64,000 nucleotides of DNA from Alphaproteobacteria bacterium (lineage in GTDB: Bacteria; Pseudomonadota; Alphaproteobacteria; UBA8366; Aestuariispiraceae), in contig JASJDC010000007.1 in assembly GCA_030065235.1 (NCBI GenBank), positions 124,001 to 188,000 on the forward strand. Direction: 5' to 3'. The translations under genes were made by a program, and so were the position numbers. Position 1 is the first letter of the stretch; each line of letters starts with the position of its first letter. A model generated the notes under the pieces. That model made no database searches. It was not told where the DNA came from and saw only the letters and a list, made by a program, of their open reading frames with translations. Positions 1-64,000 of this stretch are shown here, piece by piece.

Positions 1-965
1 ACGGCTATCCGGAAGTCAGCGAGGCGACACGGCGGCGGGTCAGCGAGGCGGCGGCGAAGTTTCAATACCGCCCCTCGGCGACCGCCGCCCGGTTGGCGAC
101 CGGTAAATCGCGCACCATCGGACATCTGACCCCGCTGGGCGCGCATGACATGATCAATCCGCATTTCTCAGATTTTTTGGCTGGGGCCGGCGAGGTCTAC
201 GCCGCGCGCGACTATGACGTGCTGTTCACGGTCGTCCGCCCCGAGGAGGAGGCGGAGCATTACCGCACCCTCGCCCGAAGCGGTCGCGTTGACGGCGTTA
301 TTTTACATGCGCCCGTCGCCGCTGATCCGCGCATTCCACTTTTGGCCGAGTTGAGGCTGCCCTTCATATGCCACGGCCGCAGCCACGACATGCCGGTCGA
401 CTACGCCTGGTTGGATGTCAACAACCGTCGGTCCTTCAAACGCGCGACCGAATTCTTGCTCGACCTGGGCCATACTAGGCTGGCGTTGATCAACGGGCTG
501 GAGACGATGAGCTTCGCCCATCGCCGCCGGCTTGGGTTCGAAGAAGCGCTGGGCGAACGCAGTCTTCGTGTCGATCCTGATCTGATCCGCAGCGCCGACA
601 TGACCGAGCCGTTCGGCTATCACGCCGCCCGCGACATGCTCGGACGGCCCGATTCGCCGACCGCCTTCCTGACCTCCAGTTCGATTATCGCGATCGGCGT
701 CGCGCGCGCCGCGCAGGAGCAAGGCTATGGCGTCGGCCGGGATGTCTCTATCGTCACCCATGACGATTGTCTCTCGGCCTTCGTCGATAGGGACGATGTT
801 CCGGTCTTTACAGCGGTGCGATCCTCGATCAGAGAGGCGGGGAAACGGGCGGCGGAGATGCTGCTCGATACGATCGAGGAGCCTGGCGGTCCGCCCGCCC
901 AAGAATTGTGGGAGGCGGAACTGGTCATCGGCCGCTCCACCGGACCGGCGCCGAGGGCCGGCTGA
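1..965 (+). CDS. LacI-family transcriptional regulator (5' truncated)
   Basis: The reading frame is open from base 3 at the window edge, so the start and most of the DNA-binding helix-turn-helix lie upstream. The first visible residues (GYPEVSEATRRRV, then QYRPSATAARLATG) match the end of the LacI HTH and hinge helix. The remainder is a periplasmic-binding-protein-like sugar-sensing core with the family pattern GHL, DGVILHAP, WLDVNNR and the C-terminal AAEMLLDTIE. It ends 28 bases before a beta-glucosidase on the same strand, so a glycoside or sugar ligand and local control of that gene are the natural inference. The apparent ATG/TTG starts inside the frame are not real starts, because coding continues upstream of them. 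Confidence 0.93.
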   Translation, partial: GYPEVSEATRRRVSEAAAKFQYRPSATAARLATGKSRTIGHLTPLGAHDMINPHFSDFLAGAGEVYAARDYDVLFTVVRPEEEAEHYRTLARSGRVDGVILHAPVAADPRIPLLAELRLPFICHGRSHDMPVDYAWLDVNNRRSFKRATEFLLDLGHTRLALINGLETMSFAHRRRLGFEEALGERSLRVDPDLIRSADMTEPFGYHAARDMLGRPDSPTAFLTSSSIIAIGVARAAQEQGYGVGRDVSIVTHDDCLSAFVDRDDVPVFTAVRSSIREAGKRAAEMLLDTIEEPGGPPAQELWEAELVIGRSTGPAPRAG

Positions 966-993
966 CCGGTTGGCGAAGGACAGGACGGAATAG

Positions 994-2364
994 ATGTCGG
1001 CCAATACGAATACGGTCCTTGATTTCACGCGCGCCGATTTTCCCGAGGGATTTGAGTTCGGCGTTGCGACCTCCGCCTATCAGATCGAGGGCGCGTCGTT
1101 CGGCGGCGCCGGCCTGTCTCATTGGGACACGTTCGCCGCGACGCCAGGGAATGTGGCGGGGGCTGAGAACGGGTCCGTCGCCTGCGACCACTACCATCGC
1201 TGGGCCGAGGATTTCGACCTGATCCGTGATTGCCGGCTTGATTCATACCGGTTCTCGACCTCCTGGGCCCGGGTCATCCCCGACGGCGTCGGCGCGGTAA
1301 ACCAGGAAGGGCTCGATTTCTACGACCGGCTCGTCGATGGGCTGCTGGCGCGCGGGATTAAACCCTATGCCTGTCTCTATCATTGGGAACTGCCCGCGGC
1401 GCTGGCCGATCTCGGCGGCTGGCGCAACCCGTCGATCGCCGATTGGTTCGCCGATTTCACCGAGGTGGTGATGGGCCGGATCGGCGATCGGCTGCAGGCG
1501 GCGGCGACCTTCAACGAGCCGTGGTGTATCGCTTGGCTCAGCCATTTCCTCGGCCAGCATGCACCGGGTCTTCGGGATATCCGCGCCGCTGCGCGCGCCA
1601 TGCATCATGTCCTGCTGGCGCATGGAAGAGCGGTTCAGGTGATGCGCGGGCTGAAGCTAAACTCGGTCGGCGTGGTGATGAATCTGGAATATTCGGCGCC
1701 GGTGGACGAGACGGAGGCGGCGATCGCGGCCGCGCGTCGGAACGAAGCGATCTACAATCGCTGGTTTTTGGAAGCGGTCTTCAAGAAATCTTACCCAGAG
1801 GAGGCGCTCGCTGGATTAGAGCCACATCTGCCGACCGGCTGGGCGGACGATTTCGACATAATCGCCGAGCCGGTCGACTGGCTGGGGATCAACTATTATA
1901 CCCGAAAACGCATCGCAGCCGATCCGGAGGCCGCTTGGCCGTCGCTGAAAGAGGTCGAAGGCCCTTTGCCAAAGACCGCCATGGATTGGGAGATCTATCC
2001 GGATGGGCTTTATCATTTCCTCTCCTGGGCGGCGAAGACCTATAGCGGCGAGTTGCCGATTTATGTGACGGAGAACGGCATGGCGTCCTATGACCGGGTT
2101 GATCTTACGGCGGATGCTGCGGAGCGGGTCGCCGACCCTGATCGGATCGCGTATCTGAATGGGCACTTGGCGGCGGTGAAACGCGCCATCGATGACGGCG
2201 CGCCGGTCAAGGGCTATTTCATCTGGTCGCTGCTCGATAATTTCGAATGGGCGTTGGGATACGACAAAAGATTCGGCTTGGTGCATGTCGATTTCGAGAG
2301 CCTGGCGCGGACTCCGAAACAGTCCTGGCATGCGTTGAAGGCGGCGTTGTCGTCCAACGATTAA
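994..2364 (+). CDS. GH1 family beta-glucosidase
   Basis: The product is 456 aa, the usual length of bacterial family 1 glycoside hydrolases. These are cytoplasmic retaining enzymes that release glucose or related sugars from beta-glycosides. The N-terminal family signature FPEGFEFGVATSAYQIEG is present, with SYRFSTSWARVIPDG after it. The acid/base glutamate sits in TFNEP (Glu175) and the nucleophile in VTENG (Glu360). The C-terminal aglycone-site motif SLLDNFEWALGYDKRFG is intact. There is no signal peptide. The ATG follows a purine-rich AGGACGGAA. It lies directly after a LacI regulator and 11 bases before a GNAT gene, probably in one transcript. No sugar transporter is visible downstream; it may lie upstream of the window. 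Confidence 0.95.
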   Translation: MSANTNTVLDFTRADFPEGFEFGVATSAYQIEGASFGGAGLSHWDTFAATPGNVAGAENGSVACDHYHRWAEDFDLIRDCRLDSYRFSTSWARVIPDGVGAVNQEGLDFYDRLVDGLLARGIKPYACLYHWELPAALADLGGWRNPSIADWFADFTEVVMGRIGDRLQAAATFNEPWCIAWLSHFLGQHAPGLRDIRAAARAMHHVLLAHGRAVQVMRGLKLNSVGVVMNLEYSAPVDETEAAIAAARRNEAIYNRWFLEAVFKKSYPEEALAGLEPHLPTGWADDFDIIAEPVDWLGINYYTRKRIAADPEAAWPSLKEVEGPLPKTAMDWEIYPDGLYHFLSWAAKTYSGELPIYVTENGMASYDRVDLTADAAERVADPDRIAYLNGHLAAVKRAIDDGAPVKGYFIWSLLDNFEWALGYDKRFGLVHVDFESLARTPKQSWHALKAALSSND

Positions 2365-2375
2365 TTGCGTTTCAA

Positions 2376-2870
2376 ATGGAGCACGCCTTGCGGGTCAGAG
2401 ACCTTGTTCGCGACGATCTCGACTGGCTGTACGCGCTGAACCAGGCCTGCGTGCCAGAAGTCAACAGCCTGCCGCCGGACGACCTATGGCGGATCGCCGA
2501 GGCGGCGGCCTATGCGGCCGCGGTCGAGGCGAATGACGGCCCTCTCGGCGGGATCCTCGCCTTCGCGCCTGGCGCCGACTATGGCAGTGAGAACTATAAG
2601 TGGTTTGAGACGCGCTATGACGACTTCCTCTATGTCGACCGGATCATGGTGTCGGACGCGGCGCGGGGACGCGGAGCCGGCAAAGCGCTCTACCAAGCGC
2701 TGTTCGATTTCGCGTCGGGCCGCTGGGCGCAGATCGGCTGCGAGGTGAACGAGCGGCCGCCCAACCCGCTTTCAATGGCTTTCCACCGAAAGTCCGGATT
2801 TGAAATCGTCGGTCGGCAGGAAACCGGCGGCGGCGCCAAATCTGTCGCCCTTATGCTTAAGCCGCTCTAA
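2376..2870 (+). CDS. GNAT-family N-acetyltransferase
   Basis: The product is 164 aa from the ATG at 2376. An in-frame extension upstream only overlaps the glucosidase and has no family features. The acetyl-CoA-binding motif A is readable as VDRIMVSDAARGRGAGKALYQALFDFA, with the R-G-x-G-A/G loop at about residues 100-105. A late segment, NPLSMAFHRKSGFEIVGRQE, is the usual motif B. The N-terminal part (VRDLVRDDLDWLYALN) fits the first strand and helix. It starts 11 bases after the beta-glucosidase stop, so it is probably co-transcribed. The substrate is unknown; proteins of this type acetylate small amines or protein N-termini. Confidence 0.85.
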   Translation: MEHALRVRDLVRDDLDWLYALNQACVPEVNSLPPDDLWRIAEAAAYAAAVEANDGPLGGILAFAPGADYGSENYKWFETRYDDFLYVDRIMVSDAARGRGAGKALYQALFDFASGRWAQIGCEVNERPPNPLSMAFHRKSGFEIVGRQETGGGAKSVALMLKPL

Positions 2871-2879
2871 CGCGCGTTA
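2868..2879. repeat. 12-bp perfect palindrome between convergent genes
   Basis: TAACGCGCGTTA spans the stop of the GNAT gene, just before the end of the convergent MFS gene. It is self-complementary over 12 bases but has no T-tract, so it is at most a weak hairpin rather than a clear intrinsic terminator. Confidence 0.4.
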
Positions 2880-2883
2880 TGGG

Positions 2884-4140
2884 TCAGGCCGCGTCTTTCT
2901 CCGATTCATGGGCGGCGATGCTGTCCTCGCGCATCGCTAAGGTCTGCGGCGTCGCGTGGCGGATATTGCCGGTCGGGACGAACCAGCGTTTCAGCCGCTG
3001 CTCGACCGGCGCGCGCCGTGCGATCCGCAGAATGGTGAACCCGATGAGAATGGAATGGGCGCAGGCGGTGACGGTGAAAAGCGCATAGGGGCCGGCCTCG
3101 GTCATCGCGAAACCGGCGATCATCGGACCGAGCACCGAGCCGGCTCCATAGAGCAACAACAGACCGCTGGAGGTCTGCAGCGCCTTTTCGCGCGGCGCGT
3201 GGTCGTTGGCGTGGGCCAGGATCACCGGATACATGGCGAAAATCGTCGCCCCGAAGGCGGCGCCCAGCGCCAGCGCCAAGGGCGCCGAGGCCGGCTTGAG
3301 CTGGACGAAGGTGATCTCCACCGCCACAGCGACGGCCGAGATCGCGAGCAAGGCGTAGCGTCGGTCCATCTTGTCGGAGATCATACCGACCGGGACCTGC
3401 AAGACGGCGCCGGCCAGGACCGGAATGCTGCTGAACAACGCGATATAGCTAAGCTGGAGCCCGATATCAGCGGCGAATACGGCCGAAAGCGTGCCGAACG
3501 CCCCGTTCGAGATGCCCGTCAGCAGAACGGCGACGACCGCGATCGGCGAGTTTCGCCACAGCGCTTTCAAATCGAGGCTGGATTGCACCAGCGGCCGCGG
3601 CTGTTCCGTCGAGGAGACGGCCGAAGGAATCACCGCCAGGGCGAAGAAGATCGCGGCGATAGTGAAGAACAGGTCGCTGTCGCCGCCAGATAGGATCAGC
3701 GACATTTGCCCCATCGTGGAGGCCCCCAGATTGGTCATCGTATAGAGGCCGAAGACTCGGCCGCGCGCCTGCGGCTCGGTGCGTTCGGTCAGCCAGCTCT
3801 CGACGATCATGGCCGCGCCGACGAAGCTGAATCCGGTCAGCGCGCGCAACGGTATCCAGGCGAACGGCGTCGTAAAAAGCGATGTCGCGAGGACGGAGAT
3901 GGCGGCGCAAGCGGCGACGACGCTGAAGGATCGAATATGGCCGACGCGCCGCACCAGTTTCGGCGCCAAAAGGCAGCCGACGACATGGCCGATCGCCCAT
4001 CCGGTTCCGATCAGCCCGAGCGAAATGGAAGAAAATCCCTCCATGCCGCCTTTCAGAGGCAACAAAAGAGCGGTGACGCCGCCCGCGAATAGCAAGAAGG
4101 CGGACCCCAGAAGCAGGGATGCGATGGGCAGAATGGACAT
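2884..4140 (-). CDS. MFS transporter, YcaD-like
   Basis: The product is 418 aa with about twelve hydrophobic segments. The first runs from residue 5 (SLLLGSAFLLFAGG). The pattern of helix 1, GLIGTGWAIGHVVGC, PLRALTGF and ESWLTERTEPQARGRVFGLY resembles the YcaD branch of the major facilitator superfamily (inner-membrane secondary carriers). The loop 2-3 signature is degenerate. The C-terminal 45 residues are charged and cytoplasmic. The substrate cannot be read from sequence. It is convergent with the GNAT gene (13 bases apart) and divergent from nothing nearby; about 170 bases separate its start from the DUF2336 gene. No strong Shine-Dalgarno is visible, but the chosen Met is the only plausible start. 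Confidence 0.85.
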   Translation of the reverse strand: MSILPIASLLLGSAFLLFAGGVTALLLPLKGGMEGFSSISLGLIGTGWAIGHVVGCLLAPKLVRRVGHIRSFSVVAACAAISVLATSLFTTPFAWIPLRALTGFSFVGAAMIVESWLTERTEPQARGRVFGLYTMTNLGASTMGQMSLILSGGDSDLFFTIAAIFFALAVIPSAVSSTEQPRPLVQSSLDLKALWRNSPIAVVAVLLTGISNGAFGTLSAVFAADIGLQLSYIALFSSIPVLAGAVLQVPVGMISDKMDRRYALLAISAVAVAVEITFVQLKPASAPLALALGAAFGATIFAMYPVILAHANDHAPREKALQTSSGLLLLYGAGSVLGPMIAGFAMTEAGPYALFTVTACAHSILIGFTILRIARRAPVEQRLKRWFVPTGNIRHATPQTLAMREDSIAAHESEKDAA

Positions 4141-4308
4141 TGGGAATGGCTGTGGGGTTCGGCGCTGCTCCTGCGCCGCTGGTCGTTCGGGTCTGCGTAT
4201 GTCCGCTATTTAGCAGGCCGGCTGATCCATGCCCGTGTCAATTGCGCGCAGGAGTGTTGCGCCCTTGGCATGGCTGGCCGACGGGCCTCCTCGGCCGGAG
4301 ACGCTGGT

Positions 4309-5520
4309 TCAGTCGGTCGCGTCGTTATTCCTCCACGCCGCTACCACGCGCCGGGCGCCGGCATCGTCGATCCGCTCGAAATAATCCATCACCTTCAGAT
4401 AGGCGCGGGTTTCCCGATAACGCCGCATGTCTCCGGCCCCGTGCAGATGACAGAGAATGTCAGAGAAGGAGTAACCGTCGATTCCGGCGGCCTTGCAGGC
4501 GATGGCCAGAGCTTCCGGCCCGGCGTCGTACAGTATCCGCGTCACCGAGGCTTCGCTGAGGCCGGTATAGTCGCGGAACAGCTCTTCGAAGCGGAAAATG
4601 TCGCCATCCTCCAAGGCGCGGACCAGCATGCGCGGATGCGGGCGAAAGCCGTCCATCGGATCGCCAGACAGGGGATCGCCAGACAGGGGATCGCCAGACA
4701 AGGGATCGCCAGACAAGGGATCGCGGGCGGCCGCCGCCGCTCCGGCGATGACCTGATCCAGCCTTTCCAGCGGATCGGCCGCCGACCCGTCGCCGCCCGC
4801 TTCCGCCGCGTTCATGGCGGCCGCCACGGCCTGATCGACGCTGGCTGTCGCCGACACTCCCGCCGCCGGCGCCGTCATTGCGTCCGCCTGGGCCTGCAGC
4901 TTATCGCGCAGATAGGTCCGCAGCGCCTCTCCGACCCAGCCGGCCATCCGCGCCGCCAGGCGCGGCGGCAGGTCGTCGCGCTGGGCCAAGGGCGCCCGCA
5001 GCGCTGGTTTTTTCGCCGATGCGTCAACCAGCCGCGCCATGCTGTCCGCACTGATCGCCGCGCCTTGGTTCTGGAGGACCGAACCGATCAGCGCATCGTC
5101 CCCGGTCTCCAGCACCTGCTCGGTCACCGATTCGGACAAGGAGGGGCGTTTGGTGATCGCCAGTTTATGCTGGTCGGTGTGCTCCAGGATCAGTTCGATC
5201 AGATCCGTGTCGGTCAGAACCGTGCTGCGCGTCAGGATCGGATGGGCGACCTCAATCACGTCATTGGCGAGGGTGACCACCAGATCGCGGGGCGTGTCGC
5301 TACGTTCCGCCAGCGTATCGGCCAGACCGCGCCGAACCCGCATTTCAACCCGGTGCACCAAACGGCGCAGAATGTCGTAGATCAGGGTCTGTTCTGTCTC
5401 GGTCAGCCGGCGGCCGTCTTCCAGAACGATTTTTCCCAAAGACTCGGCCAGCAGGTTCCGGTCGTTCGGTCGGTCGCTCCGAGCGACGCCGACAAGGTCT
5501 TTCAGCGTATAGGTGGTCAC
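4309..5520 (-). CDS. DUF2336 domain-containing protein
   Basis: The product is 403 aa and recognisably a DUF2336 protein, an alphaproteobacterial helical-repeat family of unknown function. The diagnostic stretch is residues 10-150: ARSDRPNDRNLLAESLG, then ERSDTPRDLVVTLANDVIEVAHPIL and the HKLAITKRPSLSESVTEQVLE repeat-like helices. A low-complexity linker follows (about residues 195-290) with four tandem DPLSG pentapeptides, then a second helical domain (FRFEELFRDYTGLSEASVTRIL and further). No enzyme motif or membrane segment is visible. It is divergently transcribed from the VWA gene. The function is not known; in-frame repeat variation should change linker length only. Confidence 0.85.
   Translation of the reverse strand: MTTYTLKDLVGVARSDRPNDRNLLAESLGKIVLEDGRRLTETEQTLIYDILRRLVHRVEMRVRRGLADTLAERSDTPRDLVVTLANDVIEVAHPILTRSTVLTDTDLIELILEHTDQHKLAITKRPSLSESVTEQVLETGDDALIGSVLQNQGAAISADSMARLVDASAKKPALRAPLAQRDDLPPRLAARMAGWVGEALRTYLRDKLQAQADAMTAPAAGVSATASVDQAVAAAMNAAEAGGDGSAADPLERLDQVIAGAAAAARDPLSGDPLSGDPLSGDPLSGDPMDGFRPHPRMLVRALEDGDIFRFEELFRDYTGLSEASVTRILYDAGPEALAIACKAAGIDGYSFSDILCHLHGAGDMRRYRETRAYLKVMDYFERIDDAGARRVVAAWRNNDATD
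4658..4724. repeat. 15-bp tandem repeat (minisatellite) inside the DUF2336 gene
   Basis: Units begin at 4658, 4673, 4688, 4703 and (partial) 4718, with consensus GGATCGCCAGACARG. The first two units carry AGG at the end and the next two AAG, so the copies have begun to diverge. Read on the minus strand they encode Asp-Pro-Leu-Ser-Gly repeats. The period is a multiple of three, so copy-number change keeps the frame. Confidence 0.95.
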
Positions 5521-5719
5521 CGGCCTCTTTCTCCGACCTGATCCTCACAGACGCGACCGCCCCGGCCCGGCGCGTTCAGTGATACCCATGCGGGGAGCGG
5601 GCGCAAGGCCGGTTCACGCAAATCCATAGCGGGGCCGACGAGGCGGAACAGTGCGCGTCCTCACAACGAACGGGCGATAGCCCTTGCGCGGGCGGGTCTT
5701 CGGTCGGAGAGTATCGGCC

Positions 5720-6898
5720 ATGTTCATCGACCTTTTTCTCGGCCTGAAGCGCGCCGGACTGCCGGTGTCGTTGCGCGAATATCTGACCCTGATGCAGGCG
5801 ATGGATAAGTCCGTGGCGGCCTATGACGTAACCAATTTCTACTATCTCAGCCGTTCGGCCCTGGTGAAGGACGAGCGCTATCTGGATCGGTTCGACCGGG
5901 TGTTCGGTGAGGTCTTCAAAGGACTTGAACGGCCGGACGGCGTTGAACCGATTGAAGCGACGATCCCCGAGGATTGGCTGCGCAAGATGATCGAAGAGCA
6001 GCTGACCGACGCGGAGAAGGCGGAAATCGAGGCGCTGGGCGGGTTCGACGCCCTGCTCGAGACGCTGCGCCAACGGCTGGCCGAACAGGAGACGCGCCAT
6101 CAAGGCGGCTCAAAATGGATCGGAACCGGCGGGACCTCGCCTTTCGGCGCCCATGGCTACAATCCGGAAGGGGTTCGCATCGGCGGCGAGAGCCGCCATC
6201 GCCGCGCGGTCAAGGTCTGGGACAAACGCGCCTTCCGGAACTATGACGACTCGGTAGAGATCGGCGTCCGGAATATCAAGATGGCGCTGCGCCGCCTGCG
6301 CCGGTTCGCCCGCGACGGCGCGGCGGTGGAGTTGGATCTTGACGATACGATCCGTTCGACCGCCGACAATGGCGGGATGCTCGACATCAAGATGACGCCC
6401 GAGCGGCACAACGCGGTCAAGGTGCTGTTGTTCTTCGATGTCGGCGGATCGATGGACGATCATGTAAGGGTCTGCGAGGAGCTGTTCTCTGCGACGCGCA
6501 CCGAATTCAAGCATCTGGAGTATTTCTACTTCCACAACTGTCTGTATGAGAGCGTTTGGCGCGACAACCGCCGGCGTTTCGACGAACGGATCTCGACCGA
6601 CGAGGTGATGCGCACCTATGGCCCCGACTATAAGGTGATTTTTGTTGGCGACGCCTCGATGTCGCCCTATGAGATCGTCTATCCGGGCGGCAGCGTCGAG
6701 CATTGGAACGAGGAGCCCGGCAAGATTTGGATGGAGCGGGTCTTGAACAATTACGGCAGAGCGGTCTGGTTGAACCCGCAGCCTCCGGCTTGGTGGGATC
6801 GGATGCCGTCGATCAAACTGATCCGGGAATTGATGGAAGGCCGGATGTATCCGTTGACCCTGCGCGGCCTGGACGACGCCATGCGGGAGCTAACCTGA
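5720..6898 (+). CDS. VWA domain (CoxE-like) protein
   Basis: The product is 392 aa from the ATG at 5720 (GGAGAG upstream). An ORF extension of 12 codons is possible but lacks a ribosome site. The N-terminal half is helical (FIDLFLGLKRAGLPVSLREYL), then comes a conserved linker (GTGGTSPFGAHGYNPEGVRIGG). The von Willebrand A domain occupies roughly residues 230-390. Its metal-site motif reads DVGGSMDDH, a DxGxS variant of the usual DxSxS, followed by FYFHNCLYE and FVGDASMSPYEI. This matches the cytosolic CoxE-like VWA family (COG3825-type), which generally works with a MoxR-type AAA+ ATPase. No such ATPase is in the window. The next gene starts inside its stop codon, so the two are translationally coupled. 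Confidence 0.85.
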   Translation: MFIDLFLGLKRAGLPVSLREYLTLMQAMDKSVAAYDVTNFYYLSRSALVKDERYLDRFDRVFGEVFKGLERPDGVEPIEATIPEDWLRKMIEEQLTDAEKAEIEALGGFDALLETLRQRLAEQETRHQGGSKWIGTGGTSPFGAHGYNPEGVRIGGESRHRRAVKVWDKRAFRNYDDSVEIGVRNIKMALRRLRRFARDGAAVELDLDDTIRSTADNGGMLDIKMTPERHNAVKVLLFFDVGGSMDDHVRVCEELFSATRTEFKHLEYFYFHNCLYESVWRDNRRRFDERISTDEVMRTYGPDYKVIFVGDASMSPYEIVYPGGSVEHWNEEPGKIWMERVLNNYGRAVWLNPQPPAWWDRMPSIKLIRELMEGRMYPLTLRGLDDAMRELT

Positions 6899-7191
6899 TG
6901 CGCCTGTCTGCTTCGGTCGTCACATTGCTGGGGTTGGGAGCCGTTCTCGCCGCCTGCGCCAACGAGCCCTCAATCACCAGGAGCGAGGTTTGGCATGAAC
7001 AGCGTGGCGCGACGGTCGTCTCTGTCTGCTATAACGGCCGCGGCACGACTCGTGAGGCGGTGGAGACTCTGGCCGCCGGCGCCTGCCCCGTCGAGGCGCC
7101 CACCGTGACGGTGATCGATCACTCCTCAATGCTGAGCGACTGCCCGATGACGAAGCGAAACCGGGTCACCTTTCAATGCGTTGCGCAATGA
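6898..7191 (+). CDS. Small putative lipoprotein
   Basis: The product is 97 aa. The ATG overlaps the VWA stop codon (TGATG), implying translational coupling. The N-terminus is a lipoprotein signal: MRLSASVVTLLGLG followed by a lipobox LAAC with Cys19 as the lipidation residue. The mature part is short, with cysteines in VCYNG, GACPVE, SDCPM and FQCVA, a spacing compatible with two disulfides in the periplasm. I do not recognise a named family. The coupling suggests an envelope role linked to the VWA protein, but that is inference. Confidence 0.75.
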   Translation: MRLSASVVTLLGLGAVLAACANEPSITRSEVWHEQRGATVVSVCYNGRGTTREAVETLAAGACPVEAPTVTVIDHSSMLSDCPMTKRNRVTFQCVAQ

Positions 7192-7225
7192 CCAAGCGCT
7201 GAACGCGGCTTGATCGCATGGTCGC

Positions 7226-7253
7226 AAAAAGGGCCGCCCCGAAGGACGGCCCA
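7226..7253 (-). terminator. Rho-independent terminator of icd
   Basis: On the minus strand the sequence reads GGGCCGTCC, loop TTCGG, GGCGGCCC, then TTTTT. It begins about 40 bases after the icd stop codon. The stem is G+C-rich with one mismatch region, and the T-tract lies on the icd side, so it belongs to icd rather than to the lipoprotein gene. Confidence 0.85.
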
Positions 7254-7290
7254 TTGCTGCGGATGAGGCGAGTGGGTTCCGGTCAGCGCC

Positions 7291-8514
7291 TTACCATTTC
7301 TCCATCGCCGTCTTCAGGTTTTCATCCAGCTTGCTGAGGAATTGATTGGTGGTCATCCAGGGTTGGCTCTCGCCGATCAGCAAAGCCAGATCCTTGGTCA
7401 TATGGCCGCTCTCGACCGTATCGACGCAGACCTTTTCCAAAGTTTCGCCAAACTTCTGCACATCCGGCGTGTCATCGAAGACGCCGCGATATTTGATGCC
7501 TTGCGTCCAGGCGAAGATCGAGGCGATCGGGTTGGTCGAAGTTTCCTTACCCTGCTGATGCTGGCGGTAGTGACGGGTCACGGTCCCATGCGCCGCCTCG
7601 GCCTCGATCGTTTTGCCGTCCGGCGTCATCAGGACGGAGGTCATCAGGCCGAGCGAGCCGAAGCCTTGGGCGATCGAATCCGACTGGACATCACCGTCGT
7701 AATTCTTCGCCGCCCAGAGGAAATCGCCATGGTTCTTCAGCGCGAAGGCGACCATATCGTCGATCAGCCGGTGTTCGTACCAGATGTCCGCCGCCTTGAA
7801 CTTGTCCACGAATTCGGTGTCATAGACTTCCTGAAAGAGGTCCTTGAAGCGCCCGTCATAGGCTTTCAGGATCGTGTTCTTTGTCGACAGATAGACCGGA
7901 TAGCCCCGCATCAGGCCATAATTCATACAGGCCCGCGCAAATCCGCGGATCGACTCATCAAGATTGTACATGCCCATGGCGATGCCGGGGCCTTCGAACT
8001 GGAAGACGGTGTGACGGATGTTTTCGCCGTCCGGATCCTCCGGTGTGAAGGTGATCGACAAGCGGCCGGCTTCCGGCACAATGAAATCCGTCGCGCGGTA
8101 CTGATCGCCGAAGGCGTGGCGCGCGACGATGATCGGCGCGGTCCAACTGGGCACCAGGCGCGGCACGTTCTGGCAGACGATCGGCTCACGGAACACGGTG
8201 CCGTCCAGGATGTTGCGGATCGTGCCGTTCGGCGAGCGCCACATTTGTTTCAGGCCGAATTCCTCAACCCGTTCTTCGTCCGGCGTGATCGTGGCGCATT
8301 TCACGCCGACGCCGTGCTCTTTGATGGCGTTCGCGGCGTCGACCGTGATCTGATCGTCGGTCTCGTCGCGCTTCATGACGCCCAGGTCGTAGTATTTCAG
8401 GTCCACGTCGAGATAGGGCAGGATCAGCTTGTCCTTGATGAACTGCCAGATGATCCGCGTCATCTCATCGCCGTCCAATTCGACGATCGGGTTTTTAACC
8501 TGAATTTTCGGCAT
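7291..8514 (-). CDS. icd: NADP-dependent isocitrate dehydrogenase
   Basis: The product is 407 aa, the standard length of the eukaryotic-like (subfamily II) homodimeric enzyme. It oxidatively decarboxylates isocitrate to 2-oxoglutarate with NADP in the TCA cycle. The start [20 protein letters not shown] is characteristic, followed by the substrate loop [19 protein letters not shown] and [12 protein letters not shown]. The C-terminal part has [31 protein letters not shown], the NADP-binding and metal region. The ATG at 8514 is chosen because a clear AGGAG lies just upstream; the frame stays open for 64 more codons upstream, which look non-coding. It is monocistronic, with its own terminator. 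Confidence 0.97.
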
Positions 8515-8851
8515 GATTGCTCGCTCTCCTAAAGGATGCGCGCGCCCGATGGGATCAGGCGGCGCCGGTCGGTTTCCCCCAAAACTCCCATCGCTTGCTC
8601 CGCCTTGCGCGGACCGTTTGGGAGCCATGCGGCTTAGGCCTTTCCGGCCTTGGCGTCGCACGACATGACGCTGGTCTGAGATAGAGGAAGCGGGGCCGCA
8701 GGCCAAGCCCCGGCCGGCCCGTATCGCTGCGAAGAGAGGCCGAAAAATGCGCTATAACCTCTTAAACTACGGGGTTTTTTAGGCCATGCCCTTGTCTTGT
8801 TTGCCTTGAAAGCTAGTTCCTCGACTAGGGTAGGGATCGGATTGGGCGACG
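8515..8851. other. Intergenic region between icd and the MarR gene
   Basis: These 337 bases hold the promoter regions of two divergent genes and no convincing gene. The half near icd is G+C-rich; the half near the MarR gene is A+T-richer. An imperfect operator-like inverted repeat, CTAGT-N6-ACTAG (8813-8828), lies about 25 bases before the MarR start and could be an autoregulatory site. I could not assign -35/-10 boxes with confidence. Confidence 0.5.
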
Positions 8852-9337
8852 ATGAGAACCGACTACGGACAAGGTGACGTGCAAGGCGCGGATCGGCGTG
8901 ACGCGCGTCTCGTCGAGGCCACGACCTTTCGCTTATCGGTGTTGCTGAACTATCTGACCCGCCTGTTTCCGCATACGATCGGGCGGGATTACGATCTGTC
9001 GATCAACGAGTGGCGGGTCGTGGTGACCCTGGCCGCCTGGCCCGGGCTCAGCGGCGCGCAGCTTTCCGACATTACCGGCATCGACAAGATGACGGTCAGC
9101 CGGTCGGCGCGGCGGCTGGAGGAGACCGGGCGGATCGAGCGTCGACAGGACCCGGCGAACCGTCGGCGCGATCAATGGTCCCTGACCAAAGAGGGTTGGA
9201 GCCAGTATGACCAATTGGCGCGGATGGAATTGGACCGGGAAGAAGAGCTTCTCGGTGCGGAATCGCCGCTGATGCAGCCCGATGTCGTGTCGCACACCGA
9301 CGCGCTGATCGACCGGATGCGCAGAGCGGCCGGATAG
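8852..9337 (+). CDS. MarR-family transcriptional regulator
   Basis: The product is 161 aa, the normal size for a winged-helix MarR dimer. The wHTH is visible at about residues 50-115: INEWRVVVTLAAWPGLSGAQLSDITGIDKMTVSRSARRLEETGRIERRQ, followed by the wing residues DPANRRRDQWSLT. Flanking helices (RLSVLLNYLTRLFPHTIGRDY and the C-terminus) would form the dimer interface. MarR proteins respond to phenolics, oxidants or metabolites. The neighbours are icd (divergent) and the speE end (convergent), neither an obvious dedicated target. The start follows no strong ribosome site, so a few residues either way are possible. Confidence 0.88.
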   Translation: MRTDYGQGDVQGADRRDARLVEATTFRLSVLLNYLTRLFPHTIGRDYDLSINEWRVVVTLAAWPGLSGAQLSDITGIDKMTVSRSARRLEETGRIERRQDPANRRRDQWSLTKEGWSQYDQLARMELDREEELLGAESPLMQPDVVSHTDALIDRMRRAAG

Positions 9338-9360
9338 GCGCGCCCGCCCGTCTGGGCCGA

Positions 9361-10248
9361 CTATTCTTTCAACAATCTCCCGATGAAGGGCGGCAAGGCG
9401 AACGCGGCCGCGTGCATGGCGGCGGTGTAATAGTCCGTCTCCACCGCGGCGGCGGTCCAGGCCTTTTCGACCGCGTCCGAGGCTGCGGCGTCGAGCGCGC
9501 GCGCCTTGCCGGCCCAGGTCAGCGCCATCTGGCCGCCGACATAAGTCGGCGTCACGGTCAAGTAAACTCCGGCTTGTGGGAAAATCTCAGCCAGCAGCGC
9601 ATAGGCTTCGCGGCATTCTTCCGGCTGGTAGATCGGCACGCCGGTCTGGAACACGGCGAAGCCCTGCGGGCTCATCGCCGCGCGCAGCCGTTCATAGAAT
9701 GTCCGGCCGAACAGGATTTCCGCCGGTCCCACCGGATCGGGCCGGTCTGCGATCACCAGGTCGTAGCGGCCCGCCGCCTCGGGCGCGGCGAGGAAATCGA
9801 ATGCGTCGACCGTGTGGACCGTCAGCCGCGGATCGGCGAAGGCGCCGCGATGAGCGCAGGCCAGATGCTGCTTGGCGAGCGCGATAACCTCGGCGTCGAT
9901 ATCGACTAGATCGACCGCCTCCACGCTCGGATATTTCAGGATTTCCTCCGCTACCGCGCCGTCGCCGCCGCCGACGATCAGGGCGCGCGCGACGCCGGGC
10001 AGGCCGTCGCTCTGCGCAAACGCGGCGGCGGCCGTGATCGGCGGATGGACCAACATTTCCGAATAGGTGAACTCGTCCTTCTCGGTCAGTTGGATGATCC
10101 CGTCCAAGACGAAGACCCGGCCATGCAGGACGCTGTCGAAGATTTGGGCGTGCTGATATTCCGTCCGCACATCAGCGATCATCTCGACAATGTCGAAGCT
10201 TTGCGCATAGCCCTGATATAGGGTCTCGGCGATCACCGGGCGGGTCAT
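9361..10248 (-). CDS. speE: Spermidine synthase (polyamine aminopropyltransferase)
   Basis: The product is 295 aa and transfers aminopropyl from decarboxylated S-adenosylmethionine to putrescine. Family features in order: QHAQIFDSVLHGRVFVLDGIIQLTEKDEFTYSEMLVH (substrate side, with the Asp/Glu and Tyr-Ser-Glu-Met signature), LIVGGGDGAVAEE (nucleotide loop, about residue 92), VDLVDIDAEVIALAKQ (acidic ribose binder), and DLVIADRPDPVGPAEILF (catalytic Asp region). Asp-Ser after the catalytic Asp is replaced by Arg-Pro, so aminopropyl acceptor preference may differ. The ATG at 10248 lies 7 bases after the ornithine decarboxylase stop, forming a two-gene operon. The longer open frame upstream is only overlap with that gene. 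Confidence 0.93.
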   Translation of the reverse strand: MTRPVIAETLYQGYAQSFDIVEMIADVRTEYQHAQIFDSVLHGRVFVLDGIIQLTEKDEFTYSEMLVHPPITAAAAFAQSDGLPGVARALIVGGGDGAVAEEILKYPSVEAVDLVDIDAEVIALAKQHLACAHRGAFADPRLTVHTVDAFDFLAAPEAAGRYDLVIADRPDPVGPAEILFGRTFYERLRAAMSPQGFAVFQTGVPIYQPEECREAYALLAEIFPQAGVYLTVTPTYVGGQMALTWAGKARALDAAASDAVEKAWTAAAVETDYYTAAMHAAAFALPPFIGRLLKE

Positions 10249-10255
10249 GGCGGGG

Positions 10256-11548
10256 TCACGCGGCCCGGCGGGATGCGTCCGCGCTACTGGACTTAGCCCA
10301 GAAGGGCTGGCCGCTGACCGCACTGTACAGATCGCTGTGAAAGCCGTTGAACTCGGTGCGATAAGCATTTGAATAAGCGCCCATTTTCCCGATCTCCAGC
10401 CAGTCGCCGGTCCGCACTGCGTCGGGAAGCCGGAACGGGCCGGGGCAGGAATCGACGCTGTCGCAGGTCGGGCCGAATAGTTGGAAATCCGCTGACCCGC
10501 CGCCCGTGATCGGCTCAAATCCGACGCTCGTGGGGCGCAGCGCCTGGATCGGGAAATAGGGGCCGAGATATTTCAATTCGGAGAGCCCGCCGAAGACGCC
10601 GTCATTCAGGAACAGGTCGCCGCCGCGCCGCAGATCCACCTTGGTCAGGATCGATTGGCCCAGCCCGACCAATCCGCGGCCGGGCTCGCAGCGCAGGACC
10701 GGCGCGCGCCCATCACGGCCAAGGAAATTCAGACGGGAGACGGTCTCCGTGATCGCCGTGACATAGGCTGCGAAAGGGCCTTCATTGCCGGTATAGGAAG
10801 CGGGAAATCCGCCGCCGGCGTCGATCACATCCAGCGGAACGCGGGCCAGACGCTGCACCCGGCGGCAGATCTCCAGCGCCGTCACATAGGCGCGGGGATT
10901 GGTGCAATAGGACCCGACATGGAAAGTCAGGCCGGTCTGATAGCCGCGCGCCGCGACCTCGGCGAGAATCGCAGCCGCCTTCTGCACCGGCGCGCCGAAC
11001 TTGCCGGTCAGGTCCATCGCCGCTTGGCCGCGCGGCATCTCGACCCGCACCGCCAGCATCACCGCGCCCTTGTCGGCGTCTTCACCGAGGGCGGCGTCGA
11101 TCTTGTCCAACTCGTCCAGATCGTCGAGCGCAAAGGCCGTAACTCCATGCATGTGATGGGCTTCTTCGATGGCGAAGCCCGGCTTCACCGGATGCATGTA
11201 ATGGCAGGTAGAGTCCGGAAAAAGGCCGCGGATCAGTTCGACCTCGCGGATCGAGGCGACATCGAAATGCCGGACGCCGCCGTCATAGAGCGCTCGCAGC
11301 ACCATCGGATGGTCGTTGCATTTCACCGCATAGAGCACATCGCCGGGGAAGGCCGAGACCGCTCGCGCCGCGGCGTCTTTCAGCACATCGCCATAGACAA
11401 GATGCACCGGTGTTTCGCGCCGGCGTGTCATCGCGCGGATGACGGCGCGGTCATGCGAATCCGCGTCATGCGCGCACCACGCTTCGAACACAGGGTCGGA
11501 AAAGTGGGGTGAATCGCGAAGGCTGTCGCGCATGGTTCGATCTCCCAA
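10256..11548 (-). CDS. odc: Ornithine decarboxylase-like PLP decarboxylase (fold III)
   Basis: The product is 430 aa of the eukaryotic-like fold III group that makes putrescine from ornithine (some members also use lysine). The PLP lysine is in LYAVKCND (Lys76). HVGSYCTN gives the His-Val-Gly-Ser phosphate site, CEPGRG the glycine loop, and GPTCDSVD the catalytic Cys-Asp. The dimer-contributed GAYSNAYRTEFNGF closes the site. An alternative start at Met6 (11533) is possible. It is the first gene of an operon with speE, giving putrescine then spermidine. Upstream lies a structured leader resembling the alphaproteobacterial speF RNA, so polyamine-responsive control of elongation or translation is expected by analogy. 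Confidence 0.93.
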   Translation of the reverse strand: MGDRTMRDSLRDSPHFSDPVFEAWCAHDADSHDRAVIRAMTRRRETPVHLVYGDVLKDAAARAVSAFPGDVLYAVKCNDHPMVLRALYDGGVRHFDVASIREVELIRGLFPDSTCHYMHPVKPGFAIEEAHHMHGVTAFALDDLDELDKIDAALGEDADKGAVMLAVRVEMPRGQAAMDLTGKFGAPVQKAAAILAEVAARGYQTGLTFHVGSYCTNPRAYVTALEICRRVQRLARVPLDVIDAGGGFPASYTGNEGPFAAYVTAITETVSRLNFLGRDGRAPVLRCEPGRGLVGLGQSILTKVDLRRGGDLFLNDGVFGGLSELKYLGPYFPIQALRPTSVGFEPITGGGSADFQLFGPTCDSVDSCPGPFRLPDAVRTGDWLEIGKMGAYSNAYRTEFNGFHSDLYSAVSGQPFWAKSSSADASRRAA

Positions 11549-11559
11549 TCAAAGCCCAC

Positions 11560-11810
11560 GCGGACTATCTGCGCGGGTCAACCGGGGAATCGAGCCTCTG
11601 CTGGCTCAAATCGGTCTCACCCGCGGCCTTACCCGCAGACATGAGCCGCTTTGGCTCTTTTCCTTTGGTGCGCTGGGATATGAGCCATCCGGTCCGTTTT
11701 GTCTAGAGGGGCGTCCGCGAAACCCGCTGGCGAATCCTTGGCAGAGCCATGCGTTTTGCGAAGATCGAGCGGAAAAATAGTGCGATTTCAGACCATTGCA
11801 GAAGCGCACA
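11560..11810 (-). ncRNA. Probable speF-type leader RNA of the odc-speE operon
   Basis: The transcribed strand upstream of the decarboxylase carries five alternating copies of one pairable pentamer. In transcript order they are GGCTC (11686-11682), GAGCC (11657-11653), GGCTC (11647-11643), GAGCC (11607-11603) and GGCTC (11596-11592). Local hairpins such as GAGCC-AAAGC-GGCTC and GAGCC-AGCAGA-GGCTC compete with longer-range pairings, the hallmark of an attenuator. Between them lie highly biased single-stranded-looking runs (CCCAGCGCACC, GCGGGTAAGGCCGCGGGTGAGACC in part). The Rfam speF motif is known from alphaproteobacteria upstream of exactly this gene. I assign the name from position and architecture, not from a covariance search, and the limits are approximate. 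Confidence 0.6.
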
Positions 11811-11855
11811 CGGTGCGCAAAAAAGATGACCCGTGAGTGCGTTTTCGGCCCTGCG

Positions 11856-14228
11856 TTATTCCTGCAGCCGCGCGGCGGCTTTTTCGATGCTGGCGGCGTC
11901 GATGGCGTAGTGGTCGTAGAGGTCGCTTGGGGCGCCGGTCTGGCCGAAATCCTCGACGCCCAGCGGGGCGACGGCGTGGCCGCGTACCGCGCCGATCCAG
12001 GCCAAGGCGGCGGGATGGCCGTCGATCACGGTGCAGAGCCTTGCGTCGTCGGCCAGGGGCGCCGTCAGGTCTTCGATATGGGCCATCTCGCCACTGTCCC
12101 GGCCTTTCAGCCGGGCGCGCTCCAGCCGCTGCCAGTCGTTATAGAGCCGGTCGGCTGAGGTGATCGCCAACAGGCCGGCGCCGGGGAACCGCTCGGCCAG
12201 CGCATCGAACGCTTCTAGCGCCTGGGGCGCGACGGCGCCGGTATAGGCGACGGCAAGGGTCGCGCCGGGCGTAGGTTCGCGCAGCCAATAGCCGCCCAGT
12301 TGGATGTGCCGCCGCGTCTCGGCGTCGAGATCCCGCGACGGTTGGGCCACGGGTCGGGTCGAGAGGCGCAGATAGATCGAGCCGCCGTCCTCGTCCTGCA
12401 TATAGTCGAAGCCATAGCGCATGATCTCCGCCAATTCGTCGGCGAAGGAGGGCTCGTAGGAGAGCAGACCGGGCTGGCCCATGCCGACCAAGGGCGTCGA
12501 TATCGACTGATGCGCGCCGCCTTCCGGCGCCAGGGTGACGCCGCTGGGCGTCGCGACCAGCATGAAACGCGCATCCACATAGCAGGCGTAGTTCAGCGCA
12601 TCCAAACCGCGGGCGATAAACGGGTCATAGAGCGTGCCGATGGGCAACAGCCGGCCGCCGAACAGGCTTTCGCTGAGCCCAAGCGCGGCGAGGTTGAGGA
12701 ACAGGTCGTTTTCGGCGATGCCCAGCTCGATGTGCTGGCCCTTGGTCGAGCGTCCCCATTTCTGGGCGCTGGGCACTTTGCGTTCGCGGAAGGCGTCGGC
12801 CCGATCATGCCGGCCGAACAGGCCGCGCTGGTTCACCCAAGGCCCGAGATTGGTCGAGACCGTGACATCCGGCGAGGTGGTGACGATCCGGTCAGCCAAA
12901 GGCCCGCCGGCGCGCGCGATTTCGTTCAGGATGCGGCCGAAGGCTTCCTGGGTCGAGGTCTTCTCCTGCGCCGGCTGCTCCAGCCGGTCCGGCACCGGAA
13001 TGCGCTGGTCGCGCAATCGGAAATTCTTGCGCTGCAGATAGGGCGCTTCGGCGATGAAGTCTTTGAGTTCGGCTTCTGGCAGGCGCACGCCTTCGAAGGG
13101 CGTCCATTCTCGGCCCGCTGCGACGCCTTCGCGCGCCTGATAGTCGGCCATCTGGTCCGGCGTCATCAACCCGGCATGGTTGTCCTTGTGTCCCATCAGC
13201 GGCAGGCCGTAACCTTTGATCGTATAGAAGATGAAACAGGTCGGCCGGTCGTCCTTGACCTGATCGAAGGCGTGCAGAACCGCCTCCATCGAATGGCCGC
13301 CCAGATTGGTCATCACCTCCAAGAGGCCGTCGTCGCTATACCCCTCCAGCAATGCGAATAGATCGGGGTCGTTCCCCATATCCTCCAGGATCTGACGCCG
13401 GAAGGCGCCGCCGCCCTGGAAACAGAGCGCCGAATAGACATCGTTCGGACAGCGGTTGATGAAGGCTTTCAGCATATCGCCGCCGGGTTTGGCGAAGGCC
13501 TCCATCTGCTTTCGGCCATATTTCACCGTCACCACATTCCAGCCGACCGAACGGAACATGCGTCCGATAACCCGGAAAAGATGCTCGTTGACGACGCCGT
13601 CCAGGCTCTGGCGGTTATAGTCGATCACCCACCAGGTGTTGCGGATGTCATGTTTCCAGGTGTCCATCAGGCATTCATAGATATTGCCTTCGTCCAGTTC
13701 CGCATCGCCGACGATGGCGATCATCCGCCCAAGCTTCTTGCCGGCTGGCGTGAGACCCTTGAGATGAAGGTAATCCTGGGTCAGGGCGGCGAAATTGGTC
13801 ACCGCCGCGCCGAGACCGACCGAGCCGGTCGAAAAATCCACTAGTGCGCCGTCCTTGGTGCGCGAGGGGTAGGATTGCGCGCCGCCCAGTCCGCGGAACC
13901 TTTCCAGCTTGTCCTGCGTTTGCAGGCCCATCAAATAGTGGATCGCATGCATCACCGGGCTGCCATGCGGTTTCACGGCGATCCGGTCGTCTTCGGTCAG
14001 GATGTGGAAATAGAGCGCCGTCAGGATCGTGTTGATCGAGGCGCAGCTTGATTGGTGACCGCCGACTTTCACGCCGTCGGGATTGTCGCGCAGATGATTG
14101 GCGTTGTGGATCGTCCAGGTGCTGAGCCAGCGGACCTTGCGCTCCAACTCTTCCAGGATTGCGATGTCGTCGATGGAATAAGAGGGCGCGGCGTCGCCGG
14201 GAAAGGTGAACAGCGAGTCAGGCGCCAT
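11856..14228 (-). CDS. Transketolase / AceE-like thiamine diphosphate enzyme
   Basis: The product is 790 aa, a thiamine-diphosphate enzyme of the transketolase / homodimeric 2-oxoacid dehydrogenase E1 class. The cofactor motif starts at GDAELDEGN (about residue 172) and ends roughly 28 residues later in DYNRQ. Upstream, GGHQSSCASINTILTALYF and KPHGSPVMHA match the substrate channel seen in AceE. The pyrimidine domain has QHIELGIAENDLF with the catalytic Glu, and the C-terminal domain has GVEDFGQTG. It is shorter than E. coli AceE (about 890 aa) and no E2/E3 genes are near. It starts 24 bases after pssA, so it is probably the third gene of psd-pssA-x. The exact substrate is unresolved: pyruvate, other 2-oxoacids or a ketose are all possible. 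Confidence 0.8.
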   Translation of the reverse strand: MAPDSLFTFPGDAAPSYSIDDIAILEELERKVRWLSTWTIHNANHLRDNPDGVKVGGHQSSCASINTILTALYFHILTEDDRIAVKPHGSPVMHAIHYLMGLQTQDKLERFRGLGGAQSYPSRTKDGALVDFSTGSVGLGAAVTNFAALTQDYLHLKGLTPAGKKLGRMIAIVGDAELDEGNIYECLMDTWKHDIRNTWWVIDYNRQSLDGVVNEHLFRVIGRMFRSVGWNVVTVKYGRKQMEAFAKPGGDMLKAFINRCPNDVYSALCFQGGGAFRRQILEDMGNDPDLFALLEGYSDDGLLEVMTNLGGHSMEAVLHAFDQVKDDRPTCFIFYTIKGYGLPLMGHKDNHAGLMTPDQMADYQAREGVAAGREWTPFEGVRLPEAELKDFIAEAPYLQRKNFRLRDQRIPVPDRLEQPAQEKTSTQEAFGRILNEIARAGGPLADRIVTTSPDVTVSTNLGPWVNQRGLFGRHDRADAFRERKVPSAQKWGRSTKGQHIELGIAENDLFLNLAALGLSESLFGGRLLPIGTLYDPFIARGLDALNYACYVDARFMLVATPSGVTLAPEGGAHQSISTPLVGMGQPGLLSYEPSFADELAEIMRYGFDYMQDEDGGSIYLRLSTRPVAQPSRDLDAETRRHIQLGGYWLREPTPGATLAVAYTGAVAPQALEAFDALAERFPGAGLLAITSADRLYNDWQRLERARLKGRDSGEMAHIEDLTAPLADDARLCTVIDGHPAALAWIGAVRGHAVAPLGVEDFGQTGAPSDLYDHYAIDAASIEKAAARLQE

Positions 14229-14252
14229 GCCGGTCTCCCCAATCGTCTATAG

Positions 14253-15134
14253 CTATTTGATGCTGCGCAGGGTCGTCGGCGCTCCGCCGTCGGCTCCCCC
14301 GCGGGCATCGCCGTTCTTCTCGCCTGCATCGGGTTTCAGATCGCCCTGGGTCTCTTGCAGCCGATCCGCTTCGTCTTTCAGCTTCTTGTAGCTCATCACA
14401 GAGAACGGGATCAGCGCCAAGTAAATGACGCCCATGACGACAATCGTGTCCCAGGGCTGCCCCGCCAGACCGGCGAGCGTCAGTCCGAACAACAGCATCA
14501 ATGGCACGAGTAGGCGGCGCGGTACTTTCACCTTCTTGAAGGAATAGGTCGGCAGTTCGCTGACCATCAACAGGCCGACTGCGACGGTCCAAAGGCCGGT
14601 CAGCCATGGCGGCGCGACAGCGGCCTCGCCGAAAGCCAAAGAGGCCGCGATCGGCAACAAAGCCAAGCCGGCGCCGGCGGGAGCGGGTACGCCTTGAAAG
14701 AAATTATAGGCGAAGGACGGCAGGGTATCGATCCGGCTGTTGAAACGCGCCAGGCGCAGGCCGCAGCACACCGTCAGAAACAAGGCCACGGCCCAGCCGA
14801 ACCCGCCCAACCCGTTCAGCGACCAGAAATACAGGATCAGGGCCGGCACCACGCCGAAAGAGACGAAATCGGAAAGCGAATCCAACTGAGCGCCAAATTC
14901 GCTGGTGGCGTTCAGGATCCGCGCCATGCGTCCGTCCAAGGCATCCAACACGGCGGCGATCACCACCGCACCGACGGCGAAGCCCCAGGCGCCTTCGATC
15001 GCGAAGCGCAGCCCGGTCAGGGCGGCGCAGGTCGCGGCCACGGTGATGGCGTTCGGGATCACCTCCCGGATCGACAGGCCGCGCGTGCGTTTTAGTTTGC
15101 GGCGGCTGCGAGCGTTTGGCGTTGTCTCTTCCAC
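14253..15134 (-). CDS. pssA: CDP-diacylglycerol-serine O-phosphatidyltransferase
   Basis: The product is 293 aa, an inner-membrane enzyme that condenses CDP-diacylglycerol with serine to phosphatidylserine. The CDP-alcohol phosphotransferase motif is complete: Asp64, Asp67-Gly68, Ala71-Arg72, Gly81, Asp85 and Asp89, in DALDGRMARIL then GAQLDSLSDF. About seven or eight hydrophobic segments follow. The N-terminus is basic (RRKLKRTRGLSIREVIPNAIT), typical of alphaproteobacterial PssA, and the C-terminal 40 residues are a charged tail. It lies 49 bases after psd on the same strand, so both steps to phosphatidylethanolamine are encoded together. Confidence 0.95.
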   Translation of the reverse strand: MEETTPNARSRRKLKRTRGLSIREVIPNAITVAATCAALTGLRFAIEGAWGFAVGAVVIAAVLDALDGRMARILNATSEFGAQLDSLSDFVSFGVVPALILYFWSLNGLGGFGWAVALFLTVCCGLRLARFNSRIDTLPSFAYNFFQGVPAPAGAGLALLPIAASLAFGEAAVAPPWLTGLWTVAVGLLMVSELPTYSFKKVKVPRRLLVPLMLLFGLTLAGLAGQPWDTIVVMGVIYLALIPFSVMSYKKLKDEADRLQETQGDLKPDAGEKNGDARGGADGGAPTTLRSIK

Positions 15135-15183
15135 GGCGGCTCTCCCTTCGGGTCGCCTTTGGGTTTCGAAGCGCGGGCGGAGT

Positions 15184-15897
15184 TTAGCGTTTCTCGCCCT
15201 TCATAGCTTGTTGCTTTTTCCGCTTGTCGGCCATGTTCGCCAGCACCGTCTCGCCGGCGACAGCGCGCTGGCCTTCGACCACCAGCGGCGCGCAGCGCTC
15301 CGGCAGATAGACATCTACGCGGCTGCCGAAGCGGATCATGCCGAACCGCTCGCCGGTTTCGATATCCTGTGCCGGTTCGAGGTCGCAGAGAATGCGGCGC
15401 GCCACCAGACCGGCGATCTGTACGAAGGCGACCTGCTCGCCATCCTCGGTCTCCATCAGCACCGATTGCCGTTCATTATCGACGCTGGCCTTGTCCATGC
15501 TGGCGTTGAGAAACTTGCCGGGCCGGTAATGCAGTTTCGTCACCCGGCCCGCGATCGGCACGCGGTTCACATGCACGTCGAAGACATTCATGAAAATGCT
15601 GATCCGCACCGTCGGCGGCCCGGCATATTCAAGCTCCGGCGGCGGATCGACCTTTCGGATCATCTGCACGACGCCGTCGGCCGGGCTGATCAACAGGCCG
15701 GGCCGGGTCGGCGTGATCCGATCAGGGTTGCGGAAAAAGTAGGTGCACCAGCCGGTGAGAAGCGCGCCGATCCAAAACAGCGTCTCGCCGCCGAACAGGG
15801 TGGCGATCAGCGTGATTACGCCAAACAGCGTGATGAAGGGCCAGCCTTCGCGATGGATCGGAACCATCAGGGGTTTCAGCGTATCCTGAAGCGTCAT
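15184..15897 (-). CDS. psd: Phosphatidylserine decarboxylase
   Basis: The product is 237 aa, the short type of pro-enzyme that decarboxylates phosphatidylserine to phosphatidylethanolamine. Two hydrophobic helices near the N-terminus (PFITLFGVITLIATLF, LFWIGALLTGW) anchor it. RISIFMNVFDVHVNRVPIAG contains the conserved MNVFDVHVNR block. The self-cleavage site is Gly191-Ser192 in RFGSRVD, where the Ser becomes the pyruvoyl group; the short-type GS motif replaces LGST of the long type. It is the first gene of the psd-pssA set, with about 230 non-coding bases upstream before the LysR gene end. Confidence 0.95.
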   Translation of the reverse strand: MTLQDTLKPLMVPIHREGWPFITLFGVITLIATLFGGETLFWIGALLTGWCTYFFRNPDRITPTRPGLLISPADGVVQMIRKVDPPPELEYAGPPTVRISIFMNVFDVHVNRVPIAGRVTKLHYRPGKFLNASMDKASVDNERQSVLMETEDGEQVAFVQIAGLVARRILCDLEPAQDIETGERFGMIRFGSRVDVYLPERCAPLVVEGQRAVAGETVLANMADKRKKQQAMKGEKR

Positions 15898-16127
15898 ATG
15901 CGGTGCTCTCCGGCCAAAAACACGCCCGGCCGCGCCGGCGGCGCGATCGGCGATTTCGTCGGGAAATTAGGCGTCTCGAGGGATCAGGACAAGGTAATCC
16001 ATCGCGGCCCGCCTGAATCCGGGGTCGCACGCAGCCTGAGGAGCGTGGCGGAAGCCGTCGCAACGGATCGGGCGACAGCGAGGCGGTCTGAGAGACTTTC
16101 ATCCGCGCGAACTTGCCGGAGCGCCAC

Positions 16128-16970
16128 TCAACCGGGCCCGCAGGTTCGGGTTAGAACGGTGTAGAGTCGGTCGATCACATGACGCACTTGGGGGATGAAC
16201 CTGTCGTCATGATGCGTCACCAGCCATTGATCGTGATCCAGTTCTTCAATCGGTGAGGAGTGCCGCCTCAGACCCTTGGTACGATCGCCGATGAAGGTGG
16301 GCAACACCGCGCGCGTATGTCCTGCGAGCGTCAGGTCCAGGGCGTTGCGCGGGTTGGTCACTTCGATGGTCGCGGCGTCGCCTGCGTTTTCCCGCACCCA
16401 GCGTGCGGAAGGCGTCGCGCCGAGGGGCTGAGCCCAGACGGTTGCCCCGTCCGACGCCCCGGCCGCCGCCGCCGCATAGACCGCGAAACGGACCCGCCCG
16501 ACCCGACGGCCGGCCAGGGCGACACCCTCCGGCCGCTGGTTTCGGACGCCGATCACCGCTTCCCGCCTTCCAATATCCGCCATGTCTTCCGACGCAACAA
16601 ATCTGAGCCTTGTCCGGTCTGATCCAACAAGCTCGGCCGCGGCGGCGCAGAGAATATGGGTCACCCAGGAGCCGGCCGAGATTTTCGCCGTATAAACGGA
16701 CCTGCCCCCGGCGCCCTCTACAATGGGTTGAATACGGCTTTCGAGCGCTCCGACGCGCGCCAGCAACGCTTCCCCGCGATCGGTCAATTCGTAACCTTTG
16801 GCCTGCCGGCGGAACAGGTCGCACCCCAACCGGCGTTCCAGATCAAGCATACGGCGACCCAGGGTCGGTGCGCTCTTGCCGGTCGACGCCTTAGCCGCCG
16901 ACAGGCCGCCGCCGCGCGCCACAGCCAGAAACAGGCGCAGATCGTCCCAATCAAAATTCGTTTCAAACAT
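16128..16970 (-). CDS. LysR-family transcriptional regulator
   Basis: The product is 280 aa from the ATG at 16970. The frame is open far upstream, but residues before this Met show no homology and run into the divergent gene. The HTH is at residues 9-65 (DDLRLFLAVARGGGLSAAKASTGKSAPTLGRRMLDLERRLGCDLFRR, in parts), followed by a linker helix and an effector domain that is somewhat short and degenerate. The HTH has the LysR helix pattern, including Ala-Pro-Thr-Leu-Gly-Arg in the recognition helix, a form seen in a subgroup with a reduced effector domain. It is divergent from the C-S lyase gene, with an inverted repeat at its own start, so it may control that neighbour. Confidence 0.88.
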   Translation of the reverse strand: MFETNFDWDDLRLFLAVARGGGLSAAKASTGKSAPTLGRRMLDLERRLGCDLFRRQAKGYELTDRGEALLARVGALESRIQPIVEGAGGRSVYTAKISAGSWVTHILCAAAAELVGSDRTRLRFVASEDMADIGRREAVIGVRNQRPEGVALAGRRVGRVRFAVYAAAAAGASDGATVWAQPLGATPSARWVRENAGDAATIEVTNPRNALDLTLAGHTRAVLPTFIGDRTKGLRRHSSPIEELDHDQWLVTHHDDRFIPQVRHVIDRLYTVLTRTCGPG

Positions 16971-16997
16971 GAAATGATATTTACAAACTGTTTCATG
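16968..16997. promoter_or_regulatory. Inverted repeat over the LysR start codon
   Basis: CATGAAA (16968-16974) and TTTCATG (16991-16997) are perfect inverted copies separated by 16 A+T-rich bases. The left arm includes the LysR start codon. The position suits autorepression, common in LysR genes. The spacer is long for a single T-N11-A box, so assignment as a LysR site is tentative. Confidence 0.45.
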
Positions 16998-17051
16998 GAT
17001 TGAAAGCAGGAATATTGATTGAGTCCTCCGGCAAGCAAGAAGGAGGCGGAT

Positions 17052-17312
17052 ATGACCAGCAAGCGACCGGCTAGGGGTGTGATTGATCGGTCCTTTCCGC
17101 AGGCCAGGCCGAGTAGGGCGCTGCTTAAAGAAGACGCGTTTATGCGTTTGCATGGAGGATGGGGCTCGCGCACGATCTATCGAACGGTCGAAGGTGCGTT
17201 CTCGCTGGGCGACTGGGTTCGGCGACCGTGGTGTACAAGGTTCCTCGCGCCGATACTGTCCGGCTTCGGCCGCGCCTGGGCGGGTCGGTCCTTGTTTCAT
17301 TTGAGACGCTGA
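17052..17312 (+). CDS. Small hypothetical protein (doubtful)
   Basis: This 86-codon frame begins with ATG preceded at 5-base spacing by a very strong AGGAGG. That is the only good reason to list it. The predicted peptide is basic (MTSKRPARGV, later TRFLAPILSGFGRAW) with one short amphipathic segment and no recognised motif. It lies in a 435-base interval between the LysR gene and the C-S lyase gene and ends 93 bases before the latter. It could be a real small protein, a leader peptide or chance. The remaining bases of the interval contain only the LysR inverted repeat. Confidence 0.35.
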   Translation: MTSKRPARGVIDRSFPQARPSRALLKEDAFMRLHGGWGSRTIYRTVEGAFSLGDWVRRPWCTRFLAPILSGFGRAWAGRSLFHLRR

Positions 17313-17405
17313 TTGCGCGAAGACCGGATCGCTGATCCACTCCGCCATGATGCGGCGGAGACGGCGGCGAGGGTGGGGCCGCCAGTGACGGAAATCAGGC
17401 GCGGC

Positions 17406-18593
17406 ATGAGCGAAGCGTTCAATTTCGATGAAGAGATCGACCGGCGGCGTGTTCCGGCGCTGAAGCCGCATCCGATGGTGTTGGGGGCGGACGGCGCGGA
17501 TCTGTTTCCGGCCGGTGTGGCGGATATGGATTTCAAGGCGCCGCCGCCGGTGTTGAAGGCGTTGCAGACCCGGCTCGCGCATGGGGTTTTCGGCTATGAG
17601 ACGCTGCCGGATGGGTTGATCCCGGCGCTGACCGGATGGGTCGCGGCGCGGCACGGCTGGCGGATCGACCCCGGCGATATCCTGCGCGCGCCCAATGTGC
17701 TGAACAGCCTGGCCATCGCCGCGTCGCTCTTCACCGAGCCGGGCGACGGGATCATCCTACAGCCGCCGGTCTTTTTCGATTTCTACGATGTCATCGCCGA
17801 GAATGGCCGGCGGGCGATCGCCAACCCGCTGATCCTGTCGAACGGGCGCTACGCGATGGATTTCGAGCAATTGGAGGCGCTGGCCGCGGACCCGCGCGCG
17901 ACGATGCTGTTCCTCTGCAGCCCGCACAATCCGGTCGGCCGGGTCTGGACCCGGGCGGAACTGGCGCGGTTGGGCGCGATTTGCCGCCGGCATGGGGTGC
18001 TGGTGGTCTCCGACGAGATCCACGCCGATCTGACCTTTCCCGGTCACACGCATACGCCCTTCGCCGCGCTCAGCGAAGAGGACGCGATGAACAGCGTCAC
18101 CTGCCTGTCGCCGGCGAAGAGCTTTAACATCGCCGCCTGCTGCGGGTCTTTCACGGTGATCGCGGACCCAGAGAAACGCGCCGCCTTCCAGGCTGAAAAC
18201 AGCCGACTGACGGTTAACAAGAATAACGCGTTTGCCAGTGTCGCCATGGAGGCCGCGTATCGTGACGGCGGGCCCTGGCTCGACGCGGCGGTCGACTATA
18301 TCCGGGGCAATCTGGCGCTGCTGCGCGACCGTTTGGCGGCGCTTCCGACGGTAAGCCTGATCGAGCCTGAAGCCACGTTCCTGGTCTGGCTGGATTTCCG
18401 CGCGCTTGGACTGGCGCCGGACGCGCTGACGGCTTTTCTGCGCGGCGAAGCGCAATGGGCGCTGACGCGCGGTCCGGCCTTCGGGCCGCAGGGCGAGGGG
18501 TTCGCACGCCTCAATATCGCCTGCACGCGCGCCCGGCTTGCGGCCGCGCTCGATAGTCTGGAGCGCGCGCTGGCTGCGGAGAACAGGCGCTAG
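17406..18593 (+). CDS. MalY/PatB family C-S lyase (class I/II aminotransferase fold)
   Basis: The product is 395 aa from the ATG at 17406 (an upstream extension of 31 codons lacks conservation). It is PLP-dependent: SPAKSFNIAACCGSF holds the cofactor lysine, SPHNPVGRVW the aminotransferase NPxG motif, and VSDEIHADLTFPGHTHTPF is diagnostic of MalY/PatB. The N-terminus (LGADGADLFPAGVADMDFKAPPPV) with the Ala-Asp-Met-Asp-Phe box is also typical. Such enzymes cleave cystathionine or other C-S bonds to give thiols, ammonia and pyruvate. It is divergent from the LysR gene and converges on the LysM gene, whose stop overlaps its own by 4 bases. Confidence 0.9.
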   Translation: MSEAFNFDEEIDRRRVPALKPHPMVLGADGADLFPAGVADMDFKAPPPVLKALQTRLAHGVFGYETLPDGLIPALTGWVAARHGWRIDPGDILRAPNVLNSLAIAASLFTEPGDGIILQPPVFFDFYDVIAENGRRAIANPLILSNGRYAMDFEQLEALAADPRATMLFLCSPHNPVGRVWTRAELARLGAICRRHGVLVVSDEIHADLTFPGHTHTPFAALSEEDAMNSVTCLSPAKSFNIAACCGSFTVIADPEKRAAFQAENSRLTVNKNNAFASVAMEAAYRDGGPWLDAAVDYIRGNLALLRDRLAALPTVSLIEPEATFLVWLDFRALGLAPDALTAFLRGEAQWALTRGPAFGPQGEGFARLNIACTRARLAAALDSLERALAAENRR

Positions 18594-19879
18594 TTCACCG
18601 TCTCTTTCGGGACGCTGATGATCTGTCCGGGATAGATCAGGTCCGGGTCGCCGATCTGGCCGCGATTGGCCTCATAGACCGTCGTGTAGCGCAGGCCGCT
18701 GCCCAGCGTGCGCCGGGCGATGCGCCACAGGCTGTTACCGGGCTGCACGACGACAAGCTGGTCCGACTGCAAGGCCAGGATCGGGCCGGCGCGGTTGAAG
18801 GGCAGGTTCAGGCGCGCGGTTACTGTTTCATCTTGCACCTGATCGACCCTTAGATCATACACGCCCGGCGCCACCGCGTTGTCGGGACGCAGCAGCCATT
18901 GCCCATTTGGCGCGATCGGGGCGGCGCCGACAAAGACCGTGTCGAGATAAATGCGGATCTCAGCCCCCGGGTCGCCGCGTCCGCGCAAGGCCAGACGGCC
19001 GTCGATGTCGTAATCCACCGAATCCAGGGCCAGCGCGGCGCCCGCCGCCTCGACCCCGCCCGGCACCGCCGTCGGTTTTTGCAAGACCTGAGAGGCGCCT
19101 TCGCCGTCGCGTGGCGTCAGGATCGCGAGCGGCTGGGACTTCTCCCGGCTCGGGCGGCCGGCGATGTCTTTGTCGGTTTCGGGGACGACCAGAACAACCA
19201 CCTGATCGGAGTCGATCGAGCGCGCGGGCGCAGCCGGCCTTTCGGCTGTCTGCGGGGCGGGCGTTTCCTGTTGGGCGGGTTCAGGAGACGTCGCGGCGAT
19301 GGCGGGTTCGTCGCCCGCGGCCTCCGGCGTCGCCTGGGGGACGGGCGCAGCGGCGGGCGCGGCGGCGGGTCCTTCATCCGGTTCGGTCAAGGGCGCGGCC
19401 GTGGCGATCTCGGCCGGTTCAGGCGCTTCGATCGGCTCGGCCGTTTCCGAAGGGTCGGCCGGCAGGGTCGCGCGCAAGGCCAGTTCGTGGCTGCCAGGGC
19501 TGAGGGGCCGGTCGGGCAGAAAAACCCATTCGCCGCGTTCGTCGGCCTCCACCGTCCCTATGGCCTCGCCATCCAGAAGGATCGTCACCGTGCTGCCGGG
19601 CGGGGCGCGGCCGGCGAAGACCGAATCGCCGTCCGGGCTAAGGCGCACGACATCGAAACTGGGGGCGTCGGATGCGCCGCTGGCGTCGTCTCGAACCACC
19701 ACCGTCGCAGAGTCGTCCCCGGCCGTAGCGGCGGTCGCGCTTTCGGGCGCTGGTTGTTCCTGAGCCGGCTCTTCCTGGGCGACCTCCGGTCCGACATCGC
19801 GGTTGAGCCAGAAGTTCAAAGCGATCGCAGCGACCAACAAGACCGCGCCGATCGCGCCGATGAGGGCTGTTTTAGACAC
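18590..19879 (-). CDS. LysM-domain envelope protein
   Basis: The product is about 429 aa from a GTG at 19879. The open frame runs another 200 codons upstream, but that part is antisense to the cytochrome b561 gene region and has no such character. Residues 5-24 (ALIGAIGAVLLVAAIALNFWL) are a single transmembrane or signal-anchor helix. A Pro/Ala/Glu-rich low-complexity linker follows (about residues 30-220), with one Ig-like segment (FAGRAPPGSTVTILLDG) before it. The C-terminal 55 residues are a LysM domain (VVQPGNSLWRIARRTLG to YPGQIISVPKE), which binds peptidoglycan. The protein is probably anchored in the inner membrane and spans the periplasm. The GTG start lacks a strong ribosome site. 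Confidence 0.85.
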   Translation of the reverse strand: MSKTALIGAIGAVLLVAAIALNFWLNRDVGPEVAQEEPAQEQPAPESATAATAGDDSATVVVRDDASGASDAPSFDVVRLSPDGDSVFAGRAPPGSTVTILLDGEAIGTVEADERGEWVFLPDRPLSPGSHELALRATLPADPSETAEPIEAPEPAEIATAAPLTEPDEGPAAAPAAAPVPQATPEAAGDEPAIAATSPEPAQQETPAPQTAERPAAPARSIDSDQVVVLVVPETDKDIAGRPSREKSQPLAILTPRDGEGASQVLQKPTAVPGGVEAAGAALALDSVDYDIDGRLALRGRGDPGAEIRIYLDTVFVGAAPIAPNGQWLLRPDNAVAPGVYDLRVDQVQDETVTARLNLPFNRAGPILALQSDQLVVVQPGNSLWRIARRTLGSGLRYTTVYEANRGQIGDPDLIYPGQIISVPKETVN

Positions 19880-20056
19880 GTGAACGATACCCGACTGTTG
19901 CCCGACCTGAAATCGACGACGCTCCCCCAAGCGCACACTAAGACGATTCCATACGGTGAACCGCCTGTGTAATGTAATGGTCCGGCGCATCGGGCGCAAA
20001 TAAGCGGCCTCTGTGAGATCCGGCGGTGCGAGCCGGGAAAGGCGAAAGGGCGAAAT

Positions 20057-20725
20057 ATGCGGGAAATGAAGATTTGGGACCTGCCGACGCGGCTGTTTCA
20101 CTGGTCCTTGGTCTCGCTGGTGCTGGTGTCCTGGCTGAGCGCTGAGATGGACCGGTTCGATCTTCACTACTGGTCCGGCTACGGCATTCTCACGCTGTTG
20201 CTGTTTCGATTGATCTGGGGCGTCCTCGGCAGCGACACGGCCCGGTTGAGCGCCTGTCTGAACCCGCCCAAGGCGATCATCGCGCATATCGCCGCGTTGC
20301 GCACGCCCAAGCCGGAGCCGCATGTCGGCCATAATCCGCTCGGCGGTTTGGCGGTGCTGGCGATGCTGGCGGCGCTCTTGACGCAGGCGGTTCTGGGCCT
20401 GTTCTCGCAGGATATCGATTTCATCAACAACGGACCTCTGGCGGATCTGGTGTCGTTCGACGCCGGAACCCGCGCGGCGGAACTGCACATATTGTTATTT
20501 GACGGAATCCTCATCCTGATCGCGATTCATCTGACAGCGATCTTCTTCTACTCAATCTATAAGGGAGAGAACTTGATCGGCGCGATGCTGTCAGGCTGGC
20601 GGCGTTTCGATCAGGACGGCCCGATGACGCCGCCCAGCCTGGTCCCTAACCGTCGCGCAGCCGTCGTGTTCGGTTTGGCCGCCGCGGCGGTCTGGGCCGT
20701 GGTCGCGCTGGGGCCCCGGCTTTAG
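20057..20725 (+). CDS. Cytochrome b561 family protein
   Basis: The product is 222 aa with four or five hydrophobic helices. The N-terminal signature KIWDLPTRLFHWSLV has the conserved His that ligates heme b. Further His residues in the second and fourth helices (HYWSGYGILTLLLFRLIWGV; ELHILLFDGILILIAIHLTAIF) complete two heme sites. These inner-membrane proteins carry electrons from quinol or to a periplasmic partner. The convergent neighbour at 20791 encodes a cytochrome c', a likely partner. Met at 20066 is an alternative start. About 175 bases upstream separate it from the divergent LysM gene. Confidence 0.88.
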   Translation: MREMKIWDLPTRLFHWSLVSLVLVSWLSAEMDRFDLHYWSGYGILTLLLFRLIWGVLGSDTARLSACLNPPKAIIAHIAALRTPKPEPHVGHNPLGGLAVLAMLAALLTQAVLGLFSQDIDFINNGPLADLVSFDAGTRAAELHILLFDGILILIAIHLTAIFFYSIYKGENLIGAMLSGWRRFDQDGPMTPPSLVPNRRAAVVFGLAAAAVWAVVALGPRL

Positions 20726-20790
20726 CGCCAATTCGGGGCGCTAAGCCGAAGTTCCAGGCGTGACCGCGCGAGTCCAGAGAAGAGCCGACG

Positions 20791-21279
20791 TTACTTTTTG
20801 ACGCGATAGACCTCGTGGCAGGCGCCGCAGCTGGCCTTCGCCATGGCGCCGAACTGCGCCCCGATCGCCGCCGGATCGCCGCCTTGAGCCGCTTCGGCCA
20901 ATTTCACCGACTCCATCGACATGGCGGCGGCGATTTGGTCGAAACCGGCGCGCTTCTCCGATATCGTTTGCAGCGCTTCCGTCTCCACGGTGACGCCGGC
21001 GTCGCCGATCAGCGTGCCGTCGGGGAACCAAGCGGGCATCTCGTCGCCGATCGCTTTGACCGCCGCCGCGCGTTCCTGGATTTCCGCGGCGCCGCCTGAC
21101 CCGATCAGCCCCCTGATCGCCTTCAAATGACCGCCGAGTTCTTTCATTTTGGCCTGACGCGCCTTGATCGTCTCATCCGCCGTGGCCGCGGTGGCCGACA
21201 TGTCGGATGCGACGGACCCGAGTCCGAGGAGGACAGCGCCGCACAGTCCGGCCGCAAGAAAAGGTTTCAACAGGGTCAT
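20791..21279 (-). CDS. Cytochrome c' (class II cytochrome c)
   Basis: The product is 162 aa. A signal peptide covers roughly residues 1-32 (LLKPFLAAGLCGAVLLGLG then ATAA). The mature part is a four-helix bundle with Met in KMKELGGHLKAI near the N-terminus and a C-terminal CGACH heme c attachment site followed by EVYRVKK, as in class II cytochromes. It is periplasmic. Cytochrome c' proteins bind NO and may protect against nitrosative stress or feed electrons. The gene converges on the cytochrome b561 gene with 65 bases between them, which suggests a functional pair; the two are not in one operon. Confidence 0.93.
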   Translation of the reverse strand: MTLLKPFLAAGLCGAVLLGLGSVASDMSATAATADETIKARQAKMKELGGHLKAIRGLIGSGGAAEIQERAAAVKAIGDEMPAWFPDGTLIGDAGVTVETEALQTISEKRAGFDQIAAAMSMESVKLAEAAQGGDPAAIGAQFGAMAKASCGACHEVYRVKK

Positions 21280-21510
21280 AATGTTGGTCTCCTTAGTGGT
21301 GAGCGCAGGCGTTCAGCCTTCCGCGCGAAGGCTGTTAGCCAGAAACGGTAGATCGCACGAACGCTGGCGCAAGTCCTTCCTGCCGGAATGACGAATTCAT
21401 GACGGTTTTGCGGCGTCTAACCGCCCGGCTTGCCGGGCGCACAGACGCGGCTTAGGAAAGTAGCGGCGGTGAGAGCCGCCGGGTCCGTTTGTTCAGGGAA
21501 GGAAACCGGT

Positions 21511-22095
21511 ATGGCCACCATTGCTTCTGTTTGCGTCTACTGCGGCAGTTCGTCGAATGTCCGCCAGGACTACAAGGATGCGGCCACGCGGCTCGGCGCG
21601 ACGATGGCGGCGGAGGGCGTTCGGCTGGTTTATGGCGGCGGCCAGGTCGGGCTGATGGGACTGGTCGCCGACGCGGTGTTGGCGGGCGGGGGCGCCGTGA
21701 CCGGCGTGATCCCCGAATTCCTGCACGAGGCCGAGGTCGGCAAGCAGGACCTCACGGAACTGCTTCGGGTCGGGTCGATGCATGAACGCAAAATGATCAT
21801 GGCGGAACGCTCCGACGCGTTCGTGGTCCTGCCCGGCGGTTTCGGCTCATTGGACGAACTATTCGAAATTCTGACATGGCGTCAGTTGGGCCTGCATGAC
21901 AAACCGATCGTCGTTGTGAATACGGAAGGCTATTGGACGCGGCTGATCGAGGCGATCGATCACATTGTCGACGAAGGTTTCGCCCGACCGGAAAACCGGG
22001 ACTTGTTCAGCGTCGTCGATACGGTGGAGGCTGTGCTGCCTAGCCTGCGCGCGGCCGGCGGCGCCAGCTTCGATGTTAAGGCGAAATGGATATAG
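21511..22095 (+). CDS. LOG-family nucleotide hydrolase (TIGR00730)
   Basis: The product is 194 aa, the usual length of the LOG family, which hydrolyses the ribose phosphate from nucleoside monophosphates (cytokinin activation in plants; AMP or similar in bacteria). The fold shows ASVCVYCGSSSNVR at the N-terminus, VYGGGQVGLMG, and the catalytic signature PGGFGSLDE preceded by MHERKMIM (Arg/Glu). The start at 21511 follows AGGGAAGGAA; a 27-codon extension upstream is poor. The region upstream (21421-21480) contains two G+C-rich hairpins (GCCCGGC/GCCGGGC and CGGCGG/CCGCCG), possible leader structure. Confidence 0.93.
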   Translation: MATIASVCVYCGSSSNVRQDYKDAATRLGATMAAEGVRLVYGGGQVGLMGLVADAVLAGGGAVTGVIPEFLHEAEVGKQDLTELLRVGSMHERKMIMAERSDAFVVLPGGFGSLDELFEILTWRQLGLHDKPIVVVNTEGYWTRLIEAIDHIVDEGFARPENRDLFSVVDTVEAVLPSLRAAGGASFDVKAKWI

Positions 22096-22319
22096 GCCCC
22101 GAGAGGTCGTAAGAGCCGACCGCGCTGCCGCCAAGCAAGGCGCGCTCCCACTAGGGTGTTTTCCTGAGTAGGACTTATGAATTAGAAGATTAGTGTTTGC
22201 GGCGATTGTAATCTCACGCGCGTCAATGGTCCTTTTCTCTCCTTCGTGACGGACTAATTTCAAGCGCGCTGTCGCGCCAAACATGTCGCGCCGGCCGGGC
22301 GCAAGCGAGTGGCGGATGT

Positions 22320-22910
22320 ATGACGGCGGAGCCGTATAAGTTAACGCGTACCTATCGAAAGCTTGTCGAGAATACGACGATCAATTCTCGGACCTTGCTA
22401 TCGACCGATTACCTGAACCACTTCAACGAGGTGGTGATGATGATCGACCTTGTGCCGGACATGCCGGACATGCTGTCGGAGGCGCAGGATTGGCGACCCA
22501 AGACCTATGCGGAGCATTTCGCCGATTCCGCATTCCAGCATAAAGACCTCGCGATTGCGGCTTATGATCAGGCCTTGGACCAGGACCGGACGGCGCTGGA
22601 GGCGACGGTTGCGCGCCTGGATCTAAGGATCGAACGGAGCCTGAAGATGATGCAGGCTTTGGTGAATGTCGGCGATGTCGAGACCCTGCGGAATCTCTGC
22701 GGCAATGTCAGCCGAGACCTTCAGGCGCTGATCGACAGTTGCAGCGGCGTTATCAACGGCGTCGAGGGCGCTGCGCTCGCCGCCTTGCACGCTGCGGAGG
22801 CGGCCCCAAGCGAAGAGGAGCCGTCCGGACTAGCGCCGATTGATGAGACGACGGAGGGCGAGGAGGCCGTGGTCATGGATCAGGACGCCATCGACGCTTT
22901 GTTCGACTGA
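22320..22910 (+). CDS. Hypothetical protein with C-terminal FliM/CheZ-like peptide
   Basis: The product is 196 aa. I do not recognise a named family. Residues 1-160 are predicted mostly helical from hydrophobic/charged pattern (RTYRKLVENTTINSRTLLSTDYLNHFNEV; IERSLKMMQALVNVGDVETLRNL). An acidic Glu/Thr/Pro-rich linker follows (about 160-184), then the very C-terminus MDQDAIDALFD. This ends like the CheY-binding segment at the N-terminus of FliM (LSQAEIDALLN) and the C-terminal docking helix of CheZ. No signal peptide or membrane helix. It stands alone between the LOG gene and the RND operon end; no chemotaxis genes are in the window. The start at 22320 follows an A+T-rich promoter-like patch around 22160-22260. 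Confidence 0.8.
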   Translation: MTAEPYKLTRTYRKLVENTTINSRTLLSTDYLNHFNEVVMMIDLVPDMPDMLSEAQDWRPKTYAEHFADSAFQHKDLAIAAYDQALDQDRTALEATVARLDLRIERSLKMMQALVNVGDVETLRNLCGNVSRDLQALIDSCSGVINGVEGAALAALHAAEAAPSEEEPSGLAPIDETTEGEEAVVMDQDAIDALFD

Positions 22911-22922
22911 CTGCGAACGCGC

Positions 22923-25900
22923 CTATTCCGCCGCGGCCGTGGCCTCCGGCAGGCCCGCGCCGCCCGCGGCCTCGGCGCGGTCGCGCCGCTTCATGATCCG
23001 CCGCGCCCGCAGCATCAACAGGCTGGGCGTCACCAACAGCGTCAGCAGTGTGGCGAAGGCCAGACCGAAAACGATCGCGGTCGACAGTTGCACCCACCAT
23101 TGGGTCGACGGCGCCCCGACGGCGACTTCGCGGCTCATGAAGTCGATGTTTGTCTGCAGCACCATCGGCAGCAAACCGAGAATGGTAGTCACCGTCGTGA
23201 GCAGCACCGGCCGCAGGCGTTGGGCCCCGGTCTTCAAGATGGCCAGCCGCAGATCGCGCTCGGTCTTGGCCAGCCGGTCATAGGTATCGATCAGCACGAT
23301 GTTGTTGTTCACGACGATGCCGGCCAAGGCGATCACGCCGATGCCGCTCATCACAATGCCGAACGGTTGCTGGATCGCCAACAGCCCCAGCATGACGCCC
23401 ACGGTCGACATGATCACGGCGCTGAGGATCAGGAAGCCGGAATAGAAGCTATTGAACTGCGTCACCAGGATCACCGCCATGATGAACAGAGCGACGGCGA
23501 AAGCCTTGGTCAGGAAAGACTGGGCGGCCGTCTGTTCTTCATCCTCGCCCTTGAAAGTCACATCGATCGCGTCGGGGAAATTGGCTTCGGTGTCGATCCA
23601 TGCGCGCAGTTCCTCGACCTTGTCCGCCGGCAGCACGCCTTCGGCGACATTGGCGCGCGCGAACATGACCCGTTTGGCGTCTACCCGGCGCAACAAGCCG
23701 GTCTTCTGCTGCGCCTCGCGGGTCACGAAATTCCCGACAGGGACGGAGCCGGAGCCCGTAGAGATGCGCATCCGATCCAATTGATCGAGGGTGCGATGGG
23801 CTTCGGGGAAGCGGACGAGAATATCCACCTCATCGTCGGAATCGTCGGGCCGGTAGTCGCTGATCTTCAGACCCTTGGTCACAAGCTGTACGAAATTGCC
23901 GATCAAAGTAATATCGGCGCCGAATTTCGAGGCCTGCGCGCGGTCGACCGAGATCTCCCACTCGATCCCCGGTATGGGCCGGGAATCTTCGACATCAACC
24001 AATCCTTCCTGGCTTTCCATGAAGGCGCGCAGCCGAGCGATGGCGGGGTCGAGCAGCCGCGTGTCATAGCTCGACAAATGCACATTCACCGGCTTGCCGG
24101 TCGGCGGTCCCGCCTCGGGCTCGCGCACCTCGATGACGATACCGGTATAGGCGGCGGTCCGCTCGCGAATATCGGCTTGAATCTCGGCCGCTGGACGCCG
24201 CTTCGACCAATCGACGAATTCGAGCTGCAACCTGCCGATGATGTCCTCGGCCTCGTCGTCGCGGGCGGAGAATTGACCGCTGGAGGTGTAGATCGATCGA
24301 AACTCGCCATGCTCGGCCTGCAGCGCCAGGACAGCGCTTTCCACCTCGTTGACCAGGGCGTCGCGTTCGAACACCGAGAGGTTGCCGCGGCCATGCACGT
24401 TCACGATGATTTGGTCCGGCTCGACGTTCGGGAAGAATTCGACCCCCTTGCCATAGAGGCCATAGGCCGTATAGGCGCCGACCAGGGTCAGGGCGGCGGC
24501 GGTCACGACCAAACCGGGTACGGCGAGGGCCCCGTTCAGGATTCGAATGTAGCCGCCGGTGAACCAGCCTTGGTTTTCGAGCGAGGCGCCCGCCGCATCT
24601 GCAGCCAGACTGCGCGCTTTTTCCTCTTCGCTGACGGGCCGCTCCAACAGGCCGCCAAGATACAGGCCGAGTCTCCAGCCGAGCCATAGCCCGACCAGCC
24701 CAGCCGGCAGCGCGCCGACGACGGCCGGCGCGACCGGGACCAGATAGCCGACCAGCGCGGCGCCGACGGAGCCGAGGCCGCCAGCGACGGCGACCGCCAG
24801 CACGACGCCGGCCACGGTCGAGAAATTCGCGCCCAACACCGGCACGAAGACAAGCGCCATGGCCAGCGAGGCGCTCAAGGTCGCGATCAGAGTGATCGGC
24901 ATATATTTCATGAATTCGCCGACGATGCCCGGCCAGAACAACAAGGGCATGAAGGCGGCCAGCGTCGTGGCGGTCGAAGCGATGATCGGCCAGGCCATGC
25001 GCTTGGCGGCCAGGCCGTAAGCTTCATGCCGGTCGAGCCCTTCGCGCAGTTTCCGATCGGCGTATTCGGTGACGACGATGGCCCCGTCGACCAGCATGCC
25101 GACCGCCAGTATCAGGCTGAACAGCACGACGATATTCACCGTCAGCCCCATCGTATAGAGCAGCAGGATGCCGGTCAGGAATGAGCCCGGGATCGCGATC
25201 CCGACCAACAGGCCGCCGCGCACGCCGAGCGCCGCCACGATCACGATCATCACCAGCAGCACGGCGGACAGAACGTTGTTCTGGAGATCGGTCAGCATCT
25301 GCCGGATGTCGGTCGATTGGTCCTGGCTGAAGCCGACCGACACGCCTTGGGGCCAGGTGTCGCGGGTCGCTTCGACGACCTCCCGGACCGCCTCGATGGT
25401 GGCGATGATATTCTGGCCGGTGCGTTTCGACACCTCCAACACGATCGCGCGCTCGCCGCTGATGGCGGCGAAGGTCAGCGGGTCCTTGAAGGTGCGTTTT
25501 AAGACCGCGATATCGCGGGCGCGCACCACCGCGTCGCCGTCCTGTTTGACCGGCATATCGAGGATGTCCTGCGCCGACTCGAAGAGGCCGGGCAGCTTGA
25601 TCGAAAACCGGCCCTGGCCGGTGTCGAGCGCGCCGGCGGCGATCAGTTGGTTCGAGCGCGAGACGGCGGCCAGAAGCTCGTCGGCCTTTATGTCATAGCC
25701 TTCCAGCAGGATCGGATCGACGATCAACTCGACCGCTTCGTCCCGGTCGCCGACGATCTCCGCTTCGAGGACGGCGGGGATCGATTCGATTTCATCTTGC
25801 AGGTCTCGGGCGAGCCGCAGCAACGCGCGTTCGGCGACATTGCCGGACAGCGTTACGTTGAGGACCGGAAACAGGCTGAGATTGACCTCGTGCACTTCCG

Positions 25901-26276
25901 GCTCGTCAGTGTCGTTCGGCAGTTCCGGCTTCGCGAGATCGACCTTCTCGCGGACGTCATCGAGCGCGGCGTCGGCGTCGAACCCGGCCTCGAATTCGAG
26001 CGTCACATTCGCGCCGCTCTCATAGGCCGAGGCGCGCATCTCCTTGACGCCCTCGATCGAGCGCAACTCCTTCTCCATCGGCCGGACCAGCAGGCGCTCT
26101 GCGTCTTCAGGCGATATCCCCTCATGATGCATCGAGACATAGATGATCGGGATATTCACATCCGGCTCGGACTCCTTGGGGATCGCGCCATAGGCGACGG
26201 CGCCGGCGACCAGGATGAAGACCAGCAGGCTGATGACTGTGCGGGAGCGGCTGAGAGCGGCGTCGATGATCGACAT
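22923..26276 (-). CDS. RND efflux transporter permease subunit (AcrB-like)
   Basis: The product is 1117 aa from Met MSIIDAALSRSRTV at 26276. It is an inner-membrane RND pump with TM1 (VISLLVFILVAGAVAYG), a first periplasmic porter domain, TM2-6, a second porter domain and TM7-12. The TM4 segment GMLVDGAIVVTEYADRK has a single Asp where AcrB has Asp-Asp, and the late NNNIVLID/DTYDRL resembles the partner site. Between about residues 485 and 570 an extra hydrophobic stretch (VVLAVAVAGGLGSVGAALVGYL and more) lengthens it beyond the usual 1030-1050. It is the last gene of padR-MFP-RND. No outer-membrane channel gene is adjacent. Confidence 0.93.
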   Translation of the reverse strand: MSIIDAALSRSRTVISLLVFILVAGAVAYGAIPKESEPDVNIPIIYVSMHHEGISPEDAERLLVRPMEKELRSIEGVKEMRASAYESGANVTLEFEAGFDADAALDDVREKVDLAKPELPNDTDEPEVHEVNLSLFPVLNVTLSGNVAERALLRLARDLQDEIESIPAVLEAEIVGDRDEAVELIVDPILLEGYDIKADELLAAVSRSNQLIAAGALDTGQGRFSIKLPGLFESAQDILDMPVKQDGDAVVRARDIAVLKRTFKDPLTFAAISGERAIVLEVSKRTGQNIIATIEAVREVVEATRDTWPQGVSVGFSQDQSTDIRQMLTDLQNNVLSAVLLVMIVIVAALGVRGGLLVGIAIPGSFLTGILLLYTMGLTVNIVVLFSLILAVGMLVDGAIVVTEYADRKLREGLDRHEAYGLAAKRMAWPIIASTATTLAAFMPLLFWPGIVGEFMKYMPITLIATLSASLAMALVFVPVLGANFSTVAGVVLAVAVAGGLGSVGAALVGYLVPVAPAVVGALPAGLVGLWLGWRLGLYLGGLLERPVSEEEKARSLAADAAGASLENQGWFTGGYIRILNGALAVPGLVVTAAALTLVGAYTAYGLYGKGVEFFPNVEPDQIIVNVHGRGNLSVFERDALVNEVESAVLALQAEHGEFRSIYTSSGQFSARDDEAEDIIGRLQLEFVDWSKRRPAAEIQADIRERTAAYTGIVIEVREPEAGPPTGKPVNVHLSSYDTRLLDPAIARLRAFMESQEGLVDVEDSRPIPGIEWEISVDRAQASKFGADITLIGNFVQLVTKGLKISDYRPDDSDDEVDILVRFPEAHRTLDQLDRMRISTGSGSVPVGNFVTREAQQKTGLLRRVDAKRVMFARANVAEGVLPADKVEELRAWIDTEANFPDAIDVTFKGEDEEQTAAQSFLTKAFAVALFIMAVILVTQFNSFYSGFLILSAVIMSTVGVMLGLLAIQQPFGIVMSGIGVIALAGIVVNNNIVLIDTYDRLAKTERDLRLAILKTGAQRLRPVLLTTVTTILGLLPMVLQTNIDFMSREVAVGAPSTQWWVQLSTAIVFGLAFATLLTLLVTPSLLMLRARRIMKRRDRAEAAGGAGLPEATAAAE

Positions 26277-26334
26277 GGTGGTGCTTTCGCGTATCTGGCG
26301 GCGTTGCGGCGCGCCCGGTTTCGGTTTGCCCGCG

Positions 26335-27543
26335 CTATTGGGTCGCGGAGGGGCGCGCGGCGAGCGTCGTATCCGGCGTGGCCAGCACCCGTTGCCCTTC
26401 AACGGCGTAGTCGTGCCCGATCGAGATCAGCGTCGCCTGATCCGGCAGCCCAACGATCCATAGACCTTCGGGCGAATCCTCGACGATCTGGATCGGCGCG
26501 AAACGGGCGATCGAGCGCGCGTCCACATATTTCACGCCGACCGCGCCGCTGTCATCCAGGGTCAGGAGCGCCGGCGAGATCAGATGCGCCTTTCGGTTGG
26601 TCGTCGGCAGCAGCACCTCGGTCGTGACGCCGGCCTTGACCGACAGGTCCGGGTTCGGGGCCTCGATCTCAATCGTGAAGGTGCGGGTCGCGTCATCCGC
26701 CTGCGGCGCGATGTAGCTGACCACGCCTTCGAGCGTCTCGCCGGTGATCAGCCGCGTCATGGCGAGACCGCCGGGCACGATGCGTCCGACTTCTTGCTCC
26801 GAAACCTCGGCGGTGATGATGATCGGGTCTAGATCGACGATTTCCGCGATCGGGTCGCCTCGGCCGACATAATCGCCCAACTCGACCGCTCGGTGCATGA
26901 TCACGCCGTCAAACGGGGCGACCAGTTGGGTCTTGGCCAGATCGATCCGATACAGGCGCAGTTCCGCCTCCGCGCTTTGCAACTGCGCGTCCGCCTCGGC
27001 CCGGCGCACTTCCGACTGAAAGCCTCTTTCGGCCAGTTTGGTCGCGGCCTCGAATTCGATCCTGCGCTGCTTGACCAGGGCTTCGGCCTTTCGAACCATG
27101 GCCACGCGCTCGTTGACGTCCAGGCGTGCGATCAGACCGTCCGTTTCGACCGATGCGCCTTCGTCCGCCATCAATTCGACAATGCGTCCCTCGGTTTCCG
27201 ACATCAGCCGGCCGGTGCGGTTCGCCTCGGTGCGGCCGACGACCCGCAGGGATGACTGCCGCAACTGGGCGACGCTCTCGATCACGCGCACTGCGACGGC
27301 GGTTTGCGGCTGCGTCGACTCTTCCTCCACAGCCTCTTCCGGGACGTCGCTTGCGATCGCCGCTTCGTCGCCAGTCGGCGCCTCCTGCGGCAGATTGCCC
27401 GAGACGATCCAGGCTGTCGCCGCGATCGCCAAGCCGCCGGCGATAAAAATTGAGGGACGCAGTCCGCGACGCCGCGGTTTCGGGTCGCCTCCGTTCTCGG
27501 GCGCCGCTTCCGTATTCTTGTCCGGGCTTGTGATTGGGCTCAT
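26335..27543 (-). CDS. RND efflux periplasmic adaptor (membrane fusion protein)
   Basis: The product is 402 aa and bridges an inner-membrane RND pump to an outer-membrane channel. After a basic N-terminus, residues 30-50 form a membrane anchor (FIAGGLAIAATAWIVSG). Then come an acidic linker, a lipoyl half (GRLMSETEGRIVELMADEGASVETDGLIARL), a helical hairpin (VAMVRKAEALVKQRRIEFEAATKLAERGF) and the second lipoyl half (TQLVAPFDGVIMHRAVELGDYVGRGDPI). Beta-barrel and membrane-proximal domains follow. It has no lipobox. It is 58 bases upstream of the permease and 15 bases downstream of padR; all three are on the minus strand. Confidence 0.93.
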   Translation of the reverse strand: MSPITSPDKNTEAAPENGGDPKPRRRGLRPSIFIAGGLAIAATAWIVSGNLPQEAPTGDEAAIASDVPEEAVEEESTQPQTAVAVRVIESVAQLRQSSLRVVGRTEANRTGRLMSETEGRIVELMADEGASVETDGLIARLDVNERVAMVRKAEALVKQRRIEFEAATKLAERGFQSEVRRAEADAQLQSAEAELRLYRIDLAKTQLVAPFDGVIMHRAVELGDYVGRGDPIAEIVDLDPIIITAEVSEQEVGRIVPGGLAMTRLITGETLEGVVSYIAPQADDATRTFTIEIEAPNPDLSVKAGVTTEVLLPTTNRKAHLISPALLTLDDSGAVGVKYVDARSIARFAPIQIVEDSPEGLWIVGLPDQATLISIGHDYAVEGQRVLATPDTTLAARPSATQ

Positions 27544-27558
27544 GACTGGTTTTGCCTT

Positions 27559-28146
27559 TTATTCCGCCGCAACGTGCGTTTCGATCCGGCGCGCGCTCTC
27601 TGTTGTACGAGCGTTGTCGCGCGCCAAGGCGATGAACGCTTCCCGATTGTCGCGCATGAAATCATAGGCGGCCTGATACACCGCAACGCCGAACTCTCGA
27701 ACCAAGTCCGCGCCTGTCGCCGGCGGCTCATGTGCTGCGCCGGCGTCTTCCATCAGGTGATCGAGCTTGCCGCGATACCAATCCAGGCGTGTGTCGATCA
27801 CCGAAGCGATATGGTCGGGCGGCATATGCTGGGCGAAGAATAGAATGAACAGCAGGTTAGACTTGTATTTGTCCTCTCCCGGCGTCGTGCCGCCAAGTGC
27901 GCCAAACAGCGCGTCGAGGCCTGCGTCGGTGATCTGGTAGATCTTCTTGTCGGGCCGTTTGGCCTGTTGTTCTGTAGTGCAGGTGACGAACCCGCCGTCG
28001 CTGAGCTTCCCCAGCGCCGGATAGATCGAGCCGAAACCGCCTTCCGCGAAATGACTGAACGGGCCTTCTTCGAAAGCCTTGCGGATTTCGTAGCCGCTGG
28101 CGGGGCCGAGGGCGAGAACGCCCAGGCATGTTGTCCGAATATCCAT
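27559..28146 (-). CDS. PadR-family transcriptional regulator
   Basis: The product is 195 aa. The N-terminal winged helix is clear: DIRTTCLGVLALGPASGYEIRKAFEEGPFSHFAEGGFGSIYPALGKLSDGGFVTC, with the PadR signature GSIYPALGKL. A C-terminal helical domain (about residues 90-180) is of the Vir-like dimerisation type. It is the first gene of the padR-MFP-RND operon, 15 bases before the adaptor, so it is almost surely a repressor of the pump and of itself. Upstream at 28239-28290 is an A+T-rich patch with inverted ATATAT motifs that fits its operator. The inducer is unknown, possibly a toxic phenolic or drug. Confidence 0.93.
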   Translation of the reverse strand: MDIRTTCLGVLALGPASGYEIRKAFEEGPFSHFAEGGFGSIYPALGKLSDGGFVTCTTEQQAKRPDKKIYQITDAGLDALFGALGGTTPGEDKYKSNLLFILFFAQHMPPDHIASVIDTRLDWYRGKLDHLMEDAGAAHEPPATGADLVREFGVAVYQAAYDFMRDNREAFIALARDNARTTESARRIETHVAAE

Positions 28147-28234
28147 AAGTGACCCGCCTTTAGGACCGCCTTGAGCGCCGACGCCTTATGCGTCGCCGAC
28201 CGGCGCGTGGCGTCCGCTCAGGTTTATTCCAAAC

Positions 28235-28295
28235 ATGCGATATATTCCCAGTCGGTTTATATATCAAGTCAAAATATATCGACCCGATATAGCTC
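28235..28295 (-). promoter_or_regulatory. Promoter/operator region of the padR-MFP-RND operon
   Basis: GATATATT (28239-28246) and AATATATC (28273-28280) are inverted copies, with further ATATA-type motifs at about 28257 and 28285. The patch is A+T-rich against G+C-rich surroundings and lies 90-150 bases before padR, fitting a promoter with PadR sites. The boundaries are by eye. Confidence 0.5.
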
Positions 28296-28345
28296 AGTTC
28301 GGCGGTGGGATACTCGCCGTCACCGGCTGCCGGCTGAAGAAGGGC

Positions 28346-28370
28346 AAAAAAAACCGGCCTTGGCGGCCGG
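28346..28370 (-). terminator. Rho-independent terminator of the double cold-shock gene
   Basis: On the minus strand CCGGCC, loop GCCAA, GGCCGG is followed by eight T residues. It lies 30 bases after the stop of the cold-shock-domain gene. Confidence 0.9.
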
Positions 28371-28399
28371 AAATCAACAGAGCCGCACTGGACTGCGCG

Positions 28400-28942
28400 C
28401 TAAATCAATTCGATCCGATCGGCCATCGGTCCCTTCGGACCCATTTTGGCTTGCACCCGAACCCGTTGTTCCGGGGCCAATGTATGGATGCCGGCCCGTT
28501 CAACCGTACGCGCCGATACGAACACATCGCGGCTGCCGTCATCCATCACGATGAAGCCATAGCCTTTGCCCTCATCATAGAACTTCACCACGCCGTCAAT
28601 CGGCGGCCCCGCCGGCTCGTCATTCTCATATTCGTTCCGGCGCGGACGGCGTTCAAAGCCGCCGCCGGACGGACCGGGCCGACCCTGCGTCGCGGTCGAG
28701 GCGTCGACCGCGTGCACTTTTGCGACTTGAATGCCGCGGTTGGTCTCCATCAGGTCGACATCCAACGTGGCGCCGTCCGGCAGCTCATTGTAGCCGTGTT
28801 CGGTCAGGACCGACGCATGGATGAAGATGTCCTTTCCGCCATCGGGAGAAACGACAAATCCAAAGCCCTTGCTGGAGTTGAACCACTTAACGGTCACCGG
28901 AACGTTTTCTTCGGTCACGGCCGGCGGTAATCGACGATCCAT
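28400..28942 (-). CDS. Cold-shock protein with two CSD domains
   Basis: The product is 180 aa from Met MDRRLPPAV at 28942. Domain 1 (about residues 14-80) has VTVKWFNSSKGFGFVVSPDGGKDIFIHASVL, with both RNP motifs (KGFGFV, DIFIH). A Gly/Arg-rich linker follows (about residues 85-115). Domain 2 (about 115-178) has VVKFYDEGKGYGFIVMDDGSRDVFVSARTV, where RNP2 is VFVSA rather than VFVH. This two-domain form is common in alphaproteobacteria and is cytoplasmic, acting on single-stranded RNA. The gene is alone with a long A+T-rich 5' region and its own terminator, the usual layout of cold-shock genes. Confidence 0.93.
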   Translation of the reverse strand: MDRRLPPAVTEENVPVTVKWFNSSKGFGFVVSPDGGKDIFIHASVLTEHGYNELPDGATLDVDLMETNRGIQVAKVHAVDASTATQGRPGPSGGGFERRPRRNEYENDEPAGPPIDGVVKFYDEGKGYGFIVMDDGSRDVFVSARTVERAGIHTLAPEQRVRVQAKMGPKGPMADRIELI

Positions 28943-29245
28943 ACTTCTACTTACCTCTAACCCCCAAATTCCGAAAACAGGGCGCGTTTCGAATTGCAAA
29001 TCTCAGAATACGTCTAAAAAGCAAAAGGCCGCAACGATTCCGATCGATTATTTGGTTGCAATTTAATGAAATCGCACTTTCGAGCCATTAATCGTCGATA
29101 TCGGATCATTCGTGCGCACAAATGCCAGGGCGCTGGCGGCTAAAGATTGTCGGTAGCGGGATAGCATCGGCCCGATAGGCGGCTTCCGCAGCCGGTACTG
29201 ACAGGCGCGGCCGCCCGTCGACTGTCGAGGCGCTCTCAGCCCTGA
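28943..29245 (-). other. 5' region of the cold-shock gene
   Basis: These 303 bases are upstream of the two-CSD gene and downstream of the phosphoesterase gene on the same strand. They are A+T-rich near the CSD gene, then G+C-rich. I see no protein gene. A long untranslated leader is likely here by analogy with other cold-shock genes, but I could not place promoter boxes. Confidence 0.4.
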
Positions 29246-29893
29246 TTAGCGGCTGTTCGCGTATTTGGCCACGCCATGCTCGCCATCAGGATCGCTGAAG
29301 CCGGTATAAGGCTGCAGCGTCTTAAGCCGCGTGAGGATTTCGTCCAGACTGACCGGCGCGTAGTCCCAGTCATCGACGCCGACATCCAGGCTTTGATTGC
29401 AACCGGGAAGCGTGCCGTGCGAATGGCCGTAGAGCATGATCGACCCATAATGCGACTTGTTCCAAACCCGCATGGCGTAGTGGCTCATCACGATGAACCG
29501 GCCCTGCGATCGGATCTCCTTATAGGGCTGGACCGAGCGCCAACGCGGCAGTTTGCGAACCCAGGCCGGATCGTGATTGCCGATGATCAGGTTGATCTCG
29601 CCGTTCAAACGCTCGGCTAAATCGGCGACCGCGTCCTGGTTGCTCGATAAGGCGAAATCGCCCAAATGCCAGACCGTGTCGCGCGGGGCGACTCGAGCGT
29701 TCCAGCGTTCGACCATCGCCTCATTCATGGCGGCCACGCTGGCGTCGGAAATCTGTCCCGACTCAAGCTCGTGGGCCGGCGCGAACGGGCGCTTCGAGTA
29801 TTTGATGATGCTTCGGTGGAAGAAGTGGGTGTCTGAGACCCACCATGTCTTAGGCTGGGCCTTCGGGGCCCGCTTCGGTGACGATGTCGTCAT
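29246..29893 (-). CDS. Metallophosphoesterase (calcineurin-like)
   Basis: The product is 215 aa from the ATG at 29893. The metal motifs are in family order: SDTHFFH (about residue 21), GDFALS, GNHD, MSHYA and YGHSHG. These bind two divalent metals in a cytoplasmic phosphodiesterase/phosphatase. The length and the SDTHFFHRSIIKY start resemble small calcineurin-like phosphoesterases seen in bacteria and phages. The substrate is unknown. An upstream extension of 32 codons runs into the promoter and is not used. The promoter region carries TTGACA and TATATT boxes. Confidence 0.9.
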   Translation of the reverse strand: MTTSSPKRAPKAQPKTWWVSDTHFFHRSIIKYSKRPFAPAHELESGQISDASVAAMNEAMVERWNARVAPRDTVWHLGDFALSSNQDAVADLAERLNGEINLIIGNHDPAWVRKLPRWRSVQPYKEIRSQGRFIVMSHYAMRVWNKSHYGSIMLYGHSHGTLPGCNQSLDVGVDDWDYAPVSLDEILTRLKTLQPYTGFSDPDGEHGVAKYANSR

Positions 29894-29955
29894 GTCTTTT
29901 CTCCACAAGGCCGGATTGCCTTGTCTCTGTTTGCTCTTCTTTGATTGCGGCGGGA

Positions 29956-29982
29956 AATATACAAGTCCCCGCTTTTTGTCAA
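29956..29982 (-). promoter_or_regulatory. Sigma70-like promoter of the phosphoesterase gene
   Basis: On the minus strand TTGACA (29982-29977) is a perfect -35 box, with TATATT (29961-29956) 15 bases further. The spacing is slightly short. It lies 63-90 bases before the start codon and its -35 overlaps the stop of the Ldh-family gene. Confidence 0.5.
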
Positions 29983-30998
29983 CCCGCAATCTCCCGTAAA
30001 GCGCGTATCTGATCGAAAAGAGCGACCGGGATCTCGATTCCGTCGGTCGGCGTTTCCAGTCGGTTCTTCAATCTGCCGTCGCCGGGCAATCGCACGCCCT
30101 CCTGTTTCAGCATCTCAGCGAAGAGCGACTCGCCGCGGGCGCGCCAGCCGTCGGGATCGCCGAACTTGTTCGGGTCAATCGCGATCATCAACTCGCCGCC
30201 GCTCGGCGGGCCGCCATCGTTGATGTCGCGGTCGCCGGCCTCCTTGCTCAGCCCGCCGCCGGTCAGGGCGCCGGCCAATAGCTCCACCATCATGGCGATG
30301 GCGGAACCCTTGTAGCCGCCGAAAGGAAGCTGCGCGCCGGCCAGGACCGCGTCCGGATCGTTGCTGGGGGCGCCGCCGGGGTCGACGCCGACGCCCTCTG
30401 GCAGAGGAGTGCCGTTGCGGGCGTGGATCATGATGTCGCCGCGGGCCATGGCGGCGGAGGCCTGGTCGAACACCATCGGAGGCCCGTCGGCGCGCGGCCA
30501 GCCGAAGCTCATCGGATTGGTGCCGAACAAGGGTTTGACCCCGCCCGCCGGCGCCACCATCGGCGCGGCGGCGGTCCAGGCGAACGCGGCGAGGCCTTCC
30601 CGCGCGACAGCCTCGACCTCCACCCAGAGCGCCGCGAAGTGGTAGATATCGACCAGCGAGAGGGCGGCGATCCCTTGGTCGCGGGCGCGCTCGATCAACG
30701 GTTCTCGGCCGACCGCGAGCGCCAAGGGCGCGAATCCGCCGTCGCCGTCGACGCGCAGCACCGAAGGCGCGGTCTGCGAGATGCGCGGCCTTGCGTCGCC
30801 CTTGACCTTGCCGCTGCGCAGGCTGGCGACATAGCCGGGCAGGCGAAAGACGCCATGGCTGGCGCAGCGATCCCGTTCCGCCGCGACGATCGTGTCGGTG
30901 ACAGCGCGCGCGTTGGCCTGATCGCAGCCATTTTGCAGCAGGGTCTCGAAGACTAGCGCGTCGCAGTCCTCGAGGCTTAGCGTGACCGTCTCGCTCAT
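29979..30998 (-). CDS. Ldh-family (malate/L-lactate dehydrogenase type) oxidoreductase
   Basis: The product is 339 aa from the ATG at 30998, chosen because GAGAGGGA lies upstream; two earlier Met (31034, 31022) are possible. It belongs to the type 2 malate/lactate dehydrogenase family, NAD(P)-dependent enzymes acting on 2-oxoacids, ureidoglycolate or cyclic imines. The catalytic-His block is ASHGVFRLPGYVASLRSGKV, and GGVKPLFGTNPMSFGWP and PFGGYKGSAIAMMVELLAGALTGG are family signatures. The resemblance to piperideine/pyrroline-2-carboxylate reductases (DpkA-like) is a possibility only. It lies 91 bases after a dimethylglycine-dehydrogenase-like gene, suggesting joint expression in amino-acid or betaine catabolism. 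Confidence 0.87.
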   Translation of the reverse strand: MSETVTLSLEDCDALVFETLLQNGCDQANARAVTDTIVAAERDRCASHGVFRLPGYVASLRSGKVKGDARPRISQTAPSVLRVDGDGGFAPLALAVGREPLIERARDQGIAALSLVDIYHFAALWVEVEAVAREGLAAFAWTAAAPMVAPAGGVKPLFGTNPMSFGWPRADGPPMVFDQASAAMARGDIMIHARNGTPLPEGVGVDPGGAPSNDPDAVLAGAQLPFGGYKGSAIAMMVELLAGALTGGGLSKEAGDRDINDGGPPSGGELMIAIDPNKFGDPDGWRARGESLFAEMLKQEGVRLPGDGRLKNRLETPTDGIEIPVALFDQIRALREIAG

Positions 30999-31089
30999 GA
31001 CCGCGTTCCCTCTCGCCGACATCTCCGAAGACATCAGTGTAGAAGGAACGCGTCCACTCGCCTAGGCGCGCATCCGCAGGGATGGCGTC

Positions 31090-33516
31090 TTACGCACGCA
31101 TGCGCGCGCCGGCGGGATCGAAGGGCGGGTCCGCAAGGATCGAGGCCGGGCGCATCTCGCCCATAATCTCGATCTCGAAACTGTCGGTCGATCCGGCCAG
31201 CGCGCTCGGCACATAGCCCAGAGCGACCGACTTGCCGATATGGTGGGCGTAGCCGCCGGAGGTGACCCAACCGACCACCGAGCCGTTTTGGAACACCGGT
31301 TCGTCATTGATCACATCCGCGTCCGCCGCCTCGATATCGAACAGCACCAGTTTCCGGGTCGGGCCGTCCTGTTTCTCGCGCATCGCGGCCTCGCGGCCGA
31401 TGAAGTCGTTCTTTTTCAGATCGACAAACCGGTCCATCCCGGCTTCGAACGGGCCGTAGATCGGCCGGTACTCGGTCGCCCAACTGCCGAAACCCTTCTC
31501 GAGGCTCAGCGACCGCAGGGCGCGCAGGCCGAATAGTTTCAGGTTGAATGCTTCGCCGGCCTCCAGGAGCGCATCGAACAGCCTATTCTGGAACTCCGCC
31601 TTGACCCAGATCTCATAGCCCAGATCGCCGGTGAAGCTGATGCGGCCGACCAGGGCCGGGACCATGCCGATCGCCATGTGTTTGATATCGAGGAACTTGA
31701 ACGCGTCACCGGAGACGTCCTGATCGGCGAGCGTCTCCAGCACCTTACGCGCGTTCGGCCCGGCCAGCGCCAGCCCGCACAGCTCGAGCCCCAACGCCCG
31801 GACCGCGACGCCGGTTTCGGGCAAATGCGCCTCGAACCAGCGCATATGATAGGTCTCGGCCGGGCCGGAGCCGAAGATGTAAAAGGTTTCGCCGTCCAGT
31901 TTCGCCAGCGTGAAATCCCCGATCACCTTGCCATGCTCGTTCAGCATCGGGGTGAGCAGCATCCTTCCGGTGCGCGGCGTCTTGTTCGCCATCAGCCGGC
32001 TCAGCCAGGCTTCCGCGTCGGGTCCTGTCACTTCGTATTTGGCGAAACCGGAAGCGTCGCACAGGCCGACGGCGGTCCGCACCGCCTCGCATTCCGCCTT
32101 CACCGCCTCGAAGGCGTTGGACCGATAATAGGTCACGTTCTCTTCCGGCGCCTTTCCTTCGGGCGCGAACCAGAGCGGGTATTCCAGACCATAGGCGGCG
32201 CCCATCACCGCGTTCCGGGCGACCAGCTTGTCATAGATCGGCGTCGTGCGCAGCGGGCGCGCCGCCGGCAATTCCTCGTTCGGATAGGTGACCTGGAAGC
32301 GGCGCGAATAGTTCTCCCGCACCTTCGCGTTCGTGTAGGCCATGGTCGTCCAATCGCCGAACCGCGCAACGTCCATGCCCCAGACATCGAAGCCCGGATC
32401 ACCGTCGACCATCCATTGCGCCAGAGCCAGACCGACGCCGCCGCCCTGGCTGAAGCCGGCCATCACCCCGCAGGCGCACCAGAAATTCTTCAGCCCGCGC
32501 ACGGGTCCGATCAGCGGATTGCCGTCGGGCGCGAAGGTGAAGGGGCCGTTGATCACTTGCTTGATGCCGGCCCGCCCATAGGCCGGGAAATGCTCGAATC
32601 CGACCTCCAGCGAGGGCGCGATCCGATCGAGATCGGCCTGCAGCAATTCATGGCCGAAATCCCAGGGCGTCTGTTTCTCGGACCAGGGCACGCAGGCCTT
32701 CTCATAGGTGCCCATCAACATGCCGCGGCCTTCCTGGCGGGTGTAAATCTCGCCCTCGAAATCGACCGCGTGCATCACCTCTTTGCCGGTCTCTTCATTA
32801 TAGGCCACGACCTCCGGCATTTCTTCGGTCAGGAGATAATGGTGCTCCATCGCCAACACCGGCAGTTCGAGCCCGACCATCCGGCCGACCTCGCGCGCCC
32901 ATAGACCGCCCGCGTTCACCACATGCTCGGCATGGATAGTTCCCTGTTCGGTCACCACGTCCCAGCTGCCGTCCGGCCGCGGTTGTAGGTCTGTCACCGG
33001 GTTGCGCAGATAGATCTCGGCGCCGCCGATTCGGGCCGATTTGGCGTAGGCGTGGGTCGTGCCTGACGGGTCGAGATGTCCGTCCAGCGGATCGTAGAGC
33101 GCGCCGATGAAATGCTTCTTATCCATCAGCGGATGCATGGCCGCCGCCTCGTCGGCGCTGATGATCTCCAGATCCAGGCCGAGATTGCGGCCCTTCGCCC
33201 GCATCACTTTCAGGAAATCCATCCGTTCGCGTGTGCCGGCGAGCATGACCCCGCCGGTCTGATGGACGCCGCAGGCCTGACCGGAGATTTCCTCGATCTC
33301 GTTATAGAGACCGATTGTATAGCTTTGCAGCTTAGCGACATTCGGGTCGCCGTTGAGCGTGTGGAATCCGCCCGCCGCATGCCAGGTCGAACCGGAGGTC
33401 AATTCCGAGCGCTCGATCAGGCAGATGTCTTTCCAACCGGCCTTGGTCAAATGGTAGAGAACGCTGCAGCCGACGACGCCGCCGCCGATGACGGCGACCT
33501 GAACATGCGATTTCAT
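31090..33516 (-). CDS. FAD-dependent dehydrogenase with GcvT domain (DMGDH/sarcosine-dehydrogenase-like)
   Basis: The product is 808 aa from the ATG at 33516, preceded by GGGAGGAT. The N-terminal half is a DAO-type FAD domain: VAVIGGGVVGCSVLYHL dinucleotide loop, and STWHAAGG, whose His46 corresponds to the histidine that carries FAD covalently in dimethylglycine dehydrogenase. The C-terminal half (about residues 430-800) is a GcvT-like tetrahydrofolate domain (FAKYEVTGPDAEAWLSRL, DLGYEIWVKAEF, GLRALRSLSLEKGFGSW). Such enzymes demethylate N-methyl compounds and pass formaldehyde to tetrahydrofolate. A second protein of this type is encoded at 42095. The actual substrate (dimethylglycine, sarcosine, a betaine product) is not decided by sequence. 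Confidence 0.9.
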   Translation of the reverse strand: MKSHVQVAVIGGGVVGCSVLYHLTKAGWKDICLIERSELTSGSTWHAAGGFHTLNGDPNVAKLQSYTIGLYNEIEEISGQACGVHQTGGVMLAGTRERMDFLKVMRAKGRNLGLDLEIISADEAAAMHPLMDKKHFIGALYDPLDGHLDPSGTTHAYAKSARIGGAEIYLRNPVTDLQPRPDGSWDVVTEQGTIHAEHVVNAGGLWAREVGRMVGLELPVLAMEHHYLLTEEMPEVVAYNEETGKEVMHAVDFEGEIYTRQEGRGMLMGTYEKACVPWSEKQTPWDFGHELLQADLDRIAPSLEVGFEHFPAYGRAGIKQVINGPFTFAPDGNPLIGPVRGLKNFWCACGVMAGFSQGGGVGLALAQWMVDGDPGFDVWGMDVARFGDWTTMAYTNAKVRENYSRRFQVTYPNEELPAARPLRTTPIYDKLVARNAVMGAAYGLEYPLWFAPEGKAPEENVTYYRSNAFEAVKAECEAVRTAVGLCDASGFAKYEVTGPDAEAWLSRLMANKTPRTGRMLLTPMLNEHGKVIGDFTLAKLDGETFYIFGSGPAETYHMRWFEAHLPETGVAVRALGLELCGLALAGPNARKVLETLADQDVSGDAFKFLDIKHMAIGMVPALVGRISFTGDLGYEIWVKAEFQNRLFDALLEAGEAFNLKLFGLRALRSLSLEKGFGSWATEYRPIYGPFEAGMDRFVDLKKNDFIGREAAMREKQDGPTRKLVLFDIEAADADVINDEPVFQNGSVVGWVTSGGYAHHIGKSVALGYVPSALAGSTDSFEIEIMGEMRPASILADPPFDPAGARMRA

Positions 33517-33756
33517 CACGGATCCTCCCAATAGAACGCCCGGCGCGAGCCTATTTAGCCAGACGCCCGTCCGATCGATGGGCACAGAGTGTCCGGTCGC
33601 CGCCCGGTGTGAAAACCTCAAATGCGACAAAACCTGCTCAACCCTCGCCGACCGGTTCGGCGCTGCGGGAAGGAAGGCTCGAATCGCGCTAGTCAGGCCG
33701 ACATCGCGCGCGGCGAAGGGGCTTGGCGCGTCGCACTGGGAATCAGCGCCGGAACC

Positions 33757-35115
33757 ATGGCGAGAGAGTATCCAGAGGAGTTCAGCGGAACGGCGCTACA
33801 GGCCGCCGTCGCCGCGACGCGCTTCGGATATGGCGCCGCGCCGGGCGATATCGCCCGTCTGACCGAGGATCCGATCACGGCCGTCGCGGCTCAGGTGCGC
33901 GATGTCGACCCGCTCCCGGCGCCGCTGAAAGACCTGCCCGACACGCGCGCGTTGCTGGTCGACACACTGCGGGCGCGGCGGCGCGGACGCACGGCGTTTC
34001 AGACCTATCGACGGGAAGCGCGGGCGCGCGCCGTCTCGGCCGTCAACGCGCACTTGCAGGCGGCGGCGTCTTCGCCCAACCAGTTTTTCGAACGTCTCGT
34101 CGCCTTCTGGACCAACCATTTCACCATATCGATGAACAAGCCGGCGGTCATGCCGTTGGTGACCGCCTTCGAACGCGAGGCGATCCGTCCTAATGTCATG
34201 GGATCGGTCCATGACCTGCTGTTGGCGGTGGTGCGGCACCCGGCGATGCTGATCTATCTGAACAATGTGCGTTCGGTCGGGCCGAATTCGAAACAGGGAC
34301 GCGCCTCGGGCCGAGGGCTCAATACCGACCTGGCGCGCGCCATACTCGAGACCCACACATATGGCCCAGAGGGTGACATTACCGACGGTGATGTCGTGAC
34401 CCTGGCGGGCTTGCTCAGCGGCTGGACAGTTGGCCTGTTGGGCGAGGCGGAGGAAGGCGCCTTTCGGTTTCGGTCCGATTGGCACGAAAGCGGCGCGAAA
34501 CGCTTTCGCGGACGTTTCGTGCCTGAAGCCGGCTTGTTGGAGGGAGAGGCGGCGCTGGACCTGCTGGCGCGGGCTCCGGCGACCGGCCGTCGGCTTTCGC
34601 GCCTCATGGCCCAGTTTTTCATCGACGATGATCCCGCGGAATCGGTCGAAGAAGCGATTTATGACGGCTATACCGATGGGGGCAGCGCCCGGGGCATGGC
34701 CGAGGGGCTGTTGGCCAGCAGCGAAGCCTGGACCGAGACGCAGACCAAGGTGAAGACGCCCCGGGACCTGGCGGTCTCGGCGGCGCGGGCCCTGGGACGC
34801 GCGGAGGACGGCGCCGGTATCGCACACGCGATGCGGGCGATGGGAGAGCCGCCTTATCAAGCGACCGACGCAGCCGGCTGGCCCATCGAGACCGCGGGCT
34901 GGATCGCCGGCGAGCAGTTTTTCGACCGGCTCGATTGGTGCCGTGGGCTGGCCGAGCAGGCCGGCGCCGCGCCCGGATTCAACGCGATCGACTGCGCTTT
35001 CGAAGCTGTGGGCGGGTTGTTACGCGAACAGACCTACCGGCGGATGCGCGTCGCCTTCTCGCAGCAGGAGGCTTTGGCCTTGTTCTTCTCCAGCCCGGAG
35101 TTTCAATTGCGATGA
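33757..35115 (+). CDS. DUF1800 family protein
   Basis: The product is 452 aa from the ATG at 33757; the frame is open upstream but not conserved. The DUF1800 signatures are present: AATRFGYGAAPGDIARL at the start, LVAFWTNHFTIS, REAIRPNVMGSVHDLLLAVVRHPAMLIYLNN, and GLNTDLARAILETHTYG. The C-terminal FSSPEFQLR is typical. There is no obvious signal peptide, though the family is often exported. The next gene starts within its stop codon (ATGA), and DUF1800/DUF1501 pairs recur across bacteria. The function is not established for this family. The Asn/Leu-for-Glu-Leu substitution in the usual NENLARE block makes it a divergent member. Confidence 0.87.
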   Translation: MAREYPEEFSGTALQAAVAATRFGYGAAPGDIARLTEDPITAVAAQVRDVDPLPAPLKDLPDTRALLVDTLRARRRGRTAFQTYRREARARAVSAVNAHLQAAASSPNQFFERLVAFWTNHFTISMNKPAVMPLVTAFEREAIRPNVMGSVHDLLLAVVRHPAMLIYLNNVRSVGPNSKQGRASGRGLNTDLARAILETHTYGPEGDITDGDVVTLAGLLSGWTVGLLGEAEEGAFRFRSDWHESGAKRFRGRFVPEAGLLEGEAALDLLARAPATGRRLSRLMAQFFIDDDPAESVEEAIYDGYTDGGSARGMAEGLLASSEAWTETQTKVKTPRDLAVSAARALGRAEDGAGIAHAMRAMGEPPYQATDAAGWPIETAGWIAGEQFFDRLDWCRGLAEQAGAAPGFNAIDCAFEAVGGLLREQTYRRMRVAFSQQEALALFFSSPEFQLR

Positions 35116-36320
35116 AGGGCGCTCGGATTTCACGGCGGGGACTGTTGGCCGGCGCCGGGGCGGTCGGTCTGATCGGCGCCGCTGGGACCAGCCGGCTGAG
35201 CTTGGCCGCCGCGCCGACCGACAAGCGGTTGGTGGTCCTTGATCTCCAGGGCGGCTGGGACGGTATGGGCATGATCGCGCCCTATGGCGATGACGCTTAC
35301 GCCCAGGCGCGCGGAGAATTGGCGCTGCGCACGCCCAATCAAGTGAATGGCGTTGTCGATCTGAACGGGTTCTATGGTCTTCATCCAGCGGCGGAAGCGT
35401 TGCTGCCTTTTTGGAACGACGGCCAGTTGGCGCTGCTTCCGGCTGTCGGGGTCGGGACCAATCAGACCGATCACACGACAGCGCGGGCTTGGTTCGAAAC
35501 CGCCGGAAGCGGTGAACCGGGGGCGTCCGGTTGGCTCGGCCGGGCGCTGAACGCGATGGAGGCGGCGGACACAGCGGTGATGGCGGTCGGCGCAGAGGGC
35601 GGACTGCTCGCCGGGGCATCGGCCCAGCGGATCGGGCGCGCCGGCGATCCGGTGTCCGCGCTGGCCGCTTTCGAGCAACGGGTCGCGTTGCTCTATGCCG
35701 AGACGCCGCTCTTGGCCGCCGCCTTCGAGGAGGCTGTGGCGGCGCGGAACACGCGATTGAACCGTCTGGCGAACGACGACCGCGACTCCGATGCGGGCGC
35801 CGCGATCCTCGGCGACGCGCCCTGGCTGGCGGAACAGGCGGCCCAGGCGCTGTCTGAGAGTGAGGCGCACCGTGTCGCGGTGATCGCGCTCGGCGGCTGG
35901 GACAGTCATCAGGATCAGGGCGCTCTGGTCGGTCCGTTGCCGCGCCGGCTCGCGGCGCTGGCGCAGGCGATCGCGCTTCTGGCCGAGGCGTTGGCGCCCG
36001 TCTGGGACAAGACCGTGATCCTGATCGCCAGCGAGATGGGGCGCGCCGTCGCTCCGAATGCTCTTGCTGGAACCGACAACGGCGTCGGCGGCATGGCCCT
36101 CATGGTCGGCGGCGCGGTGTCCGGCGGGGTCTACGGCGCCTGGCCCGGGCTCGCGCCGAACGCCCGGCTCGACGGACGTTTCCTGGCGCCGAGAAACAGT
36201 CTTTGGTCGGCGGTGTCGGCCATTCTTCAGGATCATCTCGGGCTCTCGCCGCGAATTGTCGCAAATTCGATCCTGCCTAACTTCGGAGACACGCAAAGGC
36301 TCGAGGATGTGATCGCCTGA
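35112..36320 (+). CDS. DUF1501 family Tat-exported protein
   Basis: The product is 402 aa. The ATG overlaps the DUF1800 stop (ATGA). The N-terminus KGARISRRGLLAGAGAVGLIGAAG has a twin-arginine motif (SRRGLL) and a hydrophobic stretch, so export folded to the periplasm is likely. DUF1501 is related to alkaline phosphatase/sulfatase folds. Visible blocks are LVVLDLQGGWDGM, ALLPAVGVGTNQTDHTTARAWFE, VIALGGWDSHQDQG and VILIASEMGRAVAPN, matching the family (with GGWDSH as the diagnostic). It forms a two-gene operon with DUF1800. The role is unknown; related pairs are linked to polymer or cell-envelope processes only by annotation. Confidence 0.9.
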   Translation: MKGARISRRGLLAGAGAVGLIGAAGTSRLSLAAAPTDKRLVVLDLQGGWDGMGMIAPYGDDAYAQARGELALRTPNQVNGVVDLNGFYGLHPAAEALLPFWNDGQLALLPAVGVGTNQTDHTTARAWFETAGSGEPGASGWLGRALNAMEAADTAVMAVGAEGGLLAGASAQRIGRAGDPVSALAAFEQRVALLYAETPLLAAAFEEAVAARNTRLNRLANDDRDSDAGAAILGDAPWLAEQAAQALSESEAHRVAVIALGGWDSHQDQGALVGPLPRRLAALAQAIALLAEALAPVWDKTVILIASEMGRAVAPNALAGTDNGVGGMALMVGGAVSGGVYGAWPGLAPNARLDGRFLAPRNSLWSAVSAILQDHLGLSPRIVANSILPNFGDTQRLEDVIA

Positions 36321-36363
36321 GACGGTTGGCCGCTTCCCAAGCCCTTTGAAGCCTGCTAGCGTC

Positions 36364-36379
36364 GTCACTTGAGAGTGAC
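36364..36379. promoter_or_regulatory. 16-bp inverted repeat, candidate TetR operator
   Basis: GTCACT-TGAG-AGTGAC is perfectly symmetrical and lies about 50 bases before the TetR start, in the short gap after DUF1501. The position and symmetry suit autoregulation by the downstream TetR protein. Confidence 0.45.
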
Positions 36380-36427
36380 AAGACGGCGCTCAGGCCGCGA
36401 CAGCGCTCTCGCACAGGGAGGACGTGC

Positions 36428-37030
36428 ATGGGGTCTCGAGACAAGGAAGGCACCAAACGGCGGCTGATCGAAGCCGCCGGCCTGGTTATGGCGCGCGACG
36501 GGTTCGCGAAGCTTGGCGTGAACACGGTGGCGCGCGAGGCGGGCGTCGATAAGGTCCTGATCTACCGCTATTTCGGCGGCCTCGAGGGATTGATCGAGAC
36601 CTATGCGGAAGAAGGCGATTTCTGGCCGACGGTCGAGGAGCTGATCAAGGAGCCTGAAGCGATCTATCGCGCCCGTCCGGCCGCCGAGCAAATGACCCGC
36701 GTCTTCCGCAATCTGGTCGCCAGCCTGCGCGAACGGCCTGTCACGCTGGAAATCTTGGCTTGGGAGATGACCGAGCATAACGACCTGACCCGGCGTCTGG
36801 ACACTGTCCGAGAGAACCTGGCCCGCGAATTCACCCGCCGGTTCGGGAACGCCGGCGCGCCGGGCGTCGACTTGATGGCTTTTTCCGCAATCCTGGCCGG
36901 CGCCGTCAACTATCTGACCGCGCGCTCACGGCATATCGGCGCCTTCAACGGCATGGATATCGAGAGCGATCAGGGTTGGAAACGCCTTGACGACACGCTG
37001 GAGCTAATCTGCAAGCGCGTCCTCGGCTAG
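36428..37030 (+). CDS. TetR-family transcriptional regulator
   Basis: The product is 200 aa. The ATG follows GGGAGGAC. The HTH is at residues 6-55: GTKRRLIEAAGLVMARDGFAKLGVNTVAREAGVDKVLIYRYFGGLEGL, matching TetR helix 1 to 4. The C-terminal ligand domain is all helical and diverged. A perfect inverted repeat precedes it. The genes around it (DUF1501 before, glyoxalase I 95 bases after, same strand) are candidate targets, but nothing in the sequence decides which. The ligand is unknown. Confidence 0.92.
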   Translation: MGSRDKEGTKRRLIEAAGLVMARDGFAKLGVNTVAREAGVDKVLIYRYFGGLEGLIETYAEEGDFWPTVEELIKEPEAIYRARPAAEQMTRVFRNLVASLRERPVTLEILAWEMTEHNDLTRRLDTVRENLAREFTRRFGNAGAPGVDLMAFSAILAGAVNYLTARSRHIGAFNGMDIESDQGWKRLDDTLELICKRVLG

Positions 37031-37125
37031 GCGGGGCGTCTGGCGCGTGTCTTTCATTTCGAAGACCGCACCCCTATCTTCCGAACAAATTAAATTCGAC
37101 GAAGCAACGGTGGGAGGCCCCCTCT

Positions 37126-37572
37126 ATGGGCATGCAATATCTGCACACGATGGTGCGCGTGAAGGACTTGGATGAGTCGCTCGATTTCTATGTCAACAAG
37201 ATGGGCATGGTCGAGATCAGCCGGAAAGACAGCGAGGGCGGACGATTCACCCTGGTCTTCCTGGCCGGCAGCGACGATGTCGACGCCGCGAAACAGAACC
37301 GCGCCCCGATGATCGAGCTGACCTACAATTGGGACCCGGAGGACTATACCGGGGGTCGGAATTTCGGGCATTTGGCCTATCTGGTCGATGATGTCTACGA
37401 GACCTGCCAGAAGCTCATGGATGCGGGCGTCACCATCAACCGGCCGCCGCGCGACGGCCATATGGCTTTCGTCCGGTCGCCGGACGGGATCTCGTTCGAA
37501 CTTCTGCAGCGCGGTGACGCGAAAGCGCCGGCGGAGCCTTGGGCCAGCATGCCGAACACCGGAAGCTGGTAG
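37126..37572 (+). CDS. gloA: Lactoylglutathione lyase (glyoxalase I)
   Basis: The product is 148 aa, the usual size of the two-module VOC-fold glyoxalase I. It isomerises the hemithioacetal of methylglyoxal and glutathione. The four metal ligands are in place: His7, Glu64, His82 and Glu125, in LHTMVRVKDL, IELTYNWDP, FGHLAYLVDD and SFELLQ. ELTYNW is characteristic of GloA itself rather than other VOC proteins. The start Met is at 37126 with GGGAGG upstream. It converges on the DoeB-like gene (21 bases apart). Confidence 0.95.
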   Translation: MGMQYLHTMVRVKDLDESLDFYVNKMGMVEISRKDSEGGRFTLVFLAGSDDVDAAKQNRAPMIELTYNWDPEDYTGGRNFGHLAYLVDDVYETCQKLMDAGVTINRPPRDGHMAFVRSPDGISFELLQRGDAKAPAEPWASMPNTGSW

Positions 37573-37593
37573 AACCGTGCTAAAGGCTGGCCG

Positions 37594-38577
37594 TTACAGT
37601 CGGCCGATGTGAAACAGGCAGTCTCCGCGAATGACGCGGGCCGGAACCCGTTTCGCCAGGACGACGCCGTCATGCGCCGCGTGCGCTTCGACCGGTTCCG
37701 CGCCCGGCGTCTCCGGCTCGTGGATCAAGGCCAACATCTGGCCGGCCGAGACCGCCTGTCCGGGTCCAACGAGCGGTTCGAACAGGCCCTGCATGTCCGC
37801 ATAGACCAACGCCTCGCGCCGGAAACGGGTTGTCTTCACAGCGCTCGGCGGCGGCGCGGATTTCAGAAGCCCGATCCGATTAAGGCAGCGTATGAGCCCG
37901 TCCTTGGCCATCTTCAGGAAAGCGCTGTCGATCATTCCGGCGCCGCCCAACTCCGCCGTCACGCCGCATACGTCCTGGCGCTGCGCCGCGGAGGAGGAAT
38001 AGGCGCCTTTCAAATCGCGCGGGTAGAGCAGCGCGTTCGGCAGCCCGAAATCCTGAATAATGGCCTCCTTCAGCGCCTTGTTCGGGTCGTCCGCAAAGCG
38101 CGAGAGGATTAGCGTCGGTTCGTACAGCAAAGACGATCCGCCGGAATGCAAATCGAACAGGAAGTCCGCTTCCGTCAGAAGCGTATTTTCGATATAGTCC
38201 GCGATCGCAGCGGTCGGACCGCCGCCGGGGTCGCCCGGGAAGCTGCGGTTCAGATTGCCTTCATCGATCGGCGAGGTTCTAAGCCCGGCCTGCGCTGCGG
38301 GGAAATTCGCCATCGGCAGGATGACCAGGCGGCCGCTAACGTCGTCGGGCGTCAACTCGCGGATCAGCGTCGATAGCAGCGCCTGCCCCTCATACTCATC
38401 GCCATGATTCCCCGCCATCAAGAGGACGGTCGGACCCGCGCCGGCCGCAATAACGGCGATCGGGATCGGGATGAAGCCATAGGCCGAGCGATGGACAGAG
38501 TGGGCCAGACGCAGATAGCCCAGATGTTTCCCGTCTGCGCGCAGATTGATGTCGGGTCGGATCGGCGATCGGGCCAC
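37594..38577 (-). CDS. Succinylglutamate desuccinylase/aspartoacylase family deacylase (DoeB-like)
   Basis: The product is 327 aa of the M14-like zinc amidohydrolase family. Zinc and catalytic motifs are GNHGDEYEGQ (His, Glu), LNRSFPG (Arg-Asn pattern in NLNRSFPGDP), and FDLHSGG (His). The C-terminal 70 residues form a barrel-like domain (GLFEPLVGPGQAVSAGQML). Length and C-terminal domain resemble DoeB, which deacetylates N-acetyl-diaminobutyrate in ectoine breakdown, but DoeA or other doe genes are not seen, so the acyl-amino-acid substrate is open. It follows the MttB-like gene by 66 bases on the same strand. Together they may form one transcript from 41.8 kb downwards. Confidence 0.85.
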   Translation of the reverse strand: MARSPIRPDINLRADGKHLGYLRLAHSVHRSAYGFIPIPIAVIAAGAGPTVLLMAGNHGDEYEGQALLSTLIRELTPDDVSGRLVILPMANFPAAQAGLRTSPIDEGNLNRSFPGDPGGGPTAAIADYIENTLLTEADFLFDLHSGGSSLLYEPTLILSRFADDPNKALKEAIIQDFGLPNALLYPRDLKGAYSSSAAQRQDVCGVTAELGGAGMIDSAFLKMAKDGLIRCLNRIGLLKSAPPPSAVKTTRFRREALVYADMQGLFEPLVGPGQAVSAGQMLALIHEPETPGAEPVEAHAAHDGVVLAKRVPARVIRGDCLFHIGRL

Positions 38578-38643
38578 GGCGGTCTCTCTTATGCTGCGAC
38601 CCTCAATCTGGCCGGGTCCGGGCCTAATGCCGGGGCTCAGGCG

Positions 38644-40239
38644 CTAGACATTGCTGTCAGGCGTCGCCGCCTTGCGCTGCGCGACGAAATCGCGAACCGC
38701 TTCATCGACCTCGACAGGAATAGCAGGCGCCTCATAACTGGCCAACAGGTTGGCGACGGACTCGGCCGCGCGCGCGGAGATATCCTTCGCGCCGTCCGCC
38801 TGCCATTGCTCGAAGGAATTATTGTCGGCCAGGGGCGACCGGTAGAACGCGTCTTCGAAATTCGCCTGGGTATGGGCGCAGCCGAGGAAATGCGCGCCGG
38901 GCCCGACCTCGCGCAAGGCGTCCAATCCTTGGCCGTTCTCGCTCAGGTCCGGCCCTTCGAGCAGGCGCGCGATCATCGCGCATTGATCGGCGTCCATTAC
39001 GAACTTCTCGTAGCCCATCGCGAGCCCGCCTTCGAGCCAACCCGCCGCGTGCAGCATGAAATTCACCCCGGCCAGAGCGGCGTTCTGCAATGTGTTCGCA
39101 GCTTCGTAAGCGGCTTGCGCGTCAGGGACCTTTGAGGCGCACAGGCCGCCGCCCGACCGGAAGGGCACGCCAAGGCGGCGCGCCAGCTGCGCCGCGCCAT
39201 AGAGCACCAGGGTCGGCTCTGGCGTGCCGAAGGTTGGGGCCCCGGACTGCATTGAGATTGAGGACGCGAACGTGCCGAAAACGACCGGCGCGCCAGGCCG
39301 GACCAATTGGGTCAGGGCGACGCCGCTCATCGCTTCGGCCAGGATCTGCGCCAGGGTGCCGGCGACCGTGACCGGGCTCATGGCGCCGGCCAGGATGAAG
39401 GGGGAGATTACGGTCGCTTGATTGTTCCGCGCATAGACTTTCAACGCGCCGAGCATCGTATCGTCCCAGACCATCGGCGAATTGGCGTTGATCAGATTGA
39501 TCACCACGCAGTTCTGATCGACGAAATCGGCGCCGAAGACCCGCTTGCAGATCTCGACCGTGTCTTCCGCACGCTCCGGCGCGGTGACCGATCCCATGAA
39601 GGGTTTGTCGCTGTAGCGGATATGGCTGTACACCATGTCCAGATGCCGTTTGTTCACCGGCAGATCGACCGGCTCGCATAGCGTGCCGCCGGAATGATGC
39701 AAGCCCGGCGACAGATAGGCGAGCTTCACGAAATTCCGGAAATCCTCGATCGTGGCGTAGCGGCGGCCTTCCGCTTGCGAGCGGATGAAGGGCGGGCCAT
39801 AGGCCGGGACCATCACGCAATGCGGTCCGCCGATTTCGACGCTGCGCGCCGGATTGCGGGCGTATTGCGTGAACTGTTTCGGCGCCGAGTTTTGGATGAT
39901 TTCGCGCAACATGCCTTTTTCGAACCGCACGCGTTGCCCATCGATTTTGGCGCCGGCGGCGCGCCAGATATCCAGCGTCTCGGGATCGTCGCGGAATTCG
40001 ATGCCGATATCCGCCAGGACGGTCTCCGCGTTGGCCTCTATAGTCGCGAGTTGTTCTTCGTCGAAAGGGTCGAAGGTCGGAATCTTGCGGGTGATAAAGG
40101 CGGCTGAAGCGCCGCCTTGTTGGGCGCGGGTCGCCTGCCGCGCGGCCCGTCCGCCGCCGCGACGTCCGCGCCGGCCTGCGGACGTCTCCGCAGCGCTTGC
40201 GGCCGAGGTCTCGGGGCTTGGAGTTGATGCTGGGGTCAT
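38644..40239 (-). CDS. Trimethylamine methyltransferase (MttB-like) family protein
   Basis: The product is 531 aa from the ATG at 40239 (GGAG six bases upstream; a TTG 12 bases earlier is in frame but less likely). It belongs to the MttB family of corrinoid-dependent methyltransferases, TIM-barrel enzymes that demethylate quaternary amines such as glycine betaine or trimethylamine. After a low-complexity Ala/Ser/Arg/Gly N-terminus, the barrel begins near FDPFDEEQLATIEANAETVLADIGIEF. There is no in-frame amber codon, so it is a non-pyrrolysine type, as in MtgB. No corrinoid protein or activase is in the window. Its neighbours (deacylase, DMT exporter) and the FAD-GcvT genes support a role in N-methyl compound turnover, still inference. 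Confidence 0.87.
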   Translation of the reverse strand: MTPASTPSPETSAASAAETSAGRRGRRGGGRAARQATRAQQGGASAAFITRKIPTFDPFDEEQLATIEANAETVLADIGIEFRDDPETLDIWRAAGAKIDGQRVRFEKGMLREIIQNSAPKQFTQYARNPARSVEIGGPHCVMVPAYGPPFIRSQAEGRRYATIEDFRNFVKLAYLSPGLHHSGGTLCEPVDLPVNKRHLDMVYSHIRYSDKPFMGSVTAPERAEDTVEICKRVFGADFVDQNCVVINLINANSPMVWDDTMLGALKVYARNNQATVISPFILAGAMSPVTVAGTLAQILAEAMSGVALTQLVRPGAPVVFGTFASSISMQSGAPTFGTPEPTLVLYGAAQLARRLGVPFRSGGGLCASKVPDAQAAYEAANTLQNAALAGVNFMLHAAGWLEGGLAMGYEKFVMDADQCAMIARLLEGPDLSENGQGLDALREVGPGAHFLGCAHTQANFEDAFYRSPLADNNSFEQWQADGAKDISARAAESVANLLASYEAPAIPVEVDEAVRDFVAQRKAATPDSNV

Positions 40240-40366
40240 AAAAGTCTCCAATCGCCTTGCCCCAACGGGACGCGGCCCACAGAAACCAAGACAATCAGAG
40301 GCCGCGGTTGGGGACCTGCGGATTCGCGACCCGGAACCGGCCTTGCCGCGTCACCGGCGCAGGGCC

Positions 40367-41266
40367 TCAGGCGCGCTTGGCCGTCACCACCGCGTAAATT
40401 GCGCCGGCCACCAACGCCAGTGCGCCAAATTCCGGCCAGCCGGGCTCCTCGTCCAGCAGCAGCATGCCGGAGAAGACGCCGATCACCGGGATGAACAGCG
40501 TCGAAACGCTCGAGATGACTACCGGCACTAGGGTCGCGATTCGATTGAAGGCGTAGAAGCAGAACACGCCGGCGATGGTGCAATTATAGAGCAGCGCCAG
40601 CCAGGGCCCCAAACTCGCGCGGCTCAGGTCCCAACTGGCGAAGAAAAGCGACAGGATTATGATTGGGATAACGCCGATGGCTTGCATCCAGGCCGACAAG
40701 GTCGTTGTCGACAGGCTGAAACCGTAGTGCCGGATATAGACCGTGCCGCAGCCCCAGAGAAACGCCGCCAGGATGCAGCTCGCCGTGCCGATCGGGCTCG
40801 CGCCGATGACCCTGAAATCCTCCACCAACAGCAGCAGCATGGCGCATAGGCCCAGCGCCAACCCGACGATCTGGCGCAGAGTGAGGCCCGCCTTGGCGAC
40901 CAGGACCGATAGGGCGGTGGCCCAGACCGGCATCGTATAGCCCAGAATCGCCGCGCGCCCAGACTCCATCTCGCCGATGCCGTAAAGGATAAAGACATTC
41001 CAGCCGGTAATTCCCATCAGGCCGGCGGGAACCAATCCGCGCCAATCCCGCATGGTCGGGCTCAACCTCTGACCAGCGGCGCGGGCCAGCAGAAAGAAGC
41101 CGAACGCTGAGACCGCGACATTGATCGCGCGGAAAGTGAGGACATCGAAGCCAGCCAACCCGACCTTCATAATTGGCCAGTTCAAGCCCCAGAACAGGGT
41201 CAGGAGCGGCAGCAGGATCACCACCTCGCGCGGCAGAACGCCCCAGCCGCCGGGCTCGCGAGTCAT
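40367..41266 (-). CDS. DMT superfamily (EamA) transporter
   Basis: The product is 299 aa with about ten hydrophobic helices arranged as two EamA repeats. The first begins at VILLPLLTLFWGLNWPIMKVGL and the second at GTASCILAAFLWGCGTVYIRHYG. The pattern FWGLNWPxxK is characteristic. These inner-membrane carriers usually export amino acids or metabolites. It lies 7 bases after the PAS gene stop and about 125 bases before the MttB-like start, on the same strand, so the PAS-EamA-MttB-deacylase set may be one operon. The substrate cannot be told. Confidence 0.9.
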   Translation of the reverse strand: MTREPGGWGVLPREVVILLPLLTLFWGLNWPIMKVGLAGFDVLTFRAINVAVSAFGFFLLARAAGQRLSPTMRDWRGLVPAGLMGITGWNVFILYGIGEMESGRAAILGYTMPVWATALSVLVAKAGLTLRQIVGLALGLCAMLLLLVEDFRVIGASPIGTASCILAAFLWGCGTVYIRHYGFSLSTTTLSAWMQAIGVIPIIILSLFFASWDLSRASLGPWLALLYNCTIAGVFCFYAFNRIATLVPVVISSVSTLFIPVIGVFSGMLLLDEEPGWPEFGALALVAGAIYAVVTAKRA

Positions 41267-41273
41267 CTGTGGG

Positions 41274-41792
41274 TCACTCGGGACGGCGCCACGGGCCTGG
41301 GATGTTGGCGACGAGGAAACGGATGACTTCCTTCCGGTCGGCGTCGAAGAGCGGCAAGATCAGCCGTGTCCAAGACGCCACGGTCACAGCGGGCGGCGCG
41401 ACATGCTGCGAATGGAGCGGCTGCTGCGCGACCCAGGCCAGTCGGTAGCAGGCGTTGAAGAAGATGGCGATTTCCGGACTGGTCGGCACTTCCCAGGTGC
41501 TCTTGCCCGTCAGGTCGAAACCCGCCCGCTCCGCGATCCCAGCGCCGTAATAGCGGTAACGGTAGCTCCACCCTTCCTCTTCGATATCCAGCAGCATCAG
41601 ATAGCGGGCGGCGTCGCTGAAATCGATCAGATTGAAGTCCGAGGCGAGCGGCCGCCCCTCTGCATCCAGCGTCCGCCACTGACCATAGACCGAGATCACT
41701 GTCTCATCGACCAGCAACTCATAGACCGGGTTGAGCACGACACGCGGCGGCGACGCCAGAGCCTCCGGCAGCATGTCCGACAATTCTGTCAT
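41274..41792 (-). CDS. PAS-domain protein (PAS_5 type)
   Basis: The product is 172 aa from the ATG at 41792. The open frame extends upstream, and a GTG at 41852 would add 20 plausible residues, so the start is uncertain. The bulk is one PAS domain of the short alphaproteobacterial type: RPLASDFNLIDFSDAARYLMLLDIEEEGWSYRYRYYGAGIAERAGFDLTG, in parts, then WTRLILPLFDADRKEVIRFLVAN. There is no output domain, so it works by binding a ligand or partner. It is divergent from the FAD-GcvT gene at 42095 and 7 bases upstream of the exporter. Confidence 0.78.
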   Translation of the reverse strand: MTELSDMLPEALASPPRVVLNPVYELLVDETVISVYGQWRTLDAEGRPLASDFNLIDFSDAARYLMLLDIEEEGWSYRYRYYGAGIAERAGFDLTGKSTWEVPTSPEIAIFFNACYRLAWVAQQPLHSQHVAPPAVTVASWTRLILPLFDADRKEVIRFLVANIPGPWRRPE

Positions 41793-42094
41793 GTGGCCGC
41801 CTTCGATCAGTTCGACGGCGGCCTCGATCTCGCATCTTGTCGCGTCGTCCACGGGGCGGGTCTGTTGTCCTTCGTCACTCTCGGGCCGGCCGCGCGGTCC
41901 ATCGGGCCCGTTTCGGGCGGCGCGTTTGCGCCGGCTTTCGGTCGTTGTGGGAAAAGCCGCCGCGGCCGAATTGCCGGAAAAGGAAGTCGTTGCCGCGCCG
42001 TCGTTTAGCAGCCGCAAACGACGCGCGCTGACCGGGAGTATAGACGCCGGCTCTTTTGGCTCAAGGGGGCCAGCGGGAAATGGGGAAGACGCAT
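41793..42094. other. Divergent intergenic region (PAS gene / FAD-GcvT gene)
   Basis: These 302 bases separate the two divergent starts. Both frames run open through part of it (one on each strand), but only the GTG extension of the PAS gene looks possibly coding. The region must contain both promoters. I see no riboswitch-like structure and no clear operator. Confidence 0.4.
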
Positions 42095-44551
42095 ATGGCG
42101 ATGAAGTCTCACGCGCGGGCGGTGGTGATCGGCGGCGGAGTGGTCGGGGTCTCGACCCTGTACCACTTGGCCAAGATGGGCTGGTCGGACGTTGTGCTGA
42201 TCGAGCGCAAGGAGCTGACATCCGGCGTCACCTGGCACGCCGCCGGCCTGTTGCCGCTCTTCAATATGAGCTACTCGGTCGGTCAGATTCACAAATACTC
42301 GGTCAATCTCTACAAGACCCTTGAGGAAGAGACCGGCCAGGATGTCGGCCTGCGCGCGGTCAGCAATATCCGGTTGGCGACCACGCAGGACCGGATGGAT
42401 GAATACCGTCAATATGCCGGCGTCGCCCAAACGATCGGCGTCGCGGTCAATTTCCTCACTCCCGATGAGGTTCTCGCACTCTGGCCGTTGGCCTCGAAGG
42501 ACGGGCTGATCGGCGCGATCCAACAACCCGAGGACGGCTATATTCAACCGGCCGATCTGACCCAGGCGCTGGCGATCGGCGCGCGGGCGCGCGGGGCGGA
42601 GATCTACCGAAACACCTGCGTTGCCGGGATCAGCCGGACGCCGGGCGGCGAATGGCGGGTGGCCACAGATCAAGGCGAGATCACCTGTGAGCATATTGTC
42701 TCGGCGACCGGCTGTTTCGCCCGCCAGACCGGCGCGATGCTGGGTCTCGACGTGCCGGTCATTCCTGTCGAGCACCAATATATCGTCACCGAGCCGCATC
42801 CGAAGATCGAAGAACGCCGGCGCCAGGGAATGCCCGAGATGGGCGTGCTGCGGGAATCCGACGGCTCCTGGTATATGCGCGAGGAGAATGGCGGGCTGAT
42901 CCTCGGCCCCTACGAGGTCGGCGCCCCGGCGGTCTATGTCGACGGGCCGAGCGCGGATTGCGAGTACGAACTGTTCCAGGAGGATCTGGAGCGGCTTGAG
43001 CCGCATATCGAAAGCGCGATGCATCGCGTGCCGATTTTCGCCGAGGCGGGCGTCAAGAAAGTCTATAACGGCGCCATCCCCTATACGCCGGACGGCAGTC
43101 CGATCATCGGCCCGGCCTGGGACCTGCCGAATGTCTGGCTGAACGAGGGCCACAGTTTCGGCATCACCGCCGCCGGCGGCGCCGGCTGGCAATTGGCCGA
43201 ATGGATCGTGAATGGCGAACCGACCATCGATATGCTGGGCGTCGATCCGCGCCGTTTCGGCGAATATGCGGGCCAGTCCTATTTGATCGACAAGAATGAA
43301 GAGGCCTACGCCAACGTCTTCACCGTTCATTACCCGGATGAGGAAAGGCCGGCGGCGCGACCGCTGCGGACCGCGCCCTGCTACGACCGGATGAAGGCGC
43401 TGGGGGCCGTCTTCGGCCAGAAGTTCGGTTGGGAGCGGCCGAATTGGTTCGCGCCGGACGGCGTACCGGCCGAGGAAGATTGGTCCTTCCGCCGCTCCGC
43501 CTGGTTCCCGCATGTGGTCAACGAAGCGCGGAACGTGGCTGAGAATGTCGGCGTTCTCGACATGACGGCCTTTGCGAAATGTCGGGTCTCCGGCCCCGGC
43601 GCCGAGACGTTTCTGGACGAGTTGGTGGCGAATAAGCTGCCAAAATCGGTCGGCCGCGTGGGTCTGTGCCACGCCCTGACCGAAAGCGGCGGGGTCATGT
43701 CGGAATTCACGATCCTGCGTGAGGCGCCGACGCCCGACGGCGATCCCAGCTTCTACCTGGTCTCCGCCGGCGCGCTGCAGCGGCTCGACCATGATTGGCT
43801 GAAGAAAGCCATGCCGAGAGACGGCGGCGTCCAGTTTCAGAACCTGACCAACGCGATGGGCGTCCTGGTCGTGGCCGGGCCGAAATCGCGGACGCTGATG
43901 GAACGGGTCAGCCGCGACGATTTCTCGAGTGACGGTTTCAAATGGCTCACCGGGCGCTGGGTCAATGTCGGATTGGCGCCGTCTTTGGCCGTGCGCGTGA
44001 ATTTCGTCGGGGAGTTGGGCTGGGAGCTGCATCACCCGATCGAATATCAGAACCACATTTTCGATCGCTTGATCCAAGCCGGGGGCGACCTGGGCCTGAA
44101 GCCATTCGGTATTCGCGCCATGGACATGTTGCGCATTGAAAAGTCGTACCGGATGATCGGGACTGAGCTCTCGATCGAATACTCCGCCTATGAGAGCAGG
44201 CTGGATCGATTCGTCCATCCCGACAAAGGCGCCTTCAAGGGCCGCGACGCGGTGGTGCGAGACCGCGAGGCGGGCCCGAAAAACACGTTGGTGACCTTGG
44301 AGGTGCATGATGTCGAGGAGGCGGACGCTCTGGGCAACAACCCGGTGACGCTGGACGGCGCGGTCATCGGCCGCGCCACCTCCGGCGCTTATGGGCCGCG
44401 TCTCGGCAAGTCGATGGCCCTGGCGATGATCGATACGGCCCACGCCAAGGTGGGCGCCGCATTCGAGATGGACATCTTGGGCCGGATCCACAAGGTGACG
44501 GTCCTGCCGGAGAGCCCCTACGATCCTGACAATGAACGGCTGAGAGCCTGA
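42095..44551 (+). CDS. FAD-dependent dehydrogenase with GcvT domain (second DMGDH/sarcosine-dehydrogenase-like)
   Basis: The product is 818 aa from the ATG at 42095, chosen for the GGGGAAG six bases upstream and by analogy with the related gene at 31090-33516, whose N-terminus (MKSH) aligns. It has the same plan: VVIGGGVVGVSTLYHL FAD loop, VTWHAAG with His48 as the likely covalent FAD site, and a C-terminal GcvT half (CRVSGPGAETFLDELVANKLP, GELGWELHHPIEYQ, MDMLRIEKSYRMIGTELS). The product of demethylation would be 5,10-methylene-tetrahydrofolate. It is clearly diverged from its paralogue (for example LLPLFNMSYSVGQ vs GFHTLNGDPNVAK), so the two probably act on different methylated amines. Confidence 0.9.
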   Translation: MAMKSHARAVVIGGGVVGVSTLYHLAKMGWSDVVLIERKELTSGVTWHAAGLLPLFNMSYSVGQIHKYSVNLYKTLEEETGQDVGLRAVSNIRLATTQDRMDEYRQYAGVAQTIGVAVNFLTPDEVLALWPLASKDGLIGAIQQPEDGYIQPADLTQALAIGARARGAEIYRNTCVAGISRTPGGEWRVATDQGEITCEHIVSATGCFARQTGAMLGLDVPVIPVEHQYIVTEPHPKIEERRRQGMPEMGVLRESDGSWYMREENGGLILGPYEVGAPAVYVDGPSADCEYELFQEDLERLEPHIESAMHRVPIFAEAGVKKVYNGAIPYTPDGSPIIGPAWDLPNVWLNEGHSFGITAAGGAGWQLAEWIVNGEPTIDMLGVDPRRFGEYAGQSYLIDKNEEAYANVFTVHYPDEERPAARPLRTAPCYDRMKALGAVFGQKFGWERPNWFAPDGVPAEEDWSFRRSAWFPHVVNEARNVAENVGVLDMTAFAKCRVSGPGAETFLDELVANKLPKSVGRVGLCHALTESGGVMSEFTILREAPTPDGDPSFYLVSAGALQRLDHDWLKKAMPRDGGVQFQNLTNAMGVLVVAGPKSRTLMERVSRDDFSSDGFKWLTGRWVNVGLAPSLAVRVNFVGELGWELHHPIEYQNHIFDRLIQAGGDLGLKPFGIRAMDMLRIEKSYRMIGTELSIEYSAYESRLDRFVHPDKGAFKGRDAVVRDREAGPKNTLVTLEVHDVEEADALGNNPVTLDGAVIGRATSGAYGPRLGKSMALAMIDTAHAKVGAAFEMDILGRIHKVTVLPESPYDPDNERLRA

Positions 44552-44687
44552 AGGTCTCTGTCGAGACCGCTTAGACCCGCGCGGCGCCGGGCGCGGGCCT
44601 TGGCATTGCCGCAAGGCGGATTCTTGGATAGTAGAAAAACAAAGCCGCGCACATGTCGCAGAAGCGGCGTTGTCGAGAAGGTGAGGC

Positions 44688-44990
44688 ATGGACTATTCAA
44701 TCCATAGTGACCCGGAAACCTGCAGGATTGTCTTCAGCGGTAAGTTTGGGTTCTCCGACAGCGCCAATATTCGCAAACTGATTGGAAGTCTCGCCGACCA
44801 TAAAGGCAAGGAGGTGGTGCTCGATCTGACCGATCTGGAGGCGATCGATTCCGCCGGCCTCGGAATGATCATCCTGTTGAACGACGCCGCTCAGGAGAAA
44901 GAACTGCGAATTCGCCTCACCGGCGCCGGCGGGCAAGTTCGGAAAATGCTCGATATCTCTAACTTCGCCGAACTCATGGCGATCGACTAG
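44688..44990 (+). CDS. STAS-domain anti-sigma factor antagonist
   Basis: The product is 100 aa, a single STAS domain: CRIVFSGKFGFSDSANIRKLIGSL, then EVVLDLTDLEAIDSAGLGMIILLNDAA. The phosphorylation site is Ser55 in DSAGLG. These proteins bind a serine kinase/anti-sigma factor when dephosphorylated. The next gene, 54 bases downstream, encodes both a candidate kinase and a PP2C phosphatase for it. Upstream 136 bases contain a short hairpin GGTCTC-TGTC-GAGACC without a T-tract. It acts in the cytoplasm. Confidence 0.93.
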   Translation: MDYSIHSDPETCRIVFSGKFGFSDSANIRKLIGSLADHKGKEVVLDLTDLEAIDSAGLGMIILLNDAAQEKELRIRLTGAGGQVRKMLDISNFAELMAID

Positions 44991-45044
44991 GCGCCGTTCG
45001 GCCTGGGATCGCCGGACAGTCCCGATGACTGCGGCCCCAAGACG

Positions 45045-47072
45045 ATGACCAACACGGACATACGGGACGCGCCACGGCCGATAGCCCTGATCGACGGCGG
45101 CGTCCATCCTGGGATTTTACGCAGGGTCCAAGCGGACCTGGCCGGTCGCTTGGACCGACGAACCAGCTTGGACCGCAAACGCGACCCGGACGGTTTGATC
45201 AGGATTGGGTCGACGCCCGGGCAAGAGGCCAGCTTGCTGGTCACCCTCTATGCCGACGAGACCGCGTTGAAGGCGATCGCAGCGCCGCCCTTCGTCGGTC
45301 TTTTGGAGGTCGGCCAGGGCGGACAGCTTGACGATGTGTTGCCGCCTTTCGCCGAGCTGCCCGCCTTTTTCTCGGCGATGACATGCCGGACCGCGCTCGC
45401 CGCTGGGACGTCGACACATCTCGCCGCTCAACTCGGGCAAGCCGCTGAACTGTCTGCCGATACGATCAGCGACCTGACGACCTGTCTTCGTGAATTGCTC
45501 GTAAATGCTGTCGTGCATGGCAGTCTGGGATTGACACTCGAACCGGACGATCAATTGGATCAACTGGTCAGTTATTCGCAGCAAGTGGATACTCTCATCG
45601 CTGATCCGGCTCACGGCGATAAACGCGTCTATATCGGCGCCTGGATCGCTGATGGCGCGCTGCATGTGACTGTGGCGGATCAGGGGCCCGGCTTCGTCAT
45701 TGGGGTCGACCCGTCAAGCGCTGAGTCGAGTTGGAGCGAGTCGATCCGCCGCGTCAGCGGCCGCGGGCTGGAGCTGGTCGACGCGCTCGCCCTGTCGCTG
45801 ACGACGGATCCCGCCAGCGCGAGCGTCACATTCTCTTTGCCCGCCGGCCCCGGCCTGGACGATTCTGAAGAGCGCGAGAACGAAGCGCTCCGCGCATCGC
45901 TTCTGCGGTCCGTGAAGGATTGCATCGTGGTTGTCGCCGACGACCAGGAAATCCCCTTGACGCTGATGCGCCTGTTTCTGGAGAGCGCGGGCTATCACAA
46001 TGTCATCGCCGCGCGCGATGGGGCTGAGGCGTTGGAAGCGGTTCTGGAGAATAACGCCGATCTTGCCGTGCTGGATGTCGAAATGCCGGGGCTTTCAGGC
46101 TTCGAGGTCATTGAGCGATTGCGCGCTCGAGCCCGGACCCGCCGGCTGCCGGTGATCGTCGTTAGCGCCCACGGCGACACGGACTTTCGAAACAAGGCGC
46201 TCTCGATCGGCGCGACAGACGTTTTGACCAAACCAATCGTCCAGGAACTGCTGCAAGACCGGGTTCGGCTCCATTTGGAGAACCGGTTAATGATGCGCGA
46301 ACTCAACGCCTTCCGGCGGCGCGTTGGCGAAGAGTTGGACAGCGCGCGTCGCATGCAGCAGGACCTTTTTCCGACGGCGCAGGACGTCGCCGCGGTCAGC
46401 GCATCCTTCGGCGTTCGGCTTTGGACACATCACCGCGCCTCGTCCGAGTTGGGCGGCGATCTCTGGCGCGTCGATCCGCTCGGGCCTGACCGGTTTTCGA
46501 CCTTGTTGGTCGACTTTACCGGGCATGGCGTTGGGTCGGCGTTAAACACGTTTAGGCTGCATACGCTGCTGTCCGAGTTGAACATGCGGGACATGGCTCC
46601 CAGCGCGGTTCTGAGCCTGCTGAACGCTCGCCTCTATGATTTGCTGACGCGAGGACAATTCGCCACGGCGTTCTACGCGGTCATTGACACCAAACGACGC
46701 GAAGTCGTGTATGCGTCGGCGGGCGCGCCGGAGCCGTTTGTGGGGCGCTGGGGCAGCGCCGAGATCGATGTTTGGGAATCCCGCGGCTTGCCGTTGGGCG
46801 TTTCGCAGAAGGCGCGTTACGCCGACCGCACGCTCGCCTTGCCGAAAGGCGGCTATCTGTTCTTGGCGTCAGACGCGTTGGCGGAATCGCCTTTGGCCGA
46901 CTCTCAGCCGCCGTTGGGCGTGGAAGGGGCGGCGGCTCTGGTCGGCGCGGTCGCCGAACAATCGGTGGATCGCGCCAAGAACTCGCCGTTGGAGCGTCTG
47001 CTCGGTCGTTTCTACGATTTGGCGGAGAAGCCGCTGCATGACGACCTAACGCTGCTCTGGATGGAGTTGTAA
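45045..47072 (+). CDS. Serine kinase - receiver - PP2C phosphatase fusion (SypE-like)
   Basis: The product is 675 aa. Order: an N-terminal region (1-120) I cannot assign; an RsbW-like HATPase (about 125-268) with Glu150-x3-Asn154, D212-x-G-x-G216 and G239-x-G241-L; a CheY-type receiver (about 292-415) with phospho-acceptor Asp344 (LDVEMPG) and Lys396; a coiled linker; and a SpoIIE/PP2C domain (about 430-672) with Asp472 (LGGDLW), Asp490 (DFTGHG) and later Asp residues (LASDAL, HDDLTLL). So one polypeptide may phosphorylate and dephosphorylate the upstream STAS protein, switched by the receiver. That order matches Vibrio fischeri SypE. No cognate histidine kinase or sigma factor is adjacent. 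Confidence 0.9.
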   Translation: MTNTDIRDAPRPIALIDGGVHPGILRRVQADLAGRLDRRTSLDRKRDPDGLIRIGSTPGQEASLLVTLYADETALKAIAAPPFVGLLEVGQGGQLDDVLPPFAELPAFFSAMTCRTALAAGTSTHLAAQLGQAAELSADTISDLTTCLRELLVNAVVHGSLGLTLEPDDQLDQLVSYSQQVDTLIADPAHGDKRVYIGAWIADGALHVTVADQGPGFVIGVDPSSAESSWSESIRRVSGRGLELVDALALSLTTDPASASVTFSLPAGPGLDDSEERENEALRASLLRSVKDCIVVVADDQEIPLTLMRLFLESAGYHNVIAARDGAEALEAVLENNADLAVLDVEMPGLSGFEVIERLRARARTRRLPVIVVSAHGDTDFRNKALSIGATDVLTKPIVQELLQDRVRLHLENRLMMRELNAFRRRVGEELDSARRMQQDLFPTAQDVAAVSASFGVRLWTHHRASSELGGDLWRVDPLGPDRFSTLLVDFTGHGVGSALNTFRLHTLLSELNMRDMAPSAVLSLLNARLYDLLTRGQFATAFYAVIDTKRREVVYASAGAPEPFVGRWGSAEIDVWESRGLPLGVSQKARYADRTLALPKGGYLFLASDALAESPLADSQPPLGVEGAAALVGAVAEQSVDRAKNSPLERLLGRFYDLAEKPLHDDLTLLWMEL

Positions 47073-47087
47073 CGGCCTGGCGGAAAG

Positions 47088-48269
47088 TTAGGAAACCACC
47101 GCTTCCCTGACGTCAGGCTGGCCGCGCACCAGCTCTCTTTTCGAATCATAGAAAGGCACGGTGGTTACGGTCGCGCCTCGATCTTCCTGCGGCATGTAGA
47201 CTATGGCGCTCTCATCCAAGCCGACCGGGAAGGGCGCGTAGGCGAGGCCGATATTCTGTTTCAGTCTTGGCGAATAGACGCAGCTGGTCAGAAGACCCAT
47301 GCCATAGGCCCCAAACGAGACCTGCCAGCGATGCTCGTTCACCGGCAGCGGGTCGCCGTCGATGATCAGACCGACCATCTTCTGCGTCACGCCCTCCGCG
47401 TCCATCCGGCGCAACGCGTCGATCGACATGCAGGCGTCCGACGGCAGGTCGAGATCGACCAGGCGCGACAGGCAGACTTCAAAAGGGTTGTTCTCCAGCG
47501 TCATGTCCGCGCCGTAGGAGAGCAGCCCGGCCTCGATCCGGCGGATCGCGTTGGGCGCGCCTGGCTTGGCGCCATACGGCCTGCCCTCCTCAAACAACCG
47601 TTCCCAAAGATCGTCGCCGCGTGTGTGATCAAGCAGGAAAATCTCGTAGCCGCGCTCGTTGCTCCAGCCGGTGCGGGAGATCAGGATCGGCGTCCCGTCC
47701 AACTCGGTCTCCCGGAAATGGAAATATTTCAAATCGTCGATCCAATCGCCGACCAGCCCGCGCATCAGAGCATGGGATTTCGGCCCCTGGATTTGAACCG
47801 GCGAGGCGTCCGGCTCGCTGACAGTCACGTCGAACTCTTTCGCCCAGGCGACGCCCTTGGCCCAGAGCAGCACGTCGCTGTCGGCCAGCGACAGCCAGTA
47901 TTTGTCCGGCGCCAGGCACAGCACGACGGGATCGTTGACGATACCGCCATCCTGATCGCAGAGCAGGGCGTAGCGGGCGCGGCCCGGTTGCAGAGTCGAC
48001 AAATTCCGCGGCGTCAGAAGCTGCGTCAATTTCAGCGCATCCGGCCCTTCGATCTGAACCTGCCGTTCGACCGCCACATCCCAGATCGTGACGGCGTTGA
48101 TGAGGTTCCAGAAATCCGCCTCCGGCCCCTCATACCAGAGCGGCATATACATGTGATTGTATATCGTATAGGCCGTACAGCCATATCGCCGCGTCGCGTC
48201 GAAGAACGGCGATTTGCGCACTCTGGCGCCGAAGGCGGTGGTCGGTTGTTGCGGGGAAGCGTCTGACAT
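47088..48269 (-). CDS. GcvT-family methyltransferase, DmdA-like
   Basis: The product is 393 aa from Met MSDASPQQP at 48269. It is a stand-alone aminomethyltransferase-fold protein. Several blocks match what I know of DmdA, the tetrahydrofolate-dependent DMSP demethylase: TIWDVAVERQVQIEGPDA, LLTPRNLSTL, CDQDGGIVNDPVVL, YWLSLADSDVLLWAKGVAW, PVQIQGPKSHALM and RIEAGLLSYGADMT. The resemblance is to the family and not proof of DMSP use, since DmdA-like paralogues act on other methylated compounds. It is 151 bases after the GNAT gene, same strand, and converges on the SypE-like gene (15 bases). Confidence 0.75.
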   Translation of the reverse strand: MSDASPQQPTTAFGARVRKSPFFDATRRYGCTAYTIYNHMYMPLWYEGPEADFWNLINAVTIWDVAVERQVQIEGPDALKLTQLLTPRNLSTLQPGRARYALLCDQDGGIVNDPVVLCLAPDKYWLSLADSDVLLWAKGVAWAKEFDVTVSEPDASPVQIQGPKSHALMRGLVGDWIDDLKYFHFRETELDGTPILISRTGWSNERGYEIFLLDHTRGDDLWERLFEEGRPYGAKPGAPNAIRRIEAGLLSYGADMTLENNPFEVCLSRLVDLDLPSDACMSIDALRRMDAEGVTQKMVGLIIDGDPLPVNEHRWQVSFGAYGMGLLTSCVYSPRLKQNIGLAYAPFPVGLDESAIVYMPQEDRGATVTTVPFYDSKRELVRGQPDVREAVVS

Positions 48270-48420
48270 GGCGTCTGAACCTTGAACTGACAAAGGCGAG
48301 CCGCTCCATGTCCGCATGCGATAGGAAACGGCGCGACACACTGGCGACGCGGAAGGTCTCTGACTGCCGGGAAAGCGGCGTATTCCTGATCTAATCGCGT
48401 CGTTTTCAGACCGCGTCGAC

Positions 48421-48870
48421 TCAGAGCGGTTTTTTGAAACCTTCGTGGGTCGCTTCGAAACCCAGCTTCTTGTAGAAGCGGGCCGCGTCCGTGCGGCTCT
48501 TGTTCATGGTCAGTTGGATCAGGCCGCAACCCCGAGCCCGCGCCGCTTCCTCAACATAGGCGAACAGTGTTGCGCCGAGGCCGGCGCTGCGCCGGTCGGC
48601 CGCGACCCGGACCCCTTCGACCAGCGCGCGGGTCGTGGCGGTCATTGAGATGTTGGGAATGAAGGTGACCTGCAGCGTTGCGACGATCACGCCATCCGCT
48701 TCGCCGACGATCAGCCGCGTGCTGGAATCGGATGCAATCGCATCGAAGGCCCGGTAGTAGGGTTCCATGTCAGACAGGTCGGCGGTTTCGCGGCCGCGGC
48801 CGAGCCGGTCGTCCGCCAACAGGGCGACGATGGCCGGCAGGTCGGCCCGGACGGCGTCCCGGATATTCAT
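48421..48870 (-). CDS. GNAT-family N-acetyltransferase
   Basis: The product is 149 aa. Motif A reads VRVAADRRSAGLGATLFAYVEEAARARGC, with the R-x-x-G-L-G loop near residue 100, and motif B LTMNKSRTDAARFYKKLGFEATHEGFKK. The start MNIRDAVRADLPAIVALLADD is typical. Its ATG overlaps the stop of the upstream gene by 4 bases (ATGA), so it is translationally coupled. The preceding VIVATLQVTFIPNISM is the usual beta-strand pair. The acceptor substrate is unknown. Confidence 0.9.
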   Translation of the reverse strand: MNIRDAVRADLPAIVALLADDRLGRGRETADLSDMEPYYRAFDAIASDSSTRLIVGEADGVIVATLQVTFIPNISMTATTRALVEGVRVAADRRSAGLGATLFAYVEEAARARGCGLIQLTMNKSRTDAARFYKKLGFEATHEGFKKPL

Positions 48871-50030
48871 GGCGACGAGCCGGTCGATTGCGCCCCGACC
48901 TTAGCGGTCGGCAACGTCGCCGCCAGACGGAGAAAGGACTGGGCGCGACCGAACGGCGCCGTCACACCGGCCGCGATCGCCGCCGCCCGTTGATGCGCGC
49001 GCGCCAGGACGTCCGGCGGGGCCGCGCCGCTCCGCAAGCCCGTGAGCAGAAATACGCGCCGCTGTGCGGGGGCGACCGCCGCGATCGCTTGTTCGGCCCG
49101 CCAAAGGTCCGAACCGGTCGAGTCCTGCGCTGGATCATGAGACCTGTGGCCGGCCGCCGCGGCGAGTTGAAGGTAGAGGCGCGCGCGATATCCGGGGATC
49201 GGGTTTTCACCGGCCAGGGCCCGGGCTTTTCGGCGGAAGGCCGCGACCGCGCTGTGTTGATACAGAAGGATCCAGGCCGACCCAATTTCAAAATTCGCGT
49301 AGGCGCGGGCGTGGGCGCCGTCGAGGTTGGTTTGGGCCGCTGCAGCCTCGTCGAGGAGCGCCTGCGCCCGGTCGATTGCGCCGGCCTGAGCGGCCTCCGT
49401 CGCTCGACGCGCCAGACTTACCGCTCGGAAGGGTTCGAGTTTGGGCGTCGGCGTTGTTTCGTCGGGCCCCGTGAGGGCCGCATTGATGGCGTCGGCGATT
49501 CTGAGCGCGTAGCGCGGGTCGTCGACCAACGCGATGATTGTCGTCGCGTCCCGATAGAGCCCGGCTCGGACGAGTTCTCCGGCGATCGCCTCCAGCATCC
49601 AGTCGCGGCGTTCGCGATCGTCGATCCGATAGGCCTGGGCGAGGGCCTCGCGCAGCAGGCAGGCTCGGTTTGGCGTCGTCAAGCAGGCGGCAAGGTCTTC
49701 CCCAAGCGGCTCAGGAACCCTTTTTTCCGCTTTCAGCGCGCTATAGGTCCGGTCGGTTTCCAAGCGCGTCAGGGCGCCGCGGCGCCCGGCGTCGCGCAGG
49801 GCGGCGATTTCGCGGCGCAGATGGGTCAGATCCGGAGCTTCGCCCGGCTGTGCGCCGATCCCGGCTGCGGCCTCTTCCCGACCCGGATCGTGATGCGGCG
49901 CCAGCGCCGTCCGGGCTGGCGAGACCGGAGCCGCCGCCAGCAGAAAGAAGAGCGCGCCCGCTGAGAGACTGAGCATGGTCGGCAAGACGGCCAACCCTTT
50001 GTGTCTGCGGTGTTTTGGCATGCGCAGCAT
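48867..50030 (-). CDS. Exported protein with helical repeats
   Basis: The product is 387 aa. I do not recognise a family. Residues 10-38 (HKGLAVLPTMLSLSAGALFFLLAAAPVSPA) form a signal peptide or anchor. The rest is Ala/Arg-rich and strongly helical, with segments of about 34 residues that look like degenerate tetratricopeptide-type repeats (RRATEAAQAGAIDRAQALLDEAAAAQ; WRAEQAIAAVAPAQRRVFLLTGL). It has a pair of cysteines in AACLTTPNRACLL. It is divergent from dgcN (100 bases between starts) and leads a coupled pair with the GNAT gene. A periplasmic structural role is possible; no function is claimed. Confidence 0.75.
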   Translation of the reverse strand: MLRMPKHRRHKGLAVLPTMLSLSAGALFFLLAAAPVSPARTALAPHHDPGREEAAAGIGAQPGEAPDLTHLRREIAALRDAGRRGALTRLETDRTYSALKAEKRVPEPLGEDLAACLTTPNRACLLREALAQAYRIDDRERRDWMLEAIAGELVRAGLYRDATTIIALVDDPRYALRIADAINAALTGPDETTPTPKLEPFRAVSLARRATEAAQAGAIDRAQALLDEAAAAQTNLDGAHARAYANFEIGSAWILLYQHSAVAAFRRKARALAGENPIPGYRARLYLQLAAAAGHRSHDPAQDSTGSDLWRAEQAIAAVAPAQRRVFLLTGLRSGAAPPDVLARAHQRAAAIAAGVTAPFGRAQSFLRLAATLPTAKVGAQSTGSSP

Positions 50031-50129
50031 CCCTTCCGATCACGCGGCGCGCAGCTTGACCTCCCACGCTTTCCCGGTCAATCAGTAGTCAGGCGCAGCG
50101 CCCGGCGCGAGCACTTCAAGGAAACGCGG

Positions 50130-51125
50130 ATGTCGATTAAACAACCCTATTTGATGTTCCTCGGGGACGCGCCAGATCAGTTGGCGGCCAAGGTCGCCAG
50201 CGGTGTGCAGATGTGGCGGCCTGACGTCTGCCTGGGCCAGTATCGCCTGCCGGGTTGTCAGGCGGATCTCGGCCTGCCGGACATGACAATCGCCGAGGCG
50301 AAGGCGGCCGGCGTCGAGACTGTGGTCGTCGGCGTGGCCAACCGGGGCGGTGTGATCCCGGATTCATGGCGGAAATCCCTGGTCGAAGCGATCGAGGCGG
50401 GTTTGGATGTCGCCAGCGGTCTGCATACGCGCCTTGCTGATATTCCAGAAATCGCTCAGGCCGCGGCGGATCACGGCGGCGCCCTGTTCGATGTGCGCCA
50501 TCCGACGCGCGCCTTCGAGGTTGGGCATGGCGAGCGGACGCCGGGCAAACGGCTGTTGACCGTCGGCACGGATTGCTCGATCGGCAAGATGTTCACCTCG
50601 CTGGCGATCGAAAAGGAAATGCGCGCCCGCGCCATGAAGGTCGATTTCCGCGCTACCGGCCAGACCGGCATCTTTATCGTCGGCGATGGGGTCAGCGTCG
50701 ACGCCGTGGTTGCGGATTTTATTTCCGGCGCCACCGAATGGCTCTGTCCGCCGAACGAGCCGGACCATTGGGACGTGATCGAAGGTCAGGGCAGCCTGTT
50801 CCATGCCTCTTTCGCCGGCGTTTCGCTCGGTCTTCTGCATGGCGCGCGGGCGGACGCGCTGGTGCTCTGTCACGAGCCGACGCGGACCCATATGCGCGGC
50901 TTGCCGAATCACGCGCTGCCGGACCTGAAGGCGGCCATCGCCCTGAACGAGCAATGCGGCCGCCTGACCAATCCGGATTGTCGTGTGGTCGGCGTTTCCG
51001 TCAACACCGCTGCGTTGGCGGAAGATCAGGCGCGCGCTTGTCTCGACGCCGTCGCCGCGGAGACGGGACTGCCGACGGTGGACGCTTACCGCTTCGGCGC
51101 CGGCCCGCTGGTCGACGCGCTCTGA
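50130..51125 (+). CDS. dgcN: D-glutamate N-acetyltransferase DgcN (DUF1611)
   Basis: The product is 331 aa from Met MSIKQPYLMFLGD at 50130; an ORF extension upstream overlaps the divergent gene start region. It is a DUF1611 protein: RPDVCLGQYRLPGCQADLGLPDMTIAEA, a nucleotide-binding loop GTDCSIGKM, and LVLCHEPTRTHMRGLPNHALPDL. The family is known as DgcN when paired with a dipeptide-epimerase-type racemase, acetylating D-Glu for DgcA to convert to the L form. The next gene is exactly that partner. A Rossmann/P-loop type cytoplasmic enzyme. The pair is found in marine alpha- and gammaproteobacteria. Confidence 0.9.
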   Translation: MSIKQPYLMFLGDAPDQLAAKVASGVQMWRPDVCLGQYRLPGCQADLGLPDMTIAEAKAAGVETVVVGVANRGGVIPDSWRKSLVEAIEAGLDVASGLHTRLADIPEIAQAAADHGGALFDVRHPTRAFEVGHGERTPGKRLLTVGTDCSIGKMFTSLAIEKEMRARAMKVDFRATGQTGIFIVGDGVSVDAVVADFISGATEWLCPPNEPDHWDVIEGQGSLFHASFAGVSLGLLHGARADALVLCHEPTRTHMRGLPNHALPDLKAAIALNEQCGRLTNPDCRVVGVSVNTAALAEDQARACLDAVAAETGLPTVDAYRFGAGPLVDAL

Positions 51126-51145
51126 CCCGGCGCGGGGAGGGCGCG

Positions 51146-52135
51146 GTGCAGGCCCGCATCGACCTAAGCGTTCGATCGGAGAGTTGGCCTCTGGCTCAGG
51201 TCTTCAAGATTTCGCGCGGGGCCAAGACGAGCGCCGAGGTGGTGGTCGTCGAACTGCGCCAGGGAGACTGCCGCGGCTGGGGCGAATGCGTCCCCTATCC
51301 CCGCTATGGCGAGAGCGTCGAGAGCGTGATCGCGCAAGCCGAGACAATGCGCGATGCGCTGAGCAATGGATTGGACAGGCTGTCGCTGCAGCAGGCGATG
51401 GCGCCGGGCGCCGCGCGGAACGCACTCGATTGCGCATTCTGGGACCTAGAGGCGAAACGCAGCCGAACCCCGGTCTGGCGCCTCGCGGGACTGGAGCCGC
51501 CGCAATCGGTCGTCACGGCCTATACGATCAGTCTGGGCGCGCCGGAGGAGATGGGGGCGTCGGCCGCGGCCAACGCGGATCGACCTCTGATGAAACTGAA
51601 ACTGACCGGCGCGGGCGATCTCGAGCGGGTTTCGGCGGTGCGTCAGAACGCGCCGGACGCCGCCCTGATCGTCGATGCGAATGAAGGTTGGACGCCGGAG
51701 ATGGTCGAGCCCTATGCGCGGGACCTGAAAGATCTGGGAGTCAGTATGATCGAACAGCCGCTGCCCGCTGATCAAGACGCGGCGCTCGCCGATCTCGACC
51801 ACCCGGTCCCGTTTTGCGCCGACGAATCCGCGCACACCCGTGACGGGATCGAAACCCTGGCGCGCCGTTACGACATGATCAACATCAAGCTCGACAAGAC
51901 CGGCGGGCTGACCGAGGCGTTGCGGCTGAAGCAGGCGGCCCGCGACGCGGGCATGGGGATCATGGTCGGCTGTATGGTCGGCACCTCTCTGGCCATGGCG
52001 CCGGCCGTATTGCTGGCGCAAGGCGCTGAGATCGTCGACCTGGACGGGCCGCTTTTGATGGCGCAGGACCGCGAACCCGGCCTGCGCTACGAGGGCAGCC
52101 GGCTGGCCCCGCCGGATCCGACCTTCTGGGGCTGA
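51146..52135 (+). CDS. dgcA: N-acetyl-D-glutamate racemase DgcA (dipeptide epimerase family)
   Basis: The product is 329 aa from the GTG at 51146, five bases after GGGAGGG. The frame runs open another 190 codons upstream, but that is the shadow of dgcN. It is an enolase-superfamily member with LMKLKLTG (Lys-x-Lys general base), IVDANEGW (first metal Asp), IEQPLP (Glu), FCADES (Asp) and INIKLDKTGGL (second Lys). GWGECVPYPRYGESV is the family N-terminal capping loop. Known relatives epimerise L-Ala-D/L-Glu or N-acetyl-Glu. The partner dgcN ends 20 bases upstream, on the same strand. It supports use of D-Glu from peptidoglycan. Confidence 0.92.
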   Translation: MQARIDLSVRSESWPLAQVFKISRGAKTSAEVVVVELRQGDCRGWGECVPYPRYGESVESVIAQAETMRDALSNGLDRLSLQQAMAPGAARNALDCAFWDLEAKRSRTPVWRLAGLEPPQSVVTAYTISLGAPEEMGASAAANADRPLMKLKLTGAGDLERVSAVRQNAPDAALIVDANEGWTPEMVEPYARDLKDLGVSMIEQPLPADQDAALADLDHPVPFCADESAHTRDGIETLARRYDMINIKLDKTGGLTEALRLKQAARDAGMGIMVGCMVGTSLAMAPAVLLAQGAEIVDLDGPLLMAQDREPGLRYEGSRLAPPDPTFWG

Positions 52136-52178
52136 ATGCGGGCGCGCGCCGTCAGCCCTGCGGTTTTCGGGATGACTC

Positions 52179-54197
52179 TCAGCCAGACGGGACGGCGGCG
52201 GTCTTTTCGGCTTCCGAGAGACGATCGCCGGCGAGCACATGGTCCGGCGGAAAATAGAGCGACACGGTTGTCCCGACGCCTGGCTCGCTGTCGATCCGCA
52301 TTGAGCCGTTGTGCAGTTCGATCAACCCATTGACCAACGGCAGCCCGAGCCCCGTTCCCTCGAAGCTGCGGTTCAGTTTCGAGTCGATCTGCGAGAACGG
52401 GGCCAAAGCGGTGGGTATGTCCTCCTCGGCCATCCCGATGCCAGTGTCCCGCACGGACAGGACGACGCCGCGATCTTTGTCATCCAACTCGGCCGCGATT
52501 GTCACCACGCCGCCCCGTCTTGTGAATTTGATGGCGTTGGACACCAGGTTGATCAGGATCTGGCGGACGATTTGTTCTTCGCTGGAGAGCGTCGGCAAAT
52601 CAGACTGGATCGCCAATTCGAGGGTGACGCCGCTTTGTTCAGCGCGCTGACGCATCAAGCGGATCGTCGCGACCGCGGCCTCGTGAAGGCTGACCGGTTC
52701 GCGATTGATGGTGCGATTGCCGACCTCCGTCTTTGAGAGGTCCAATATGTCATTGATGATGGCCAGCAGATGGCCGCCGCTGTCTCGGATGTCCCCCGCG
52801 AATTCCTTGTATTCCGGCGCGCCGATCGGGCCGTACAACTCGTCCCGTAAAACTTCCGCAAAGCCGATGACGCTGTTCAGCGGCGTGCGCAGCTCATGGC
52901 TCATTTGGGCGATGAACTGTGTTTTGGCGCGGTTCGCCCGTTCCGCTTCTTCCTTGGCGCGCGTGAGTTCATGGCCGCGTTCGACGAATTCGGTGACATC
53001 AAGCTCGATGAGAAGAATCCCGCCCTCGCGGGTTGGACTGGTCCGACGCTCAAACCATCCGTCGCCAACCTTGTATAGGACCTCATTGCGGACCGGTTCG
53101 CGCCAACGCGCCAATTCGGCCTCGATCCAAGCGGCGCGTTCCGCATCATCCTGCATCTCGCGGACGCTCTGCATCCGATCGGAGTGCGCCATTGCGGTGA
53201 GCACGTCTCGCGCGCTGGCCCCCAGCTCGATCTCGTCGTCAGCGCGCGCGTAGACCTCGCGGAACCTTGTGTTCGCAACCACCAGACGGTCGGTCGCGTC
53301 GAACAGCAAAATGCCGACGCGCAATGTATTCACCGCATCCGCCAACCTCGTTTGGGCGAGGGTCTCCTGCCGCTCCCGCTGGACGATATCGGTGACTTCC
53401 CGGCCGACGCCGCGATAACCGAGAAACCGGTTTTCGGCGTCAAAAACAGGCGTGCCGCTGATCGAGATATAACTGATCTTGCGATCGGAAATCAGGGCGG
53501 GATATCGGAAATCGTGAAACGCCTCGCGGTTGGCGATATGAGCCAGCAGCGGCTTGAAGGCGTCGCCCGACGGGTTCAAAGCCAGATCGGCGCGTTTCTT
53601 GCCGATCACGTCTTCCGGCCTGAGGCCCGTATATTCTTCAAGACTGTCGGTGACATCGATATAGACATCGTCGGCGTCGGTTTCCCAGAACCATTCGGAC
53701 GCGGCGGCGGCGAAGTCCGTGAGCCGTTGTTCGCGTTGGATCAAGGCTTCTTCCCGCGCTTTCAATTCCGTGATGTCGACGAAGAGCCCGATCATCCAGT
53801 CGTCTGGGAGGCGTTTCTGATCGTAGCGCAACCAAGTTCCGGACTGGGTCGAGACTTCAATCGGCTCCGGACCGTCAGCGCGCCCGCCCGATGTATTCGG
53901 TGACGCACCCGGATCTGAATAAGGGCGGAAGGCGCTCAGGCCTGCTTCTTGAAATCGGCTCAGCAACGCGGCGTAGGGCGCGCCGACAGCGTCCGCCGCC
54001 GTATCAGGCAGCAATTGACGCACGGTGTCGCTGACATCAACGACGACCCCGTCCGGATCGACGAGAACATAGCCGTAACCGCTGTCGGCGCGCATCAGAA
54101 ACGTCAGCAGGCGCTCCCGCCCCTCCGCCGCGGCGCTTTGTGAAGACGGCGGGGCTGCGGCGGTCGTCGCCGATGGGCTGCTGAGGTCCTTTGTCAT
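52179..54197 (-). CDS. PAS-domain sensor histidine kinase
   Basis: The product is 672 aa. Order: an N-terminal region with PAS-like segments (about 30-140 and 150-290, e.g. AASEWFWETDADDVYIDVTDSLEEYTGL), a third PAS-like block (about 295-415), a dimerisation helix with the phospho-acceptor His433 in AQMSHELRTPLN, and an HATPase_c domain (about 540-660) with N box (NLVSNAIKF), G1 (DTGIGM) and G2 (GTGLGLPLVNGLI). There is no transmembrane segment, so it is cytoplasmic. No response regulator gene is adjacent, making it an orphan kinase; the receiver domain of the SypE-like protein 5 kb away is one candidate partner, without sequence proof. It converges on dgcA. Confidence 0.92.
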   Translation of the reverse strand: MTKDLSSPSATTAAAPPSSQSAAAEGRERLLTFLMRADSGYGYVLVDPDGVVVDVSDTVRQLLPDTAADAVGAPYAALLSRFQEAGLSAFRPYSDPGASPNTSGGRADGPEPIEVSTQSGTWLRYDQKRLPDDWMIGLFVDITELKAREEALIQREQRLTDFAAAASEWFWETDADDVYIDVTDSLEEYTGLRPEDVIGKKRADLALNPSGDAFKPLLAHIANREAFHDFRYPALISDRKISYISISGTPVFDAENRFLGYRGVGREVTDIVQRERQETLAQTRLADAVNTLRVGILLFDATDRLVVANTRFREVYARADDEIELGASARDVLTAMAHSDRMQSVREMQDDAERAAWIEAELARWREPVRNEVLYKVGDGWFERRTSPTREGGILLIELDVTEFVERGHELTRAKEEAERANRAKTQFIAQMSHELRTPLNSVIGFAEVLRDELYGPIGAPEYKEFAGDIRDSGGHLLAIINDILDLSKTEVGNRTINREPVSLHEAAVATIRLMRQRAEQSGVTLELAIQSDLPTLSSEEQIVRQILINLVSNAIKFTRRGGVVTIAAELDDKDRGVVLSVRDTGIGMAEEDIPTALAPFSQIDSKLNRSFEGTGLGLPLVNGLIELHNGSMRIDSEPGVGTTVSLYFPPDHVLAGDRLSEAEKTAAVPSG

Positions 54198-54263
54198 GAC
54201 GGGCGGCGCACATTCCGCTTGCTACGGCGGATTGAGCGCGCGGGCGCTTGAAGGCGCGATGAG

Positions 54264-55019
54264 CTAAGGCGTTGCCGGGGCGAAGGCGAGGGCGCGCGCC
54301 CGTTGTTCCGCCAGCCGTTGCGCCTTGTAGCCGCGGGGCGTTGTCGAAACCGTACGCCGGGTCGGCGGCGACTGGCCAGCGCTGGCCCCTGCGCTCTTGT
54401 CCGGCGCGCTAAGGATAGAGGCGTGGCGCTCCGCTCCGTCATGTCGACGCAAAGCCCTCCATTCCGCGTGAACTTTGCTTCTATAATGCGTATTCCGGCT
54501 GGCCAAGGCCGAATGATAACGGCGCACCGCTGCGCCCCAAGATTTGTGCCGCGCCTTCAGGTCGAGAAGGAAACTGGTCGCATAGGCGACATTGATGACC
54601 GGGTCGAAAGCCTCTTCGAGGCTTCGGAAGGCGGTCGGGTGATGTTTCAGATTCACCTGCATGCATCCGACATCGATGCTGTAGACGCCGGACCGGATCA
54701 GTGCGCGGACGCCTTCGACCGCCGCTTGTTTGGTCGGGAAATAGCGGCCCTCGCCCTCGGCGTTGATGGTCCAGGGCCAGGCGACGCGGGCGCCGGCCGC
54801 CGCGCGGTAAACGCCCGTTTCGGTCAACGCGATCGCATGCAGCAGATCTTCAGGCGCGCCGCTGAGGCGCTCGGCCGCTTTTGTCGCTTCAAAGCAGAGC
54901 CTTGCGTCGAGCGGCGGCGGCTCGGACCGTTCCGTCGCGTCGCCCGGCGTTGCGACGGTCAGCGACAGGGCGGCGAAGACGGCGCTCGCCAAAAGGGTTC
55001 GGGCGCGCAACTGCGGCAT
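54264..55019 (-). CDS. Lytic transglycosylase (SLT) domain protein
   Basis: The product is 251 aa from the ATG at 55019, preceded by GGAGAGAG. A signal peptide covers about residues 1-28 (TLLASAVFAALSLTVATPGDA). The SLT domain follows, with catalytic Glu67 in AIALTETGVYR, then SIDVGCMQVNLKHHP and FDPVINVAYATSFLLDL, family blocks. The C-terminal 50 residues are basic and unstructured. It acts in the periplasm on peptidoglycan glycan strands, releasing anhydromuropeptides. It is shorter than the classic Slt and more like the small stand-alone forms. It lies between the sensor kinase and the tRNA gene. Confidence 0.9.
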   Translation of the reverse strand: MPQLRARTLLASAVFAALSLTVATPGDATERSEPPPLDARLCFEATKAAERLSGAPEDLLHAIALTETGVYRAAAGARVAWPWTINAEGEGRYFPTKQAAVEGVRALIRSGVYSIDVGCMQVNLKHHPTAFRSLEEAFDPVINVAYATSFLLDLKARHKSWGAAVRRYHSALASRNTHYRSKVHAEWRALRRHDGAERHASILSAPDKSAGASAGQSPPTRRTVSTTPRGYKAQRLAEQRARALAFAPATP

Positions 55020-55227
55020 GCTCTCTCTCCAATATGGCGGGCGGGAACCCGCACTTCTCTCTCGCGAGGGGCCTCGCAAACCACGTGCCAGCGCGGCCCG
55101 CGAACCCGGCGCGATGGGGCTTGCAGCGCCTCAAATCCGGTGCTACATCGCCGCTCCTCGACGACGGGCCGGCCGGGTGCATTGTGGATCGAATTCGAAC
55201 CCTGCGCCCAAGCGTTTCCGTCAGGCA

Positions 55228-55302
55228 GGGCGCGTAGCTCAGCGGGAGAGCACTTCGTTGACATCGAAGGGGTCACTGGTTCAATCCCAGTCGTGCCCAC
55301 CA
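55228..55302 (+). tRNA. tRNA-Val (anticodon GAC)
   Basis: The cloverleaf is readable by eye: acceptor stem GGGCGCG/CGTGCCC with one G-U pair, D arm with GCTCAGC-GGGAGAGC, anticodon stem CTTCG/CGAAG with loop TTGACAT (anticodon GAC), and T arm CTGGTTCAATCCCAG. The 3' ACCA is encoded. It is followed at once by a strong terminator. No integrase or att-like repeat accompanies it. Confidence 0.96.
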
Positions 55303-55303
55303 T

Positions 55304-55339
55304 GAAAGCCCCAAGGGAAACCTTGGGGCTTTCTTTTTC
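55304..55339 (+). terminator. Rho-independent terminator after tRNA-Val
   Basis: GAAAGCCCCAAGG, loop GAAA, CCTTGGGGCTTTC then TTTTT, one base after the tRNA CCA end. The 13-bp stem is perfect. Confidence 0.95.
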
Positions 55340-55371
55340 GAGCCGCTGCTTCGCATCGAGCGCTGGGCAAA

Positions 55372-55400
55372 GAAAAACCCCGCCTCGATCCGACGGGGTT
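55372..55400 (-). terminator. Rho-independent terminator of cspA
   Basis: On the minus strand AACCCCG and CGGGGTT pair around an 11-base loop and are followed by TTTTTC, 50 bases after the cspA stop. Confidence 0.85.
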
Positions 55401-55449
55401 CGTCTTGACGTGCGGCGCGGAAAACACCGCGCCGTCCGAATGACGGCGT

Positions 55450-55653
55450 TTAGGCGTCGCGGATATTCACCGCTTTCGGACCGCGCGCTTCCTGCTCCGT
55501 ATCGAACTCGACCTTCTGGCCCTCGGACAGGGTGTTCATGCCCGACCGCTCAACATCCGAGATGTGAACGAAGACGTCTTTGGAGCCTTCTTCCGGCGTG
55601 ATGAAGCCGAAGCCCTTGGTCGTGTTGAAGAATTTAACAGTACCGATGGTCAT
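55450..55653 (-). CDS. cspA: Cold shock protein, CspA family
   Basis: The product is 67 aa, a single [36 protein letters not shown], with RNP1 (KGFGFI) and RNP2 (VFVHI) intact, then [25 protein letters not shown]. The start Met is at 55653; five codons upstream (MGYTE) are also in frame but the family start is MT-x-GTVKFF. An upstream leader of about 150 bases includes a CCGCC-ATTG-TGGCGG hairpin, typical of cold-shock mRNAs. It is a cytoplasmic RNA chaperone. It is the second cold-shock gene in the window. Confidence 0.95.
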
Positions 55654-55904
55654 TTCCGTGTATCCCATGCATGATTTTAGTCCTCATCCGCCACAATGGC
55701 GGAGAAGGAAGAATGAGGCCAATTGCTTGGGGACTGTTAGAAAGGAAGCTTCGCCACCAGTCGAGATCCGCAACCCGACGCCAACATTCGTGTCGTATGG
55801 TTAAGCGAGACTCAATCAAATCACAAGGAAAATCACCGGCGACGTCACGGGGCCGGGCCGGCGACCGGCGCAAGCGAGGCGCGCCGCGGTCTAGGCGTCG
55901 CCGA

Positions 55905-56219
55905 TCAGGAGGCCGCCCAATAATCCACCACGGTCACCCGTGCGATCCATCGCCCGGCCCAATCCGCGAAAGCCTTGTGATCCGGGTGCGGCAAATAGGC
56001 GTCGCGCGCCGCGTCGCTAAGAAAGGTCAGAGTGAAACAGTGGCTATGGCCCTGATCGAGGCCTTCCGGACTGTTGTTCACGCCCCATTCGATCGCTTCA
56101 ATCCCCGGCACGACGGTCTTGAGCGCGAGAAACCGCGTGACGATTTCATCAAGCTCCGGCTGTGTGGTTCCCGGCTTGAAGCCGAATAGGACAACGTGGC
56201 GCAACGCGCGGGTCGGCAT
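55905..56219 (-). CDS. Dabb (stress-responsive A/B barrel) family protein
   Basis: The product is 104 aa, a single ferredoxin-like Dabb domain: LRHVVLFGFKPGTTQPELDEIVTRF at the start, EAIEWGVNNSPEGLDQGHSHCFTLTFLSDAARDAYLPHPDHKAF in the middle. The conserved His near the start and the His-rich HSHC/HPDHKAF blocks are typical. Dimers form a small beta-barrel; roles in bacteria are mostly unknown. It is isolated between cspA and the DUF1772 gene on the same strand. Confidence 0.9.
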   Translation of the reverse strand: MPTRALRHVVLFGFKPGTTQPELDEIVTRFLALKTVVPGIEAIEWGVNNSPEGLDQGHSHCFTLTFLSDAARDAYLPHPDHKAFADWAGRWIARVTVVDYWAAS

Positions 56220-56272
56220 GGCGGCGATACTCCGGTTACGGACAAAGGCGGCTCGATCGATCTCGGCTCATC

Positions 56273-56827
56273 CTAACCGGCGCTGATCGCATAAATAAAC
56301 AACAGACAGGCCAGGCCGGACGACAGCGCGCGTATGTGATTCCACAAGGTCCATTGGCGGATATAGTCGCGCCAAAAAAGGGCGCCTTCACGGCTGGCCG
56401 GGTCAACCGCGTCCAGTTCCTCGTTCAGCGGGACATTGAACAGTCCGGTGCATAGGAACATGCCGACGAAATAGACCAGCCCCGCCGCCACCACCGATCC
56501 GGCGACGGAGATGTCGGCGGCGCTCCAGACGGTGGGCGTCGCGAACATCGCCGGCCCGAACGCGGTCCAGGCGACGTCTGAAGACCAGACATAGAACACC
56601 GCCGCGACCAAGGCGATGCTGATCGCCGTGGTGACGAAGAAGAGCGGCATGAAAGGCGAACGTAAGATCACGCGATTGATGCTTTGCATCGCCATGGCGC
56701 CAGCCGTGGCCGGCATGCTCGACAACGCTTTCATCACGAAGGTTGAGAAGGCGAAATACAGGCCCGTCATCATGCCGCAACCGATCGCCCCGATCCACAG
56801 CAACAGGGTGAATCCTGTATCGATCAT
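56273..56827 (-). CDS. DUF1772 membrane protein
   Basis: The product is 184 aa with four hydrophobic helices. It matches DUF1772 (anthrone-oxygenase-like), with FTLLLWIGAIGCGMMTGLYFAFSTFVMKAL at the start and FNVPLNEELDAVDP late, then WTLWNHIRALSSGLACLLFIYAIS. An inner-membrane protein; function in bacteria unknown. It is divergent from a TetR gene, with two palindromes between them, so it is probably repressed by that regulator. Confidence 0.9.
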   Translation of the reverse strand: MIDTGFTLLLWIGAIGCGMMTGLYFAFSTFVMKALSSMPATAGAMAMQSINRVILRSPFMPLFFVTTAISIALVAAVFYVWSSDVAWTAFGPAMFATPTVWSAADISVAGSVVAAGLVYFVGMFLCTGLFNVPLNEELDAVDPASREGALFWRDYIRQWTLWNHIRALSSGLACLLFIYAISAG

Positions 56828-56911
56828 ATCGTCGGTCCTTTGCGCATGGGATGTTCGGCCGCTCGGCGCTTTTGAGCATGATGGTTTGACATTGTGGCGA
56901 TGGCATGGCGC

Positions 56912-56952
56912 TTTACACGGTGTAAATTAAGAGAAGGTTGACACGGTGTCAA
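56912..56952. promoter_or_regulatory. Two near-identical TetR operators
   Basis: TTTACAC-G-GTGTAAA (56912-56926) and TTGACAC-G-GTGTCAA (56938-56952) are perfect 7-1-7 palindromes with the shared core ACACGGTGT and centres 26 bp apart. The second includes the GTG start of the TetR gene. A third, half-matching site (TTGACATTGTGG) is near 56886. The layout suggests cooperative autorepression and control of the divergent DUF1772 gene. Confidence 0.8.
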
Positions 56953-57560
56953 GTGCGGAGCCAACGACCCGGGAAAAAATCCTTGCGGCCACGGCCGCGC
57001 TCCTCGCCGCCGGGCCGGGACAGGCCGGCGCGGTGCGGATGTCGGATGTCGCGAAGAAAGCCGGGCTCTCGCGTCAGGCGGTCTATCTGCATTTCACCTC
57101 GCGGGCGGATTTGCTGGCCGCGGCGACGCGCTATATCGACGCCCAGCATGGCGTCCGGATGCGCCTGGCGGCCAGCCGAGAGGCGAAGACCGGCCGCGCG
57201 CGGCTTGACGCTTTTGTGCAGGCCTGGGCCGACTATTTGCCTGTGATTTATCCGGCGGTCCGCGCCCTTTTGGCGATGACCGAAACCGACGCCGAGGCCG
57301 CCGAGGCTTGGGATGCGCGGATGGCGGACTTGCGCGATGGCTGCCGCGCCGCGATCGAGGCCCTGGAGCGCGAGGGCGCGTTGGCGCCGACTGTCGGGGA
57401 TGGATCGGAGCAAGCGCGTGTCCGAACCGCGACCGATATCCTCTGGACGCTGCTGTCGGTGCGCAACTGGGAGCATTTGACCCGCGACTGCGGCTGGGAC
57501 CAGGCCGTCTATACCGCTTTCCTGCAAGAGGCGGCGCGGCGCCTGTTGGTCCGCGGATAA
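56946..57560 (+). CDS. TetR-family transcriptional regulator
   Basis: The product is 204 aa from a GTG at 56946, with GAGAAGG nine bases upstream. HTH at residues 8-55: TREKILAATAALLAAGPGQAGAVRMSDVAKKAGLSRQAVYLHFTSRADLL, in parts. The ligand domain (70-200) is helical and ends in WEHLTRDCGWDQAVYTAFLQEAARRLL. The start codon lies inside a palindromic operator, so binding there would block its own initiation complex. Its likely target is the divergent DUF1772 gene; the ABC exporter 100 bases downstream is another candidate. The ligand is unknown. Confidence 0.93.
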   Translation: MSSAEPTTREKILAATAALLAAGPGQAGAVRMSDVAKKAGLSRQAVYLHFTSRADLLAAATRYIDAQHGVRMRLAASREAKTGRARLDAFVQAWADYLPVIYPAVRALLAMTETDAEAAEAWDARMADLRDGCRAAIEALEREGALAPTVGDGSEQARVRTATDILWTLLSVRNWEHLTRDCGWDQAVYTAFLQEAARRLLVRG

Positions 57561-57659
57561 GGCAGCGGGGTTGGCCACGCGGCGCAGAACCCCCTATAGG
57601 AAACGTCCGGACAACCCGCCCGCCCAACTTCGGGGCGCAGGCGCTGGCATGGGTGTGGG

Positions 57660-59519
57660 ATGAACAGCCAACTTCGGACACAAGGCAAGACGCTGGCGAC
57701 CCTGGCGCCCTATCTCTGGCCGCGCGGCGCGCTCGACGTGAAGGCCCGCGTCGTCTTGGCCTTGGCCGCGCTCGCCATGGCGAAAGTCGCGAATGTCTGG
57801 GTGCCGCTCTTCTACAAGGACGCGGTCGATACGTTGTCTGAGCTGGACCCGTCCGGCCTGACGGGCGGCCCGGCCTACGCCGCTATTCCGATCGGGCTGC
57901 TCCTGGCCTATGGCGGGGCCCGGGTCTTGAGCGTCGTGTTTCAGGAACTGCGCGAGATCCTCTTCGCGCGTGTCGCCCAGAGGACGATCCGGACCGTCGC
58001 GCTCAAGACGTTCCAACATCTGCACGCCCTATCGCTGCGCTTCCATCTCGACCGGCAGACCGGCGGGTTGAGCCGGGTCATCGAACGCGGGGTGAAGGGG
58101 ATCGAATTCGTCCTTTCTTTCATGCTGTTCAACATCATCCCGACGCTGCTTGAAATCCTGATGGTCTGCGCCGTGCTCTGGGGGCTCTTTAACTTCTGGT
58201 TCGCCGCCATCACTTTGACGACCATCGTCTCCTATATCGCCTACACGCTGATCGTCACTGAATGGCGGTTGAAGTTCCGGCGCAGGATGAACGAAGAAGA
58301 CGCCCAAGCGAACACGAAAGCCATCGACAGCCTGCTTAACTACGAGACCGTGAAATATTTCAGCGCCGAGGCGCATGAGGCGGATCGCTACGACCGGTCG
58401 CTGCAAGGCTATGAGCGTGCGGCGGTACGGTCGATCAGCTCTCTCTCAGTGGTGAATATCGGCCAAGGCCTGATCATCAGCACCGGTCTCGTCGCGGTCA
58501 TGGCCTTAGCAGCGTCGGGCTATGTCTCCGGCGAGATGACGATCGGCGATTTCGTGTTGGTGAACACCTATATGATCCAGCTCTTCCTGCCGCTGAATTT
58601 CCTCGGTTTCGTCTATCGTCAGATCCGACAATCGCTGACTGACATGGAGGACATGTTCTCCATGCTGGATATCGAGAAAGAGGTTACAGACGCGCCCGGC
58701 GCGACGCCGCTGTCGGTCAAGGCTGGGCGGGTTGAATTCGATCATGTTGATTTCGGGTACGATCCGCGCCGGCCGATTCTCAAAGATGTGTCCTTCACTG
58801 TCGAGCCGGGCTCGACCGTCGCCATTGTCGGGCCCAGCGGCGCAGGTAAATCGACCATCAGCCGCTTGCTGTTCCGGTTCTACGACGTGACGTACGGGGC
58901 GATCCGGATCGACGGCCAGGATCTGCGCGACGCGACCCAGGACAGCATCCGGCGCGCGTTGGGGATCGTTCCGCAGGATACTGTCTTGTTCAACGACAGC
59001 GTGCGCTACAATATCGCCTATGGCGGGCGCGCTGCGGACGCGACCGGGGCGGCGCCCGGGGAGTCCGCGGTCAGCGAGGCGGATATCGAACGCGCGGCCC
59101 GGCTCGCCCATATAGACGGCTTCATCCGATCCTTGCCGGATGGCTACGACACCGTCGTCGGCGAGCGCGGCCTGAAGCTCTCGGGCGGCGAGAAGCAGCG
59201 CGTCGCCATCGCCAGGACCATCGTCAAGAACCCGCCGATCCTGTTGTTCGACGAGGCGACCTCCGCCCTCGACACGGCGACCGAGCGGGAAATCCAGGCC
59301 AATCTCCGCGAGGTTTCCAAAGACCGCACGGCGTTGGTTATCGCTCACCGGCTCTCCACCGTGGTCGATGCGGATGAAATCCTGGTGCTCGAAGGGGGTC
59401 GGATCGTCGAGCGCGGCGGCCATCAGGCCTTGCTGGCGCAGGACGGCGTCTATGCAACCATGTGGCGCCGGCAACAGGAACAGGCGCAAAGGGGCGAAGA
59501 CCGCCTCTCCGAGGAGTAA
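57660..59519 (+). CDS. Atm1/HMT1-type ABC exporter (fused permease-ATPase)
   Basis: The product is 619 aa, a half-transporter of the ABCB7/Atm1 type. The N-terminal 330 residues hold six membrane helices with ETVKYFSAEAHEADRYDRSLQGYERA, a diagnostic Atm1 block. The ATPase domain has Walker A GPSGAGKST, Q loop GIVPQDTVLFN, signature LSGGEKQRVAIARTI and Walker B ILLFDEATSALD, then His in IAHRLST. Homodimers export glutathione-linked or sulfur compounds in mitochondria and heavy-metal/glutathione conjugates in bacteria. The start ATG follows no strong ribosome site. It follows the TetR gene by 99 bases on the same strand. Confidence 0.95.
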   Translation: MNSQLRTQGKTLATLAPYLWPRGALDVKARVVLALAALAMAKVANVWVPLFYKDAVDTLSELDPSGLTGGPAYAAIPIGLLLAYGGARVLSVVFQELREILFARVAQRTIRTVALKTFQHLHALSLRFHLDRQTGGLSRVIERGVKGIEFVLSFMLFNIIPTLLEILMVCAVLWGLFNFWFAAITLTTIVSYIAYTLIVTEWRLKFRRRMNEEDAQANTKAIDSLLNYETVKYFSAEAHEADRYDRSLQGYERAAVRSISSLSVVNIGQGLIISTGLVAVMALAASGYVSGEMTIGDFVLVNTYMIQLFLPLNFLGFVYRQIRQSLTDMEDMFSMLDIEKEVTDAPGATPLSVKAGRVEFDHVDFGYDPRRPILKDVSFTVEPGSTVAIVGPSGAGKSTISRLLFRFYDVTYGAIRIDGQDLRDATQDSIRRALGIVPQDTVLFNDSVRYNIAYGGRAADATGAAPGESAVSEADIERAARLAHIDGFIRSLPDGYDTVVGERGLKLSGGEKQRVAIARTIVKNPPILLFDEATSALDTATEREIQANLREVSKDRTALVIAHRLSTVVDADEILVLEGGRIVERGGHQALLAQDGVYATMWRRQQEQAQRGEDRLSEE

Positions 59520-59759
59520 GGCGCCAGCCGCCGACGGCGCAACTGCGTAAAGGGAATCGCGCCGACACGTCGGAAAGGCCAACAGCCGCCTGATGCATCG
59601 GCGCTGGGAGGTAGGGATAACTTTCTGTTTCAATTATTTATAGTATGAGATAAAGTAATTGCAGTGTAAAAAAGTGTCGGACCGCCCGGGAGCCGGGATT
59701 GCGTAGGTGTTTTCCAGGCTTGGCCGACGATCGACCGCCGAAAATAGCGGAGGAGCGAC

Positions 59760-60785
59760 ATGTCAAACCGCAACTGGCACATACGCGCGATCAATGCGGA
59801 TGAAGCCTGGAAAATCATGATGGATCCGGAAACAGGCGAAATCGACTATAAAGACGTTCGCATCGCCCACATTGACACAGGTTATACGGAGCATCCCGTC
59901 TTTGGTCCCTGGAACGGCGAACCAAACAGTCTGATCACCGATCAATGGACAAATTTTGTTGAGACAGACGAACGCTCGCCAAAGGATCCCTTGGATTACA
60001 GTGGCTTTCCTGGGCATGGAACAAGAATTGGCAGTGTGATGTACGGAAACCTGCCCGGCGAGATGCGCGGGGTAGCGCCGGATTGCCCGGTTGTACCGTA
60101 TCGCGCGACCAATAGTGTCATACTGTCTAGACTCGTCAATCGGCATGTTAGAGCTATTGGAAAGGCCATTCGGCACGCGGTAGACGCGACGGATTGCAGT
60201 GTCGTGTCAATGTCGTTGGGGACCCCTACTTTTCCCGTGAAGAACCTGGGGCGGGCAGTTGACTACGCCTATGAAAACGGTGTGATCACGGTGGCCGCCT
60301 CAGGAAACAACGTTTCGGATCACGTTACCTACCCGGGTAAGTACTATCGGTCGATTTGCGCTGGAGGAATTGGACCGGATCGGAAGATTTGGCGCGAACA
60401 TGCGGAGAACTATCGGCCGCACATCGATATTTTCGCACCTGCCGACGATATCTATCGCGCCAACGCAAAGCTGGAATATGGCAGGGTCGTTAGCACCTAT
60501 CGCGACGGTGGGGACGGCACCTCATATGCGACCGCTTGCACCGCGGCGGCGGCGGCGCTTTGGCTGGCGCATCGATCAGAGGAAATTGAAGAGAAATATG
60601 ACCAGCCGTGGATGACTATTGAGGCTTTCCGAGCGCTGCTTAAATCCACGGCGACCCCGTTGGCCGAGACACGACCGGGCGTAGATACAGGAATCCTAAA
60701 CATTGCAGGTCTTCTATCTGCCGAGTTGCCTGAGCCGGAATCGCTGCAATGTGAAGATCGTCTTGCGGCAAGGCAGCGCCACTGA
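59760..60785 (+). CDS. S8 family (subtilisin-like) serine protease
   Basis: The product is 341 aa. The catalytic triad is complete: Asp39 in AHIDTGY, His86 in GHGTRIG and Ser255 in GTSYAT, with oxyanion Asn183 (AASGNN). There is no signal peptide or prodomain, so it is probably cytoplasmic or needs another route. The ATG follows GGAGGAG. The gene is visibly poorer in G+C than its neighbours and less biased in codon use, and a 240-base A+T-rich region precedes it, suggesting acquired DNA. It sits between the ABC exporter and aaeA on the opposite strand. Partner or substrate is unknown. Confidence 0.9.
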   Translation: MSNRNWHIRAINADEAWKIMMDPETGEIDYKDVRIAHIDTGYTEHPVFGPWNGEPNSLITDQWTNFVETDERSPKDPLDYSGFPGHGTRIGSVMYGNLPGEMRGVAPDCPVVPYRATNSVILSRLVNRHVRAIGKAIRHAVDATDCSVVSMSLGTPTFPVKNLGRAVDYAYENGVITVAASGNNVSDHVTYPGKYYRSICAGGIGPDRKIWREHAENYRPHIDIFAPADDIYRANAKLEYGRVVSTYRDGGDGTSYATACTAAAAALWLAHRSEEIEEKYDQPWMTIEAFRALLKSTATPLAETRPGVDTGILNIAGLLSAELPEPESLQCEDRLAARQRH

Positions 60786-60790
60786 GCTTG

Positions 60791-60804
60791 CAGCCAATTG
60801 GCTG
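60791..60804. repeat. 14-bp perfect palindrome
   Basis: CAGCCAATTGGCTG lies in the gap between the convergent protease and aaeA genes. It is self-complementary throughout. There is no T-tract; it might be a weak hairpin or a protein site. Confidence 0.5.
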
Positions 60805-60887
60805 AATTCGTCGCAGCCGAGCTAAAGTAGCGGTTGCATATGCGGCCTTTCACCCACCCGACGCGTTAAATCGGCGGGCGCGCGACC

Positions 60888-62018
60888 CTACTGCAGCGCT
60901 GTTGGCGCGCCGGTTGGCGGATCGCCCGCATTGTCGCCGCCGGTGCGCACCAGAACCGAGGCGGTCGTGCCGACCCGCAACTCGACGCCGTCCGGCAGGT
61001 CGTTGAGATGCACCCGCACCGGCACGCGCTGGGCCAGACGTATCCATTCAAACGTCGGGCTGATCTCCGGCAGCAATCTCTCACCCGTCGCGCCATCCTG
61101 CTGCGCAATGCCCCAGCCTATGCTGTCGACTGCGCCGAGGATGGGCTTGTTTGGGTAGGTCATCAGCGTCACCACCGCTTCGTCGCCCGGCCGGATATCT
61201 TCGATATAGTTCTCTCGGAAGAACCCATCGATCCAGAATGAGTTTGTGTCGACCAAGGCGAGGGCCGGTTGGTTGGCCACCGCCTGACTGCCGAGCCTCA
61301 GGGAAAGATTGGTGACATAACCATCCACCGGCGCCAAAACGGAGGTGAATTCCAAATCAAGTTCGGCCGCTTCGACGGCGGCCACGGCGGCGCGCAACTG
61401 CGCGTTTGCGTCGCCCTCTGCGCCAAGTTGCGCTCGGGCCTCCTCCAGGTCGGCCTCCGCCTTCAGTTTTTCGGCGCGCGCCTCGTTCACCGTGGCGAGC
61501 GCATTGTTTTGATTGCCGACCGCCGCCTCATAGTCCGCGACCGCCTGATCGTAGCGGCGCTGCGAGACATTGCCGCGCTCCAACAGTTCCGCGGCGCGCG
61601 CGACATCGACCTCCGTGCGTTCCAACTCGGCGCGGGTCCGTGTGATGTTCGCGGACGCCGCCTGGACCTGGGCCGCATATTGCATCACCGTCGCTTCGCC
61701 GGCCTCGACCTGTTTCGCCAGCGCCCGCAAATTGTCGCGCGTCGCGTCGAGATTCGCGCGCGCCTGTTGCAAGGCGGCGGCGAAAGTGCGCGGGTCCAGT
61801 TCGAACAGCAGATCGCCCTGCTGGACGAACTGATTGTCCTTGATCAGAAGATTGACGATCGGCGCCGAGACCCGCGGCGTGATCTGAATCACCTGAGCGC
61901 GGACCTGACCATCGCGGGTCCAGGGATTGATCACATAATCCCAATATTTGTAGCCGACGACCGTGACCGCGACCGCCACCACCAAGCCGCTGAGGAGAAT
62001 TCGAAGGACAGTGCTCAT
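60888..62018 (-). CDS. aaeA: AaeA-like HlyD-family efflux adaptor
   Basis: The product is 376 aa. An N-terminal membrane helix (LRILLSGLVVAVAVTVVGYKYW) is followed by DGQVRAQVIQITPRVSAPIVNLLIKDNQFVQQGDLLFELDP (lipoyl half), a long coiled-coil (about 75-205) and the second half LAPVDGYVTNLSLRLGSQAVANQPALALVDTNSFWIDGFFRE. That last block and the WTRDGQVRA start are typical of AaeA/YibH-type adaptors of aromatic-acid efflux. The gene starts 4 bases after aaeX. The expected AaeB/FUSC permease gene is not in the window, so this may be a remnant, or the permease may be elsewhere. Confidence 0.88.
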   Translation of the reverse strand: MSTVLRILLSGLVVAVAVTVVGYKYWDYVINPWTRDGQVRAQVIQITPRVSAPIVNLLIKDNQFVQQGDLLFELDPRTFAAALQQARANLDATRDNLRALAKQVEAGEATVMQYAAQVQAASANITRTRAELERTEVDVARAAELLERGNVSQRRYDQAVADYEAAVGNQNNALATVNEARAEKLKAEADLEEARAQLGAEGDANAQLRAAVAAVEAAELDLEFTSVLAPVDGYVTNLSLRLGSQAVANQPALALVDTNSFWIDGFFRENYIEDIRPGDEAVVTLMTYPNKPILGAVDSIGWGIAQQDGATGERLLPEISPTFEWIRLAQRVPVRVHLNDLPDGVELRVGTTASVLVRTGGDNAGDPPTGAPTALQ

Positions 62019-62022
62019 CGCG

Positions 62023-62235
62023 TCATCCCGGTATCAGAAAGGTCCCGAACAGGCCCGAATAGATCACCGCCAGCGCTAGAAAAACGACCGGCGGATAGTA
62101 GAAAAAGCGAGACAGCCGATACCGATTCAGAGCGAGGGCCGTCACCACGGCCGCTGTCGCGCCAAGCAAGCTGGCGAGAAACAGCGGCGGAAAGAACACG
62201 CCGCCGATCGCGATTTCGCTGGGTATCAGATCCAT
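62023..62235 (-). CDS. aaeX: AaeX-like DUF1656 membrane protein
   Basis: The product is 70 aa with two membrane helices: PPLFLASLLGATAAVVTALAL and FFYYPPVVFLALAVIYSGLF. DUF1656 proteins precede aaeA in the aaeXAB operon of E. coli and relatives. The family start MDLIPSEIAIGGVFFPP is intact. It is the first gene of the pair and divergent from the HDAC-family gene, with about 205 bases between starts. Confidence 0.92.
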   Translation of the reverse strand: MDLIPSEIAIGGVFFPPLFLASLLGATAAVVTALALNRYRLSRFFYYPPVVFLALAVIYSGLFGTFLIPG

Positions 62236-62440
62236 CGATCGGCTCCCTATCCCTGCGCATCATCTCCCTGGGCATCATCGCCAAGTCCGACGGATTTTGG
62301 TAGCCCCTTTCGCACCGGCCGCGACCGCGTCGCGCGAACCGGCGCGACGTCGCCGCCTATGGACAAATCGACCAGGCCGACCGACCCTCCGACCGTTCGG
62401 CATAGGCCGGGCGCGACCAGCCAGTTCCGACAACCCGCCG

Positions 62441-63547
62441 ATGCTCAGCCGTCCTCATCTCGTTTCCAATGAAATTTACCGCCGATCGCATCTCGGCCGG
62501 CTGCACCCGTTGTCGATTCCGCGCGTCTCCGCGACCACCGATCTGATCAGGGCGCTGGGGTGGCTCGACGAGGCGGTCTATCACGAAAGCCCGCGCGCGA
62601 CCGTCGCGCAGTTGGAGCGGTTTCACGAACCGCACTATGTGCGCGCGGTGCAACAGGCGGAGGAAGAGGCGGCATTGCCTAACGACCTGAAGCAACGCTA
62701 TCAGATCGGGATAAAGGGCAATCCGATCTATGGCGAAGTGTTCCGCCGTCCCGCGACGGCCTGCGGGGCCACGCTCTACAGCGTTGATCTGCTCAAAGAG
62801 GGCGGGACCGTGCATTCGCCGTCGGGCGGCACCCACCATGGCCGCCGCGACCACGCCAGCGGCTTCTGCTATTTCAACGATATCGTACTGGGGGTCCTGG
62901 CGTTGTTGGATCAGGGCCTGACCCGGATCGCCTATGTCGATCTCGACGCGCATCACGGCGACGGGGTGCAGGACGCCTTCCATCAGGATGACCGTGTTCT
63001 CACTGTATCGATCCATCAAGCCGACCTCTGGCCTTATAGCGGCGGTCTGGAAGACCGGGCCGGCGGGATGGCGCGCAATCTGCCGACGCCGGCCGGGCTC
63101 AATGACGACGAGTTCGGCTTCCTGATGGAGAACGCCGTCATCCCGCTAGTCGAGCGTTTCGAACCGGAGGCTATAATCGTTCAATGCGGCTGCGACGCGC
63201 TGGCGGACGATCCGATGAGCAAACTCTGCCTGTCGAACCGGGCGATCTGGCGGGCGGTCGATCTGTTGCGCCGGACCGCGCCGCGGACGCTGTTTCTGGG
63301 CGGCGGAGGCTACAATCCTTGGGCGGTCGCCCGTTGCTGGGCCGGAATTTGGGCGGCGCTGAACGATCTGCCGATCCCGGACAGGCTGCCAGAAGGCGCG
63401 CGCGCGGTTCTGTCCGGGCTAAGTTGGCGACGGTCGAAAGTCAAAACGCCGCCGGATTCGTGGACTTCCAGCTTGGCGGACGCGCCCCGGCATGGTCCGA
63501 TCCGGCCTGAAATTCGAGCCATGCCGAAGATAGTCTTGAACGGATAG
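62441..63547 (+). CDS. Histone deacetylase family protein
   Basis: The product is 368 aa from Met MLSRPHLVSN at 62441; an upstream extension has no family match. It is a class II-like zinc deacetylase of the acetoin-utilisation/acetylpolyamine branch. Key residues: His132-His133 (THHGRRDHASGFCYFND), zinc Asp169 and His171 (YVDLDAHHGD), Asp252 (GCDALADD), and Tyr291 (GGGGYN) for transition-state support. Bacterial members deacetylate acetyl-lysine on acetyl-CoA synthetase or acetylpolyamines. With odc-speE 50 kb away no link can be claimed. The next gene starts 14 bases later. Confidence 0.93.
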   Translation: MLSRPHLVSNEIYRRSHLGRLHPLSIPRVSATTDLIRALGWLDEAVYHESPRATVAQLERFHEPHYVRAVQQAEEEAALPNDLKQRYQIGIKGNPIYGEVFRRPATACGATLYSVDLLKEGGTVHSPSGGTHHGRRDHASGFCYFNDIVLGVLALLDQGLTRIAYVDLDAHHGDGVQDAFHQDDRVLTVSIHQADLWPYSGGLEDRAGGMARNLPTPAGLNDDEFGFLMENAVIPLVERFEPEAIIVQCGCDALADDPMSKLCLSNRAIWRAVDLLRRTAPRTLFLGGGGYNPWAVARCWAGIWAALNDLPIPDRLPEGARAVLSGLSWRRSKVKTPPDSWTSSLADAPRHGPIRPEIRAMPKIVLNG

Positions 63548-63561
63548 GAGGCCGCCGCACC

Positions 63562-64000
63562 GTGCGTTCCAATCTGAAAACCAAACGAGAGGCCAGGTTG
63601 AGCCGGCGCTGGTTTGTCGCGGCGGGGGCGGCGTCGGGCGCCGTCTTGCTCTTCGGCGCCGGCTCGGGGCCGGCTGCGGCGCAGGCTCAACTCGATTTCG
63701 AGCGCGACACGCTGAAGATCGTGAAACGCGCCGGCGGCCGGGTCGTCTTCGATATCGAAATCGCCCGGACCGGCGAACAGCGCGCGCAAGGCCTGATGTT
63801 CCGACCATCCTTGCCGGCGGACGCGGGCATGTTGTTCGACTATCGGCGGGTCCAGCCGGTGACGATGTGGATGAAGAACACGATGATCCCGCTCGACATC
63901 CTGTTTATCGATGAGGACGGGATCATCACGCATATCGTCGAACGCGCTGTGCCCTATTCCCTGAAGCCCTTGCCGTCCAGGGGGCCGGTTCGGGCGGTGC
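63562..64000 (+). CDS. DUF192 family exported protein (3' truncated by window)
   Basis: The frame runs to the window end with no stop (146 codons seen). A GTG start at 63562 has GGAGG about eleven bases upstream; a TTG at 63598 is possible. Residues about 13-38 (RRWFVAAGAASGAVLLFGAG) form a signal peptide with twin Arg. The DUF192 core follows: QRAQGLMFRPSLPADAGMLFDY, then the signature MWMKNTMIPLDILFID and THIVERAVPYS. The function of the family is unknown. It follows the deacetylase by 14 bases and is probably co-transcribed. Confidence 0.9.
   Translation, partial: MRSNLKTKREARLSRRWFVAAGAASGAVLLFGAGSGPAAAQAQLDFERDTLKIVKRAGGRVVFDIEIARTGEQRAQGLMFRPSLPADAGMLFDYRRVQPVTMWMKNTMIPLDILFIDEDGIITHIVERAVPYSLKPLPSRGPVRAV

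Follow-up and report, generated by a model that had tools for sequence, protein, structure and literature searches.

A pair of adjacent genes in the window (the whole 64,000-nucleotide stretch of alphaproteobacterial DNA analysed here) quite probably encodes a partner switch of two genes, with RbaW and RbaY fused into one bifunctional enzyme that has the neighbouring STAS protein as its substrate. The genes, their domains and a candidate input kinase are as follows.

44688-44990, plus strand: stand-alone STAS protein (RbaV/SypA/RsbV-like), 100 aa; Pfam STAS_2 and STAS; Ser55 is the predicted phospho-acceptor.
44850-44852, plus strand: Ser55 codon of the STAS gene.
45045-47072, plus strand: fused RbaW-RbaY-type protein, 675 aa, with an N-domain, an RsbW-type serine kinase, a receiver and a PP2C domain.
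45045-45365, plus strand: N-terminal region, residues 1-107 of the 675-aa protein, equated with the N-domain of free-standing RbaW-like kinases by profile comparison, alignment and the model of a split homologue.
45366-45845, plus strand: HATPase_c_2/Bergerat kinase domain, residues 108-267, with E150, N154, H158, D212xGxG and GRG at 239-241.
45927-46265, plus strand: receiver domain, residues 295-407, with phospho-acceptor Asp344.
46242-46361, plus strand: continuous helix predicted by the structure model, residues 400-439, linking receiver to phosphatase.
46362-47066, plus strand: SpoIIE-type PP2C domain, with D472, D490, D610 and D666/D667.
52179-54197, minus strand: orphan PAS-HisKA-HATPase histidine kinase, 672 aa, recognised by Pfam; a candidate input, associated with the switch by inference only.

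Both open reading frames exist where the initial annotation, made from the letters alone, had placed them. Their codon-position GC pattern matches that of the window's genes, and chance does not explain them. The 100-residue protein matches STAS_2 (E 2.2e-12) and STAS (E 3.7e-12), and the 675-residue protein matches HATPase_c_2 at residues 124-261 (E 1.2e-10), Response_reg at 295-407 (E 6e-27) and SpoIIE/PP2C at 482-674 (E 4e-35), all above the curated Pfam cut-offs; the domain searches proposed for 45045-47072 thus recovered kinase, receiver and phosphatase alike. The residues named at the outset (Ser55, Glu150, Asn154, Asp212xGxG, Asp344, Asp472 and Asp490) proved correct. Because the two genes share a strand with 54 bases between them, the downstream gene is convergent (its end lies 15 bases beyond the fused gene) and the upstream demethylase gene stops 136 bases before the STAS start, they probably form one small transcription unit. 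No sigma-70-like site turned up near the pair in a promoter scan.

Relatives were collected by genome searches and one scan of genome contigs, and the counts given here describe that sample rather than the whole class; the profiles used to call domains at these loci were built from alignment A1 and the STAS proteins. Ser55 is invariant in the 91 STAS proteins at related loci (91/91), and Glu150, Asn154, His158 and Gly159 are kept in 98/98 ungapped kinase domains. The PP2C aspartates D472, D490, D610 and D667 are each present in 118 to 123 of 125 relatives (Asp472 in 123, Asp490 in 121, Asp667 in 122). The catalytic residues of both ATPase and phosphatase are therefore intact in the window protein, as had been claimed, and near-invariant among its relatives. 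Most relatives also keep a GGR-like motif late in the kinase domain, which the alignment does not find in the window protein, so its kinase may be altered. In the AlphaFold model of the 675-residue protein (mean pLDDT 85) the kinase, receiver and phosphatase domains are confident, the joint between kinase and receiver is weakly predicted (pLDDT 48-67), and residues 400-439 form a single helix between receiver and phosphatase. The best match to the receiver-phosphatase part, in sequence and in fold, is the P. aeruginosa REC-PP2C protein RssB (PDB 3f7a). SpoIIAB and RsbW are among the structures matched by the kinase domain of a split homologue, whose best fold match is LvrC (PDB 9qih; Z 14.0, rmsd 2.6, 149 residues).

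In 22 split loci a kinase gene immediately precedes a REC-PP2C gene that is read from the same strand, which matches the alphaproteobacterial RbaW/RbaY pair; because of this arrangement the 675-residue protein reads as RbaW and RbaY, genes that are neighbours elsewhere, fused into one. Twelve of these 22 junctions overlap by exactly 4 bases, four have gaps of 9-17 bases, and six have longer overlaps whose length hinges on the start codon chosen. Fusions were found 22 times, the window's included. In a tree of REC-PP2C proteins, the window protein falls nearest to split proteins with moderate support (SH-aLRT 86); among the nearest is L009, a locus from the same order as the window genome, where STAS, kinase and REC-PP2C are three genes in a row. 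In a reduced tree its placement among the split relatives has no supported position. A fully supported branch parts the alphaproteobacterial REC-PP2C proteins from the gammaproteobacterial HsbR-like group. The AU test rejects a single fusion clade (p about 1e-4; with 15 fusions set against 42 others, the log-likelihood falls by 110), so by this phylogeny fusion, or fission, occurred more than once. Other arrangements exist among the relatives: the order REC-PP2C-kinase occurs, and REC-kinase-PP2C is found in single proteins at L084, L090, L092, L093 and L099 (Rhodospira, Magnetospirillum and an uncultured relative), which make up one well-supported group. Plasmid records yielded no match at E 1e-30.

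The N-terminus of the fused protein had initially been left unplaced. It is not peculiar to the window protein: profile comparison matches roughly residues 1-107 to the N-terminal region of free-standing RbaW-like kinases (probability 79% for the window protein alone, 93% together with the other fusions), and the alignment also pairs the two. In the model of the split kinase from L077, this N-domain folds as a small unit in which strands and helices alternate, with a pLDDT of about 91 for residues 21-80; in the AlphaFold model of the window protein itself, the region has low confidence. Foldseek aligned the whole split kinase to LvrC, a Leptospira receiver-Bergerat protein, and on structural realignment of the split homologue (VIA-align) the rows cover almost only the kinase part. 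A degenerate receiver was considered for the N-domain but gained no support, with a profile probability under 1%. A second set of RbaW-like kinases (L037, L059, L070, L075 and similar) carries a longer, receiver-like N-terminal region (95.8% by profile comparison) that replaces the small N-domain. Since the N-terminal region is poorly conserved among relatives, I infer that it suits a role in partner recognition or dimerisation rather than catalysis.

Among the relatives found, modules of the alphaproteobacterial RbaV/RbaW/RbaY type come closest. The same three components, namely a STAS protein, a kinase and a REC-PP2C protein, make up the RbaV/RbaW/RbaY system, reported as a VWY operon in Rhodopseudomonas palustris (PMC3999984). 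There as here no sigma gene is adjacent, but RbaW and RbaY are separate proteins there and one protein here. RbaV of R. capsulatus binds RbaW, and mutants in rbaV and in rbaY have a common phenotype, the reverse of that seen in the rbaW mutant; the RbaW of this species, at about 20 kDa, is shorter than the N-domain kinases seen here (PMC3999984). As far as sequence can tell, the window pair is well explained as ordinary in kind and intact: a fused RbaW-RbaY with its RbaV.

The likeness to SypA/SypE that was first drawn is sound in domain order, kinase-receiver-PP2C in one polypeptide, and in the STAS serine, which sits at the equivalent place in SypA, Ser56 (PMC3610818, PMC10120452); that system requires S56 of SypA and, in the SypE kinase domain, N52 (PMC3610818). 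It does not extend to the start of the protein, because the SypE kinase occupies the first ~140 residues and leaves no room for an N-domain (PMC3610818), whereas the window kinase begins near residue 108. Moreover, SypA/SypE is linked to the syp biofilm locus, and the window neighbourhood is not syp-like. At loci taken from 394 genomes of the Pseudoalteromonas order there were no proteins of SypE order, only REC-PP2C-kinase or REC-PP2C forms. HsbA/HsbR of P. aeruginosa and CrsA/CrsR of Shewanella likewise join a STAS protein with a three-domain protein, but the order is REC-PP2C-kinase (PMC6482189), so HsbR does not share the arrangement of the window protein, and gammaproteobacterial proteins of the HsbR order group apart in the tree. 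Other likenesses cover parts of the system: RssB of P. aeruginosa (PDB 3f7a, 3eq2) joins REC to PP2C but has no kinase domain; Rv1364c of M. tuberculosis (PDB 3ke6) holds RsbU and RsbW domains in one chain, but with PP2C before the kinase and no receiver between them; and LvrC of Leptospira (PDB 9qih, PMC13269768) joins a receiver to a Bergerat/RsbW-like domain, but the receiver precedes the kinase-like domain and PP2C is absent. The classic RsbV/RsbW/sigma operon has a linked sigma gene, and none is linked here.

By the initial annotation, its reading would fall if the STAS gene were not conserved beside the fusion in relatives; 12/22 fusions, covering most lineages sampled, have one directly upstream. 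The exception is one clade of small-genome uncultured Alphaproteobacteria, which accounts for nine of the 10 fusions that have no adjacent STAS gene (L022-L026, L046-L048 and L050). Longer stretches around seven of those nine, and around L021, also contained no STAS gene, and so, judging by the stretches read, the pairing is not obligatory in this clade and in L021. In the home genome of the window, which is 98% complete, there is one SpoIIE-family PP2C, one clear RsbW-type kinase (the other HATPase_c_2 matches are mostly of histidine-kinase size) and four STAS_2 matches, of which only the window's is of stand-alone size. For this reason the STAS/fusion pair looks self-contained, with no evident competitor and no separate RsbW-type anti-sigma factor on which it might act. 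The home genome also encodes, at L132, a 270-residue Bergerat-type ATPase with an ENNIHEH motif and without the RsbW HG motif.

The mechanism that I favour is a cycle centred on Ser55 of the STAS protein, with precedents in SypE (PMC3610818), HsbR (PMC6482189) and the genetics of the Rba system (PMC3999984). The RsbW-type kinase would phosphorylate this serine and the C-terminal PP2C domain would take the phosphate off, while a histidine kinase would charge the receiver at Asp344. The charged receiver would most likely act through the long helix 400-439 and favour the phosphatase; it might possibly also restrain the kinase, in line with proposals made for SypE and HsbR. The output would be the phosphorylation state of the STAS protein, with a target outside the locus. 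The initial annotation had the toggle set by an unlinked histidine kinase. A histidine kinase still fits that role, but it need not be wholly unlinked, as the orphan PAS-HisKA-HATPase kinase at 52179-54197 lies 5.1 kb downstream of the fusion, whose receiver is the only one matched in the window. Five relatives have hybrid kinases next to the switch; against the catalytic cores of these, the orphan kinase ranked first among the home-genome kinases compared in four instances and second in the remaining one, although the margins are small and the kinase set incomplete. It is the best local candidate for the input. Separately, a minus-strand open reading frame at 41274-42221, upstream of the STAS gene, gives a sub-threshold PAS_4 match (E 0.023).

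The surroundings of the switch differ between the window and its relatives. In the window there are demethylation genes, encoding an MttB-family methyltransferase (38644-40239), two FAD oxidoreductase-GCV_T (DAO-GCV_T) proteins (31090-33585 and 42080-44551) and a free GCV_T protein (47088-48341), together with a transporter and an acetyltransferase; the statement that no sigma, anti-sigma or biofilm genes are adjacent accordingly stands. CheR, CheD, CheB and receptor genes stand immediately before the STAS gene in many of the split systems and at the fused locus L151. CheD, the clean marker, occurs in 18/63 long-flank loci and also in two loci of the window's own family, L148 and L149; L147, of the same family, has a REC-PP2C gene near Che genes and no STAS gene in the stretch read. 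The Thalassospira fusions have a divergent NtrC-type sigma-54 activator instead of the Che cluster, and the window has neither beside the switch. The home genome does contain five Hpt domains and a single CheB, all away from the switch. The Che neighbourhood of the relatives hints at a chemosensory tie, and no matching description of a chemotaxis-linked partner switch in Alphaproteobacteria was found in the literature searched, whose coverage was incomplete.

What, then, might the switch control? One answer is that its kinase domain serves mainly as an anti-sigma factor, as RsbW does, or CrsR for RpoS, holding an unlinked sigma factor from which the STAS protein displaces it, so that the output would be transcription through sigma release. 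The RsbW/SpoIIAB fold is compatible with this, and the kinase domains of CrsR and HsbR do bind RpoS (PMC6482189), but the genes adjacent to the switch include no sigma factor gene, and for R. capsulatus RbaW no sigma partner was found, the genetics favouring RbaV as the output (PMC3999984); I regard this alternative as conceivable but doubtful. Much the same standing belongs to a switch that regulates chemosensory or motility functions, with the STAS protein acting on a chemosensory or flagellar target. It would account for the many related loci in which the STAS gene follows MCP-CheR-CheD-CheB-receptor genes, and HsbA, which is the STAS protein paired with HsbR, binds FlgM (PMC6482189). However, adjacency is association and does not identify a target, and the window switch sits among demethylase genes while the only CheB of its genome is on another contig.

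Those demethylase genes could themselves be the target, given that the MttB-family protein, both DAO-GCV_T proteins and the GCV_T protein surround the switch, whose role would then be to control methylamine/dimethylglycine-type demethylation. This is very improbable: no relative was seen with such a neighbourhood, the downstream gene is convergent, and a regulatory link was not found. It is also unlikely, though less so, that one enzyme domain is inactive and the protein only a kinase or only a phosphatase. The way its sequence diverges from relatives where the kinase domain ends, together with the low-confidence stretch that joins kinase to receiver, would allow for this, but both sets of catalytic residues are present and near-invariant in the family. 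The bifunctional fused switch acting on its STAS partner thus remains the preferred reading. A broader proposal is more tentative: Alphaproteobacteria may possess a widespread chemosensory-linked switch whose kinase, receiver and phosphatase were fused repeatedly, in varied orders, beside the same STAS gene, with the small undescribed N-domain of the kinase setting partner choice, and the window fusion may be a version freed from the chemosensory neighbourhood, with a non-sigma target.

Four observations stand out: what the N-domain corresponds to, the recurrence of fusion, a single copy that looks self-contained, and the Che neighbourhood in relatives. The target of the STAS output is unknown in several partner switches, SypA and RbaV among them, and a single, self-contained two-gene version makes the search for it simpler, while the CheR-CheD-CheB-receptor neighbourhood of the relatives offers a concrete place to look. 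Finally, the existence of split and fused forms of one module makes the effect of tethering a kinase to its opposing phosphatase testable.
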